This document shows, one piece after another, positions 1 through 47,410 of a stretch of 47,410 nucleotides of DNA (position 1 is its first letter; each line of letters opens with the position of its first letter). Source of the DNA: Anaerolineaceae bacterium. GTDB taxonomy: Bacteria > Chloroflexota > Anaerolineae > Anaerolineales > Anaerolineaceae. The position numbers and the translations under genes are program-made. The stretch covers positions 1 to 47,410 of the forward strand of contig PWSY01000060.1 of assembly GCA_003563055.1 (NCBI GenBank), read 5' to 3'. The notes under the pieces were generated by a model, which was not told the origin of the DNA, made no database searches, and saw only the letters and a program-made list of their open reading frames with translations.

Positions 1-232
1 AGTGTTTTATTTCATTTAGAATGGGGTGTGAGGCGCCTACTGCGACCTTGGTATCGAAGCCAAGGTGACGGATGAGGTTGAGGGTGTTTTGGCTGGTGTA
101 TTTCAGTGCGACGTTTCCGGATACGGTTGTGACCGCCCGAAGATCAAATTCGGGGGTGTACAGTGCTGTGACCAAGGCAATCGCGTCGTCGGTCCCCGTA
201 TCGCAATCAATCAGGATCGGAATTTTCTTCAT
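1..232 (-). CDS. Inosine-uridine nucleoside hydrolase family protein, N-terminal part (cut by window edge)
   Basis: Reading leftwards from the ATG at 232, 77 codons are open to the window edge. The product begins MKKIPILIDCDTGTDDAIAL, which carries the DxDxGxDD calcium-binding signature at the N-terminus of IU-nucleoside hydrolases, enzymes that cleave ribonucleosides to base plus ribose. A ribosome binding site AAGGAG lies at about 242-247, about nine bases upstream of the ATG. Roughly the first quarter of the usual 310-residue protein is present. The family is clear; the substrate (purine or pyrimidine) cannot be judged from this part. Confidence 0.9.
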   Translation of the reverse strand, partial: MKKIPILIDCDTGTDDAIALVTALYTPEFDLRAVTTVSGNVALKYTSQNTLNLIRHLGFDTKVAVGASHPILNEIKH

Positions 233-442
233 TGTTTTACTCCTTGACTAAAAAGTGGTTTTGTTCCAAAGACAAATGCTATAGTTTCATGGACAACAAG
301 CCGCATAATAATACCATTGAAGTGTCTGGCGGATCACTTTGATTTGTGTGTGTAAAAGACAGAAAATATTTTTCTCTTCCTGTTTTTTCATCGTGAAAAG
401 ATGACTATCTTTCAACCCAAGCATCTCATTTTTGTGTGACCT

Positions 443-1768
443 TTAAATCAGGTGATGCGCCTGGATGGCATCCTGGACAGCCGACAGGCTGGCCTCCAGC
501 TCGATGGGTGGGTTAGCAAATTGGGAGTCCACCTGTGGAATGCGTTGATGATGGTAATCGACCTTAAAACCCGAGAATTTGAGGCCGTGGGCGGTTGAGA
601 TCACCACGACACGTTCATCCTGATGGATGACCTTCTGTTCAATCAGTTTGATTAAAGCGCCCAGGGCAACGCCCGTATGCGGGCAGCAGTATAAACCGGT
701 TCGGTCAGCTCTGGCAGCGGCATTGGCCAACGTCTCTTCACTGACCTGTTCCACCACGCCATCAAAGGACTTCAGAATGCGGACGGCGCGTTCATAGCTG
801 ACGGGGTTCCCAATCTGGATGGCGCTGGCGAGGGTCTTTCGGGCTGTTACAGGCTGTAAGTCATCAAACCCTCGCTGATAGCTTAAGTAGAGCGGGTTGG
901 CGTTTTGGGCCTGGGCACAGGCAATGCGCGGCAAGCGGTCGATCAACCCCAGGTTGTGCATCATCAGCAGCCCTTTGCCCAGTGCAGAGACGTTGCCAAG
1001 GTTGCCGGCTGGCAGGATGATCCAGTCCGGCACCGTCCAGTCCAGTTGCTGGATGATTTCAATACCAACGGTCTTTTGCCCTTCGATTCGCAAGGAATTC
1101 ATGGAATTCGCCAGGTAAATGTTTGGCACCTGTGTCAGTGACTGGACAATGGCCATGCAGCCATCAAAATCGGTGTCAAGGAAGAGCACCAGGGCGCCAT
1201 TGGCAATTGGCTGAATAAGCTGGGCAGTGGAGACCTTGTCCTTGGGCAGTAAAATCACAGCCGGGATCTTCGCAGCGGCTGCGTAGGCTGACAGGGCGGC
1301 TGAGGTGTCACCGGTCGAAGCACAGGCGATGGCTTTGATGTCAACGCCTTGCTGACGCATTTGCTGAACAGTGGAAACCAAAACCGTCATGCCCAAATCT
1401 TTGAAAGAGCCGGTATGGCTGTTGCCGCACAGCTTGACCCACAGATCCGGCACCCCGAGCTGTGCCCCCAGGTTTTGGGCGTTGAACAGGTTTGTGTGCC
1501 CCTCGTACATCGAGACGATGTTTTCGTTAGACAGCTGCGGACAGACCCATTCCTTTTTGCCCCATACGCCGCTGCCAAAAGGGTGTTGCTTTGCGCGCAC
1601 ACGTGAATCGAACAGCATCTTCCACTCATCGGTGCTGTGGGCACTTAAGGCATCCTGATCGTGTTCGACCTCTAGCAGGCCGCCGCAGTCTTCACAGCGA
1701 TAGATGACCTCGTAAATCGAATAGGTTCGGGCGCAACGAATACATTCATACCAACAGGTGTAGGGCAT
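443..1768 (-). CDS. thrC: Threonine synthase
   Basis: The 441-residue product is a PLP fold-type II enzyme converting O-phosphohomoserine to threonine. The N-terminus has a zinc-ribbon-like pair (Cys9/Cys12 and Cys25/Cys28) as in the short bacterial and archaeal ThrC class. The Schiff-base lysine is Lys123 in the motif [10 protein letters not shown], and a glycine-rich phosphate loop (LPAGNLGN) follows near residue 255. The start has GGAG just upstream, inside the end of the preceding gene, with a 3-base gap, so the two are co-transcribed. The operon upstream holds an aspartokinase stub, fitting an ancestral threonine-pathway operon. Length is normal for the family. Confidence 0.95.
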
Positions 1769-1771
1769 GGG

Positions 1772-2899
1772 TCAGGCTCCTATGATGTGGGTCTCGGTCT
1801 GATGGATCGGGCGCAGGCCTGCTGCAGCCTGCTCGGGTGTTGGCAGGGTGGCTTCATCGGGTTTATCCGATGCGCCAAACACCAGCGCGCCCTGTGATGC
1901 CCATTGCATGGCGTAGTGGTAGACTTCGCCGGTTATGACAATCTCATTTTTGAGGTGTTCTTCCGGGGAAGCCTGTGGGGATGAAGACCCCATCAAACTG
2001 ACGGTGGCGAAGAACTCTCGATGGCGGAAGGCTTTAAAGGGCGTTGGGTCGCCGATGGCGTGGTAGGTGATAAAGTCAGCATGTAAGGCTTGGTGTGCCT
2101 TAGGCAGCGTTGGCAGCCGGGATTCGATTTCCCTGAGGAAGTCATTAAAGGAGGATATTTTTTCGGACTGAATCCAGGTTAATAACTGATTGAGATCAAA
2201 AGGGCCGAGATTGACCATCATGCAGATGTAAACCAGGAAATCCTGGTTGTCGGCTGTGACAGGATGAAATTCAGGTTGGTTGAGGGTCTGGTAATCGGAC
2301 TGGAATCGATCCAGGTTGATGCTTTCGCCGAAAGCCTCTCGAGCAGTTGCGCAGGCAGCGGTGAGCCGAGCCCTGTCAACCAGGGCATCATTGCGCCCAC
2401 GCGCGCCAATTGCGGTTTTGTCGATGTCAATCAGGATGACTGTGCCCTCATCGACAGGAAACGCTTGCTTTAGCCTCACCTGGTCGAACCTTTCTAAGGC
2501 TGACCAACGGTTGGCATGATAGTAGATACTGTCCCCCTTTTTTTGGGGTTCGAATGTTTCTGGCCCATTTTTTTCTACCCCGATAAAGCCCAATCCACGC
2601 CAACCGCTCACAGCAGCGATATTAGCGAAGGCTGACCCGTCATTCATGTGTGTGTCACCGATCAGCATCATCCGTGATAGGGGGGTTGCTGTGCGATCTC
2701 TTTGGGCGGTTTTTAAGATGGCAGTGACCACATGGGCATATTCCAAGGATGCTTTGCGGGGGATGTGATTTTCCGCAATGCCCATTTGGCTGCGAAGCTG
2801 GGGCAACCCGGGCAGGGAGCGGTCAACCGGGATGAGGTTTCGGTACAAGACTCGATCCCCCATGATCGCGCTGAGGTTGGCCTGGCCGTACAATTTCAT
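1772..2899 (-). CDS. Uncharacterised HAD-like protein in the thrC operon
   Basis: I do not recognise this 375-residue protein by name. Two stretches look like haloacid dehalogenase (HAD) motifs: GDTHMNDGSA around residues 81-90, resembling the acidic motif IV, and LIDIDKTAIG around 156-164, resembling motif I (DxDxT). In ordinary HAD phosphatases motif I comes first, so the order is reversed here. A late segment, GASDKPDEA near residue 342, also resembles a HAD loop. There is no signal peptide or membrane segment. Its ATG overlaps the TGA of a 40-codon aspartokinase stub (ATGA), and no good ribosome site is seen, so translation is probably coupled. A phosphatase or phosphotransferase role is only an inference. 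Confidence 0.6.
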   Translation of the reverse strand: MKLYGQANLSAIMGDRVLYRNLIPVDRSLPGLPQLRSQMGIAENHIPRKASLEYAHVVTAILKTAQRDRTATPLSRMMLIGDTHMNDGSAFANIAAVSGWRGLGFIGVEKNGPETFEPQKKGDSIYYHANRWSALERFDQVRLKQAFPVDEGTVILIDIDKTAIGARGRNDALVDRARLTAACATAREAFGESINLDRFQSDYQTLNQPEFHPVTADNQDFLVYICMMVNLGPFDLNQLLTWIQSEKISSFNDFLREIESRLPTLPKAHQALHADFITYHAIGDPTPFKAFRHREFFATVSLMGSSSPQASPEEHLKNEIVITGEVYHYAMQWASQGALVFGASDKPDEATLPTPEQAAAGLRPIHQTETHIIGA

Positions 2900-3018
2900 T
2901 GGAGGTACCCTTCTGCCACCAATAATTCAGCGTTCAAGATTGCGCCACTCGCGGAGACGCGTATGGCATTGTGGTCACCAACTGAGGTTCCGCCAAATTT
3001 CATGACCAAGGTGTTCAT
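2896..3018 (-). pseudogene. Aspartokinase N-terminal stub (40 codons)
   Basis: A short open frame starts at ATG 3018 and encodes MNTLVMKFGGTSVGDHNAIR followed by 20 more residues before TGA at 2896-2898. The KFGGTSVG motif is the hallmark N-terminus of aspartate kinase, the first enzyme of the threonine/lysine pathway, whose product eventually feeds the threonine synthase encoded two genes on. The rest of the roughly 400-residue kinase is absent. The stop overlaps the start of the next gene by four bases. I read this as the remnant of a deleted lysC-like gene that now acts, at most, as a translated leader. A real short peptide gene cannot be excluded. Confidence 0.7.
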
Positions 3019-3086
3019 TTAATTAATAACCCTGAGGATCTATAAGGCTTGACGCTGGCTCAATGGGGGATGCATAATCGGCACCC

Positions 3087-3668
3087 TCATGAAAAATTAG
3101 CTCCAAGGTCACGGACATGTTGTAACCAGGCGGTATGTTCAGAAGCGTCAGAAATGCCGGCTTCGCCGAAATTGAGCCAATTGATCGGTTTAATCCCACA
3201 GAAGGCTAAGGTCCCTTTGCACAGCACCCAATCCAAGGCGTTGTTGGTTGATTCGCGGTGGAATTTGTCGGATGATGCCGATGTTGTCAATACGGTCGCG
3301 CCGGTGAAATGGGTCAGCAGGGGTATCAGATCATGGCCTTCGGTGACAGCAAACCCTGGCAGAAGCACCTTGTCCAGCCAGCCTTTTAACCTGACGGGCA
3401 TCACGTTCCACCAAATTGGGAAGATCAACACAAGATGGTCGGCAGCCTTCAATCGGTCTTGATATTCTTTAATGATCGGATCAAGGCTGATCCCCTGTTC
3501 GTAGACGGCCAATTCTTCTGCAGACATGATGGGGTTGAATCCGTCTTGATTGAGGTCGATGATATCGATCTCATTATTGTTTTCCTTCAATCCCTCTGTG
3601 AAAGCCTGCAAAACCGCATGATTGAAGCTTTTTTGGTTTGGATGATCAATGATGATATGGAACTTCAT
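3087..3668 (-). CDS. Flavodoxin-fold NAD(P)H dehydrogenase (quinone) family protein
   Basis: The 193-residue product matches the Flavodoxin_2/NQO1/MdaB/KefF family: an N-terminal beta strand followed by the phosphate-binding segment HPNQKSFNHAV (residues 9-19), then the flavin-side motif LIFPIWWNVMPVRLKGWLDK near residues 81-100. These FMN or FAD enzymes reduce quinones or similar acceptors by two electrons with NAD(P)H, in the cytoplasm. AGGAG sits at a normal distance from the ATG at 3668. It stands alone, 68 bases downstream of the aspartokinase stub start, with its own upstream region, so it is probably monocistronic. The substrate is unknown. Confidence 0.88.
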   Translation of the reverse strand: MKFHIIIDHPNQKSFNHAVLQAFTEGLKENNNEIDIIDLNQDGFNPIMSAEELAVYEQGISLDPIIKEYQDRLKAADHLVLIFPIWWNVMPVRLKGWLDKVLLPGFAVTEGHDLIPLLTHFTGATVLTTSASSDKFHRESTNNALDWVLCKGTLAFCGIKPINWLNFGEAGISDASEHTAWLQHVRDLGANFS

Positions 3669-3856
3669 GTTTTACTCCTATATTAATTGTGGCTTCGATG
3701 TTAATCATCATGGCTGGTACTTAAAATATATATCCACCAAGCGCTGGTGATGAATAACATCGTTAGTTTATCATTATTTTATTTTTTTAACGTGGATCAT
3801 GACCGCAATTGATTGATTAAGAAATCGTCTTAATTTCCGTATAGTGATATTTTGGC

Positions 3857-4879
3857 CTAACTTTTGACTGTGTTGGCGATTTTGGCGTAATCAAGATCAC
3901 AGTAGGGTATGCTCTTGAGGATTTTTTCATGGCGATGGTCCATAAAGCTGGCGCACCAGGGATCCAGATCGGAAAGGTCCATGCTGCGATGGATTAAGAG
4001 CGTCAGATCGATCTCGCGTAAACGCAGAAACAAGGGGATGTGTGTGAGCCAGTTCGGGTCCAGGTCATTTTCTTGTTGATAGGCTGACCAAAAAAGGGAC
4101 AAGAAACTGGCAGCATTTTCTAAATCTTGAGGATGCTTACAGTCATGGGGAATGACATAGAATAAGGCCATGGCAATATCATAGATAAACCAGGCGTACT
4201 GGCAGTCATCAAAGTCAAACAGGGTGATGGCCCCATCATCGGTCATAAAAAAATTCCCGCCATGAAAATCGATATGACAGAGGCCATAGCCTTCTTGATC
4301 ACGGGGCAATTGGCGGATACGTTCGACCGTTTCACGGTAAGCGGTTAATGTGGGCATGTGATCGGCACCCAAGTATTTTTGGGCAGTCTTCTCCATGGCA
4401 GCAAAATCTTGTTCGATGTCAAATCGAGCAAAACGCGGCTGACTCGGTTTAAAATGCTTGCTCAACTTGTGCAGCTTACCCATAAAGCTACCCATAGCCT
4501 GGAACAGGGGTGGGCGCCATTGATCTTGGGCAGGGGGGTGCCCGACAGCGTTCTCAAAAAGGGTGGCCAGAAATTGACTGCCATCCTTGGCCGGGATCGT
4601 TTCCACCAGTTGATCATTAATAGAAGGCAGTACCTTTGGGACAGAAAGACCGCCATGGGCGAGGTGGTTGAGGAATTCGGCTTCTCCCTGAACCAGGTCT
4701 GGTGAGCGACGTGAGGTGTGTCCAATTCGGAGGATAAAGTCTTGGTTTTCTTTTTTAACTTTAATAATATAGCTTTCAAAACCATCCAACATATCCACAG
4801 GTGTGAGGTCCAGATGATAATCATTCAAAGCTTGCTGTAGAATATGGGTAGTAAATAATTCTCGAATGTAGGGTTCCAT
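3857..4879 (-). CDS. APH/choline-kinase-type phosphotransferase family protein
   Basis: This 340-residue protein has the aminoglycoside phosphotransferase fold signature: the catalytic loop CHIDFHGGNFF with His202, Asp204 and Asn209, and the metal-binding FDFDD with Asp222. The N-lobe has the KVKKENQDFILRIG strand pair typical of the ATP-binding lobe. Relatives phosphorylate small hydroxyl compounds such as homoserine, choline, methylthioribose or antibiotics. A homoserine-kinase-like role would suit the thrC locus about 2 kb away, but that is inference; the gene is separate and not in the same operon. The start has GAGG about nine bases upstream. Confidence 0.82.
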   Translation of the reverse strand: MEPYIRELFTTHILQQALNDYHLDLTPVDMLDGFESYIIKVKKENQDFILRIGHTSRRSPDLVQGEAEFLNHLAHGGLSVPKVLPSINDQLVETIPAKDGSQFLATLFENAVGHPPAQDQWRPPLFQAMGSFMGKLHKLSKHFKPSQPRFARFDIEQDFAAMEKTAQKYLGADHMPTLTAYRETVERIRQLPRDQEGYGLCHIDFHGGNFFMTDDGAITLFDFDDCQYAWFIYDIAMALFYVIPHDCKHPQDLENAASFLSLFWSAYQQENDLDPNWLTHIPLFLRLREIDLTLLIHRSMDLSDLDPWCASFMDHRHEKILKSIPYCDLDYAKIANTVKS

Positions 4880-4965
4880 AAGGTTAGCCTCAGTGCGCTG
4901 GGGACAATTTTATAATAATAGGGGGAATTTCAGTCAATAAGGTCTTGCTTCAAGCTTTTGTTTCA

Positions 4966-4983
4966 CAGACGGTATACCGTCTG
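4966..4983. promoter_or_regulatory. 18-bp perfect palindrome, candidate repressor operator
   Basis: CAGACGGTATACCGTCTG is a perfect 18-bp inverted repeat without a spacer, located between the divergent kinase and ICMT-like genes. Its shape is like the operators of TetR-family repressors (AGAC...GTCT arms). No tetR gene is in the window, so the regulator would be elsewhere. It lies about 90 bp upstream of the kinase start and 350 bp upstream of the methyltransferase start. Confidence 0.45.
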
Positions 4984-5001
4984 CTGAATGGTGTTCAGCA
5001 G
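4981..5001. repeat. Hairpin with 8-bp perfect stem, overlapping the palindrome
   Basis: CTGCTGAA and TTCAGCAG pair perfectly around a 5-base loop. The first three bases are shared with the end of the 18-bp palindrome, so the two structures are mutually exclusive as RNA. No T-run follows, so it is not an obvious terminator. Confidence 0.4.
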
Positions 5002-5332
5002 GACAAGTATTATTTTGGAGGTATTGATGGACACTATTATAATTGAATAACTTGTAGAAGGAAAATTTGCATGGTTTTCCAAACAATAGCTTGGATGGGG
5101 AGCGGATATTTATGGGTGTAGATTTTCATTGACGTAGTCTTGCCTGATCTACGAGCCGCAGCAAGCGTCACTTAATAATTGTAAATAGTTCGTTAAGAAT
5201 ATATAATTATGTCCCATATAGTGGCATGTGATATATTTCTTAGTAACTTTTTTGGGTATATTTAATCATAGAATTTTCACTTCTACAAGTATCATTTCAT
5301 TAGATTGAAATCGTGTTTTGAGGAGTATTATA

Positions 5333-5896
5333 TTGCAAACGATCATAAATCATTATCCATTAATTATATACGCGCTTCTTTTTGGTGGTCTTAAATTCAG
5401 TGAGCGACGGGTATTGTCCAGACCAGGCAATTCCATTCGAAAGAGTTGGGGGGATTGGACAGTGTGGTTGATTCTGGTTCCCCTCTGGTTGGTTTATATT
5501 GGGCCGGTGCTGGAATATATCTTCCTGGGTCACCGTCCCAGTCTTTTAGAGATGGTAGCCGGTGGCTTTCTCTTTTTCGTTGCAGGAATATTTTCGATTA
5601 AAGGTTATCTGGATTTGCAAAAGGGATTTAACGAAGCGATCGAAGTTCCGGGAGCCAGCCTGGTTGTTACAGGTCTCTATCACACTATTCGACACCCAAT
5701 TTCTTTGGGTAATATCCTCTTTTGTATTTCCTGCCCCGTCTTTCTGGCTGCAGGCCCTTCATGGATTCCTGCATTGGTAGGCATCTTTGGCGTGATTTTA
5801 AGAATTTCAATTGAAGAAAGTTTCATGAAACAGCATCTGCCGGACTATGAGGATTACAAAGAGCGCACCTGGGCATTAATACCATTTATTTATTAG
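5333..5896 (+). CDS. Isoprenylcysteine carboxyl methyltransferase (ICMT/PEMT)-like membrane methyltransferase
   Basis: The product is a small polytopic membrane protein with about four hydrophobic segments and the ICMT-type SAM-binding signature GLYHTIRHPISLGNI, followed by the conserved C-terminal pattern EESFMKQHLPDYEDYKERTW. Bacterial members methylate unknown lipids or small molecules at the membrane. I place the start at TTG 5333 (187 residues) because AGGAG at 5321-5325 is correctly spaced from it; an in-frame TTG at 5318 lies upstream of that site and is unlikely. It has no co-oriented neighbour and is probably monocistronic. Confidence 0.82.
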   Translation: MQTIINHYPLIIYALLFGGLKFSERRVLSRPGNSIRKSWGDWTVWLILVPLWLVYIGPVLEYIFLGHRPSLLEMVAGGFLFFVAGIFSIKGYLDLQKGFNEAIEVPGASLVVTGLYHTIRHPISLGNILFCISCPVFLAAGPSWIPALVGIFGVILRISIEESFMKQHLPDYEDYKERTWALIPFIY

Positions 5897-6053
5897 TGGT
5901 TTTAGCTCTGATGATAAGCCTGAAATCAACCCTGATCCAATTATTCACAAGGCATTTGAGAAAATCCCGCTTTGCCTTCATGCCCTACTTAAGCATGGTG
6001 TGACAGAAAATGGTTGATAGCCATTACTTAATAGCGGGTTACAGTTTTGGTTT

Positions 6054-6476
6054 TCAATCGACAGCCAATACTCTTAGGAGTACTTTACGGCGATGTCCTT
6101 GTTGACGGTGCTCTGCTATAAAGATGCCTTGCCAGGTGCCGAGGCTTAATTTGCCATCATCAATGGGAATGGTCAGGCTGGTGGGTGTGATCATTGTACG
6201 CATGTGTGCGGGCGAATCATCTTTACCTTCCATGGTGTGTTCATACCAGCTCTCACCTTCTGGTGCGATACGATTTAAAAAGTGCTCTAAATCTTGACGG
6301 GCTGAAGAGGCATAGTTTTCGTTGATAACCAGCGAGGCACTGGTGTGTTGGACAAAAAGAAACGCCATACCATCCTTTACAGGCCATTTTCTGATTTGGG
6401 AATCGATTTGATCCGTAAAGTCATACAACCCGCGACCGTTTGTATTGATTGTAATGATTGATTTATAAAAGGTCAT
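6054..6476 (-). CDS. YjbQ/UPF0047 family protein (secondary thiamine-phosphate synthase type)
   Basis: The roughly 140-residue product shows the YjbQ family pattern: a self-contained beta-rich fold with FVQHTSASLVINENY, a conserved HTMEGKDDSPAHM stretch and a terminal LGTWQGIFIAEHRQQGHRRKVLLRV. Members show weak thiamine-phosphate synthase activity in E. coli; the true role is unsettled. An open frame extends 15 codons further upstream to 6521, but the methionine at 6476 gives the usual family length and aligns with the conserved N-terminus. Confidence 0.88.
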   Translation of the reverse strand: MTFYKSIITINTNGRGLYDFTDQIDSQIRKWPVKDGMAFLFVQHTSASLVINENYASSARQDLEHFLNRIAPEGESWYEHTMEGKDDSPAHMRTMITPTSLTIPIDDGKLSLGTWQGIFIAEHRQQGHRRKVLLRVLAVD

Positions 6477-6864
6477 CTTGTTCTCTCTTGAATATAGGGT
6501 GCTTTCATATATTATACCCATATGATCTTTGCCTATGAGCAGTGATGAGGTTTGGTGGGGTGGACACAGGTTGGCGTTATAATCAAACCTACTACCTTCA
6601 GTAGTAGGACTGCCTGAGTAATGACTATTTGTCAGGCAAAATGTTATGACCAGATGAGGAGTCTTGACGTTGATAACAGGAATTACACACTTTATTATTA
6701 TGACATCTGTACTATTAAATCTTGGCCTGGCACAATAGAGACAAAAAATTGGATATAATATAAAAATGACCTTATTGAATATTAGGTTATCATTAATTTA
6801 AGTCCAGCTTGATGGCATTTATTCATGATGCTATTATCAGAAAACGATTAATTGGGAAGCCATA
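6477..6864. promoter_or_regulatory. Divergent regulatory region of yjbQ-like gene and the STAND regulator
   Basis: No gene is visible here. Two adjacent inverted repeats stand out: CCTACTAC/GTAGTAGG (6588-6608, 8-bp stem, 5-base loop) and TGCCTGA/TCAGGCA (6611-6638, 7-bp stem). A good TATAAT -10 element is at 6754-6759, giving a transcript leader of about 100 bases for the regulator; no matching -35 was found. The two hairpins could be operator sites or RNA structure. Confidence 0.4.
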
Positions 6865-9800
6865 GTGGAAAGTAAATACCCCGTTACACGTACCAAACTA
6901 ATCATCCCTCGAAGGCGTGATGAGATACTAACCCGTCAACGTTTGTTAGCTTTCTTGGATGACTTGCTTGACCTGAAATTAATCATCCTGGCTGCACCTG
7001 CAGGCTACGGAAAGACCTCGTTATTAGTCGATTTCGCCAGCAGTACTGAGTGGCCAATAGGATGGCTTGCCCTGGATGCCCTTGATCAGGACCCTTTTCG
7101 GTTTATTGCGCACTTTATCAGTGCTATCCAGGCTCGTTTTCCAAAATTTGGCATCAATGCCATCTCTGTCCTCAATAACACACCACAAGATCAAATAAAT
7201 TTACCGGGGTTGGTCTCAACACTGGTCAATGACATTTATGACAATATCCCGGAGCATTTCATTATCATTCTTGATGATTTTCACCTGGTTGAGGATAGTG
7301 AAACAGTTAATCAATTCGTAAACAGGTTCTTGCAAGAAGTCGATGAGAATTGTCACTTAATTGTGTCATCACGTCGGTTATTAACTTTACCAGACATGCC
7401 ATTATTGGTGGCACGCAATCAGGTGGGCGGTATTTCATTCGAAGAGATATCATTTTCTGCTGAAGAGATCCAGCAATTATTTCTGCAGAATTATCACAAG
7501 ACCATTACGGATAAGACCGCTGAGGAAATCACACAACAAACAGAGGGGTGGATTACGGGTTTACTCCTTTCTTCTCAACTGCTGGAAGGTGAAATTGGTG
7601 AGCGCCTTCGTGCTGCCCGTGTGTCTGGTGTGGGTCTCTATGACTACTTAGCACAACAGGTGTTTGACAATCAACCAGACAACATCCAGAGTTTTCTGCT
7701 GCGCACAGCTATCATGGAGGAATTCAACGCCGGCAGTTGCGAGCTTGTGATTGGTAAGGGATTAGGCATTCAAGCGCCATGGCACGGATTGATGGATGAA
7801 ATTATGGTGCGCAATCTTTTTGTTCTGCCTGTGGATGAAGGCGGTGATTTCTACTTGCGTTATCATCATCTTTTCCGGGATTTCCTGCAAACCAAATTTC
7901 AACGAGAACGTCCGCAAGAGTTACAGGTCATCACCATCGCGTTGGCGGATTATTATGCACAACTAAAAGATTGGGAGCGCGCTTTTGTGCTTTACAAAAA
8001 GGTTTGCGCGACCGAAAAGATGATTGACCTGGTTGAGAGGGCAGGCCCGGTGATGGTTACAGGCGGGAAACTGGTTACCTTACGAGAATGGATTGCCGCC
8101 CTGCCGCCAGAAATTGCGACTTCGCGACCATCATTACTCTCACTGCAAGCGGCAATTTTGATGAGCACAGGGGAGGTTAATCAAAGCATCAAAATTTTAG
8201 ATGAAGTCATCGACCGTTTAACACTGGATACCGAAGATATTGAGGTTTTATGCTTAAGCCTCCTTCGCAGAACTGTTGCCCATCGTATGTTGGGTGATTA
8301 TCAAAAAGCCTTAGAAGATAATCGTAAGGCAATTACGATTCTTGATGGCAAACCCGATTTTGGGTTGATTAAGGCAGAAGCTTTAAGAAATAAGGGATTA
8401 ACGCTTTATCTGCAGGGAGAATTTAAAAGGGCATTGAGCGTCCTTAAACAATCCTTACGTTTGTTTAAAAGCTATGATGATTTTGAGAATATCCTGAAAA
8501 TTCAATTTAATATTGGTTTATTGCACAAAGTGTTGGGTGACTATGTTCGTGCTGAGATGATGTACCAAGAAGCGCTTGATTATTGGAAATCGGGGGGCAA
8601 CCTGGCATGGGCTACTGAGTTAACGAATAACTTAGGTGTGTTGCAGCAATTGCGAGGGGATTATGAGTCATCCGCTAAGAATTTTGAAATAGCCATTGAA
8701 TACGCTCGGGTCTGCAATTCACCCAAGGCCGAAGCATTAAGTCTTACCAGCCTGGGGGATTTGTACCGAGAGCTTGAATCATCCCGAGAGGCATTGGATG
8801 TTTATAAGCAGGCTTATGCGATTGCAAAGCAATTGAATGATGGATTCTTATTATTCTATTTAGACCTGGCAGAAGGCGTTCTCAATCGATTAAGTAAAGA
8901 CTTCACAAAAGCTAAACTTTCTTTTGAATCAGCTAAGAAAAAAACCTCAGAAATTAAATCTGCTTATAGCATAAACTTGCTTGAATCAGAGTGGGCAATG
9001 TTTTATCTATCATTAAACCAGTACGCTAAAGCCCTGGAATCTGCCCAAAAGGCTCTTGATTATTTTGAATCCGAAGGGAATGAAAACGAATCCTTCAGGG
9101 CCGCGTTTAGTTGTGCATTAGCGTCTGCAGGTGAAGGGAATAAAGACCGGGCATCTGCTTACCTGGCAAAGGTTCTACCTGCAATGTTGGAAAACAATTA
9201 TGCCACACCATTGATTATACAAGCCTGTGAATTTAGAAATATCCTTGCTGCAGTCAAAGGAAAGCATGAATTGAAGAAACAATTTTCCAGAATCATCGAG
9301 CGTGTGGAGGCGTTTGACGAGAAACTGCCCGCGCTTCGACGTGCAGTTCGTCAGCAAGCCACAATTGTTCCCTTTGCACCACCCAGGATGGTTATCCAGT
9401 CATTTGGGAAAGCCCAGGTGCACTTAAATAACAGGCTTGTGTCGAATAGCGACTGGCAGACTCAGACTGCAAGAGATTTGTTTTTCTTGTTCCTGGCGCA
9501 TCCGGAAGGTTTGACCAAAGAACAGGTAGGGTTGAATTTCTGGCCGGATGCTTCGCAGGAGGAACTCAGGCTGCGTTTTAAAAATTCGCTTTACAGGCTA
9601 AGACGAGCGGCAGGCCGACAGGCGGTTCTTTTACAGGATGATTATTACCAGTTCAACTGGTCAATGGATTATGAATACGATGCCGAAACATTCAAAACTG
9701 CCATCGAACGTTCGCAATCAACCGCCGACGAGCAGGAGATTGTCAATAACCTGAAAACTGCGATTGAGCAGTATAAGGGAGATTATCTCTCAGAGATTGA

Positions 9801-10110
9801 TGAAATCTGGGCCATTGCTGACCGTCAAGGCTATTATCAGCTCTACATAGATGCCCTAATGCGTTTAGCAAATCTGTACATGGAACGTAAAGCCTATAAG
9901 ACGGCTTTGCGTTTTTGCTACCAGGCTTTGAGTGAAGATGCTTGTTTAGAAGACGCTCATCGGCTGGCAATGCGGATCCATGCAGCAACAGGAAACCGGG
10001 CTGCCATTGTGCGACAATACGAACGCTGCCGCTTGGCATTGACCAAAGAAATAAATGCGCCACCATCACAACAAACCCGGGACCTTTACCAAACCCTGGT
10101 CCAAAAATAA
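6865..10110 (+). CDS. MalT-like STAND ATPase regulator with TPR array and C-terminal SARP/BTAD domain
   Basis: The 1081-residue protein begins with the LuxR/MalT-type signature (TRTKLIIPRRRDEILTRQRL), then a STAND NTPase with Walker A APAGYGKTS (about 45-52) and Walker B IIILDDFH (133-140). Residues about 380-820 are helical repeats of TPR type (for example LGDYVRAEMMYQEALDYW). The C-terminus is not the LuxR helix-turn-helix of MalT: it has a winged-helix OmpR-like domain (about 840-925, with TARDLFFLFLAHPEGLTKEQV) and a bacterial transcriptional activator (BTAD) domain to the end, as in SARP regulators. The start is GTG at 6865 with a weak GGGAAG upstream. It probably senses a ligand via TPRs and activates nearby genes, most simply the peptide trio that follows. 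Confidence 0.9.
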   Translation: MESKYPVTRTKLIIPRRRDEILTRQRLLAFLDDLLDLKLIILAAPAGYGKTSLLVDFASSTEWPIGWLALDALDQDPFRFIAHFISAIQARFPKFGINAISVLNNTPQDQINLPGLVSTLVNDIYDNIPEHFIIILDDFHLVEDSETVNQFVNRFLQEVDENCHLIVSSRRLLTLPDMPLLVARNQVGGISFEEISFSAEEIQQLFLQNYHKTITDKTAEEITQQTEGWITGLLLSSQLLEGEIGERLRAARVSGVGLYDYLAQQVFDNQPDNIQSFLLRTAIMEEFNAGSCELVIGKGLGIQAPWHGLMDEIMVRNLFVLPVDEGGDFYLRYHHLFRDFLQTKFQRERPQELQVITIALADYYAQLKDWERAFVLYKKVCATEKMIDLVERAGPVMVTGGKLVTLREWIAALPPEIATSRPSLLSLQAAILMSTGEVNQSIKILDEVIDRLTLDTEDIEVLCLSLLRRTVAHRMLGDYQKALEDNRKAITILDGKPDFGLIKAEALRNKGLTLYLQGEFKRALSVLKQSLRLFKSYDDFENILKIQFNIGLLHKVLGDYVRAEMMYQEALDYWKSGGNLAWATELTNNLGVLQQLRGDYESSAKNFEIAIEYARVCNSPKAEALSLTSLGDLYRELESSREALDVYKQAYAIAKQLNDGFLLFYLDLAEGVLNRLSKDFTKAKLSFESAKKKTSEIKSAYSINLLESEWAMFYLSLNQYAKALESAQKALDYFESEGNENESFRAAFSCALASAGEGNKDRASAYLAKVLPAMLENNYATPLIIQACEFRNILAAVKGKHELKKQFSRIIERVEAFDEKLPALRRAVRQQATIVPFAPPRMVIQSFGKAQVHLNNRLVSNSDWQTQTARDLFFLFLAHPEGLTKEQVGLNFWPDASQEELRLRFKNSLYRLRRAAGRQAVLLQDDYYQFNWSMDYEYDAETFKTAIERSQSTADEQEIVNNLKTAIEQYKGDYLSEIDEIWAIADRQGYYQLYIDALMRLANLYMERKAYKTALRFCYQALSEDACLEDAHRLAMRIHAATGNRAAIVRQYERCRLALTKEINAPPSQQTRDLYQTLVQK

Positions 10111-10170
10111 AACAAATCACAATTAACCATAAAGACAATGTCTCCTGTGAGATGTGTTTCGTTTTGCTTA

Positions 10171-10182
10171 TTCACATGTGAA
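10171..10182. promoter_or_regulatory. 12-bp perfect palindrome upstream of the peptide operon
   Basis: TTCACATGTGAA is a perfect palindrome between the regulator stop and the peptide gene. It is a candidate binding site, either for the SARP-type regulator just upstream or for an unrelated factor. SARP proteins usually bind direct repeats, which weakens the first reading. No clear -10/-35 pair was identified in the same gap. Confidence 0.3.
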
Positions 10183-10336
10183 ACGGTTTAAATCCCCAGA
10201 ATCGGCTTCTTTTTGAGCCTGTTTTGCAGGGTGTTTTAAAGCCTTCCGCACAGGATAATATAGGCAATGTTATCAGGGTTATTGAACCTTAACCACACTC
10301 TCTAATCTAAACCAATGTAAGATGAAAGGAATTACC

Positions 10337-10480
10337 ATGAATAAGCTCTCAAATAAAGTCCAATACCTCGTCAGCCGTGTTGACAATCGCACCCTCCGCT
10401 TGATCGTCACAATTGCGGGCCTGGCACTGTTCGTCCTGGCAGCAGGTGCCCCTGATGGTGTGGGTCCTGTTGGTATGTAA
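10337..10480 (+). CDS. 47-residue single-span peptide, candidate exported signal peptide precursor
   Basis: A short gene with AAAGGA seven bases before its ATG encodes MNKLSNKVQYLVSRVDNRTL, then a hydrophobic stretch (about residues 20-36, ending LFVLAAGA) and a short tail PDGVGPVGM. The layout is a basic N-terminus, one hydrophobic helix and a small Gly/Pro/Val tail after an AxA-like site, as in precursors of short secreted peptides. The stop overlaps the start of the DUF5317 gene by one base (TAATG), so the two are translationally coupled. No homologue is recalled by name. It could alternatively be a small membrane subunit of the DUF5317 protein. Confidence 0.65.
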   Translation: MNKLSNKVQYLVSRVDNRTLRLIVTIAGLALFVLAAGAPDGVGPVGM

Positions 10481-11079
10481 TGATCCTGGTTTTTGCTGTC
10501 GTTGTTGGTCTGGCAGCAGGTTTGTTAAAAGCAAAACTGAGGGGTGTCACATATCAGCCCTTGGACCTGGTACATATTTGGCTCATTTTTATAGCAGCCA
10601 TACCACAATATCTTGCTTTTTTTCTGCCAGCGACGCGCTCAAGGATACCTGACCAGTGGATCCCATTCATTTTAATTAGCACACAATTCATCCTGCTCGT
10701 TTTTGTTTGGTTGAATCGAAAAACACCCTTTGTATGGTTGTTTGGCTTAGGCCTACTGCTTAACTTTGTGGTTATTTGCTTGAATGGTGGTTGGATGCCA
10801 ATCTCACCTGAGACGCTCACCTCCCTGGGAGCACCGGAATCGAGCTTTCGGATTGGGTCCAGACATGGTTATGGCAAAGACATCGTGCTAACAAAAGACA
10901 ACACGATTTTGTGGATATTATCCGACATTCTGAAACTGCCCAGGTGGATACCCTATCGGATTGCATACAGTGTTGGTGATGTGCTCATAGCTGCTGGTGT
11001 GATTGGGTTCCTATTTATGAGTAAAAAAGAACAGCATAATGACAAAAAAAGTAAAACCACAGGAGCATTAATATTATGA
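10480..11079 (+). CDS. DUF5317 family membrane protein
   Basis: The 199-residue product has about five hydrophobic segments. It carries the DUF5317 pattern: NGGWMPISPE near residue 105, then a conserved IGSRHGYGKDIVLTKDNTIL and a C-terminal LPRWIPYRIAYSVGDVLIAAG. The function is unknown. It is sandwiched between the 47-residue peptide gene (TAATG overlap) and the Os1348-like gene (ATGA overlap), so all three are made from one mRNA in fixed order. A role in exporting or processing the peptide is an inference from context only. Confidence 0.78.
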   Translation: MILVFAVVVGLAAGLLKAKLRGVTYQPLDLVHIWLIFIAAIPQYLAFFLPATRSRIPDQWIPFILISTQFILLVFVWLNRKTPFVWLFGLGLLLNFVVICLNGGWMPISPETLTSLGAPESSFRIGSRHGYGKDIVLTKDNTILWILSDILKLPRWIPYRIAYSVGDVLIAAGVIGFLFMSKKEQHNDKKSKTTGALIL

Positions 11080-11297
11080 CAAAGAATTTTCACACACAAC
11101 AAGAATTTAGCCGTTTGCTAACCGCAGCAGTGATTAATGGTTCTTTCAGACAGGCGCTGTTAAATAACCCTGGTGAAGCGATCTCATCTGGTTTTGGTGG
11201 AGAAGCCTTCAATATTGGTGAAGATGTTCTAAAACGTCTGTCTACAATCCGGGCGAATTCTCTGGCAGAGTTTGCATCGCAATTAGCCAGTATTTAG
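11076..11297 (+). CDS. Os1348/NHLP-like small protein
   Basis: This 73-residue protein has no membrane segment. Its pattern, FSRLLTAAVINGSFRQALLNNPGEAI... then a late SLAEFASQL, resembles the nitrile-hydratase-like leader peptide (NHLP) fold seen in the Os1348 family of Chloroflexota (FRxxLLxxPxxAL core). Its ATG overlaps the DUF5317 stop by four bases. NHLP proteins are known as leader peptides of modified natural products, but there is no modifying enzyme nearby and no Gly-Gly core, so here it may be a regulatory or partner protein. Family assignment is moderate. Confidence 0.6.
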   Translation: MTKNFHTQQEFSRLLTAAVINGSFRQALLNNPGEAISSGFGGEAFNIGEDVLKRLSTIRANSLAEFASQLASI

Positions 11298-11527
11298 GCG
11301 GAAGATCCATTAACAGGCTTTTCGTTTTCTGCCTTCGTTATTGAGAAAAGGGAATGTCCTAATTCTTGGTTTACTTGGCTGATCGGCCTGGGGTCATTTA
11401 ACGCAGTGCCTTTGTTGACAATGGGTGTTTGATCATCGACCAATCAGCAAAGAATTGCTGTTGATCACCATAGCCTTGTCTCAGAAGCATTTTGCCAACC
11501 CATATTTCAAATCCAGTCGAGATGCGC

Positions 11528-11533
11528 TATAAT
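11528..11533 (+). promoter_or_regulatory. -10 element for the YtxH gene
   Basis: TATAAT in the context GCTATAATG lies 39 bases before the gene start. The best hexamer at the right distance (TTTCAA, 11505-11510, 17-bp spacer) is a weak -35. Confidence 0.45.
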
Positions 11534-11572
11534 GAAATAGATACATCAATAGGATGAGATTTGGAGGCAGAT

Positions 11573-11815
11573 ATGCGAAAATTTGGGAATTTGGTATTAG
11601 GGGCATTATTGGGTGGTTTGATAGGTAGTGGTGTGGCACTTTTATTTGCACCTTCAACTGGTGAAAAGCTCCGCACTGAAATTAACGACTATTTCTCTAA
11701 CCTGCAGGATGAAGTCAATCGCGCAGCACAAGAAAAGCGTGAAGAGCTGGAAGCACAATTGAAGGCGCTTCGGTCAGGCGAGATAAAAATTGCCATAGAA
11801 GAAACAAATAATTAA
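11573..11815 (+). CDS. YtxH domain-containing protein
   Basis: The 80-residue product has the YtxH layout: a short N-terminus, one glycine-rich membrane helix (LVLGALLGGLIGSGVALLFAPSTG, about residues 6-29) and a charged coiled-coil tail rich in Glu and Lys. Such proteins are general stress or envelope proteins of unclear role. The start is set at ATG 11573 because GGAGG at 11563-11567 precedes it properly; an upstream in-frame TTG overlaps that site. The gene is followed by a terminator. Confidence 0.85.
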   Translation: MRKFGNLVLGALLGGLIGSGVALLFAPSTGEKLRTEINDYFSNLQDEVNRAAQEKREELEAQLKALRSGEIKIAIEETNN

Positions 11816-11818
11816 TTA

Positions 11819-11848
11819 ACACGCTTGTTTTGGCGTGTGGAATTTTTT
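11819..11848 (+). terminator. Rho-independent terminator after the YtxH gene
   Basis: A 6-bp stem ACACGC/GCGTGT with an 8-base loop is followed, after four bases, by six T residues. The stem is short. A second GC-rich hairpin (GCCCTCC paired with GGGGGGC, 11849-11871) follows directly and may strengthen the stop. Confidence 0.6.
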
Positions 11849-11912
11849 GCCCTCCTGCAGCCCGGGGGGGCTTTGAGTTTGTGGTTAAAGACTGCTTAAA
11901 GGTGGTCTAAGT

Positions 11913-13727
11913 TCAGGGAGAGGTGGCTGAATCCAATGATTCTGGGGTTGGTGTGGGCTGCTGTTGATTTGGTGTTTCATCTTCGATATCAGAACTCTCA
12001 GAGGAGACAAGCTGATCGCCTTCAGTATTGGTGGATGGGACAGGTGTTGAATTGAGGGGTTTTGGCATGGTGGACACTCTTTCCACATAAGTGATCCCCG
12101 CCTGACAACCTCCAGGTTCAAGATATTCGATGACATTTACCCAGGTTAGCGGTTGATTATTGGTATATGTCTCCTGGATGGCGTCCGAGAGGCAGCCAGG
12201 TCCAGCGTTATAATTGACCAATGTGAACCGCCACAAATCCTCATAAGAACAAACCTCACCTGCTGTTTGGCGGGTGGTATTGAAGATGATTTGACCGACC
12301 TGTTCGCAATTTGCAAGCAGGCTGCGAGCAAAAATACTGATGCTGAATTGAGCCTGGCTCAAATCAATGCCATGTGGACATTCAGGGCAGGCTGCATCCA
12401 CCTTTTGCACCAGTGCCCCTCGGAGCATTTCTTGCTCTGCAAGATCAAGGTTGCCAAATCCCCTCTGGCAAATGGTTGTATCAAGCACCAGGGGGCAGAA
12501 CTGGCTGAAAAAACTCGGGTTCCAAAGCAAGACAGTATCTGCACCGAGATCACTCAAGTGCCCCAGCCCTGCTTCTTTATAAGAGGCAGAAAACCCGGGC
12601 CAAAACTGGCTTTCCTGGCTGAAGATGTTTTTCATCAACTGGGATGGGATACCAGTATCCATTGCCACCCGGATAATTTCACTGTCAAATTGATTCTGCC
12701 ATTCATTAACCAGGTCTCGGGCGGCTTCCAAACCGCATTGGTTGGCGATGCCTGAGGGCTGTAACCCGCCGTCGTAGCATTCGCTTACATCCACTAAACC
12801 TTGTCGGATGAGTGAGCCAGCCAGGTAGTAAAAGGGTTGATCTGAAACAAGTGCATCAGGGTGGTCTGGTGAGGATAACCAGGCTGGCGGGCCACCTACT
12901 GGCGGAAATGACGACCAGATGTGAGAGCAGGTTGACTCGATTCTACCCAGGTACTGCCTGCTGAGGATGTCCACATACCATTGTGGCTGATCCTCCTTTT
13001 CTCCATCAGGCGCAACAAAGTCACCCCAGGGGACCACACGCACCAGGGCAGTAAAGATTTCGGACGAATCGCCAAAGCTGGAATCGGCCCAAAAACTTAC
13101 CTGGACGCCCCCAATGCCAGTGGCTGGGAGAGGAACAACACACTCGCTACCTTTGCAACTGAAGGGTTCATCGCCAATATACCCCTGAATGTTGATAATG
13201 GTTTCGTTGGGCAGTGGTTCTACACCTGATAAATGAAGCTTGGGCAGGGTCTCACAGCGATTCTCTGGGGGTTGGGGGTCACAATCTGCAATATCTAATA
13301 GCACCTCCGGGGGCATTAATTCCACTTCAATTTCACGCTCGCCGGGTGTGACACTCACTAAGTGTAGGTAAAACCCAGGACAATGGGCAGCTTCGGTGAT
13401 CTCTTCTGAAAAGGCGCATGGACCTGTAGCCAACCAATCTCTTTTTACCTGGTCACCACAGAAAAAGCCCACCTCGTCTGGTTCAGGCCAGCTCTCATGT
13501 TCAATAAACAGGCGACAAAGGAGTTGATTACGGCTCCATGTGAGAATCCACCACTCATAGGTATGATAAGACACCAGGATGGTGGCTTTTCTTTCAGGAT
13601 TCTCTGACCTGAGGTTATAGCCTTCTGCAGGAAATGCATGGAAGAATAACACACCAACCAAGACACAACCCACTATAAGTAGTGTGATGAAAATGTGCCA
13701 ATTGTTTCTAACCCATTGTTGTGACAT
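11913..13727 (-). CDS. Membrane-anchored lysozyme-fold (SLT-like) protein
   Basis: The 604-residue protein starts with one membrane helix (about residues 10-30) and so faces outward. A Cys-rich region of unknown fold occupies about residues 35-340. The C-terminal half looks like a lytic transglycosylase domain: GIPSQLMKNIFSQESQFWPG with the probable catalytic Glu372, then FTLVNYNAGPGCLSDAI, the equivalent of the AYNAGPG motif. It ends in a Pro/Thr/Ser-rich tail. It probably cuts or binds peptidoglycan. It lies 12 bases downstream of the LCP-like gene and in the same direction, so they form an operon. The distance between Glu372 and the NYNAG motif is longer than usual, so activity is uncertain. 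Confidence 0.72.
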   Translation of the reverse strand: MSQQWVRNNWHIFITLLIVGCVLVGVLFFHAFPAEGYNLRSENPERKATILVSYHTYEWWILTWSRNQLLCRLFIEHESWPEPDEVGFFCGDQVKRDWLATGPCAFSEEITEAAHCPGFYLHLVSVTPGEREIEVELMPPEVLLDIADCDPQPPENRCETLPKLHLSGVEPLPNETIINIQGYIGDEPFSCKGSECVVPLPATGIGGVQVSFWADSSFGDSSEIFTALVRVVPWGDFVAPDGEKEDQPQWYVDILSRQYLGRIESTCSHIWSSFPPVGGPPAWLSSPDHPDALVSDQPFYYLAGSLIRQGLVDVSECYDGGLQPSGIANQCGLEAARDLVNEWQNQFDSEIIRVAMDTGIPSQLMKNIFSQESQFWPGFSASYKEAGLGHLSDLGADTVLLWNPSFFSQFCPLVLDTTICQRGFGNLDLAEQEMLRGALVQKVDAACPECPHGIDLSQAQFSISIFARSLLANCEQVGQIIFNTTRQTAGEVCSYEDLWRFTLVNYNAGPGCLSDAIQETYTNNQPLTWVNVIEYLEPGGCQAGITYVERVSTMPKPLNSTPVPSTNTEGDQLVSSESSDIEDETPNQQQPTPTPESLDSATSP

Positions 13728-13739
13728 GATAGCTGTCTC

Positions 13740-15017
13740 TTATGGATAACCCGGTAGTGTTGGGGTGGGGGGGCTGGGTGGTTCTCCTGTTGGAGTCTCT
13801 GTAAAGGGAGGGGTGGGTGTGTCTCCCGGTGGAGTCTCAGCAGTGGGTGGGCTGGGTGTAGGTGTTGGTGTGGGTATGGCTGATGCCGTGTTGTGGTAGG
13901 CTGCAGTGAGCTGTGCTTCCAGGGTTTGCACCAGGTTGGTAAATGGTTTTGGCGTCATGATGGCGTCGATTGCATTCTGGAGCACTTGTTTGACTCCATC
14001 CCGATCTGGCAGGAAAACCTGTGCCTGGCTGTGATCTGGGACATCCCATAAGGATATTTCGTCCCATCCAATCATATAATAACCAATTCTGTCAGGGTCC
14101 GCCAGCCTTAATGCCAGAGGAATATTTCCCATCAATTCTAGCAGCGAGAAGTCTGTAATGACCCATCCTTCATAGCTGGTGAAGAGCACAGGCAACTGGA
14201 TCAGGTTGCCATCTCGGGTGAGTTTGCGAAAGACGATCCTTAATAACTGCTGCTGTCTATGCATTCGGTCAATCTCATCCATCCCCTCACGGAAAGAAGC
14301 ATAACACAGGGCTAAAGCGCCATCCATATTTATTAACCCTGCCCGAATGCCACCACAGGCATGTGGAATGGGGTAGAAAACTGTCACATCAATTGTGCCA
14401 ACATCATCCACCAACCATTGAAAATCGCCAGGGTGGGCCAGGACAAACCGGCTGGGATTCACACCAAAATTATAAGCCAGGGTTTTTCGCAAAGTCTCCA
14501 TCCCACCGAGAGAATAGGCAGTGTTCAACCGCTGCATTGTAAAACCGGGAATGTAAACGTACAGGTCGCCTGGAATGGAAACCAGGCTGGCTCTTGAAAA
14601 CCTGGGATGAATAAAGAGCAGATGGATCGCCGGCGTCCGACCAAGAAAGGGCGGTTCCGTGTCAGAGCCCAAAAGAACCCAGATTAGAACTTCATCCGAA
14701 AGAAGCAGGCCCTTCAGCGGTGGTGGTATTGGTGTTGCAGGGTCTATACTGGGCGGCGGCCAGCTTTCCCAAACAGGTTGGTAGCTGTCTTGTGGGGCGT
14801 TGCCTGTGGTTTCATCAGCAAACGCTGATGGCATATTTACTGTATTGGGCGAAGGTGTTGATGTTGATATGCCTGACCCTGCAGTTATTGCGCCGTTGTT
14901 ACCATCAGGCAATTGTTGCTGTTGACACCCTTGAAGCCCAAGACTCAGTAACGTAACGCCGAAAATGATGAGCGCAATTCGTAAGCGTTCTTGGTTTTTC
15001 CAAAGCGCTTCATTCAT
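13740..15017 (-). CDS. LytR-CpsA-Psr (LCP) family lipoprotein, divergent active site
   Basis: The product has a lipoprotein signal with lipobox LQGC (Cys31), a short linker, then an LCP domain (about residues 105-300) recognisable from VLLGSD, the beta strand pair ending SLVSIPGDLYVYIPG and RLNTAYSLGG. LCP enzymes attach glycopolymers to the cell wall. Typical enzymes have RSDTM and PRDT; here these read RTPAI and PGDL, so a conserved acidic residue and a conserved arginine are missing. The last 70 residues are a Pro/Thr-rich low-complexity tail. A strong TATAAT lies close upstream of the start (about 15034-15039). It heads the two-gene operon with the lysozyme-fold protein. Confidence 0.8.
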   Translation of the reverse strand: MNEALWKNQERLRIALIIFGVTLLSLGLQGCQQQQLPDGNNGAITAGSGISTSTPSPNTVNMPSAFADETTGNAPQDSYQPVWESWPPPSIDPATPIPPPLKGLLLSDEVLIWVLLGSDTEPPFLGRTPAIHLLFIHPRFSRASLVSIPGDLYVYIPGFTMQRLNTAYSLGGMETLRKTLAYNFGVNPSRFVLAHPGDFQWLVDDVGTIDVTVFYPIPHACGGIRAGLINMDGALALCYASFREGMDEIDRMHRQQQLLRIVFRKLTRDGNLIQLPVLFTSYEGWVITDFSLLELMGNIPLALRLADPDRIGYYMIGWDEISLWDVPDHSQAQVFLPDRDGVKQVLQNAIDAIMTPKPFTNLVQTLEAQLTAAYHNTASAIPTPTPTPSPPTAETPPGDTPTPPFTETPTGEPPSPPTPTLPGYP

Positions 15018-15122
15018 ATGTTCCCAGAAATGTATTATAGCATGAATCCCAGTTAAAGCTGAAAAATTGCACCAGCCAGTATTATGCGATGTTGGTCACC
15101 AAATATGTTTATTTTGGTTTGT

Positions 15123-15548
15123 TTAACGAAGATTGCGATCGCCATCACCATAGCCAAGGGCTTCAGCAACAACCAGGAAGTCGGTGGCTGAAATCATGCC
15201 GATGACAGCCTTATCCTTATTAACGACTGGTAAGTGATGGATATGATGTTCGCTCATCCTCCTGGCGCATTCGAAGATGGTTTGTTTTGGTGAGACGCTG
15301 ATAAGGGGTGCTGTCATGACGTCTCGAATTTTTGTTTTACCCGGATCGCGACCCTGGGCTACGATCTTATCGCATATATCAGTAGATGTGACGATCCCAT
15401 ATTCAGGGTTGTCGTCTGTGGTGTTCACAATCAGACTGTTGAGATACCGACGACGCATGATCGAAAGCGCCTCCAGCACCGTGCTGTCGGGGTCAATATA
15501 CACAACCAGATCAATCATCCAATCTTTTACCAGATCCTGCATGTTCAA
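15123..15548 (-). CDS. CBS-domain pair protein
   Basis: The 141-residue protein consists of two CBS motifs (about residues 8-62 and 75-132), seen as VLEALSIMRRRYLNSLIV...YGIVTSTDI and IFECARRMSEHHIHHLPVV...IGMISATDFL. Stand-alone CBS pairs bind adenine nucleotides and act as energy or ligand sensors for a partner that is not obvious here. AAAGGAG precedes the ATG at 15548 at good spacing. It is separated from the LCP gene by about 105 bases and may be the gene upstream of that operon or independent. Confidence 0.9.
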   Translation of the reverse strand: MNMQDLVKDWMIDLVVYIDPDSTVLEALSIMRRRYLNSLIVNTTDDNPEYGIVTSTDICDKIVAQGRDPGKTKIRDVMTAPLISVSPKQTIFECARRMSEHHIHHLPVVNKDKAVIGMISATDFLVVAEALGYGDGDRNLR

Positions 15549-15750
15549 GCTCCTTTTCTGAGGGTCGATACTGGATAGAATTGTTTTTTTGTTTAGTAAT
15601 ATAGTACAGCATTATGGCATTAAAGTCCAAAAGTGGTATTAATGGGACTGAATCAAAGAACGAATTATGGCGAGAGTTAAGTTGACAGCTAAATCAATTA
15701 TAATGGGTATTGTCAAAATCAGGTGTAATAAATGAAAAAGGAGTAAAGAG

Positions 15751-16401
15751 ATGAAACACATGAGAACAAGAAATTTGCTGCCGATTGTAGGTGGAATCCT
15801 ACTTATTCTGGCAGGCGGTATTTTTTTGCTGGATAATTTTGGCGTTATTGTCTTGGATTGGCAAATGTTAATTGGGCCGTTATTTGGCCTGGGCGGGATA
15901 GCCTTCCTGATGGTGTTTGTGTTTGACACAGATGAATGGTGGGCACTGATACCCGGTTTTGTGCTGATTGGCATTGGGACGAATATTTTTATGAGCAGGT
16001 ATATGGCAACCGTGGCTGCTCGTTGGGGCGGCTCTGTGTTCCTGGGGTTCCTAGCCCTATCATTCATTGTCATTTATGTATCTCATCGCGATCACTGGTG
16101 GGCCATTATTCCCGGTGGAGTGTTGTTGACGATGGCAGGTACCAACCTTGTGTCTGATAACAGCCTCTTGCAGGGCGGTTTTTTCTTCTTAGGCATGGCC
16201 CTGACCTTCGGTCTGGTGTATATTCTACCCAAGCCCGCTGGCAGGTTAACCTGGGCCTTATATCCGGCCGGGATTTTATTCATCATAGGTGTATTGGTAA
16301 CCCTTGGTGCGACGGACTTTATCGATTTTGTTTGGCCTGTCGCTTTGCTGATTGCAGGTGGCTTTGTTATTTACCGGGCCCTGCGAAAAAATAAAAACTA
16401 G
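15751..16401 (+). CDS. Polytopic membrane protein with LiaI/LiaF (DUF5668)-like repeats
   Basis: The 216-residue product is almost entirely hydrophobic, with about eight short membrane segments arranged as repeating GG-ILLILAGGIFLLDNFG-type hairpins, the style of the LiaI/LiaF N-terminal region (DUF5668). These proteins are associated with envelope-stress signalling in Gram-positive bacteria, but no LiaRS pair is adjacent. AAAGGAG lies just upstream of the ATG. Monocistronic. Assignment is by architecture, not by specific motif. Confidence 0.65.
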   Translation: MKHMRTRNLLPIVGGILLILAGGIFLLDNFGVIVLDWQMLIGPLFGLGGIAFLMVFVFDTDEWWALIPGFVLIGIGTNIFMSRYMATVAARWGGSVFLGFLALSFIVIYVSHRDHWWAIIPGGVLLTMAGTNLVSDNSLLQGGFFFLGMALTFGLVYILPKPAGRLTWALYPAGILFIIGVLVTLGATDFIDFVWPVALLIAGGFVIYRALRKNKN

Positions 16402-16476
16402 CCTCTCTTTCAGAAGGAAGTTTATGGATCGCTTTTGGATATAACATCCAGGGGAAATTTTTCTCGAATTCAGAAA

Positions 16477-16850
16477 CTATGATCTCAGCATTGAGATGGA
16501 TATTATTCCCACCTTTGCCAGAACAATGACTTTTTCCAATTGATTATGGATAAATGGTTAATTATCAGCAGTGTTCTGAACTTCGATGATATCCTCTTTA
16601 CAGGTCATGACAATGTTCAAGTCTTCCTCTGCCTGACGATATTCCACATGCTTTAAGTCAAGCACAGGTTGTTCCTGAACAAAGCCAATACTGATGGCTG
16701 CGTTGAGTGGTTTGAGTACCTTCTGTGGTAATTCCCCTGTGTTGATCAGTGGCATGAGTTCCACAGCTTACGCAAGATGGCCGTCTGTGATCGAGGTGAC
16801 TCATGTGCCGCTGTTTGTTAGGATGACATCGCAGTCGAACAGGCGTGTTT
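16477..16850 (-). pseudogene. rph: Ribonuclease PH, decayed C-terminal half
   Basis: Read leftwards from about 16850, one frame gives RLFDCDVILTNSGT, stop, VTSITDGHLA, stop, AVELMPLINTGELPQ and on to EDLNIVMTCKEDIIEVQNTADN, stop, PFIHNQLEKVIVLAKVGI. This follows the RNase PH order exactly (DCDVIQADGGTRTASITG..., DMNVVMTG...FVEVQGTAEG.PF). At least three in-frame stops interrupt it: TGA where the conserved Arg of GGTR belongs, TAA, and TAA after TADN. The N-terminal half is missing. RNase PH trims the 3' ends of tRNA. A 68-codon open frame inside (16558-16764) is only the longest stop-free piece. Confidence 0.8.
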
Positions 16851-16984
16851 GGTATAACCATAACCTTTTTATCTTGTTCAAAGGTGACAGCTTGCATGGG
16901 AGAAACGAGAGAGGCTGATTTGTGTTTATCCCAGTGGAGCTTTTGATGTGATGAATTCGAGCACTGTTTTTAGAGAGGAGATTA

Positions 16985-18151
16985 ATGCAACACCGTACTG
17001 ACTATCCCCGGTCAGACCATCAGGTGGCCTTGGTAAAGTGTGGGTCTTATGACCGAGTTGCAGAAGCTTTGTGTCATGGCATTAACCTGCTTGGGGGGTT
17101 AGAAAAGTATTGCTCACCTGGTGAATTGCTCTTACTCAAGCCCAATTTATTATTAGGGGATAAACCTGAAAAGGGTTCAACAACCCACCCCCTGTTTTTT
17201 CAGGCCGTTGCAGAGTTGTTTAAATCTGGGGGTACCAGGATGGTTTATGGGGATTCACCGGGTTTTGGGTCTCCACAAGCAGCTGTGCAAACCTCAGGGT
17301 TGAAAACAATTGCAGAATCTCTGGGGCTTGAGCTGAGTGATTTTCTTAATGTTATGCAGGTATCCAACCCGGATGGAATTTTATTGAAGCAATTTAACCT
17401 GGCAAAGGGATTGCGAGGTGTCGATGGTGTTATTAACCTGCCGAAACTCAAAACACACGGTCTGACACGATTGACCGGTGCAGTGAAAAATCTTTTTGGT
17501 TGTCTTCCCGGGGTGCAAAAAGCGTCTTTTCATGCCAGCTTAAAGGATCCGTCCAGGTTTAGTAAAATGCTGGTCGACCTGGCTGAACACATCTCCCCCA
17601 GGTTGAACATTATGGACGGCATCCTGGGTATGGAGGGCAATGGCCCTAGAAACGGTCGGTTGCGACAGGTGGGGATTGTTCTCCTATCTACCAACCCCCA
17701 TGCAATGGATCATTGTGTTGCCCAAATCATGAACCTGAAACCTGATTTGGTGCCAACTTTGAGGGTGGCCCGGGAAAACGGACTTTATCACCCTGAGGCG
17801 ATCAGGATTCTTGGGGATAGCTTGGGAGACTGTGTCCTGCCTGATTTTGATGTCAATCGCTCACTGGCCAGTGTGACTGGTTCTCAACGGCTTCACCTAA
17901 AACTATTGAAGAGATGGGTCACTCCACACCCAGCGCTTATTCCTGATAAATGTTCCTGTTGCGGCCGCTGTGTCAAAGTTTGTCCGGTAAACCCAAAGGC
18001 CGTCAGGTTTTCTAACGGATTTCGGCAACCGCCTCAGTTTGATTATCATGATTGTGTTCGTTGTTATTGCTGCCAGGAAATGTGCCCAGATGCGGCTATA
18101 ATCATAAAGACGCCGATGCTCGGAAAAATTGCAAACCATCTCAAGCTGTGA
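16985..18151 (+). CDS. DUF362 protein with C-terminal 2[4Fe-4S] ferredoxin domain
   Basis: The 388-residue product has a DUF362 domain (about residues 15-300), with KPNLLLGDKPEKGSTTHP and INLPKLKTHGLTRLTGAVKNLFG as recognisable stretches. The C-terminus carries two cluster-binding motifs: CSCCGRCVKVCP (about 320-331) and CVRCYCCQEMCP (about 361-372). DUF362 ferredoxin proteins are common in anaerobes; their redox reaction is not established. GAGAGGAG lies properly before the ATG. The neighbouring corrinoid/methyltransferase locus also handles redox-sensitive cofactors, which is suggestive but not proof of a link. Confidence 0.9.
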   Translation: MQHRTDYPRSDHQVALVKCGSYDRVAEALCHGINLLGGLEKYCSPGELLLLKPNLLLGDKPEKGSTTHPLFFQAVAELFKSGGTRMVYGDSPGFGSPQAAVQTSGLKTIAESLGLELSDFLNVMQVSNPDGILLKQFNLAKGLRGVDGVINLPKLKTHGLTRLTGAVKNLFGCLPGVQKASFHASLKDPSRFSKMLVDLAEHISPRLNIMDGILGMEGNGPRNGRLRQVGIVLLSTNPHAMDHCVAQIMNLKPDLVPTLRVARENGLYHPEAIRILGDSLGDCVLPDFDVNRSLASVTGSQRLHLKLLKRWVTPHPALIPDKCSCCGRCVKVCPVNPKAVRFSNGFRQPPQFDYHDCVRCYCCQEMCPDAAIIIKTPMLGKIANHLKL

Positions 18152-18399
18152 ATTATGATTGATCGTTGTTTTGTAAAAGGGTGCCTTATAGGTCACAATA
18201 ATGGCGCTTGAGGTCGAAGCAAACGTTCACTGTTCTGATTGGCATATTTTCATCAACGAAATCAAAATGTTACAGTGACAGAGTCTTTGGGGTAATGAGG
18301 AACTGATAAACCAATACCCCGTGAAAACCTGTTATGGTGGGCGGCAACAACCCCTGGTCCGGATGTGACACCTTGAGATTTAAGAATTCCTTTTCACTA

Positions 18400-19770
18400 T
18401 CATGACGGGGCCTGGTATTCTTGAATGGCTTCTATCAACTCGTGGTGGCTGGGTATCAGGGAGGAGAATCTCAGGTCTCCGTTGATCAGGATGCAGGGCA
18501 AGTTTTTGATACCTAACTTCATCATGCGGGCGATGTTTTCTGGTTTGGTAATTTTATATTCCACCATATCGATGCCATTCCCCATTTCTTGTGCAGCTCG
18601 TTCGGCAGCACCGAGCATATAGGTGCAAGCAGCACAGGTGGCTGAATCGAGGGTGAACACTTCTATTAGGGGGATTTTTCGGTTGACGTAATCAGGCAAG
18701 TCGACCGAGTCCAGGTCTATTTCTGTAGCGTGATAATTGGCCAGGATCAAGCGGGTGTTTTCAGGGTCGCGAACAGCCTCTACTGCGGCGATGACATTTT
18801 CGACTGGCGTATCGTAAGGCATATCACAACCTGGGGAGATGATTAAATTATCCTGGTTTGGCAAGGTATCGAGCAGGTCAATTATATATTTCATATTGTC
18901 CTGCTGGGTGCCCAATAGCATGCGGGTGGTCAAGGGGATGTTGCCTTCTAAAACGATTTTATACCGGTCGGTGATGGGTTTCACCGCAACCATGTCGATA
19001 TTTTCATCCACAGCTACACAATCGGGTTTGGTCTGGCACATGCCCTCAATATTCTTGGTAGCATCGCCACAGACAAAAAATGAAGAAAAGGCCTCATTTA
19101 CTCGTATGTGTTCAAACACATCGCTGAAGGGGTCGGCGAGGAAACTGCTGAAGGTCCTGGGAGATACATGTGAGGTGACCGGGTCAACCACTGCGATTAC
19201 ATCCATCCCCGCACCGAGGTACAGGTCGGTCATGCGTTGTGCGACCTGACTTGTATAGGCCATGAGGCGTTTCAGGTACTCTGGGTCGTCCATTGTGTCA
19301 AGAAAGATATCTGTGCCCCTCAGGTGAGAGGCGAGGGTGAAAGGGCCGGTGATTAAGCCGTACAGGGCTGTGTGATCACCTACTGCGGCTTTCATGGCTT
19401 TCATTACCTTTAAAATCATTGGAATGCGTCCATCCTCGGATGTCGGCAGCTTGACGGGGATATCTTTGTGCCCGGCCAATGGGTGGCTGGCAACCGAAGG
19501 GGGAGCATCTTCTGCCCATGCCAGTTGGCAACCCAGAATCTCCGCTTCAACCTGCAGGTCGAATAAAACTGGTTGTCCATCGGGATCGTAAAGGCGGTTG
19601 ACTTCTATGAGGGAATCCAGTAGTTTATCATGCTCAGTGAGCACCTCCCTGGCGCTGTAGCCTTTTAGTTTTCCTGCATGGACGCCGGCGAAGGGTACCC
19701 AGGGAATGGTACTGGTCGGTTGGTGCTGAAGCGTTCTAAATAAGCGGGTTTTACCGTTTTCTGAGTTCAT
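18400..19770 (-). CDS. MtaA/UroD-family methyltransferase fused to a thioredoxin-like domain
   Basis: Residues 1 to about 365 form a uroporphyrinogen decarboxylase-fold methyltransferase of the MtaA/CmuA type (COG0407), with GPFTLASHLRG, VLEGNIPLTTRMLLGT and SPGCDMPYDTPVENV. Such enzymes move methyl groups between corrinoid proteins and a thiol such as coenzyme M. The usual zinc motif HxCG reads FFVCGD, so the His ligand is Phe; Cys of SPGC remains. The last 85 or so residues are a separate thioredoxin-like fold with CAAC and a cis-Pro loop (KNLPCILINGD). The start is the ATG at 19770 (456 residues), with AAAGGAC upstream; in-frame codons to 19836 run into the promoter. It is driven by a consensus promoter covered by a LacI-type operator. 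Confidence 0.85.
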   Translation of the reverse strand: MNSENGKTRLFRTLQHQPTSTIPWVPFAGVHAGKLKGYSAREVLTEHDKLLDSLIEVNRLYDPDGQPVLFDLQVEAEILGCQLAWAEDAPPSVASHPLAGHKDIPVKLPTSEDGRIPMILKVMKAMKAAVGDHTALYGLITGPFTLASHLRGTDIFLDTMDDPEYLKRLMAYTSQVAQRMTDLYLGAGMDVIAVVDPVTSHVSPRTFSSFLADPFSDVFEHIRVNEAFSSFFVCGDATKNIEGMCQTKPDCVAVDENIDMVAVKPITDRYKIVLEGNIPLTTRMLLGTQQDNMKYIIDLLDTLPNQDNLIISPGCDMPYDTPVENVIAAVEAVRDPENTRLILANYHATEIDLDSVDLPDYVNRKIPLIEVFTLDSATCAACTYMLGAAERAAQEMGNGIDMVEYKITKPENIARMMKLGIKNLPCILINGDLRFSSLIPSHHELIEAIQEYQAPS

Positions 19771-19807
19771 CAATGAGTCCTTTTTATCTTCAATTCTGAT
19801 CATTCTG

Positions 19808-19836
19808 ATTATAAAAGGGGATGACAACGATGTCAA
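19808..19836 (-). promoter_or_regulatory. Consensus sigma-70 promoter of the methyltransferase gene
   Basis: On the minus strand, TTGACA (19836-19831), a 17-bp spacer and TATAAT (19813-19808) match the housekeeping consensus at all twelve positions. The expected start of transcription is about 19801, giving a leader of about 30 bases. A 12-bp operator overlaps the -35 element and spacer. Confidence 0.9.
19823..19834. promoter_or_regulatory. LacI-type operator 1 (methyltransferase promoter)
   Basis: GACAACGATGTC differs by one base from the perfect palindrome GACAACGTTGTC found in front of the adjacent lacI-type gene. It covers part of the -35 hexamer and the spacer, a position where repressor binding blocks polymerase. 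The central CG is typical for LacI-family sites. Confidence 0.75.
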
Positions 19837-19919
19837 CCCAATACTGGCGCATATCTCAAAATGTTCTCTGTTTACAAGGCGAATAGACGCTGTTTTTTCA
19901 TTTGACCCCAGTGAAAGGC

Positions 19920-19949
19920 TTGATTAAATCCAGAATGTCCGATTATAAT
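19920..19949 (+). promoter_or_regulatory. Promoter of the lacI-type regulator and corrinoid gene
   Basis: TTGATT (19920-19925), an 18-bp spacer and TATAAT (19944-19949) form a good promoter. Transcription should begin near 19956, so the operator at 19974-19985 would lie at about +19 to +30, suited to autorepression. Confidence 0.75.
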
Positions 19950-19973
19950 ATTGTTGAGAATGGTATTCAAGCC

Positions 19974-19985
19974 GACAACGTTGTC
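19974..19985. promoter_or_regulatory. LacI-type operator 2 (regulator promoter)
   Basis: GACAACGTTGTC is a perfect 12-bp palindrome with a central CG, 17 bases before the regulator start. Its near-identical partner at 19823-19834 faces the divergent gene. Confidence 0.75.
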
Positions 19986-20002
19986 TGATATGGGAATATT
20001 TT

Positions 20003-21022
20003 ATGCCTGCTACGATTAAGGATGTTGCCAAATTAGCGGATTGCTCCATCAAGACAGTCTCTCGGGTCGTCAATCAAGAGCCCCATGTCGCTGAAGCTAC
20101 CCGGGAAAAAGTTCAATCAGCAATTGAGACGCTGGGTTATGCGCCAAATTTTTCGGCGCGGCGGTTGGTGCAACGTAAGGCTTATATGATCTGTGTCCTG
20201 CTGCACGAGGCCGGGTTTTATCAGTCAGCAGTGCTTTCGAAGGTGTTGGATGTTGGTTATCAACATGATTATGATATCCTGATCCAAACTTATTTTCCCT
20301 CCCATAATCGATCGAAAGAAAAACTGGCGGCATTGATCCGGGAAAAACGCGTTGATGGCTTGGTCATCACACCGCCATGTGATGTCGATCGTTACCTGAC
20401 AGAGCTGTTGGTGAAATCCCAGGTGCCTTATGTTCAAATTACGCCTTTGAACCGGACAGCAGAGGTTCCCTATGTCACCGGGGATGATTATCAGGGGGCT
20501 TACCTGATGGCAGAGCGTTTAATTATGCTGGGTCACTGGCGGATTGCTTTCCTGAATGGGCCACGAAATCATCGTATGAGTATTGATCGGCTGTATGGTT
20601 ATAAAGCAGCGTTAGAAATGTACCGCATTCCTTTTCGCGAAAGGCTGGTCATGGAATCATTGTACAATTTTGATGGTGGGTATAATGCAACCCGAATGGC
20701 AATGGCCATGGATGAGCCGCCAACGGCAATTTTTGGTGGCAGTGATTCAGCGGCTATTGGAGCACTTTATGCATTACGAGAATTGGGGGTATCCGTGCCC
20801 AAACAAGTATCTGTATGTGGTTTTGATAACCTGCCACAATCACAGCAGACCTGGCCCGGGTTGAGCACGGTTGATCACCCAGTTGAAGCGATTGTGGATA
20901 AGGCCATTGAGATTCTGATGGCGATATTGGCAGGTCATGAACCGGATTCCCGGCAGGTGGTTTTGCCCTGTCGTTTGGTGATGAGGGGCTCTACTGGTGC
21001 ACCCCCAGTGGAAATGACATAA
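20003..21022 (+). CDS. LacI-family transcriptional regulator
   Basis: The 339-residue protein has the LacI helix-turn-helix at its N-terminus (ATIKDVAKLADCSIKTVSRV, residues 3-22) with the hinge helix around NFSARRLVQ, then a periplasmic-binding-protein-like effector domain ending in PCRLVMRGST. Unlike most sugar regulators, its context is a methyltransferase and a corrinoid protein, so the effector may be a methylated substrate or other metabolite of that pathway. It probably represses both divergent promoters through the two matched operators and is co-transcribed with the corrinoid gene 40 bases downstream. Confidence 0.92.
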   Translation: MPATIKDVAKLADCSIKTVSRVVNQEPHVAEATREKVQSAIETLGYAPNFSARRLVQRKAYMICVLLHEAGFYQSAVLSKVLDVGYQHDYDILIQTYFPSHNRSKEKLAALIREKRVDGLVITPPCDVDRYLTELLVKSQVPYVQITPLNRTAEVPYVTGDDYQGAYLMAERLIMLGHWRIAFLNGPRNHRMSIDRLYGYKAALEMYRIPFRERLVMESLYNFDGGYNATRMAMAMDEPPTAIFGGSDSAAIGALYALRELGVSVPKQVSVCGFDNLPQSQQTWPGLSTVDHPVEAIVDKAIEILMAILAGHEPDSRQVVLPCRLVMRGSTGAPPVEMT

Positions 21023-21062
21023 TGTTGGTTGATTTAGTGATATTTAAGAAAGGATGAAGCTC

Positions 21063-21692
21063 ATGGAAGGTGAATTAAAAGAACTGTATAATGCGATATT
21101 GGAGGGGCAAAGGGATGTTGCCAAGGAGAAAGTTGAACAGGCTCTGGCTGGTGGCGTCAACCCATCAGAGGTGTTAAATGCCATGGTAACAGCAATGGGA
21201 GAGGTTGGCCGTTTGTTTGAGGAAGGGGAGTATTTTGTGCCAGAAATGTTAATTGCCGCTCGGGCGATGAAGACTGGTATGGAGATTCTCAAACCACAGC
21301 TGGTGGACGCGGATATTCAGCCGGTTGGCACTATAGTTGCCGGGACTGTTAAGGGTGACTTGCATGACATTGGCAAGAACCTGGTCTGCATGATGCTGGA
21401 AGGCGCAGGTTTCCAGGTTGTTGACCTGGGCGCAGATGTTTCCCCCGAAGCATTTGTGACTGCTGTCAAAGAGCATCAGCCAAATTTTGTGGCCATGTCC
21501 GCCTTGCTGACAACCACGATGCCAAACATGCAAACCACTATTGATGCGTTGAAAGAAGCCGGCGTACGTGACGATGTCAAAGTATTGATTGGCGGTGCCC
21601 CAATCACAGATGCCTATGCTGAAAAAATCGGTGCGGATGGCTATGCAGCGGATGCCAGCCGGGCAGTAAAAGTGGCCAAATCACTGGTGTAA
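21063..21692 (+). CDS. Corrinoid (B12)-binding methyl-carrier protein, MtaC/MttC type
   Basis: The 209-residue protein has the helical N-terminal cap of methionine-synthase-like modules and a Rossmann-like B12 domain with the base-off signature GDLHDIGKNL, in which His101 is the lower cobalt ligand, and the SALLTTTM loop. It carries a methyl group on cobalamin between a substrate-specific methyltransferase and a MtaA-type enzyme, both cytoplasmic. The start is ATG 21063, because AAGAAAGGA (21045-21053) precedes it properly; an ATG at 21054 overlaps that site. No MtaB- or MttB-type substrate methyltransferase is in the window, so the methyl donor is unknown. Confidence 0.93.
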   Translation: MEGELKELYNAILEGQRDVAKEKVEQALAGGVNPSEVLNAMVTAMGEVGRLFEEGEYFVPEMLIAARAMKTGMEILKPQLVDADIQPVGTIVAGTVKGDLHDIGKNLVCMMLEGAGFQVVDLGADVSPEAFVTAVKEHQPNFVAMSALLTTTMPNMQTTIDALKEAGVRDDVKVLIGGAPITDAYAEKIGADGYAADASRAVKVAKSLV

Positions 21693-21739
21693 GCAGGTTA
21701 TAACAACCCTGTAGGATAGTCATTTGGGCATAGGTTTTA

Positions 21740-21765
21740 GAGGTGCCCTCAGTCCTGGGCACCTC
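21740..21765 (+). terminator. Strong hairpin after the corrinoid gene, possible terminator
   Basis: GAGGTGCCC and GGGCACCTC pair perfectly (9 bp) around an 8-base loop, 47 bases after the gene. It lacks a proper T-run on the plus strand (TTGATG follows), so termination may need another factor. Confidence 0.5.
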
Positions 21766-21844
21766 TTGATGTACATCTCGCCTCAGAAACCGGTTCAGCA
21801 GGCTGTAATGCTTACCTATTTCGTCCTGGGCATTAAAGGATCTA

Positions 21845-21917
21845 TGCCCCCACGGGAATTCGAATCCCGGTTTTGGCCTTGAGAGGGCCACGTCCTAGTC
21901 CACTAGACGATGGGGGC
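21845..21917 (-). tRNA. tRNA-Glu (anticodon CTC)
   Basis: On the minus strand a full cloverleaf can be drawn: acceptor GCCCCCA/TGGGGGC with discriminator A, a D-arm GTCTAGTGGACTAGGAC, anticodon stem TGGCC/GGCCA with loop CTCTCAA (anticodon CTC), and T-arm CGGGA-TTCGAAT-TCCCG. Length is 73 bases; CCA is not encoded. It reads GAG codons. Confidence 0.96.
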
Positions 21918-22181
21918 AAGTGCATGGAATTCTAACACAGACTATTTAAAGCGTCAATGAGATTGATGCTTTGAAAAAGGGAAGATCAGAGAATTTTGTT
22001 TCGTTTCATCTCAGTGGATTTTATTGAACAACACTTTGATAAAAAGCTTATCGTCTTAAAAAAGATACCGTTGTAAACGCCATCGCACAGATAATGCAAG
22101 TGAACCTATCGGTTAACAGGTGTAAACTGGTTGAGGTTAAGCCAAGGTTAGGGGTGATTTTTGATTGGATTGGGTTCAATA

Positions 22182-22215
22182 AATAAAAAAACGCCAGCAA
22201 TTAAGGCCGGCGTTT
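22182..22215 (-). terminator. Rho-independent terminator of the FKBP gene
   Basis: On the minus strand, AAACGCCGGC and GCTGGCGTTT form a 10-bp stem (one G-T pair) with a 7-base loop, followed by a T-rich tract. It lies 20 bases after the stop. The rest of the gap to the tRNA gene (21918-22181) shows nothing I can interpret. Confidence 0.9.
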
Positions 22216-22235
22216 CAGTGATCGAATGGAAATTA

Positions 22236-22745
22236 TCAGCAATCGCTGCAATCTCCCGTTGAACAGCTACCACACGCATCACCCAATCGTCCTTGTTCAA
22301 GTTCCTCTTGTGTGGCCGGGCGTAAATTGGTGACCTTTGTCTTAAAATGCAGGTTTTTGCCTGCCAGAGGATGGTTCAGGTTGATCGTCACAGCCTCATC
22401 TGTTATTGCCATGGCCACACCAGTATAAACGCGCCCCTGACCGTCCTGCAGGCGCATCGGGTGACCAAGCTTGATTTCAAAATCTTCTGGAAAGCTGCTT
22501 AGAGGGACTTCAATTTCCATCTCAGGGTCATATGTCCCATAGGCATTTTCTGATTCAACGAAAATTTCTTTTTCCTCACCCAGTTGCATTCCATCAACCT
22601 CGCTTTCGAGGCCAGATATGATATTCCCATGCCCGTGAAGGAATTGAATGGGCCCTGAATCGATTTCGCTCCCTTCGACGACCAGAGAATAATCCATGGT
22701 TACGACAACATCTTTTTTTACGGTTGTTATTTCTTGTCCTGTCAT
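22236..22745 (-). CDS. FKBP-type peptidyl-prolyl isomerase, SlyD-like
   Basis: The 169-residue protein has the SlyD arrangement: an FKBP half (VTMDYSLVVEGSEIDSG...FLHGHGNIISGLESEVDGMQLGE), the inserted chaperone flap in the middle (about residues 72-125), the returning strand (NHPLAGKNLHFKTKVTNL) and a Cys-rich tail (CGSCSTGDCSDC) that could bind nickel or zinc. It catalyses proline isomerisation and assists folding in the cytoplasm. The start is ATG 22745, seven bases after AGGAG; a GTG six bases upstream is too close to that site. A strong terminator follows. Confidence 0.93.
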   Translation of the reverse strand: MTGQEITTVKKDVVVTMDYSLVVEGSEIDSGPIQFLHGHGNIISGLESEVDGMQLGEEKEIFVESENAYGTYDPEMEIEVPLSSFPEDFEIKLGHPMRLQDGQGRVYTGVAMAITDEAVTINLNHPLAGKNLHFKTKVTNLRPATQEELEQGRLGDACGSCSTGDCSDC

Positions 22746-22933
22746 TTTCACACTCCTGCTTATAGCCCAAGGTTTATTTTCTCGGGCACACTGCTCAATA
22801 GATTGAACGCCAACAAATGCTAATTTGTTAATGCTCTACAACTCACCCATTATACTGTATGGGTGTCATTCCACAAAAGTTTGTAGAATATTCTGATAAT
22901 TATCTGATAAAAGAAAAAAAGGGTTGGGCAGAA

Positions 22934-23440
22934 TTATTTAATCATGCCAAGGTTTAATCCAACCAATTTACAAAAATGCTGTTCTTGAGACATGTCTGCG
23001 AATGCTGACTTTGGTAGGAAGAAATGATCCGATGGACTGGATTTTAGAAAGAGGAGGTAATATGCGTCCAGTTCCTGGGCAATGCTGAACTGATCCCAGG
23101 AGTAATTTTGGGAGTGTCCATCTTCAATAATACTGATTCCTGAACAATCTAAGTGCCAGGTGATTGCCAGAGTCTGATTGGCTTTTTGCCTGGCATGTTG
23201 GTGAAGGTTGATGGTGGTGTAAACCATGAAGAAAACGAATAGCGCCGGGGGAAGCACAAAAAATAGGAGCTGGTTCGGGTCAACTGTCAGCCAGCCAATT
23301 AACCACCCAACCAGGGTGATGATGGTTGTGAGGGTCATCAATCCGATTAGGACGAGGGTTGGTTTATTGAAGGTTGTGGCCCGGTTTACGGTCAAGTAAT
23401 CTTGATAGGTGGGGTTAAATGTCAGTTGAAATTTTGCCAT
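22934..23440 (-). CDS. YcxB-like membrane protein
   Basis: The 168-residue protein starts with a short strand-forming segment (MAKFQLTFNPTYQDYLTVNR), then two adjacent membrane helices (about residues 30-50 and 58-78), then a C-terminal cytoplasmic domain with a PH-like pattern (ISIIEDGHSQNYSWDQFSIAQELDAYYLLF). This order matches YcxB-like proteins, whose function is unknown. The ATG at 23440 has AAGGGA upstream; the open frame runs on to 23563 but would then overlap the divergent pgm gene. Confidence 0.7.
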   Translation of the reverse strand: MAKFQLTFNPTYQDYLTVNRATTFNKPTLVLIGLMTLTTIITLVGWLIGWLTVDPNQLLFFVLPPALFVFFMVYTTINLHQHARQKANQTLAITWHLDCSGISIIEDGHSQNYSWDQFSIAQELDAYYLLFLKSSPSDHFFLPKSAFADMSQEQHFCKLVGLNLGMIK

Positions 23441-23549
23441 GATGCGGTCCCTTGTTGTTATGGGGAGCGGGTGTCTAGAATTATAATGGAGAACGCCTTC
23501 GGGTATAATATTGGTATCAACCGAACCATAAATATTGAGGAAATCAAAC

Positions 23550-25199
23550 ATGCACATGAGCACTCTGGCTGGAAAGCCTGCCCCACGACATTTACTGGTT
23601 GATGTCCCAAAACTGGTAGCAGCTTATTACACTGAAAAGCCAGATCCCTTTGAAAGGGCACACCAGGTGTCATTTGGCACCTCCGGTCATCGTGGCTCGT
23701 CTTTAGATTGTTCATTCAATGAAGATCATATCCTGGCCATCAGCCAGGCGATTGTTGCCTACCGAGAAGAACAGGGCTATACTGGCCCGTTGTACATTGG
23801 AAAAGATACCCATGCCCTGTCAGAACCGGCATTACGTACAGCCGTGGAGGTTTTCGCAGCCAATGTTGTGAATGTACTGCTGTCAGAGGGTTCGGAGTAT
23901 ACACCCACGCCTGTGATTTCCCACGCTATCCTGACTTATAACCAGGCGCGTAGCAGTGGGAAAGCAGATGGTGTTGTTATTACACCATCCCATAACCCGC
24001 CCAAAGACGGGGGATTTAAATATAACCCGCCGCATGGCGGCCCGGCTGGCACTGAGACCACCAAAACAATTCAAGATTTGGCAAACACATTCCTCAAAAA
24101 CGGCTTAAAAGGTGTCAAGCGAGTGCCGTGGTCCCAAGCTCGGAAGAAAGATAATGTTCGTTTTAATAATTTTCTAAAACCATATGTTGATGACCTGGAT
24201 AATGTGGTTAATTTGGGCATTGTTTCAACATCCGGGATCAGGATGGGTGTTGACCCACTGGGAGGTGCTGGCATTGAATACTGGGGTCCCATTGCAGAAA
24301 CTTATGGCCTTGACCTCGAAGTGGTCAATCAGGAAGTGGACCCCACTTTTCGGTTCATGAGGGTTGACAAGGATGGCAAGATCCGGATGGATTGCTCCTC
24401 GCCTTATGCGATGGCCAGCTTGATTGACTTGAAAGATAAATTTGATGTGGCCTTTGGCAACGATCCAGATTATGATCGGCATGGTATTGTGACCCCCAAG
24501 GCCGGATTGATGAACCCGAATCACTACCTGGCAGTGGCTGTTTGGTACCTGTTTCAAAACCGTCATGAATGGCGACAGGAGATCACGGTTGGAAAGACTG
24601 TGGTTACCAGTGCCATGCTGGATCAGGTTGCCAGGTCGTTGGATAGGGGAGTGACAGAAGTGCCCGTTGGATTCAAGTGGTTCGTCCCAGGTTTACTACG
24701 TGGTGATCTGGGTTTTGGCGGTGAAGAAAGTGCTGGCGCTTCTTTTTTGAGGAAAGATGGCACCACCTGGACGACAGATAAAGATGGTATCATCCTTGAC
24801 CTGCTGGCAGCGGAAATACTGGCCGTCACTGGTCAAGACCTCTTTGATCATTATGCAAAGCTGCAAGACGAATTTGGTCAGTCATTTTATGGACGGCTGG
24901 AGGCCAAAGCGACCATGGCGCAAAAGGCGGTCTTTGACAAACTAACACCTGAAATGGTTCGGGCAGATGAGCTGGCTGGCGAAATAATTGAAACTAAAAT
25001 GACCAGAGCACCTGGCAACGATGCTGACATTGGCGGGTTAAAGATCTCTACTCAGAATGGCTGGGTGGCGGTGCGTCCCTCTGGCACAGAGGATATCTAT
25101 AAAGTGTACGCTGAATCTTTTCTTGGCGAGGATCACCTGGCGCGCATTCAGGAAGAAGGGCAGGCTATCGTCCAAAATTTATTTGATGAAGAGCTTTAG
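23550..25199 (+). CDS. pgm: Phosphoglucomutase (alpha-D-glucose phosphate-specific)
   Basis: The 549-residue product matches the E. coli Pgm type in length and motifs: SFGTSGHRGSS near the N-terminus, the phosphoserine loop VITPSHNPPKDGGFKYNPPHGGPA-type segment with catalytic Ser147, the metal loop GNDPDYDRHG, the sugar loop GGEESAGAS and the phosphate loop VRPSGTEDIYKVYAE at the C-terminus. It interconverts glucose 1- and 6-phosphate and feeds glycogen and polysaccharide synthesis. The ATG at 23550 follows GAGGA; an in-frame TTG upstream is unlikely. It is divergent from the YcxB-like gene. Confidence 0.96.
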   Translation: MHMSTLAGKPAPRHLLVDVPKLVAAYYTEKPDPFERAHQVSFGTSGHRGSSLDCSFNEDHILAISQAIVAYREEQGYTGPLYIGKDTHALSEPALRTAVEVFAANVVNVLLSEGSEYTPTPVISHAILTYNQARSSGKADGVVITPSHNPPKDGGFKYNPPHGGPAGTETTKTIQDLANTFLKNGLKGVKRVPWSQARKKDNVRFNNFLKPYVDDLDNVVNLGIVSTSGIRMGVDPLGGAGIEYWGPIAETYGLDLEVVNQEVDPTFRFMRVDKDGKIRMDCSSPYAMASLIDLKDKFDVAFGNDPDYDRHGIVTPKAGLMNPNHYLAVAVWYLFQNRHEWRQEITVGKTVVTSAMLDQVARSLDRGVTEVPVGFKWFVPGLLRGDLGFGGEESAGASFLRKDGTTWTTDKDGIILDLLAAEILAVTGQDLFDHYAKLQDEFGQSFYGRLEAKATMAQKAVFDKLTPEMVRADELAGEIIETKMTRAPGNDADIGGLKISTQNGWVAVRPSGTEDIYKVYAESFLGEDHLARIQEEGQAIVQNLFDEEL

Positions 25200-25275
25200 C
25201 TAACAGCGTTCATTCGTTTCTCAAATTAGCGCCATTAACTTTGCTTGTTTTCATGTTGGATTGAAATTAGAAATC

Positions 25276-25292
25276 GTAACTACTCAGGGAGT
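25276..25292 (+). repeat. Partial copy of the MITE terminal repeat
   Basis: GTAACTACTCAGGGAGT matches the left end of the element at 25901 (GTAACTGCTCAGGCAGT) at 15 of 17 positions, and its first 12 bases are the exact complement of that element's right end. It has no visible opposite end, so it is probably a remnant. Confidence 0.5.
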
Positions 25293-25384
25293 TCAGCCGC
25301 GTATGGGAGAGTGTGATTTTGCGGTTACCGGAAATCTTCATAATTATTTCATACTTTTTTTGCAGTTATTCCATAAATTTTTTC

Positions 25385-25422
25385 TATAATCATGATCAGA
25401 ATCCGAAGTCCGGATTTTGATC
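25385..25422 (+). promoter_or_regulatory. -10 element followed by a 29-bp inverted repeat, candidate operator
   Basis: TATAAT (25385-25390) is followed at 25394 by GATCAGAATCCG, a 5-base spacer and CGGATTTTGATC, arms that pair at 11 of 12 positions. The repeat lies over the expected transcription start of the small exported-protein gene, where a bound repressor would block initiation. The best -35 (TTGCAG) has a long 19-bp spacer. Confidence 0.6.
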
Positions 25423-25452
25423 AACTGATTATGTTTTAGAAAGGAGTATATA

Positions 25453-25830
25453 ATGATCATAAAAATAATGGCAGCAAGCATACTGGCGCTCGTCCTTGGA
25501 TTGGGTGCGGCAGGTGTTATCAATATAACCCACCCCCAGGACATTGCGGTACAAGCTGAAACTGTCGAGGTGGGTCAAGAGGGTTTCGAATATGAGCAAT
25601 CGTTCGAATATGGTGAGCAGAATGGGGATTGGGAGCCAGTCCAGACCCAAACCCGCCAAAGGACTCACATGCGTGAGCTTCAGGATGGGGAATGCACAGG
25701 TGACCCCCAAGAGTTACGCCTGAACCGTGCTGAGAAGCTGAATCTTATGCGGCAGGAGCAACGGAATCGACGTGATGGAAGCTGCTTCGGGGGGGGCTTA
25801 GGACAGGGGCTGGGCAATCAGAATAATTAA
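25453..25830 (+). CDS. Small exported protein, unrecognised
   Basis: The 125-residue product has an N-terminal hydrophobic segment (about residues 3-22) that looks like a signal peptide or anchor, with no lipobox. The rest is hydrophilic, rich in Gln, Glu and Arg, with two Cys residues (one in DGECTGDP, one in GSCFGGG) and a Gly-rich end. I know no family for it. AAAGGAG lies upstream of the ATG and a strong terminator follows, so it is an independent gene. The palindrome over its promoter suggests tight regulation. Confidence 0.7.
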   Translation: MIIKIMAASILALVLGLGAAGVINITHPQDIAVQAETVEVGQEGFEYEQSFEYGEQNGDWEPVQTQTRQRTHMRELQDGECTGDPQELRLNRAEKLNLMRQEQRNRRDGSCFGGGLGQGLGNQNN

Positions 25831-25858
25831 TCACGCATCACCTTTAGAATAAAAAAAG

Positions 25859-25890
25859 AGGCTTTCTCGTTATTTGAGAAAGCCTTTATT
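25859..25890 (+). terminator. Rho-independent terminator
   Basis: AGGCTTTCTC and GAGAAAGCCT form a perfect 10-bp stem with a 7-base loop. An A-run precedes it and a T-rich stretch follows, so it may work in both directions. Confidence 0.9.
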
Positions 25891-25892
25891 AT

Positions 25893-26010
25893 GTTATTTT
25901 GTAACTGCTCAGGCAGTCGTGCTGCTGAAGCGTGGGGTGTGTGGTGGGGCGGCTTCGCTGCCCCACCACACACCCCAATTCCCTCGCACGCTGAGTAGTT
26001 ACGTTATTTT
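25893..26010. mobile_element. 102-bp MITE-like element with 8-bp target duplication
   Basis: The element spans 25901-26002. Its ends are 12-bp inverted repeats, GTAACTGCTCAG and CTGAGTAGTTAC, with one mismatch. Inside is a 17-bp perfect hairpin (25934-25950 against 25960-25976) with a small loop. The 8-base GTTATTTT occurs directly outside both ends (25893-25900 and 26003-26010), as expected for a target-site duplication. It contains no gene and would need a transposase from elsewhere. It sits between a terminator and the end of the beta-glucosidase gene. Confidence 0.75.
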
Positions 26011-26034
26011 TTAACTTGTATGCTAAAGCGGGTC

Positions 26035-27390
<1,356 letters not shown>

Positions 27391-27518
27391 TTATCCTCTA
27401 ATGCTTAATCATGAATAGCTAACTCAAAGGTCTCATTATAGTTGATATGGGTCATTTTAATCGAAATAAGAGATTGCCTGGGGGATGGGGCCAATCTTCA
27501 ACAGCCAGAAGAGCTGCA

Positions 27519-28736
27519 TTAACGCAGAAACTGGGAATAGAACTGATTGATTCTGGGCTGGGTAGCCGTTTGGGAAGCCTGGTTTTTGATTGTCCCCAGG
27601 TTGTAATCGGCTGCTTTTCGACGTAAATGCGGGGAATCTAACGCAGTCAGAATTGCAGATGCCAATGCTTCAGCGTCCAGTGGGTTGACCAGCAGCCCAT
27701 TTTTGCTGTCTTCAACCCAGGGTCGCATAGAATCGATATTGCCAACAACCGGGAAACAGCTGCAGGCCATGGCCTCCAGCAGGCTGTTGGGCGTGCCGTC
27801 GTGACTGCTGGGGGATACAAACACCTGGGACCGCTTAAATAACGCCCATAATTCCGGTTGGGGCAGATTGGGTAATAAGAAAATGCGATGCTCACAGCCA
27901 GTCGCTGCCGCCCACGCTTTAGCTTGTTCGATGTCAGCCAGCCCTGGACAAATAAAGACGGTGTCCGGATGTTGGGAGAGCACCTTTGGAATGGCGGCAA
28001 AAAACACATCTTGATGAACGGAGCCAGGCCGGAGACCACGCGGGTTGACGACCCAAAAGCTTTTGGGTGGAATGCAGAAGGGATCTGGATCAAAATCATG
28101 TGATGATCGGATCGCATCCAGGTTCAACCCGCCGGAACCAGGCACCATCAGGGTGGGGGCTGTTGGACTCAGGCCCCATTTTTGGGCAAGCGCCAGGTCT
28201 CGATGGGTGTCAGCGGTGAGGCCGTTTGCCCGAAACAGACACCTGCGGGTATATTGGCGCATCAGAAATGAGCCATTGGCATGGAGGGTCAGGTCGTTAC
28301 CCCAGGTTGCTGCCAGAAAGGGTATTCCGGAGGGTGTGTAAGCGCCCAGCATCCCTTCAAAGGGGATTCGAAGGGCATGCACCAAATCTGGCTGAACGGT
28401 GCGCAGGAAGGTCAAAAAATCCTTTTTCTTGAAAGAAATTGTCAGGGGACCGAGGTAATAGCGCAATCGCTGCGTAAGGGAAGAAAAGCGACGTGCCAGA
28501 TTTCGTAATAGCTTTGTGTGCCCTTTAGCAGCCTTCTTTGATTCATCGGATGGTTTGCCGCTGCTCAGCCGGCTGAAGGCAAGTGGGAGGATTGTAAAAT
28601 GGCATAAGCCTTGCGGGGGCTCACAAGGGTAGGTCGAGATCAGGCTGATGTCATACCCCAATGTCCGGGTGTTATCGATCCAGCTGCGGGTGGTGGGGCT
28701 GCGGCCATCGGCAATGATCAGCAGGTGACTCTTCAT
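27519..28736 (-). CDS. GT4-type glycosyltransferase
   Basis: The 405-residue protein has a GT-B layout. Its C-terminal half has the glycosyltransferase group 1 pattern FVSPSSHDGTPNSLLEAMACSCFPVVG, including the second Glu of the EX7E motif, then DSKNGLLVNPLDAEALASAI. It transfers a sugar from a nucleotide donor; donor and acceptor are unknown. It is the last gene of the five-gene wecB operon, its ATG overlapping the previous stop by four bases. Confidence 0.88.
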   Translation of the reverse strand: MKSHLLIIADGRSPTTRSWIDNTRTLGYDISLISTYPCEPPQGLCHFTILPLAFSRLSSGKPSDESKKAAKGHTKLLRNLARRFSSLTQRLRYYLGPLTISFKKKDFLTFLRTVQPDLVHALRIPFEGMLGAYTPSGIPFLAATWGNDLTLHANGSFLMRQYTRRCLFRANGLTADTHRDLALAQKWGLSPTAPTLMVPGSGGLNLDAIRSSHDFDPDPFCIPPKSFWVVNPRGLRPGSVHQDVFFAAIPKVLSQHPDTVFICPGLADIEQAKAWAAATGCEHRIFLLPNLPQPELWALFKRSQVFVSPSSHDGTPNSLLEAMACSCFPVVGNIDSMRPWVEDSKNGLLVNPLDAEALASAILTALDSPHLRRKAADYNLGTIKNQASQTATQPRINQFYSQFLR

Positions 28737-29839
28737 GCCATGGTCCTGTTTAGGGCTTTAATGAAGACCGCCACCATCCTGTCAAGGTTGATCTCTTGGG
28801 AAACGATCCGGTAACTTTCAGCACCCTTTTGGCGCAGGGCAGGGATATCCCTCAGGGCTTGTTCCATGGCTGTTTGCAGAGCAGTGATATCCGAGGGGGG
28901 GACCTGCCACCCATTTCCCGGTCGCACCAGATCTGCCTGGGTGCCATCAGCTTCAGCGGCGATCACCGGCAACCCAAAGCTCATGGCTTGTTGGATGGCC
29001 AGGCCGCCGGTGCCCGGCAAAACAAATAGGTCTGCAGCCCTGAACTGGTTCTCCAACGGCTGCCCGTAGAGCGCACCGGTGAAGATCGCCTCCGGGTAGA
29101 TTTTTTGTGCCAGCTTTTCCATTTCTTCTCGGGCTGGGCCATCCCCGATAATGGTCAGGGAGGGTTGCAAAGTCTGAGGCAGCTGGGCGCAGGCCGTGAG
29201 CAAGTTGTCGATTTTCTTTCTTGCTTGCAATCGGCCAACAAACAGAACCTGTGCCTTCCCTTTTTCGATCAAGGCTGACCGTGTTGGCATGGGGTGGTCT
29301 GGTGGCGGGGTCACGGCGTTGGCTGCCACAAAGATTCGATCCTGCGGGAAACCCAATGCTGCATATTCGGCTGCCCCGGATTGGCTGTACGTGATCATCG
29401 CGTCAAACTGACGGATGAAGTTTTTGCGACGGGTGATACGCAGGCCAGCCATTGGCCCAGCAGTTGGCGGCGCGCCTAACCCCCAACCGACCACTGGTCT
29501 CCCCCTGCGGTGCATCCATCGGACGGTTTCTGAAGTGCGGAGGTAGCGTGGATTGGCTTCAACAATCAACACATCCGGTGACCAATCCCGCAACCAGTTC
29601 ATCAGACCCAATTGGATGCAGATATAATACCGGCCATCGAAGATATGAAAATTCCATCCCTTTACCAGCCGGGCATCTTTGAGGTCATCCACGGTTGTGA
29701 TCATCTCCCCAGATCTGGGTTCGCCTGTGAAAATACTTAATCCGGACGTGCAGGCCTGAGCAAGCGCGTTAAAAAACGGATACCGATAATTTGGGACAAC
29801 GCGCTGTATCAAACCAGCTCTGCCATCAAAGGAGGACAT
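28733..29839 (-). CDS. GT4-type glycosyltransferase (atypical EX7E motif)
   Basis: The product has the GT-B donor domain pattern VLFVGRLQARKKIDNLLTA and ADLFVLPGTGGLAIQQAMSFGLPVIAAE. In most relatives the second Glu of EX7E lies where this protein has Gln (IQQAMS), so catalysis may differ. I set the start at ATG 29839 (368 residues), which shares one base with the stop of the upstream gene (TGATG); the open frame extends 22 codons further but inside that gene. Confidence 0.83.
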   Translation of the reverse strand: MSSFDGRAGLIQRVVPNYRYPFFNALAQACTSGLSIFTGEPRSGEMITTVDDLKDARLVKGWNFHIFDGRYYICIQLGLMNWLRDWSPDVLIVEANPRYLRTSETVRWMHRRGRPVVGWGLGAPPTAGPMAGLRITRRKNFIRQFDAMITYSQSGAAEYAALGFPQDRIFVAANAVTPPPDHPMPTRSALIEKGKAQVLFVGRLQARKKIDNLLTACAQLPQTLQPSLTIIGDGPAREEMEKLAQKIYPEAIFTGALYGQPLENQFRAADLFVLPGTGGLAIQQAMSFGLPVIAAEADGTQADLVRPGNGWQVPPSDITALQTAMEQALRDIPALRQKGAESYRIVSQEINLDRMVAVFIKALNRTMA

Positions 29840-30861
29840 CAGGTCAAAAGCTCCCCTAAATAAGCCTCGGCCATCATATTTAGGTCGAAATGATCCACTG
29901 CCCATTTCCTGGCTCTTTTTCGATAGGTTGGGTTGTGGTTTAATATTTTCACGCAGGCGGCAGCCAGGGGCTGGATGGCGGGAGCTTCAAGCTTCCAGTG
30001 GTTTGATCCGTAGGGGACAATTTCCCCAGCTTCCTCTGGAACCAACTCTGCCAATGCACCTGTATCAAATGCCACCACAGGCAAGCCGCAAGCCAGGGCT
30101 TCAATAACACTGTTGGGACAGGCTGCATTCAGGTCGGCGCTGAACAGGACATGGGCGGAACGGGCGATGGCGGGGATTTCGCCGAGTGGTACGATCCCCC
30201 GCCAGGTGATCCACAAATCTGGCGCTATGAGATGGGCGTCGGCCATTAACGAATCGCTGACATCACCGACGACCATTAATTCGATTGGCAGTTCATGGTC
30301 TGATTGTAAGGTTTTGGCAAGTCGCACCGCTGTGTCCAGCCCCCTGGCATATGATCCGCTCATGTGGCCTTCAACCAGCAAGAGGCGATAGTGGTCATTG
30401 GGAGGAGTCTCGGGGCCTTGGGGCGTATATTTTTCCAGGTCGACACCATTATGGGTGACACGAAAGGGGATTGGTCTCTTACCAAAAACCTGGTTCCACC
30501 ATGCAAGGCTGAAGTCACTCTGGTAGATGATGCTGTCTGCCAGGTTGCGGCGGATAAAGGCGAGGATGTGGTTGTTGATCTCAGCCCGCAGGGCTGCTCG
30601 CAGCGATGACTTTTCGACCTTATGCATCCAGTTCATCCCATTTAAACGCTGAACCAAGCGCACACCGCGCCGTTTTGCCTGCCAGAGTTTGAAGAGCTGA
30701 CGCGTGCCGCCGATTACCAGGATGGCAGCAATGTCGGGGTCATTCATGTTGAAAGTGTAAGTAATCCCTCGTTGTCTCAGGCTGCTGATGAATTTATCCT
30801 GAAAAGTGACCATTCCCCCCAGGCCGCTGAGTTCAGGCACCAGGCAGACCTTATGGTTCAT
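29839..30861 (-). CDS. GT4-type glycosyltransferase
   Basis: The 340-residue protein has an N-terminal GT-B domain (VCLVPELSGLGGMVTFQDKF) and a C-terminal donor-binding half with AHVLFSADLNAACPNSVIEALACGLPVVAFD, the expected group 1 motif with Glu. Four-base ATGA overlap with the acetyltransferase gene upstream. It probably adds one sugar to the polysaccharide repeat unit built by this operon. Confidence 0.87.
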   Translation of the reverse strand: MNHKVCLVPELSGLGGMVTFQDKFISSLRQRGITYTFNMNDPDIAAILVIGGTRQLFKLWQAKRRGVRLVQRLNGMNWMHKVEKSSLRAALRAEINNHILAFIRRNLADSIIYQSDFSLAWWNQVFGKRPIPFRVTHNGVDLEKYTPQGPETPPNDHYRLLLVEGHMSGSYARGLDTAVRLAKTLQSDHELPIELMVVGDVSDSLMADAHLIAPDLWITWRGIVPLGEIPAIARSAHVLFSADLNAACPNSVIEALACGLPVVAFDTGALAELVPEEAGEIVPYGSNHWKLEAPAIQPLAAACVKILNHNPTYRKRARKWAVDHFDLNMMAEAYLGELLT

Positions 30862-31322
30862 GCTGAGACCTCATCCAGCCGGGGTCGCTGTCCAACATGG
30901 CGGGCAGGTGACCCTGCCCAGATTTCGTCCGCGCCAGTTGATTGCAACAGGACGGCGTTGGCCCCAACGACGGTGCCACGGCCAATTTTTAACACACCTT
31001 CTTTACAGAGTACTTTGCATCCTGGGGAGAGGATGACATCGTCACCGATCTCGATGCCTTCGAATCTGGAATGTGTGATGGGCAGGTAGACGTCTGCCCG
31101 ACCAATCGTCACACCCTGGTAGATGTGTACACCTGCGCCGATACTGGTTTTGCTGTGAATTACCACACCATGTCCGCCATGTTCAAGGATGAAGTCTTGG
31201 CCTATTGCAACGGAGGTTGGGATTTCTGACCCTAGAAGTTTTAAGAGATAATAAAATAATTTGCCAACAACAGGCCAATAGCGGGCATAAACCATCCGGG
31301 TGTAAAAATCTGTTTTGGCCAT
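30858..31322 (-). CDS. Hexapeptide-repeat O-acetyltransferase, serine acetyltransferase/WcaB-like
   Basis: The 154-residue protein is a left-handed beta-helix made of hexapeptide repeats (VAIGQDFILEHGGHGVVIHSKTSIGAGVHIYQGVTIG) with the late catalytic-site region ILSPGCKVL...VVGANAVLLQS. Short CysE-like members in polysaccharide clusters acetylate sugars rather than serine. Its start overlaps the wecB stop by one base (TAATG). Context favours polysaccharide O-acetylation; a role in cysteine synthesis is less likely because the CysE N-terminal helical domain is missing. Confidence 0.82.
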   Translation of the reverse strand: MAKTDFYTRMVYARYWPVVGKLFYYLLKLLGSEIPTSVAIGQDFILEHGGHGVVIHSKTSIGAGVHIYQGVTIGRADVYLPITHSRFEGIEIGDDVILSPGCKVLCKEGVLKIGRGTVVGANAVLLQSTGADEIWAGSPARHVGQRPRLDEVSA

Positions 31323-32464
31323 TAATCATGACTCCCTGTAGCCAGAAGGGCATTCACGATCCGATTCGCTGCATACCCATCGCCATAGGGATTGACCGCC
31401 CCAGCCATAGCAGCATGAGCCTGACGATCGTCCAGCAAGTTTTTAGCTTGATTGAAAATGTGATTTGATCCCGTCCCGACGAGTTTTAAAGTCCCAGCAA
31501 TGACACCTTCCTGGCGTTCGGTGCGTTCACGCAAGACCAGCGTTGGCACGCCAAAGGAGGGGGCTTCTTCCTGAATACCCCCCGAGTCGGTCAGGATCAG
31601 GGCTGCGTGTTTCATCAGGTGCACGAGCGGCAGGTAATCCAATGGGGGTAAAAGGTGGATGTTGTCCACACCGGATAGGGTATTGTAGACCGGTTCCTGT
31701 ATATTGGGATTCAAATGAACAGGATAAATGAGGCTGATCTCATCGCGATACATTTCGGCCAGTTGTTTTAGCGCCCTGCATATGTCGCGGATGGGCTGAC
31801 CGAAGTTCTCACGCCGGTGTGCGGTCACCAAGACCAGGCGGCGATCACCTGAAGTGATGCCCGCTTTCGTCAACAAGCGAATTGCCTCGGGCGGCGGTGG
31901 CTGTTGCGATATGATGCGCAGCGCATCAATAGCGGGGTTGCCGGTGACCTTGATGAGCTCATCTGGAATACCTTCACGCAGCAAGTTTTGGCGGTTATTT
32001 TCGGTGGGTGCAAAATGCAGGTCAGCGATCACGCCAGCTACCCGGCGGTTAATCTCTTCGGGGAAAGGCTGCCATTTATCGTGTGTGCGCAGGCCGGCTT
32101 CAACATGACCTACTTTAATCTGATGATAGTAACCCAGCAGCGCGGCTGACATGACAGTGGTTGTGTCCCCCTGGATCAATAACCAATCTGGTTGATAGTC
32201 ACTCAAGATGGGGTCCAATTCTGAGAAGATGCGAGCGGTTAATTGAGCCAGGTTTTGGTTTGGCTGCATCAGGTCGAGGTCGACATCCGGGTTGATCTCA
32301 AATGAATCCAGGACCTGGTCCAGCATTTCTCGATGTTGTGCTGTGACGCACACCAAGGTTTCGAAATGATCGGGATGTTGACGTAATTCCTTGACTACCG
32401 GGGCCATTTTGATGGCCTCAGGCCGGGTGCCAAAAACCGTTAAGATCCGTAGTTTAGGTTTCAT
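31322..32464 (-). CDS. wecB: UDP-N-acetylglucosamine 2-epimerase (non-hydrolysing)
   Basis: The 380-residue protein shows the WecB/MnaA family motifs: FGTRPEAIKMAPVVKEL at the N-terminus, GDTTTVMSAALLGYY, HVEAGLRT, TAHRRENFG and DSGGIQEEAPSFGVPTLVLR. It converts UDP-GlcNAc to UDP-ManNAc, a precursor for wall or capsule polysaccharides. It is the first gene of the leftward operon. TATAAT lies seven bases before its ATG with no ribosome site, which suggests a leaderless transcript. Confidence 0.95.
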   Translation of the reverse strand: MKPKLRILTVFGTRPEAIKMAPVVKELRQHPDHFETLVCVTAQHREMLDQVLDSFEINPDVDLDLMQPNQNLAQLTARIFSELDPILSDYQPDWLLIQGDTTTVMSAALLGYYHQIKVGHVEAGLRTHDKWQPFPEEINRRVAGVIADLHFAPTENNRQNLLREGIPDELIKVTGNPAIDALRIISQQPPPPEAIRLLTKAGITSGDRRLVLVTAHRRENFGQPIRDICRALKQLAEMYRDEISLIYPVHLNPNIQEPVYNTLSGVDNIHLLPPLDYLPLVHLMKHAALILTDSGGIQEEAPSFGVPTLVLRERTERQEGVIAGTLKLVGTGSNHIFNQAKNLLDDRQAHAAMAGAVNPYGDGYAANRIVNALLATGSHD

Positions 32465-32471
32465 GCGAATA

Positions 32472-32477
32472 ATTATA
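32472..32477 (-). promoter_or_regulatory. -10 element of the polysaccharide operon
   Basis: On the minus strand TATAAT lies seven bases before the wecB ATG. Transcription would then start at or next to the start codon. No Shine-Dalgarno sequence is present. Confidence 0.5.
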
Positions 32478-32582
32478 CTTTATGCTTTTCAGTGAGAAGG
32501 GAAGCCTTGATTTATGAACAGGCATTTAGCGATACCGGCCTGCGTCCGGAAAATTAATGCCATGTTTTTTTCCGCCTTATGC

Positions 32583-32588
32583 TATACT
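32583..32588 (+). promoter_or_regulatory. Extended -10 element of the MutL/DUF6754 operon
   Basis: TATACT preceded by TGC (extended -10) lies seven bases before the first ATG of the operon. As with wecB, this predicts a leaderless mRNA. The two divergent promoters sit within 131 bases. Confidence 0.5.
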
Positions 32589-32595
32589 TTAACTG

Positions 32596-32841
32596 ATGCA
32601 AAGAATCTACTGGCAGGAATGGGAAAAGGTATTGAATCGCATGGGGCTGAAACCCCTGGCTTATGTGACGATGGCTGCCGCCCGTCCATTATTGCCAATT
32701 GCAGCCCAGATGATGGCTGTCGGTTACCCTTTAATCAAAGCACTCAATATGGACGGGCATTATTCTGCCCTGATCCGAATGCTGGATGATGAGGAAACGG
32801 CGGATCAGTTTCGTGATTATCTATACAAGGAGGGTGCATGA
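32596..32841 (+). CDS. Small protein, first gene of the MutL/DUF6754 operon
   Basis: The 81-residue product is unrecognised. It is mostly helical, with a hydrophobic middle (PLAYVTMAAARPLLPIAAQMMAVGYPLIKAL, about 21-51) that could be a membrane or hairpin segment and an acidic C-terminus (LDDEETADQFRDYL). Its stop overlaps the start of the next gene by four bases. It is supported as a real gene by that coupling and by the promoter immediately upstream. Confidence 0.65.
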   Translation: MQRIYWQEWEKVLNRMGLKPLAYVTMAAARPLLPIAAQMMAVGYPLIKALNMDGHYSALIRMLDDEETADQFRDYLYKEGA

Positions 32842-33587
32842 CCTGGTCTTTTATTGGCTGGGTGATCATTGGCCTATCGGCAGGGCTATTATTTGGGCTA
32901 TCTTTTTTGATTAAAGATTTTGATATCTACCAGATACGCTGGCCAGCGATGATCAGTCGTCTGATTGCATCACGGGCATCTGCAATAGAACAGGGTAAAA
33001 AACGGCAGGTTGTCCTGGGACATCAACTGTGGTCACATACTTATCCTGGCTTGGGTTTGCATACGTTGAGCGTTCTGCCTGATTTTCTTGATCCCGAATC
33101 AGTTGTCGATGGGGGCCAGTCTGTTAGCGGCGGTGATGGTTCTTTGGTTGTGTTTGCTCGCCAGATGATAACCGGGCGATATCGTGACGGTTTCTCTTTG
33201 GCGCTTCAGGATGCCTCCCTGGAATCAAAGCTCTATGGCCCCACACCCCTGTCATTTACGGCTGGTTTTTTACCCGAACTGGGTATGGACCCACAGGGTT
33301 CTTTGGCCCTTTTTGGGGACTACGGCCCTGAGGCGGCCTTATGGGTTGAGGCTGCCAGAACCAGGCATGGGAGGGTCTTTGCTGCGGCAGGTTCAATTGA
33401 TTCCCAGGCATCGTTATTTATGACTGTGCCCGACCTGCTGATCGGTGAAGAGGTTTACATGCTGCCAGGTTTATTGTCGCCAACTTCAAAGAATCGGGCC
33501 GGTTGGTTGACAGAGGATTTTGTGAGGATAATATTGATCTTGATGATTGTCTTTGGGGCAATATTGAAGATGGTGGGTGTCCTATGA
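32838..33587 (+). CDS. DUF6754-like membrane protein
   Basis: The 249-residue protein has a membrane helix at each end (about residues 4-25 and 226-247) and a soluble middle of about 200 residues. That middle fits the DUF6754 pattern as I remember it: TPLSFTAGFLPELGMD..., SLALFGDYGPEAALWVEAA and a following AAAGSIDSQASLFMTVPDLLIGEEVYMLPG. The function is unknown. Both flanking junctions are ATGA overlaps. The assignment is from recalled sequence style and should be treated as moderate. Confidence 0.6.
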   Translation: MTWSFIGWVIIGLSAGLLFGLSFLIKDFDIYQIRWPAMISRLIASRASAIEQGKKRQVVLGHQLWSHTYPGLGLHTLSVLPDFLDPESVVDGGQSVSGGDGSLVVFARQMITGRYRDGFSLALQDASLESKLYGPTPLSFTAGFLPELGMDPQGSLALFGDYGPEAALWVEAARTRHGRVFAAAGSIDSQASLFMTVPDLLIGEEVYMLPGLLSPTSKNRAGWLTEDFVRIILILMIVFGAILKMVGVL

Positions 33588-34198
33588 AAAAGGTCCTGGT
33601 TATGGTGGTCGTCTTAACAATCGGACTGACCGTTCTAGCTGGGTACCTGTTTCGTGCACTGCTGGCACCTTTATTGGCGTTGTTATTTGATTGGGGCATC
33701 TTATTGGCGGGCGTGGCGGGGTTGATTGGAATTGGCTATTTAATCCACATGAATTTATCAAAGCTGGCTCGTCGGGAAAAAGGCGCATTTTTTAGCGTGG
33801 TGGTAATTATCGCATTTGTGTTTACACTTGTTTCAGGGTTGGTGATGACCCCACAAAGCCCCTTTTTTCGTGACCTGATCTTGAATGTTCAGATACCGGT
33901 CGAAGCCAGCTTGCTGGGCATCCTGGCAGTAACGCTGGTGTATACCAGCTTGCGTCTGGTCCGTTCTCGGGGTTGGACGCCAATGTCAATAGCATTCCTG
34001 GCCAGTGCTATCCTTTCGCTAATTTTGAACTTGGTTTTCATAAATATACCCACAGACACCCCTTTATCCTACCTGATGATGTTTATCCGGCGGCTGCCTT
34101 TGATTGGTGTCAGGGGGATCCTGTTGGGCATGGCCCTGGGTGGGCTGGTCGTTGGGTTGCGGGTCTTGTTAATGATTGATCGTCCTTATGGTGAGTGA
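33584..34198 (+). CDS. Polytopic membrane protein, unrecognised
   Basis: The 204-residue product has about six membrane helices, beginning with MKKVLVMVVVLTIGLTVLAG, and short charged loops. I do not recognise a family. The start at ATG 33584 overlaps the previous stop (ATGA); an in-frame extension to 33503 lies within the previous gene and is not needed. The stop overlaps the next start region. Confidence 0.7.
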   Translation: MKKVLVMVVVLTIGLTVLAGYLFRALLAPLLALLFDWGILLAGVAGLIGIGYLIHMNLSKLARREKGAFFSVVVIIAFVFTLVSGLVMTPQSPFFRDLILNVQIPVEASLLGILAVTLVYTSLRLVRSRGWTPMSIAFLASAILSLILNLVFINIPTDTPLSYLMMFIRRLPLIGVRGILLGMALGGLVVGLRVLLMIDRPYGE

Positions 34199-35940
34199 TG
34201 ATGTCAAAATTGATTTGTCCCAAATGCAGTGCTGAGAATTCTGATCAATCCACACACTGTTTTGAGTGTGAAGCCTCCCTGGCAGCGGTGGCGCCTTCGG
34301 ATATCAACAATTTTAATCCTTCAGAGGTCGAAGAGTTTGACCTGATGCAAGAATCGGAAAATGATCTTCCCGGGCTTTTGTCGGCGTTAAAGCAAAATGG
34401 GGATATTGATGCGATTGATGATGAGGCAGACGGGGCAGTCGAACAATCACCTGCAATCTCACAGGAAAATTCTTTGCCCGAGCAGCCAGGACAAGAAGAG
34501 CAAGTGCCAGATTGGCTGAACCGTATCCGTCAGAGGGCGAGTGAAGAAGAAGATTCAGTTGGCGAAATTACTCAGAAGATTTCTGCCGCACAGAAAAGCC
34601 TGGAGGACGATAAAAAGGCTCATCAGCATCAAAACTTTAAGTCCTGGCTCCAAAATGTTCGGGGGCTGCCACCAGGCCAAGCGGGGAATCCACCCCCTCA
34701 GCAGGAGGATCTCGGTGATAAAGATGCTCAAAGCCCGGAGCATGACCCGGATTGGTTGTTGAGAATCCGAAAGGTAAAGGGGACAGACCCGGAAGATGAG
34801 GCGACAGAACCTGTATCGATTTCAGATCAGGGGGGCGACAGCCTGCTGCAATGGCTGGTGGCTTTAGAGGAGGGTGATGAGGACTCACAAGATCAATTGG
34901 AAGATACGTCAGCGTTAGAGCTTGAGGATGACCAGAAAACTCGCCAGACTCGCATTGTGGATCGCGACCAGGGAAGTGAAGTCACCCGGCAAGTTCGCAC
35001 AACCCAACAGACATCATCAAGAGTGAAGCCCCCTGAATTGCATGTCAGTCGGGAAGAGCAAAACCAGGCCGATCAGCTTTCTGCAGTTATTGGTGATGAA
35101 CGGGCCCCCAGGCCTCCTCGTGAACCTGAGGGGAAATCTTCAGCCTGGGTGATCAGGTTGGTTGTCGCAGTGTTATTGATCACTGGTTTGAGCCTTTCCT
35201 TATTCCTGGGGAGCGGCGGAGGTGTGCCGCAGGGGGCTCTGCAACCGCATAATGTGGCGGCTCTGTCATGGGCTGAGGAGTTGGAAGCCCGATCTTCGCT
35301 GTTGCTGGTGTTTGATTATCAATCGGGTTTTGCAGAAGAAATATCACTGGTTGCCAGGCCCATCCTTCAAGCCGTTATTCAGTCAGAAAGTGAGCTGTCG
35401 ATACTATCATCTACAGCATCTGGCGTGGTGCTTTCACGCCAGCTATTGGGTGACATGGCAGGCGCTGATGGTTTGGATATCATTGATCTCGGGTATTTTC
35501 CGGTGAGTGTTTATGGTGCATTCAGTATGGCAAATCGCGCCATCCCCCAGTGGCGTTTTAAAAACTTACCTGAGTTGCCCAATCTTGTTTCCGGGGAGGG
35601 CTTTGATGGTGCTCTGATCCTTTCAGATCGCCACGATCGTGCCAGGGTGTGGGTCGAGCAGCTCAATGCCCTATCGCCGCAAATGCCGATTAAATTGCTC
35701 GTCACCAGCCAGGCAGGGCCCATGCTTATGCCCTATTGGGAAGCGGGACAGGTGACAGGGATGATCGCGGGCATCACAGAAGCAGCAGGTATCGAAGCGT
35801 TGCAAGAAGACAGCTCGGTCATTGGCAACCGCTGGCAGGCGTATCGTACCGGTAGTATTATGCTGATTGTTGTGATGCTAATTGGTGCCGTCTTCCTTGT
35901 CGATCAAAACCCTGAGGATCAAGAAATGGAGTCGGCATGA
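34198..35940 (+). CDS. Zinc-ribbon membrane protein with repeated Trp motifs and an external domain
   Basis: The product begins with a double CxxC zinc ribbon (LICPKCSAEN...HCFECEASL, residues 6-29). An acidic, probably disordered stretch of about 290 residues follows, carrying four spaced motifs: DWLNRIR, SWLQNVR, DWLLRIR and QWLVALE (Trp at about 107, 151, 187 and 220). A membrane helix lies near 318-338, then a domain of about 200 residues, then a second helix (about 556-573) and a short acidic tail. The ribbon end is probably cytoplasmic. Start is ATG 34198 or 34201; GTG 34195 is possible. Each neighbour overlaps. The Trp motifs look like docking sites for a partner. Confidence 0.7.
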   Translation: MMSKLICPKCSAENSDQSTHCFECEASLAAVAPSDINNFNPSEVEEFDLMQESENDLPGLLSALKQNGDIDAIDDEADGAVEQSPAISQENSLPEQPGQEEQVPDWLNRIRQRASEEEDSVGEITQKISAAQKSLEDDKKAHQHQNFKSWLQNVRGLPPGQAGNPPPQQEDLGDKDAQSPEHDPDWLLRIRKVKGTDPEDEATEPVSISDQGGDSLLQWLVALEEGDEDSQDQLEDTSALELEDDQKTRQTRIVDRDQGSEVTRQVRTTQQTSSRVKPPELHVSREEQNQADQLSAVIGDERAPRPPREPEGKSSAWVIRLVVAVLLITGLSLSLFLGSGGGVPQGALQPHNVAALSWAEELEARSSLLLVFDYQSGFAEEISLVARPILQAVIQSESELSILSSTASGVVLSRQLLGDMAGADGLDIIDLGYFPVSVYGAFSMANRAIPQWRFKNLPELPNLVSGEGFDGALILSDRHDRARVWVEQLNALSPQMPIKLLVTSQAGPMLMPYWEAGQVTGMIAGITEAAGIEALQEDSSVIGNRWQAYRTGSIMLIVVMLIGAVFLVDQNPEDQEMESA

Positions 35941-36635
35941 TCCTGAATGATGTTGTCTGGGGAGTGGTTGGCCTTTTGCTGACCATCATGATTTTAAGTT
36001 ATCTGATTGGCGATAATGTCTTCTTCCGACTGGCAGCGCATCTTTTTGTTGGTTTGACGGCTGGTTATATGGCCGTGTTGATTATCCGACAAATTCTTGT
36101 GCCGTATTTAATCCAACCACTGATTAACGGGGGTTGGGTTGAACGACTGTGGATGATCGGCCCGCTGGCACTGGTTATTTTGCTCTTGCTCAGCCAGTTG
36201 CCACGATTTACCAGCCTTGGCCGCATTCCTCTAGCGTATTTGGCGGGGTTAACCGCAGCTGTTGTAATTGGCGGCGCTGTTTTTGGCACCTTGATCCCAC
36301 AATCACGAGCAATAGTCGAGGCATTTGACCCGGCAGTGTGGCAAGCTGACCCTGGTCAGAAATGGTTTCGTGTTCTGGATGCTGTAGTGATGTTGATCGG
36401 AACGGTTGGTGTCTTGAGTTATTTCCATTTCGGGAGAAAATTAATCCCAAGGGGAGGCCAGGATGCCATCAAAAAGCCCTATCCATTCGAGGTGCTGGCT
36501 GGTATTGGCCAGGTTTTCATTGGGATCGCTCTTGGGGCAGTTTTTGCGGGTGTATTCTCCACCGCGCTGCTGGCTTTGATAGACCGGATTCTCTTCATCA
36601 ACCAGATCATTTTACGTCTGATGGGGGCTGGATGA
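35937..36635 (+). CDS. Polytopic membrane protein, unrecognised
   Basis: The 232-residue protein has about six membrane helices, with two short charged loops (for example after FHFGRKLIPRGGQDAIKKP near residue 180). It is a second, different multi-span component in the operon. I know no family name. ATGA overlaps join it to the zinc-ribbon gene before and the MutL-like gene after. Confidence 0.7.
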   Translation: MILNDVVWGVVGLLLTIMILSYLIGDNVFFRLAAHLFVGLTAGYMAVLIIRQILVPYLIQPLINGGWVERLWMIGPLALVILLLLSQLPRFTSLGRIPLAYLAGLTAAVVIGGAVFGTLIPQSRAIVEAFDPAVWQADPGQKWFRVLDAVVMLIGTVGVLSYFHFGRKLIPRGGQDAIKKPYPFEVLAGIGQVFIGIALGAVFAGVFSTALLALIDRILFINQIILRLMGAG

Positions 36636-38392
36636 CGGCTAAACCTCACCCTTTGTCCGCTTGTTTGGGCCTTGATATTGGCAGGGTGCATACCCGTGCG
36701 TCTTATTTTGGCATCTCTGAAGGAAAGTACCGTTTAATGGGGTCTGAAATGGCGGTGACCAGCCTGGGTCATGGTTTGCATTTGGGTTCTGGTCTGGGTG
36801 CTGCCATGAAGGGTTTGGAAAAGGTTTCCAATAGCAAAATCCTGACATCGGCCGGTGAGTTGATCAAGCCTGTTGACAATGCCGGCCATGGGGTTGACCA
36901 GGTGGCGCTGATGGTTTCTGGTGGCCCCAGGGTCAGTTGTGCCCTTTTGGGTCTTACAGCAAAAGGCTCTTTAAGTGCCGGGCAGGCAGTGCTGGATGGA
37001 TTGCCTGTCAAAGACGTCCAATCATTGGGTATAGATGCTTTGTTGGATGAAAACAGTGTCATTGAAGTTTTATTAGAAAATCAACCTCAAATCATTCTGA
37101 TCACAGGGGGTGAAGATGCTGGGGCACAAAAACCTTTACAGAAGTGGGTGGAGGTCGTCCGATTGGTTTCCAGCTTGCTGCCAGCTCCTGTGAAGCCCCA
37201 GGTTGTCTTTTGCGGCAATCCCTGCCTTGAGACCGATGTGCGGCGGCGTTTGGAGCCTGTCGCGTCTTTGAAAATGGCGCCTAATTTGAGACCTGTGTCT
37301 GGAGAATGTGATTTTGTTCCAGCCCAGACACTGCTCGATGAAACCATTATGCAAATTTGGAAAGTAAAGATGCCAGGTTTGGTGGATTTGGCTCACCTGG
37401 CGAAAGGCCTGGAGGGGACAAAATGGTTTGCGCTCGACAGGATGGTGCGTTTTTTAAGCTGGCAGAAGAGTCTTAACCGCAAAGATGCAAAAAATCAGGG
37501 TGTTCTGGCGGTGGATTTAGGTGGTGGGAGCACGACAGTTGTAGCTGGTTTGGATGGCAAAGTGGGACGCATGGTTCAACCCTGTTGGGGTGACATGATG
37601 GACGTTTCAGGTGAGTTGGCGGCTCGGGCTGTACACCAATGGGTTATGTCATCAACACCCGTGCAAGCAGTTCACCAGCACCTCTGTCATCATGCCATGA
37701 TCCCCGGGCTGGTTCCTGAAAATATCCACACCCTGACCATTTCACAGGCCCTGGCCTGTCTCCGTTTACAGGCTGCCACTGCCAGGTTATCGGCTAATTA
37801 TCCCTGGGTAGAGGGTTTTGGTGAAAAAGGAATGGTTGGTCGTTATGATCCCATCATCGCCAGCGGGTCGGTTTTGACCCGGGTCTCAACCCCTGGGCAG
37901 GCTTTGTTCCTGCTTCTGAATGGTCTTCAACCATGGGGGGTCACCAATATGTTGCTCGATAGGAACCACATTCTGGCCCTGTTAGGATTAATTGGTGAAA
38001 AGGACCCTCTACTGGCTGTTCAGGTGCTTGAATCCGGTGTGTTTGAAAATCTGGCCCCCGTAATATCCCCGGTCAGCGACGCACTGCAAGGCGAGACAAT
38101 CCTGACAGTGAGGGTTACAACAGCTTCCGGGGAGGATTATGTTCTTGATATTGTGCAGGGAACCCTCAGGCGATTGCTGATTCCAGTTGGGACTTCTGTT
38201 GAACTGAGGTTTATGCCCAAGCTGCACACCAATATTGGCTTGGGCGACAGGGACGGGGGTGGCAGGATTAATGTTATCGCCGGCATTTTAGGCGTTGTGA
38301 TTGATGCACGAGGCCGTCCTTTGAAGCTCGCCGATCAGGATGGGGTTCGGGTTGAGCAGCTGCGGAAATGGTTATGGTCTTTAGGAGGTTGA
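36632..38392 (+). CDS. MutL/GlmL (glutamate mutase L)-type ASKHA protein
   Basis: The 586-residue protein has two actin-like ATPase (ASKHA) signatures: CLGLDIGRVHTRASYFGI at residues 11-28 and GVLAVDLGGGSTTVVAGLDGK near 290-310. This doubled arrangement and the middle segment QPQIILITGGEDAG match the MutL family, named after a gene beside glutamate mutase and thought to be a reactivase. No mutase or B12 enzyme is in this operon, so the target is unknown; here the membrane-protein neighbours are more telling. Start at ATG 36632 overlaps the previous stop; the open frame extends to 36362 only inside that gene. Confidence 0.82.
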   Translation: MTAKPHPLSACLGLDIGRVHTRASYFGISEGKYRLMGSEMAVTSLGHGLHLGSGLGAAMKGLEKVSNSKILTSAGELIKPVDNAGHGVDQVALMVSGGPRVSCALLGLTAKGSLSAGQAVLDGLPVKDVQSLGIDALLDENSVIEVLLENQPQIILITGGEDAGAQKPLQKWVEVVRLVSSLLPAPVKPQVVFCGNPCLETDVRRRLEPVASLKMAPNLRPVSGECDFVPAQTLLDETIMQIWKVKMPGLVDLAHLAKGLEGTKWFALDRMVRFLSWQKSLNRKDAKNQGVLAVDLGGGSTTVVAGLDGKVGRMVQPCWGDMMDVSGELAARAVHQWVMSSTPVQAVHQHLCHHAMIPGLVPENIHTLTISQALACLRLQAATARLSANYPWVEGFGEKGMVGRYDPIIASGSVLTRVSTPGQALFLLLNGLQPWGVTNMLLDRNHILALLGLIGEKDPLLAVQVLESGVFENLAPVISPVSDALQGETILTVRVTTASGEDYVLDIVQGTLRRLLIPVGTSVELRFMPKLHTNIGLGDRDGGGRINVIAGILGVVIDARGRPLKLADQDGVRVEQLRKWLWSLGG

Positions 38393-38417
38393 GATCAGAT
38401 GATTCGAGAACACGATT

Positions 38418-39479
38418 ATGATAGCTGATGTTATTCGATGCGCTTCGGTTATGACGATCCGTCGTGTTCGGCAGCTGCCATTTCCCGGGGAGGTGCTGGT
38501 TCATGAGGGTGAGCATGTGGGCCCTGATGACATTATCGCCAGGGCTGACCTTCCCGGAGAGGTGTTGAGTCTCGATTTTGCCCGGGGTTTGGGTGTCCAG
38601 GCCGAGGAAGCGCACCGATATTTGGTGCGAGATGTTGGCGAGGAAGTGGTTCAGGATGATGTCATTGCTGAATCTGAGGAGAAAACCCCACGGTTGTTCA
38701 GGACGCCGGTTTCAGGAAGGATAGTGGCAAGTTACCAGGGTAGGGTGACCCTCGAGACCGGGACCAAAGAATTGCGCATCCGGGCAGGGATGATTGGAAC
38801 AATCGATGCAGTGATCCCTGAATATGGTGCCGTGGTGAGTGTGCGGGGAAGCCTTGTGCAGGGCTTGTGGGGGAACGACAAAATTGGCCAGGGTCAATTA
38901 CATGTTTGGAATAAAGCATTAATGAAACCCCTGCAGCCCTCGAAAATGACCCCGCTTGCGCCAGGCGCATTGCTTGCTGCAGGGCAATGTTTGCATGTGG
39001 ATGTTCTGGTACGTGCAGCGGAAAAAGAGCTGGCAGGCCTGATATTGGGCAGTTTGGCCCCAGAACTGATCCCAGCTGTGAAGGCCCTGGCTATGCCTGT
39101 GATCGTCTTGCAGGGATTTGGCCCAATGTCCCTCGACCAAGACCTGTTTTCCTCATTAAAAATTCGGGAAGGGGTGATCGCCTGTGTGAATGCAACTGCG
39201 GTTGATGCATACGCGGGAGAGCGCCCGGAGGTCATCATCCCCAATATTGAGCAGGAAAAAGACACCGCACATGAGCTCGGTTTTCGGGTGACATTACAAA
39301 TTGGCCAGCAGGTACGGGTGATGTCAGGAAGTGCTGTGGGTCAAACAGGGGTACTGGTAGCTTTGTCTACAAAGCGAATTCGGTTTGAGAGTGGATTGGA
39401 ATCATTTTCTGCCGTCATCCGGCTTGTGAATGGGGACACCATCCAGGTGCCATGTCAGAACCTGGTCATTATCCAATAA
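38418..39479 (+). CDS. Barrel-sandwich/KOW-like protein, last gene of the MutL operon
   Basis: The 353-residue product has no membrane segment. Residues about 20-110 read like a lipoyl-type barrel-sandwich hybrid fold (FPGEVLVHEGEHVGPDDIIARADLPGEVL and TPVSGRIVASYQGRVTLETG). The last 60 residues have a KOW/SH3-like pattern (IGQQVRVMSGSAVGQTGVLVAL). The middle (about 190-290) is an alpha/beta domain. No Lys is in a biotin/lipoyl MKM-type site. It starts 25 bases after the MutL stop and closes the operon. Function unknown; the start could be a later Met (MTIRRV). Confidence 0.6.
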   Translation: MIADVIRCASVMTIRRVRQLPFPGEVLVHEGEHVGPDDIIARADLPGEVLSLDFARGLGVQAEEAHRYLVRDVGEEVVQDDVIAESEEKTPRLFRTPVSGRIVASYQGRVTLETGTKELRIRAGMIGTIDAVIPEYGAVVSVRGSLVQGLWGNDKIGQGQLHVWNKALMKPLQPSKMTPLAPGALLAAGQCLHVDVLVRAAEKELAGLILGSLAPELIPAVKALAMPVIVLQGFGPMSLDQDLFSSLKIREGVIACVNATAVDAYAGERPEVIIPNIEQEKDTAHELGFRVTLQIGQQVRVMSGSAVGQTGVLVALSTKRIRFESGLESFSAVIRLVNGDTIQVPCQNLVIIQ

Positions 39480-39587
39480 AACAGGGCGAATCAGGCCATA
39501 GGCTTGTTAAAATAATCCGTCGTTAGGCTGTGAATGGCTGTGCCAGGTGGGGGGTTGTAAAAAGGTGATCATCCTTGGGTTTTTAGC

Positions 39588-40814
39588 TTAGTCTCCTGGT
39601 GAGGGGGTCTGGGTATTGACCAGAGAGCCGAGCAGCCAACCGATTTGCCCAGTTGAGGAGCGAACCTGGAACCATCGCGACCCATCCTCAGTGGTTGTTT
39701 CATCCAAAATCTCGATGGAATCGCCGTCGTTTGCATACCCAATAACCGGGGCGCTATAGTCCGGTGTTTCGCGGATCACCGCGCCGATGACTGTGTCGAT
39801 GATGGCCAGGTAGCTGGTGGGCTCGAGGGTTATTGTTATGGTTGGGGTTGGGGTGGATGTGGGCACCTGGCTGGGTGTTTGGGTAAGCGTCGGGGTGGGT
39901 GTTGGCATGATTGGTGTGTCCGTCGGCAGCACTTGCGGAGTAGCTGTGTATGCGGGCGTAAGTGTGGGTGTTGGGGAAAACAGAATTTTTGAGTCGGTGA
40001 TTGAAGGGGACCTCGATAGTTGAAGACTGGCTGCCATGAAGGCGATGGTCAATGTGAGGGTAATCAATGTCAGCAGCCAGCCAAGGCTATCTTTTGGCGA
40101 AAAACCCAAAATGAAGAAAATAAACAGGGTCAGTATTGTAGCTACACCCAGATGTGTCAGACCGGTTAACAGGGCATTGGGCCAAAAAAGAGGCTGGTTG
40201 AGGGTCAAACCGAACCCCGCAAGGGTCAATGGGATCAACATTGTATATGATAACAGGACACCACTCAGGCGAGGTAACTGGCCTTTGCGCAACAGCACCA
40301 GGACGCACAGGAGGGTGCTGACGCCAAGGATGGTCAGGTCAAGCCAGTAAAGTGCGGTGAACCGATAGATATTCAGTCTCTCCAGTGCGGGTGTTTGCCG
40401 GATCAGGCCCGTTATGGCACCTGCACCAAATGCAAGTGTGGAGAGGAATAGTAAGCTGACCAGGTTTTTGAGTCCGTGACCAAAACTGTGGGTAATTGGC
40501 AGAAGAGCCAACCCGAAGACAGGCCTGTGAAATGGGAACAGGATAATGGCCACAATCAAAATGGCGGGTTCGTCAAAATAAAAGGCGACCCCGGCTGTCA
40601 ATGCACCGAGGAATGCAAGCAGAAAAAAGTTCAGCGTTGGGGCGGTTAATTGTAAAAGAGAATCAAGTAAAATTTGCCGTTCTGCAATGGAAGCAGATCG
40701 GGGCTGCCGCCGGATATGACGCTGTCGTGCCGGGGGCAGGTCATTAATATCGTTAGGGAGAGGTTCGCTGCCCGATAAGCTCATTTGGGGTTCCCAGGGG
40801 TTATTACCGAACAT
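39588..40814 (-). CDS. Membrane protein with Pro/Thr linker and C-terminal SH3 domain
   Basis: The 408-residue protein has about seven or eight hydrophobic helices (residues about 45-270), then a low-complexity linker rich in Pro and Thr (about 275-330), then a bacterial SH3 domain (about 335-402) with IGAVIRETPDYSAPVIGYANDGDSIEIL and WFQVRSSTGQIGWLLGSLV. The SH3 domain is probably outside and may bind wall material. A TATAAT lies on the minus strand close upstream. It converges on the MutL operon, with 108 bases between stops and no strong terminator hairpin seen there. Confidence 0.78.
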   Translation of the reverse strand: MFGNNPWEPQMSLSGSEPLPNDINDLPPARQRHIRRQPRSASIAERQILLDSLLQLTAPTLNFFLLAFLGALTAGVAFYFDEPAILIVAIILFPFHRPVFGLALLPITHSFGHGLKNLVSLLFLSTLAFGAGAITGLIRQTPALERLNIYRFTALYWLDLTILGVSTLLCVLVLLRKGQLPRLSGVLLSYTMLIPLTLAGFGLTLNQPLFWPNALLTGLTHLGVATILTLFIFFILGFSPKDSLGWLLTLITLTLTIAFMAASLQLSRSPSITDSKILFSPTPTLTPAYTATPQVLPTDTPIMPTPTPTLTQTPSQVPTSTPTPTITITLEPTSYLAIIDTVIGAVIRETPDYSAPVIGYANDGDSIEILDETTTEDGSRWFQVRSSTGQIGWLLGSLVNTQTPSPGD

Positions 40815-40940
40815 AATGCATTGGTGACAGTTCTCATGTTTACATTATAATACACACACAGGTTTTATTGGTAGGCAGCTCAATCTTTCGTATAGACTAT
40901 ACTGGTGTCTTTTATCAAGGGCTAAGGTAAAATATTACCT

Positions 40941-41996
40941 ATGGTTACGATCATAAATAAACATTTCTATCATAAATGGATTTTAGGGGTTTTCCTGGCT
41001 TTGGCGGTTGTTGCCTGTACCCCTGATTCACCTGGCGATATCACACTGGCCACTGAAACAGTTCCTGTGGTTATTGAGCCCGTTGAAGTAGCACCCACAC
41101 CCACAGAGCCAGATGCTGTTGAGAGGACGAAGGTGCTTTTGGTAGACAGCGGGGATGCTGACCCAGGATTATTGTCTCAGACATGGGCAACACTTGAACA
41201 ACTGGCAACCGAATCGGGGCTGACTCTGGAAGTGAGAGAAGGGCCAATCCAGGAGGGAGACCTGGAGGATGTCCTCGTCTTGGTTGCTGTTGGCTCGGGT
41301 TTAGATGTGAGTGCCTTGGCAGCCGCTGCGCCTGAGGTGACTTTTGTGGCTGTTGATCGTCCGGGTATCTCACCGACCAGTAATGTAAGTGTCATTGAGG
41401 ATCCTTTCGTTGACGCCCATCGAAAAGCCTTTATGGCCGGTTATCTGGTGGCTTTGATGTCAAGCGATAATAAAATGGGGGCGATGATTCCCTCGGACCT
41501 CGAAAACAGAGACACGATGATCGAATCATTTATTACCGGTGCCCGGTTTTATTGTGGCATCTGTCGACCGCAGTACCCCCCTTACGGTACTTTTCCGCAG
41601 ATTGAAACACTCGCTTCGGGTAACGATACCCAGGGAGTCCAGGCTGTGATTAATAATTTTGATGTTATTGGCATTGATGTTGTTTATGTGCATGGTGAGC
41701 TTGCCACGACAGAAGTGCTGACCTATATTGCTGAGCATGACATAAAAGTGATCGGTGATTCATCCCCTGATATCATCAGGAATAATTGGGTTGGCACGCT
41801 GACTGCAGACCCCGGGCCGGCCTTGATGGCTTTATGGCCTGACCTGTTGTCAGGCTCTGGTGGTGTTCAGATGTCTGCCCTGGCCTCGTTAACGGATTTG
41901 GAAGCGGATTTATTATCTACCGCACGCTATCGTTTGTTTGCTGAAACAGCTGCTGACCTGGCATTAGGTTTGATTTCGATCAGTCCTGCACCTTAA
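40941..41996 (+). CDS. BMP/PnrA-like lipoprotein (basic membrane protein family)
   Basis: The 351-residue protein has a lipoprotein signal with lipobox VVAC (Cys at about residue 26). The rest follows the BMP family pattern: VAVDRPGISPTSNVSVIEDPFVDAHRKAFMAGYLVALMS, then a second domain with GIDVVYVHGELATTEVLTYIAEHDIKVIGDSSP. BMP proteins bind nucleosides or similar ligands for an ABC transporter. No permease or ATPase gene is adjacent, so it may be a sensor or pair with a distant transporter. TAAAAT ends seven bases before the ATG and a second -10 (TATACT) is at 40898. Confidence 0.72.
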   Translation: MVTIINKHFYHKWILGVFLALAVVACTPDSPGDITLATETVPVVIEPVEVAPTPTEPDAVERTKVLLVDSGDADPGLLSQTWATLEQLATESGLTLEVREGPIQEGDLEDVLVLVAVGSGLDVSALAAAAPEVTFVAVDRPGISPTSNVSVIEDPFVDAHRKAFMAGYLVALMSSDNKMGAMIPSDLENRDTMIESFITGARFYCGICRPQYPPYGTFPQIETLASGNDTQGVQAVINNFDVIGIDVVYVHGELATTEVLTYIAEHDIKVIGDSSPDIIRNNWVGTLTADPGPALMALWPDLLSGSGGVQMSALASLTDLEADLLSTARYRLFAETAADLALGLISISPAP

Positions 41997-41997
41997 C

Positions 41998-42660
41998 TTA
42001 TTCTGACTCCGGGGTTGTTGTCCCTGTTTCTGGCGGATTTCCCTTGAACAACTCAGCAGAGACCTGGCCGGGTTGCGAGATGCCTTCGCGGCGCAGTACT
42101 TTGAGGATGGTTAACAACAGGATTTTTACATCCAACCAAAGTGACCAATGATCAACATACCAAACATCCAGAGAAAATTTTTCTTGCCACGAAAGCGTGT
42201 TTCTTCCGTGGATCTGGGCCCAGCCCGTGATGCCTGGCAGGACTTCATGCCGACGAGCCTGTTCGGGACTGTAAAGCGGCAGATAGTCGATCAGTAATGG
42301 GCGGGGACCGACAAGGCTCATCTCTCCTGTGAGGACGTTGAGCAATTCAGGCAGCTCATCGAGGCTGGTCGCACGCAGAAACTTCCCAAATTTGGTCAGG
42401 CGTTTTGAATCTGGCAGCAGATGTCCATGCCTATCTGTCAGGGTTTGCATGGTTCGAAATTTGTAGATGGTAAAAATTGCTCCCCGGTGGCCGGGCCGTT
42501 TTTGATGGAATAAGATTGGAAGACCATGCTGCCAGGCAACCATGATACTGATAATGAGCATCACTGGTAGTAAAATAATAAAAATGGGCACCGTCAAAAC
42601 AAGATCCATAATCCTTTTGACGGCAGGAGCGCCATCAGGCCATAATTGGAAAGTCATCAT
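41998..42660 (-). CDS. Priming sugar transferase (undecaprenyl-phosphate, WcaJ/PglC type)
   Basis: The product (about 220 residues) has one membrane helix at its N-terminus (about 15-40) and the bacterial sugar transferase core: LFHQKRPGHRGAIFTIYKFRTM, RATSLDELPELLNVLTGEMSLVGPRPLL and PGITGWAQIHGRN. It transfers a sugar phosphate to a lipid carrier to start a glycan repeat, which fits the wecB operon at 27.5-32.5 kb. I prefer ATG 42660; TACAAT lies seven bases before it, and the upstream in-frame TTG (42687) would lie in the promoter. Its stop is adjacent to that of the convergent BMP gene. Confidence 0.92.
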   Translation of the reverse strand: MMTFQLWPDGAPAVKRIMDLVLTVPIFIILLPVMLIISIMVAWQHGLPILFHQKRPGHRGAIFTIYKFRTMQTLTDRHGHLLPDSKRLTKFGKFLRATSLDELPELLNVLTGEMSLVGPRPLLIDYLPLYSPEQARRHEVLPGITGWAQIHGRNTLSWQEKFSLDVWYVDHWSLWLDVKILLLTILKVLRREGISQPGQVSAELFKGNPPETGTTTPESE

Positions 42661-42739
42661 TAAGTAGATTGTACCAAAAAGTATCAAAATCTAAACAAAT
42701 TGCTGGTCAGACATAAGGGTTGATTTTGGAAAAGGAGTA

Positions 42740-43423
42740 ATGATGGATGAGCGTATTTTAATTATTGAAGACGACGAAGAAATCCAACGGGTATTAAAGC
42801 GGGTGCTTACTTATGAAGGCTATATTGTCGATTCGGCTTTAACCGGAAAAGCGGGCATAACCCTGGCTAAAGAACAACACCCCGACCTGGTGCTTTTGGA
42901 CTGGATGTTGCCCAGTATGGACGGCCTGGAAGTTTGTCGTCAATTACAGGAGATTGGGAGCGAGCCGATTTTGATGTTGACGTCTAGAACCTCAACCCAA
43001 GACCGGGTAACAGGTTTGGATGCGGGTGCAGACGATTACATGGCCAAGCCCTTTGATCTGGAGGAGTTGCTGGCCAGGATCCGGGCCCTGCTCAGGCGGA
43101 CCGTTGTGGATCGCGTCGTGGTTTTGGAATTTGCTGATTTACAACTTGACAGCGGCACCCGAAAAGCCTATCGCGCTGGTCGTGAGATTACACTGACAGC
43201 CAAAGAATATGACTTGCTTGAGATCTTTATGCGCCACCCCAGGCAGGTTTTGACTCGTGAGATTATCTTTGACCGGGTATGGAATTATGATTTTGGGGGA
43301 GAGAGCAATGTATTGGATGTTTACATTCGCTACCTCAGGCAAAAAATTGAAGAAGAAGGTGAAACTCGATTGATCTACACCGTTCGTGGTGTGGGGTATG
43401 TGATGAGAGAACCTGAAGCTTAA
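42740..43423 (+). CDS. OmpR-family response regulator
   Basis: The 227-residue protein has a receiver domain with the acidic pair (EDDEE, 9-13), the phosphorylated Asp54 in LLDWMLPS and the conserved Lys in AKPF, followed by an OmpR/PhoB winged helix ([27 protein letters not shown] and [13 protein letters not shown]...[11 protein letters not shown]). AAAGGAG precedes two adjacent ATGs (42740 and 42743). The partner kinase follows eight bases later. The target genes are unknown. Confidence 0.96.
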
Positions 43424-43431
43424 ATCGTCCG

Positions 43432-44532
43432 ATGTCCCTTCGCTTGCGATTGTCATTATTATATATGGGTGTGCTTAGCGGTGTAATCCTGCTGCTGGGC
43501 ATTTTGGTTTACGCCCTGTTCAGATGGGTGCTGTTGGTCAACCCCATGGATGGCCATCTTTTTCAGGCGTCACAACCGGGCTTGCAGTCATTCTGGTTGA
43601 TGTTTACGCTTGTTGGTCTCATAACCCTTGTGTTAAGTGGGTTCGGTGCATGGGTTATTACCGGAAAGTCACTGGCCCCCCTGGAGACATTTTCCCAATT
43701 GCCAAACCAGGTCATCAGCAGCGATGATTTTTCCAGCAGGATTCCGTTATCCCCTAGTGGAAGTGATGAGATAGATGAATTGGCCCGGGCTTTCAACCAA
43801 ACCTTAATGCGGTTTGAGGGGGTTAAGGATGCCCAAAGTCGTTTTCTGGCTGATGTCAACCATGAATTACGGACACCCCTGACTGTTATCAAGGGCAATG
43901 TGGGATTGATGCGCAAGGTGAAGGCTTTTGATACACAATCCTTAAACAGCATTGAATCTGAAGTTGACCGGCTGATCCGGTTGGTTGAGGATATGCTGTT
44001 TGTATCGCAGGCGGAAGCAGGGGATCTACCTTTATTATTGGATTCTGTGGATATGGGCGCCCTTCTTCAGGAGGTAGGCGAACAACTCCGAGCCTCATCA
44101 AATGAAAACCACGATGTGGTTTTGGAAAGCTTGGAAAAGGTAAGCCTGTTGGGGGATCGGAACCGCCTCAAACAGGTATTCCTCGACCTTGGCAATAATG
44201 CAATCAATTACTCACCGGAGGGTGGGAAAATTACCTTGGGCATGGCCGTGAACGGTGATTGGGTTGAAGTCACTGTGAAGGATGAGGGCATTGGAATCCC
44301 AAAGGAAGTGCAGCGGCGTTTGTTTGAGTGTTTTTATCGGGGGGATGAGTCCCGTGGCCGGACCAGGAAAGAAACCGGCTTTGGTTTGAGCCTGCCGATT
44401 GCCTATTGGATCGTACGCAACCATGGGGGCCGAATTGAGGTCCATTCAGAAGCAGGCAGGGGCAGCACATTTGCTGTTCAGCTGCCTACCAATCAAGAGA
44501 ACATCTCTGGCAGAACCCGTCATTTGGCCTGA
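43432..44532 (+). CDS. Sensor histidine kinase
   Basis: The 366-residue protein has two membrane helices (about 6-28 and 55-77), leaving only a short outer loop, then a HAMP-like region, the H-box DVNHELRTPL with His144, and the ATPase boxes NNAINYSPEGG, DEGIGIPKE and GFGLSLPIAYW. The small outer loop suggests membrane sensing or a partner rather than a large ligand domain. It pairs with the response regulator just upstream. There is no clear ribosome site, so translation is probably coupled. Confidence 0.95.
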   Translation: MSLRLRLSLLYMGVLSGVILLLGILVYALFRWVLLVNPMDGHLFQASQPGLQSFWLMFTLVGLITLVLSGFGAWVITGKSLAPLETFSQLPNQVISSDDFSSRIPLSPSGSDEIDELARAFNQTLMRFEGVKDAQSRFLADVNHELRTPLTVIKGNVGLMRKVKAFDTQSLNSIESEVDRLIRLVEDMLFVSQAEAGDLPLLLDSVDMGALLQEVGEQLRASSNENHDVVLESLEKVSLLGDRNRLKQVFLDLGNNAINYSPEGGKITLGMAVNGDWVEVTVKDEGIGIPKEVQRRLFECFYRGDESRGRTRKETGFGLSLPIAYWIVRNHGGRIEVHSEAGRGSTFAVQLPTNQENISGRTRHLA

Positions 44533-44553
44533 AGAATAATTCCCGATAAGCAT

Positions 44554-45234
44554 TTACTGTAAACCCAGGTGAAGATCTGCCTGTTGACAGAGCCATACCC
44601 CGCCTGCCTTCAGCCAGGTCTCCAGCCCATGGGCATCTTCAACCAGAAACGTTGCTTCATAATAAATCGCTGACCCATAACGCACATAGCGTTTGGTTTC
44701 ACTGGGCCACAGGTGGGTGTCGCGATAAATTTGGCTGTGGCCGCCGTTGTAGCCGGCCAGGGCAAGCTCGATGTTCCCTTCTGCTTTGATCAATGATTCG
44801 CTCAGGTATGCCAGCCCACGCCTGGCATTGGTTTCGATATCCAGGGGGTCTTCGCCATCGAAAAAATGGTAAGGCATCACCTGGAAGAGGCCTTGTGCGC
44901 CGGCAGGGGAGATGGCGGTGGGGTCACCACAGGATTCGATTTGCATAACCGTCGCGACCAGGTGGGGGTCGAGAGACCAGGCTTCTGCCCAATGAAGGAT
45001 CGACTCTTCCCAATAAAGGACCGAAGGGCTGAAATGGACGGGTGATAATTGGCCTGATTTTCTCTGGAAGGCTTTAAAAGGATTGACATCCATCAAACCA
45101 AGGATAAAAAACACCAACAAAATACCGGCTGTAATCAGCAGGAGCGAGGCTGCCCAATAAAATGAGCGCGCATTTTTGCGGCGGCGGGTTTTCACCCGTC
45201 TGTGGTTGCGGAGAATGGAGAGCCGGTTTGCCAT
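44554..45234 (-). CDS. Lytic transglycosylase (SLT family), membrane-anchored
   Basis: The 226-residue protein has a basic N-terminus, one membrane helix (about 27-47) and an SLT domain with catalytic Glu100 in VMQIESCGDPTAISPAGAQGLFQVMP and the late motif LALAGYNGG. It cleaves peptidoglycan outside the membrane. AAGGAAAG precedes the ATG and a TATAAT lies about 19 bases before it on the minus strand. It converges on the histidine kinase gene with only 21 bases between stops. Confidence 0.93.
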   Translation of the reverse strand: MANRLSILRNHRRVKTRRRKNARSFYWAASLLLITAGILLVFFILGLMDVNPFKAFQRKSGQLSPVHFSPSVLYWEESILHWAEAWSLDPHLVATVMQIESCGDPTAISPAGAQGLFQVMPYHFFDGEDPLDIETNARRGLAYLSESLIKAEGNIELALAGYNGGHSQIYRDTHLWPSETKRYVRYGSAIYYEATFLVEDAHGLETWLKAGGVWLCQQADLHLGLQ

Positions 45235-45487
45235 TTATCTTTCCTTGAAGGCTATTATAATGTGACTGAGGGAGGATTGAGAACATTAACCCAAAGACAC
45301 CATTTGCCAGTAAATTCTATGCTATTCATTTTGGTCATTTTGAATGGTTGTTTTAGAATCTATTAAAATTATTAGGCATTAATTTTTGATGATTTGGGAT
45401 AGGGGTTGAGAGGATTTGATAGGGAACTGGATTAAAATTTGTTTTTAGGATCGTAAAAATGAATGATTTTTTTGAAAGGTGTATCCC

Positions 45488-47167
45488 ATGACCGAAAACC
45501 ATCCCCAACAACAGCCCGGAATGAGTCAGAGGATCAAATATCCGTTGATGCCGCTGGTCCTCTCTCTGTTGGTCACAGCCTTTTTTGACCAGATGATCTG
45601 GGGCAGGCAGTTTGGGCTCCAATTTCTGTTAGTGATTTTGCTTGCACTGAGCGGCTTGTTTCTTCTGACCGTTTTAGAGAAAAAATCTGTTCCCGTGCGT
45701 ACTTACTTCCTCTTAGCGCCCATCCTGTTTGGCGCTTTGATGACCGTTATCCATAAAGCAGGGGCCATTATCTTTTTTAATATTTTGCTGTCCCTCTCAG
45801 GTTTTGCCCTGTTAACGTTGACACTGCTGAATGGGCAATGGCCCTTCTACCGCATCCGCGAAATGTTGACGGGTGGGTTACAGTTGGCCCAATCGGCATT
45901 GATTGACCCAATCCGACTGCTGATTTGGCGGGCAAAATCTTTTTCTGATACATCTGCCGAGGCCAAAAAAGTTGCCTGGCGCAAAGTTTGGTCATTGATG
46001 GGCGGCTTGCTGATGGCCTTGCCGCTGCTGGTCGTGCTGGGGGCGCTGCTGGCCAGCGCAGACCTGATTTTCAGAGCGCGGCTCTCAGGCCTGTTTACCT
46101 GGTTGACGCTCGAGAATTTACCTGAATTTCTTTTCAGAGGGACCTATATCCTGATTCTGGCTTATCTGTTGGCGGGTGTGTTGATCCATGCGCTGACTTG
46201 CTCTGGTGATGAAAAAACCTTTGAACCGGATGGGCCATTCTTCAAGCCCTTCCTCGGGCAGATCGAAGCGTTCACCGTGCTGGCCCTGGTAAACATCCTG
46301 TTTTTAAGCTTCATCCTGATCCAGTTCCACTACTTTTTTGCTGGCAGCGTTAATATCTCATTGGAAGGGTTTACTTATGCGGAATATGCCCGGCGCGGAT
46401 TTTTTGAGCTGGTGGTCGTGGCGATCATCAGCCTGGGCCTGCACTATCTGCTGAGTATGGTCACCATGCTAACGGATCGGCGGACACGGCACATCTTTTC
46501 AGGCCTGGGGCTGCTGTTGTTATCCCAGGTCGGGTTGATGCTTGTATCTGCCTTCCAGCGCCTCAGCCTGTACGAGGCTGCCTACGGCTTTACCACGCTG
46601 CGTACCCTGACCCACGTTTTTATGATCTGGCTGGGCATCTTGTTGGGGGCAGCAGCTTTGATGGAGATCTTGAACCAGTTCAAACGGCTGGCTTTAACCC
46701 TCATCCTGGTGTTTTTCGGGTTCACCCTGACGCTGAACCTGCTCAATGTGGATGGTTTCATCGCCAAACGCAATATCGAACACGCCATGGCCGGCCACCC
46801 CCTGGATGCCGCCTACCTGTTGTGGAATCTGAGTGATGACGGCATCCCAACCCTGTACGATTACCTCCAGGCCGAGGACACGCCGGCTGAGTTGAAAGAA
46901 ACCCTCTTTGCTGTCCTGGCGTGCCGCTATGCAAAAAGAACCGGGGATGCGGCCAGGGATTTTTGGGCAGAGTGGCATCTTTCTGTTTCCAGGGCAGATG
47001 CGCGCTTTAACGCTCTACAAGCAGACCTGCAGGCCTATCCTTTTATCGTTCAGGTCGAACCTGTTTACGACCTTGAAGATGGTCAGGAAAAAACCGGCCG
47101 CTATACCAGCTACTATATTATGGCTGATGGGGAAGAGGTGTATTGTTATTCAGAAATGTCTGATTGA
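45488..47167 (+). CDS. DUF4173 (DUF4153-type) membrane protein
   Basis: The product has a short polar N-terminus, about eleven or twelve membrane helices up to residue 420 or so, and a soluble tail of about 130 residues. The pattern FTYAEYARRGFFELVVVAIISLGL and the later YEAAYGFTTLRTLTHVFMIWLGIL match DUF4173, of unknown function. The ATG at 45488 has GAAAGG upstream at about nine bases; the GTG at 45479 overlaps that site. The last 50 bases overlap the convergent gene on the other strand. Confidence 0.88.
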   Translation: MTENHPQQQPGMSQRIKYPLMPLVLSLLVTAFFDQMIWGRQFGLQFLLVILLALSGLFLLTVLEKKSVPVRTYFLLAPILFGALMTVIHKAGAIIFFNILLSLSGFALLTLTLLNGQWPFYRIREMLTGGLQLAQSALIDPIRLLIWRAKSFSDTSAEAKKVAWRKVWSLMGGLLMALPLLVVLGALLASADLIFRARLSGLFTWLTLENLPEFLFRGTYILILAYLLAGVLIHALTCSGDEKTFEPDGPFFKPFLGQIEAFTVLALVNILFLSFILIQFHYFFAGSVNISLEGFTYAEYARRGFFELVVVAIISLGLHYLLSMVTMLTDRRTRHIFSGLGLLLLSQVGLMLVSAFQRLSLYEAAYGFTTLRTLTHVFMIWLGILLGAAALMEILNQFKRLALTLILVFFGFTLTLNLLNVDGFIAKRNIEHAMAGHPLDAAYLLWNLSDDGIPTLYDYLQAEDTPAELKETLFAVLACRYAKRTGDAARDFWAEWHLSVSRADARFNALQADLQAYPFIVQVEPVYDLEDGQEKTGRYTSYYIMADGEEVYCYSEMSD

Positions 47168-47410
47168 TGCCGATTGTCACCAAGCCCTGGTCTGCGTCCA
47201 CATCCAGGTGCTGACCGGTAATGAGCTGGCTGAGGTCTACCTGATCGATGCAGGGGATTTCAGCGATGATGCAACCCACTGCGGTAATTGTCTCGCAATG
47301 GGCATTGATGATGGCGGCCGGTGCACAGCCATTGTGTTTGAGCCGATAGAGGATGTAGGAGCCCACGGTGGAACCTTTGCCAGAGGGGAAGACCAGCACC
47401 TTGCCAGACA
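47118..47410 (-). CDS. AcnX swivel-domain (DUF126) protein, C-terminal part (cut by window edge)
   Basis: The frame is open to the right edge and encodes SGKVLVFPSGKGSTVGSYIL, then NGCAPAAIINAHCETITAVGCIIAEIP and DVDADQGLVTI. This is the conserved core and end of the aconitase X swivel domain (DUF126), the small subunit of AcnX-type dehydratases; in archaea such a pair is phosphomevalonate dehydratase, while bacterial members also act on hydroxyproline-type or unknown substrates. The large subunit would be expected outside the window. The end overlaps the DUF4173 gene by 50 bases on the opposite strand. Confidence 0.85.
   Translation of the reverse strand, partial: SGKVLVFPSGKGSTVGSYILYRLKHNGCAPAAIINAHCETITAVGCIIAEIPCIDQVDLSQLITGQHLDVDADQGLVTIGINQTFLNNNTPLPHQP

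Follow-up and report, generated by a model that had tools for sequence, protein, structure and literature searches.

Organisation of the locus

The window, a stretch of 47,410 nucleotides from an Anaerolineaceae bacterium (Chloroflexota; contig PWSY01000060.1), carries four consecutive genes in the order STAND-TPR-BTAD regulator, small single-span peptide, DUF5317 protein and Os1348-like protein. When the window was re-read, the open reading frames, their coordinates and the overlapping junctions, TAATG between the peptide and DUF5317 genes and ATGA between the DUF5317 and Os1348-like genes, were as described in the original prediction, which had been made from the sequence alone. The features are:

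6865..10110, + strand: SARP-LAL-like regulator, GTG start, 1081 aa; STAND ATPase (~1-420), TPR array (~430-850), wHTH (assigned by eye) and BTAD (939-1078)
10210..10245, + strand: three imperfect direct repeats of 12 bp, TTTTTGAGCCTG / TTTTGCAGGGTG / TTTTAAAGCCTT, presumed to serve the regulator as operator
10254..10259, + strand: -10-like box GATAAT, 8 nt beyond the last 12-bp repeat
10337..10480, + strand: peptide precursor, 47 aa, with a basic N-terminus, a single hydrophobic span, the motif LFVLAAGAP and a short tail
10448..10477, + strand: codons for residues 38-47, the tail APDGVGPVGM; the tail is the part conserved among tandem copies in relatives
10480..11079, + strand: DUF5317 membrane protein, whose five long helices are interpreted as TM spans
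11076..11297, + strand: Os1348-like / NHLP-clan-like small helical protein

The STAND, TPR, BTAD and DUF5317 assignments were all recovered by family profile matches. The N-terminus of the regulator is MalT-like STAND (NF003420, E 1.3e-67, under that family's cut-off), and is followed by a TPR array (TPR_12, E 1.2e-31) and by BTAD at residues 939-1078 of 1081 (E 1.7e-12). DUF5317 (PF17248) was matched at E 1.3e-36, with 126.3 bits against a gathering cut-off of 25, and the Os1348-like protein matched NF038399 at E 1.3e-7, its 31.6 bits lying below the cut-off of 40. The 47-aa peptide had no Pfam or NCBIfam family match at E 1.

Distribution of the cassette

The four-gene set proved to be a conserved cassette reaching well beyond the window. 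The proposal that a single-span ORF precedes DUF5317 genes and an Os1348-like ORF follows them was largely borne out, the peptide being directly upstream in 76 of 80 loci (in the others it was downstream once, missing once and cut twice) and the Os1348-like ORF following in 78 of 80. Among 61 relatives, strong peptide matches were found in 21 of the 22 genomes with DUF5317 and in none of the 39 others; the 22nd DUF5317 genome has four short divergent peptide copies. An orthologue of the regulator (E <= 1e-120) was present in all 22 DUF5317-positive genomes and in 2/39 others, a co-occurrence with a Fisher probability of ~1e-14 across genomes that are related to each other. The regulator of G030 and G034 is encoded at another place in the genome, not beside the peptide. 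Named species with the cassette include Leptolinea tardivitalis (L071), Ornatilinea apprima (L037) and Anaerolinea thermolimosa (L095), the last having no regulator next to it.

DUF5317 genes that have no small upstream ORF, named at the outset as evidence that would weigh against the module, do occur: 16 of 40 class-wide loci are of this kind (one of them, L239, being cut by a contig end), against the 76 of 80 first-set loci that have the ORF. The class-wide loci were chosen by DUF5317, with a selection avoiding genera and families already seen. An adjacent BTAD gene was found at 22 of the 24 class-wide loci with a peptide and at none of the 16 without, L194-L220, which had been picked by the regulator, being excluded from this regulator statistic. 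Only one peptide-free locus, L227, has an Os1348 gene, and neither regulator nor peptide was found at L064/L227. In the wider class, no regulator match at E <= 1e-150 was found in 53 of 83 DUF5317 genomes. Five second-set loci (L194, L196, L206, L227 and L237) lie on first-set contigs.

Direct repeats upstream of the peptide gene

In addition to the features originally described, the interval between the regulator and peptide genes (10210-10259) holds the three 12-bp units followed by GATAAT. Direct repeats of period 12 precede the peptide gene in 62/76 loci, compared with 3.5% in shuffles, and in 38 of these 62 the pattern TANNNT lies exactly 8 nt past the repeats. In many deeper lineages the period is 11 bp instead of 12; the second locus set (n=24, 23 of them new) gave period 11 in 11 loci and period 12 in five. 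Close matches to one box variant were at the cassette in 6 of 7 sites in the 61 genomes and, for the same variant, in 6 of 10 sites in 298 genomes, three sites being common to both searches. Two of these ten, at L145 and L149, are apparently inside genes and were taken as chance. The repeats are presumed to be the operator of the regulator.

A 32-nt box pattern with up to 3 mismatches matched the window's genome at the cassette only; this confinement of the strict pattern counts against the main explanation given below.

The peptide and its tail

The peptide is more than a chance ORF, since it is under purifying selection among four relatives in the genus (pS 0.45-0.70 and pN 0.11-0.25 per pair) and since matches to its profile are concentrated before DUF5317. 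Searched against the 22,766 ORFs of 81 loci, the profile gave 89 matches (E up to 10). Of these, 84 are directly upstream of DUF5317, and four of the remaining five are real extra peptide copies in two DUF5317 loci. The peptide set comprised 65 sequences. It omitted near-duplicates (L051, L068), further copies from tandem arrays, and the peptides of L035, L041, L055, L057, L066, L067, L078, L090, L091 and L102, which the search pattern did not catch. The profile did not pick up the peptides of L209 and L219, and these were identified by eye.

Only one peptide copy is present in the window's genome; tandem arrays elsewhere have up to five. Tails, mostly of 6-12 residues, are identical in 10 of 12 arrays while leaders have diverged in most, which marks the tail as the constrained part. 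In the first six arrays the tails are identical at 293/293 positions, with 0 non-synonymous against 95 synonymous changes, compared with 178/250 for the leaders; one copy in the L144 array is without the last tail residue, and there the overlap alone was compared. Six further arrays gave 81/86 for the tails (5 non-synonymous against 22 synonymous changes), those of L249 differing by one residue and those of L250 by more. Between species, the tail is no better conserved than the span (pN 0.16 versus 0.12).

The peptide is a candidate for export and cleavage. Signal peptidase I usually refuses Pro at +1. Cleavage before P39, at the 'AxA site' first envisaged, would place Pro at that position; cleavage after G37 would be the better fit.

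Lineages with the regulator and no DUF5317 match

Three lineages, G024, the genus g44 and G212, have the regulator with no DUF5317 match, and each has lost either the GAP motif or the leader in its entirety. The g44 peptides, of a VVQGP type, retain a tail. The tail-like ORFs of G024 and G212 (assigned by position and by eye, and not matched by the peptide profile) lack a span, the tail-like unit of G212 being repeated five times. Where DUF5317 is lost, the GAP motif or the leader is lost as well, as would fit a DUF5317 protein that helps to release the tail; the link comes from few independent events. Among the peptides omitted from the set of 65, the GAP motif is replaced by GAAE in L035 and by GALE in L066/L067. 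In G086 a regulator was matched and DUF5317 was not, on a contig that ends too soon to judge.

The DUF5317 protein

Conserved residues of DUF5317 (N102-G-G-x-M-P, K133, D149 and S164-x-G-D167) fall in a loop presumed to be on the outer face. Against the PDB the sequence gave a single match (E 0.32), and no plasmid match was obtained. Fold searches gave no clear match to any fold and none supporting a protease, the best matches (E 1.4 with Foldseek, Z 6.2 with VIA) being to unrelated chains. Relationship to LspA was tried because the C-terminal motifs are alike (F-S-x-G-D-x-x-I-x-x-G in DUF5317, F-N-x-A-D-x-x-I-x-x-G in LspA); the similarity is weak (hhalign local probability 7.9, E 0.0044; NCBIfam E 0.028; no LspA among the Foldseek or VIA matches listed), and no relationship is claimed. 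No mention of DUF5317 was found in the literature searched.

Proposed mechanism and alternative explanations

We judge it moderately probable that the cassette is a self-regulated peptide-signal system, in which DUF5317 handles an anchored precursor and the regulator senses its tail. The regulator would bind the tandem 11/12-bp repeats and switch on the downstream operon; the small ORF would yield a membrane-anchored precursor with the C-terminal tail as its active part. DUF5317, its conserved loop predicted on the outer face where the GAP motif should emerge, would recognise this precursor and most likely release or present the tail, which would then feed back on the TPR regulator and close an autoinduction loop. 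Co-transcribed partners or outputs may be the Os1348-like protein and an HD-GYP phosphodiesterase, the latter in many relatives though not in the window's genus.

Sensing of the tail by the TPR regulator is suggested by gene association, namely adjacency, co-occurrence, one co-loss and the operator-like repeats. Sequence co-variation gave no clear support for pairing of tail with TPR or of box with wHTH. The Mantel correlation between tail and TPR was r 0.215 (p 0.0015) with DUF5317 alone held, and a partial r of 0.094 (p 0.10) when the other domains of the regulator were held. That between box and wHTH did not exceed what phylogeny explains (partial r -0.04, p 0.68).

DUF5317 might instead be a membrane receptor or sensor signalling to HD-GYP rather than a processing enzyme, which we consider rather unlikely. 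HD-GYP genes, encoding cyclic-di-GMP phosphodiesterases, follow the cassette in 61 of the 76 first-set loci that have enough flank and lie directly upstream of DUF5317 in 10 of 16 peptide-free loci, and the same DUF5317 residues are invariant in both contexts; GAF/PAS domains were found in seven of ten HD-GYP proteins scanned. The cassettes of the window's own genus, however, have no HD-GYP gene, only one of 24 deeper loci has it within the ~0.5-1.5 kb of flank examined, and in the three lineages described above the cassette persists with no DUF5317 match.

That the peptide stays unprocessed, as a small integral subunit of a membrane complex containing DUF5317 that the regulator merely controls, appears less probable still. 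Such a subunit would account for the co-occurrence of peptide and DUF5317 in the 61 genomes, for the overlap of their genes and for K133, present in 107 of 109 cassette-type DUF5317 proteins and in 2 of 14 peptide-free ones, but not readily for a tail that is better kept than the span among tandem copies, that persists without DUF5317 in g44 and that has span-less counterparts in G024 and G212. Arrays of up to five copies would also be odd for a subunit.

Multi-copy precursors, a polytopic membrane protein as partner and the patchy occurrence of the cassette between close relatives would likewise suit a peptide of bacteriocin or toxin type whose immunity protein is DUF5317. This is improbable, given that DUF5317 occurs beside HD-GYP where there is no peptide, that the tail or a tail-like ORF persists in lineages without DUF5317 and that the dedicated STAND-TPR regulator points to signalling.

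Least probable is a RiPP with the Os1348-like protein as leader in trans and the tail as core. That protein is near the NHLP RiPP-leader clan, and the repeat of G212 is multi-core-like; against this, clustering of ORFs of >=110 aa around 81 loci revealed no candidate modifying enzyme that recurs. The Os1348-like protein has no core after its domain in the window; its AF2 model (pLDDT 79) gave nothing below E 6 in Foldseek. After the regulator, DUF5317, HD-GYP and Os1348 frames, the next close same-strand ORF cluster is response-regulator-like (9 loci); the ORF clusters were named by eye, the ten scanned HD-GYP proteins excepted.

Comparison with known systems

The preferred reading, a peptide-signal system, had originally been drawn by comparison with RRNPP quorum sensing. 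According to PMC10075063, RRNPP propeptides are of 10-100 aa and exported by Sec or PptAB, and their TPR receptors, of 250-500 aa, are encoded by adjacent genes; according to PMC9765709, the receptors have an N-terminal HTH or three-helix bundle ahead of the TPRs. As far as these sources go, RRNPP(A) systems (Rap, Rgg, NprR, PlcR, PrgX, AimR) resemble the window in having a TPR regulator beside a small propeptide, basic and then hydrophobic, with the presumed signal at its C-terminal end, and resemble its relatives in the occurrence of several similar propeptides or intragenic repeats. The window peptide, at 47 aa, is within the propeptide range; the regulator, at 1081 aa, exceeds the receptor range, and it starts with a STAND ATPase and has BTAD at the C-terminus. 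Because its size and architecture depart from those of the family, the system is not an RRNPP member and may be compared with it by analogy only. Further differences are its occurrence in Chloroflexota and the extra DUF5317 and Os1348 genes, often with HD-GYP in relatives. The original interpretation is supported in part: the gene order, with a TPR protein and an adjacent small propeptide, and the constraint on the tail among tandem copies stand, and the DUF5317 loci that have no small upstream ORF weigh against it.

In combining BTAD with an ATPase the regulator resembles SARP and SARP-LAL proteins (AfsR, PimR), although their SARP part is N-terminal and their targets are antibiotic genes rather than a peptide operon. 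SARP operators consist of direct repeats in ~11-bp units, roughly a helical turn each, ahead of the gene they control; the presumed operator here has a period of 11 bp in many deeper lineages and of 12 bp in most of the window's relatives. MalT and LAL proteins share the STAND ATPase followed by a TPR domain, but end in a LuxR HTH where the window regulator has a BTAD-type end. With NHLP/Os1348 RiPP precursor leaders the window shares an Os1348-like domain, and differs in its sub-threshold score and in having no core after the domain; no recurrent modifying enzyme was seen among the clustered ORFs around the 81 loci.

Conclusions

Chloroflexota are abundant in sediments and digesters, and a literature search at listing level found no peptide signalling system in the phylum. 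More tentatively than for the mechanism itself, we suggest that the cassette, widespread in Anaerolineae, may define a new class of peptide signalling in bacteria. In it a STAND-TPR-BTAD activator would be paired with an undescribed peptide family whose short tail is the signal, DUF5317 would handle the precursor and could be an intramembrane protease of a new type, and hydrolysis of cyclic-di-GMP would be a frequent output. If this is true, it would give a function to the orphan membrane family DUF5317, a ligand candidate for the STAND-TPR-BTAD regulator and, for each species, a short peptide that is directly testable.

Cassette genes and their order in relatives

Four ORFs with TAATG and ATGA junctions had been proposed for the cassette, and ORF reading of the window bore out both the genes and the junctions:

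6865-10110, + strand: regulator, 1081 residues (ORF reading)
10337-10480, + strand: small peptide ORF, 47 residues (ORF reading)
10480-11079, + strand: DUF5317 (ORF and family match)
11076-11297, + strand: Os1348-like ORF (ORF and family match)

Scanning against Pfam and NCBIfam placed a MalT-like STAND domain at the N-terminus of the regulator, followed by TPRs and a C-terminal BTAD domain. The window peptide matched no family in either database, and its 65 aligned relatives no family consistently (at most three members per family, best E 0.0016).

Gene order was compared in a first set of loci fetched with a DUF5317 alignment, the 80 best out of 158, almost all of them Chloroflexota according to their titles. 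As the original prediction held for relatives, a short ORF with a single span ended close upstream of DUF5317 in 76/80 loci (28-54 aa in those given a start), and an Os1348-like ORF followed DUF5317 in 78/80. Exceptions to the former were two loci cut by contig ends (L026, L061), one with three peptide copies downstream (L027) and one with none (L064); to the latter, L025, which is cut, and L055, where none was found. A peptide profile run on the 22,766 ORFs from these loci plus the window gave 89 matches (E up to 10), 84 of them just upstream of DUF5317; four of the other five represent genuine additional copies, found in L027 and L050. A BTAD regulator lay upstream in 65/80 loci, or 62/69 where at least 1,500 nt of upstream sequence was present. 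An HD-GYP gene (HD_5 at E < 1e-33 in 10/10 scanned) was found 3' of the cassette in 61 of the 76 loci (window counted) that extend 1,500 nt or more downstream, usually no further than about 110 nt from the Os1348-like gene. The window lacks it, as do L024 and L026 from the same genus.

Several variants were also observed. In the related loci L027 (about 6600-7000) and L141 (includes L004; about 7180-7450), peptide genes lie downstream of DUF5317 and their usual place is taken by a common GC-rich stretch with an inverted repeat, identified by eye. In one family (f59, loci L257-L260) the Os1348 gene stands between the regulator and peptide genes on one side and DUF5317 on the other, upstream of the latter. 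Some Os1348-like proteins (L051, L029, L057) have short Cys/Gly ends with terminal GD (e.g. CATGD, CCAGD, AVCGD); such an end might itself represent a small core. A response-regulator-like gene, recognised by eye, lies about 460 nt downstream of the cassette on the same strand in 9/81 loci (e.g. L028, 7830-9521).

Across 61 relatives, DUF5317 was present in 22. Strong peptide-profile matches (E <= 5e-10) occurred in 21 of these, the remaining genome (G030) carrying four short divergent copies; the 39 DUF5317-free relatives gave weak matches (E 0.001-0.007, frames of 110-529 aa) or none. A regulator orthologue (E <= 1e-120) was found in 22/22 DUF5317 genomes (in G030 and G034 away from the cassette, on long contigs) and in 2/39 others (G001, G024); G001 has the regulator without DUF5317, but its contig ends inside the regulator gene.

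DUF5317 without a peptide

The small ORF does not accompany DUF5317 throughout the class: of 40 loci picked across the class for their DUF5317 gene, 24 had a peptide and 16 had none (L239 being cut by a contig end). BTAD adjoined 22/24 peptide loci versus 0/16 peptide-free ones. In ten of the 16 (L225, L229, L240, L242, L244, L245, L247, L248, L253, L255; four read in detail), HD-GYP lay directly upstream of DUF5317, with no peptide, BTAD or Os1348. From these counts, DUF5317 has a second role that does not involve this peptide, and the HD-GYP loci suggest a more general link between the two proteins; DUF5317 may serve as a sensor rather than a protease. HD-GYP followed only 1/24 deeper cassettes, where 1.5 kb or less was fetched. 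Among 298 genomes of the class, 35 matched the regulator at E <= 1e-150, 30 of them with DUF5317; 53/83 DUF5317 genomes had no such match.

Constraint on the tail of the precursor

Among the 22 copies of the first six tandem arrays, the tail (counted from A-P) was identical at 293/293 pairwise positions, with 0 non-synonymous versus 95 synonymous changes, compared with 516/570 for the span and 178/250 for the N-terminus. In six further arrays (13 copies; first 12 tail residues compared, the N-terminal part possibly including residues before the start), 81/86 positions were identical, with 5 non-synonymous versus 22 synonymous changes; four had identical tails, L249 differed at one residue and L250 at more, with unlike extensions. 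Tails were thus identical in 10/12 arrays, whose pairs are not independent of each other. Recent gene conversion does not account for this, because synonymous divergence in the tail (0.375, first six arrays) matches that elsewhere (0.31-0.43). The precursor of G030 has shrunk to 28 residues, its four copies showing synonymous differences only. From species to species the tail varies: four genus relatives have PDGVGPVGM, PDSVGGIGMQ, PDGVGGVGMR and PDGCGGIGMQ after a common AAGA, and conservation between them is no higher in the tail than in the span (pN 0.16 vs 0.12). Read from sequence, the tail is the constrained part of the peptide among tandem copies. It is probably the active product, a view held slightly less firmly after the six further arrays.

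DUF5317 and the leader

Five helices of the AF2 model of DUF5317 (pLDDT 94.4) were read as TM spans; by the positive-inside rule the protein's conserved loop 102-163 would lie on the outer side, the face on which GAP motif and tail are expected to appear. Residues N79, G91, N95, N102-G-G-x-M-P, D149, S164, G166, D167 and G173 were invariant in 123/123 aligned proteins. K133 was present in 107/109 cassette-type proteins (including peptide-less L064 and cut L061) versus 2/14 peptide-free ones (L223, L228; L227 and L239 are outside the 14).

Of 40 second-set peptides whose fetched piece also contained DUF5317 (four from first-set contigs), 38 had the motif as G-A-P and the remaining two as GGP and AAP. 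It was A-P in all 65 aligned first-set peptides; GAAE (L035) and GALE (L066/L067) lie outside that alignment. Three lineages had the regulator with no DUF5317 match. In genus g44 (G188, G280, G333; 97-99% complete), the profile-matched peptide retains a span, VVQGP or LTKAP replaces the small-residue GAP motif, and TDGSIGPVR, LDGSIGPVR or SDGGGGPF follows. The other two small ORFs, without profile match, were assigned by position. G024 (88% complete) keeps the repeats, Os1348 and HD-GYP, with MTANFKSIDQNSMSIFASSPTASGGIGGV, which has no hydrophobic span, in the peptide's place. G212 (99% complete; L210, 529-702, reversed strand) has a leaderless 57-residue ORF between regulator and Os1348, consisting of MA and five tandem units RTPSGPSGWGG or RTPSAPSGWGG. 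At L064, on the same contig as L227, DUF5317, Os1348 and HD-GYP are kept, and peptide and regulator were not found. These losses indicate that the tail is tied to the regulator and the GAP-bearing leader to DUF5317, on three events and one event, respectively. That DUF5317 acts on the anchored precursor is slightly favoured; that it does so by cleavage is rather doubtful.

Repeats upstream of the peptide gene

A direct repeat of 12-bp period (at least 8/9 matching) lay between regulator and peptide in 62/76 loci, versus 3.5% after shuffling; between 8 and 18, all remaining periods stayed near background, except 11 (9/76) and slightly 9 (7/76). TANNNT stood exactly 8 nt past the last unit in 38/62 clear-box loci, any other single offset occurring at most five times. 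The window fits this common layout:

10210, 10222, 10234: repeat units, imperfect (best 7/9)
10254: GATAAT

Period 11 occurred in 11 and period 12 in 5 of the 24 deeper cassettes (23 new; L237 on the contig of L073; shuffles about 2% each), and in 0 and 2, respectively, of 15 peptide-free DUF5317 genes. The units bound by SARP regulators measure 11 bp (PMC5930380; also PMC10972967).

One box variant (up to 2 mismatches) had 7 sites in 61 genomes and 10 in 298, six at the cassette in each set, three of these common to both; a reversed-box control gave no sites. With up to 3 mismatches allowed, the 32-nt variant taken from the window had one site in the window's genome, at the cassette. Control of the operon by the regulator through these repeats is predicted with good confidence.

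Three non-cassette sites look real, their neighbours being named by eye. A near-consensus box precedes a long secreted RHS/YD-repeat protein in Ornatilinea apprima (G026:C8; L142, about 4340 onward). In two g43 genomes (L150, L151; about 1500 onward), boxes precede short ORFs with a LuxR-type HTH, after which comes a DUF1906-like or M23-peptidase-like ORF, again by eye. The three sites hint at extracellular outputs.

Proposed sensing and output

DUF5317 was not mentioned in the literature searched, and a search at listing level retrieved no description of peptide signalling in Chloroflexota or Anaerolineae. The cassette would work like RRNPP signalling, but differs in size and architecture from that group; the regulator resembles SARP-LAL proteins with the domain order reversed. 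In Mantel tests, specific co-variation was not clearly supported, either between tail and TPR or between box and wHTH. Whether the TPR regulator senses the tail is evenly balanced, and cyclic-di-GMP is tentatively considered an output where HD-GYP is present.
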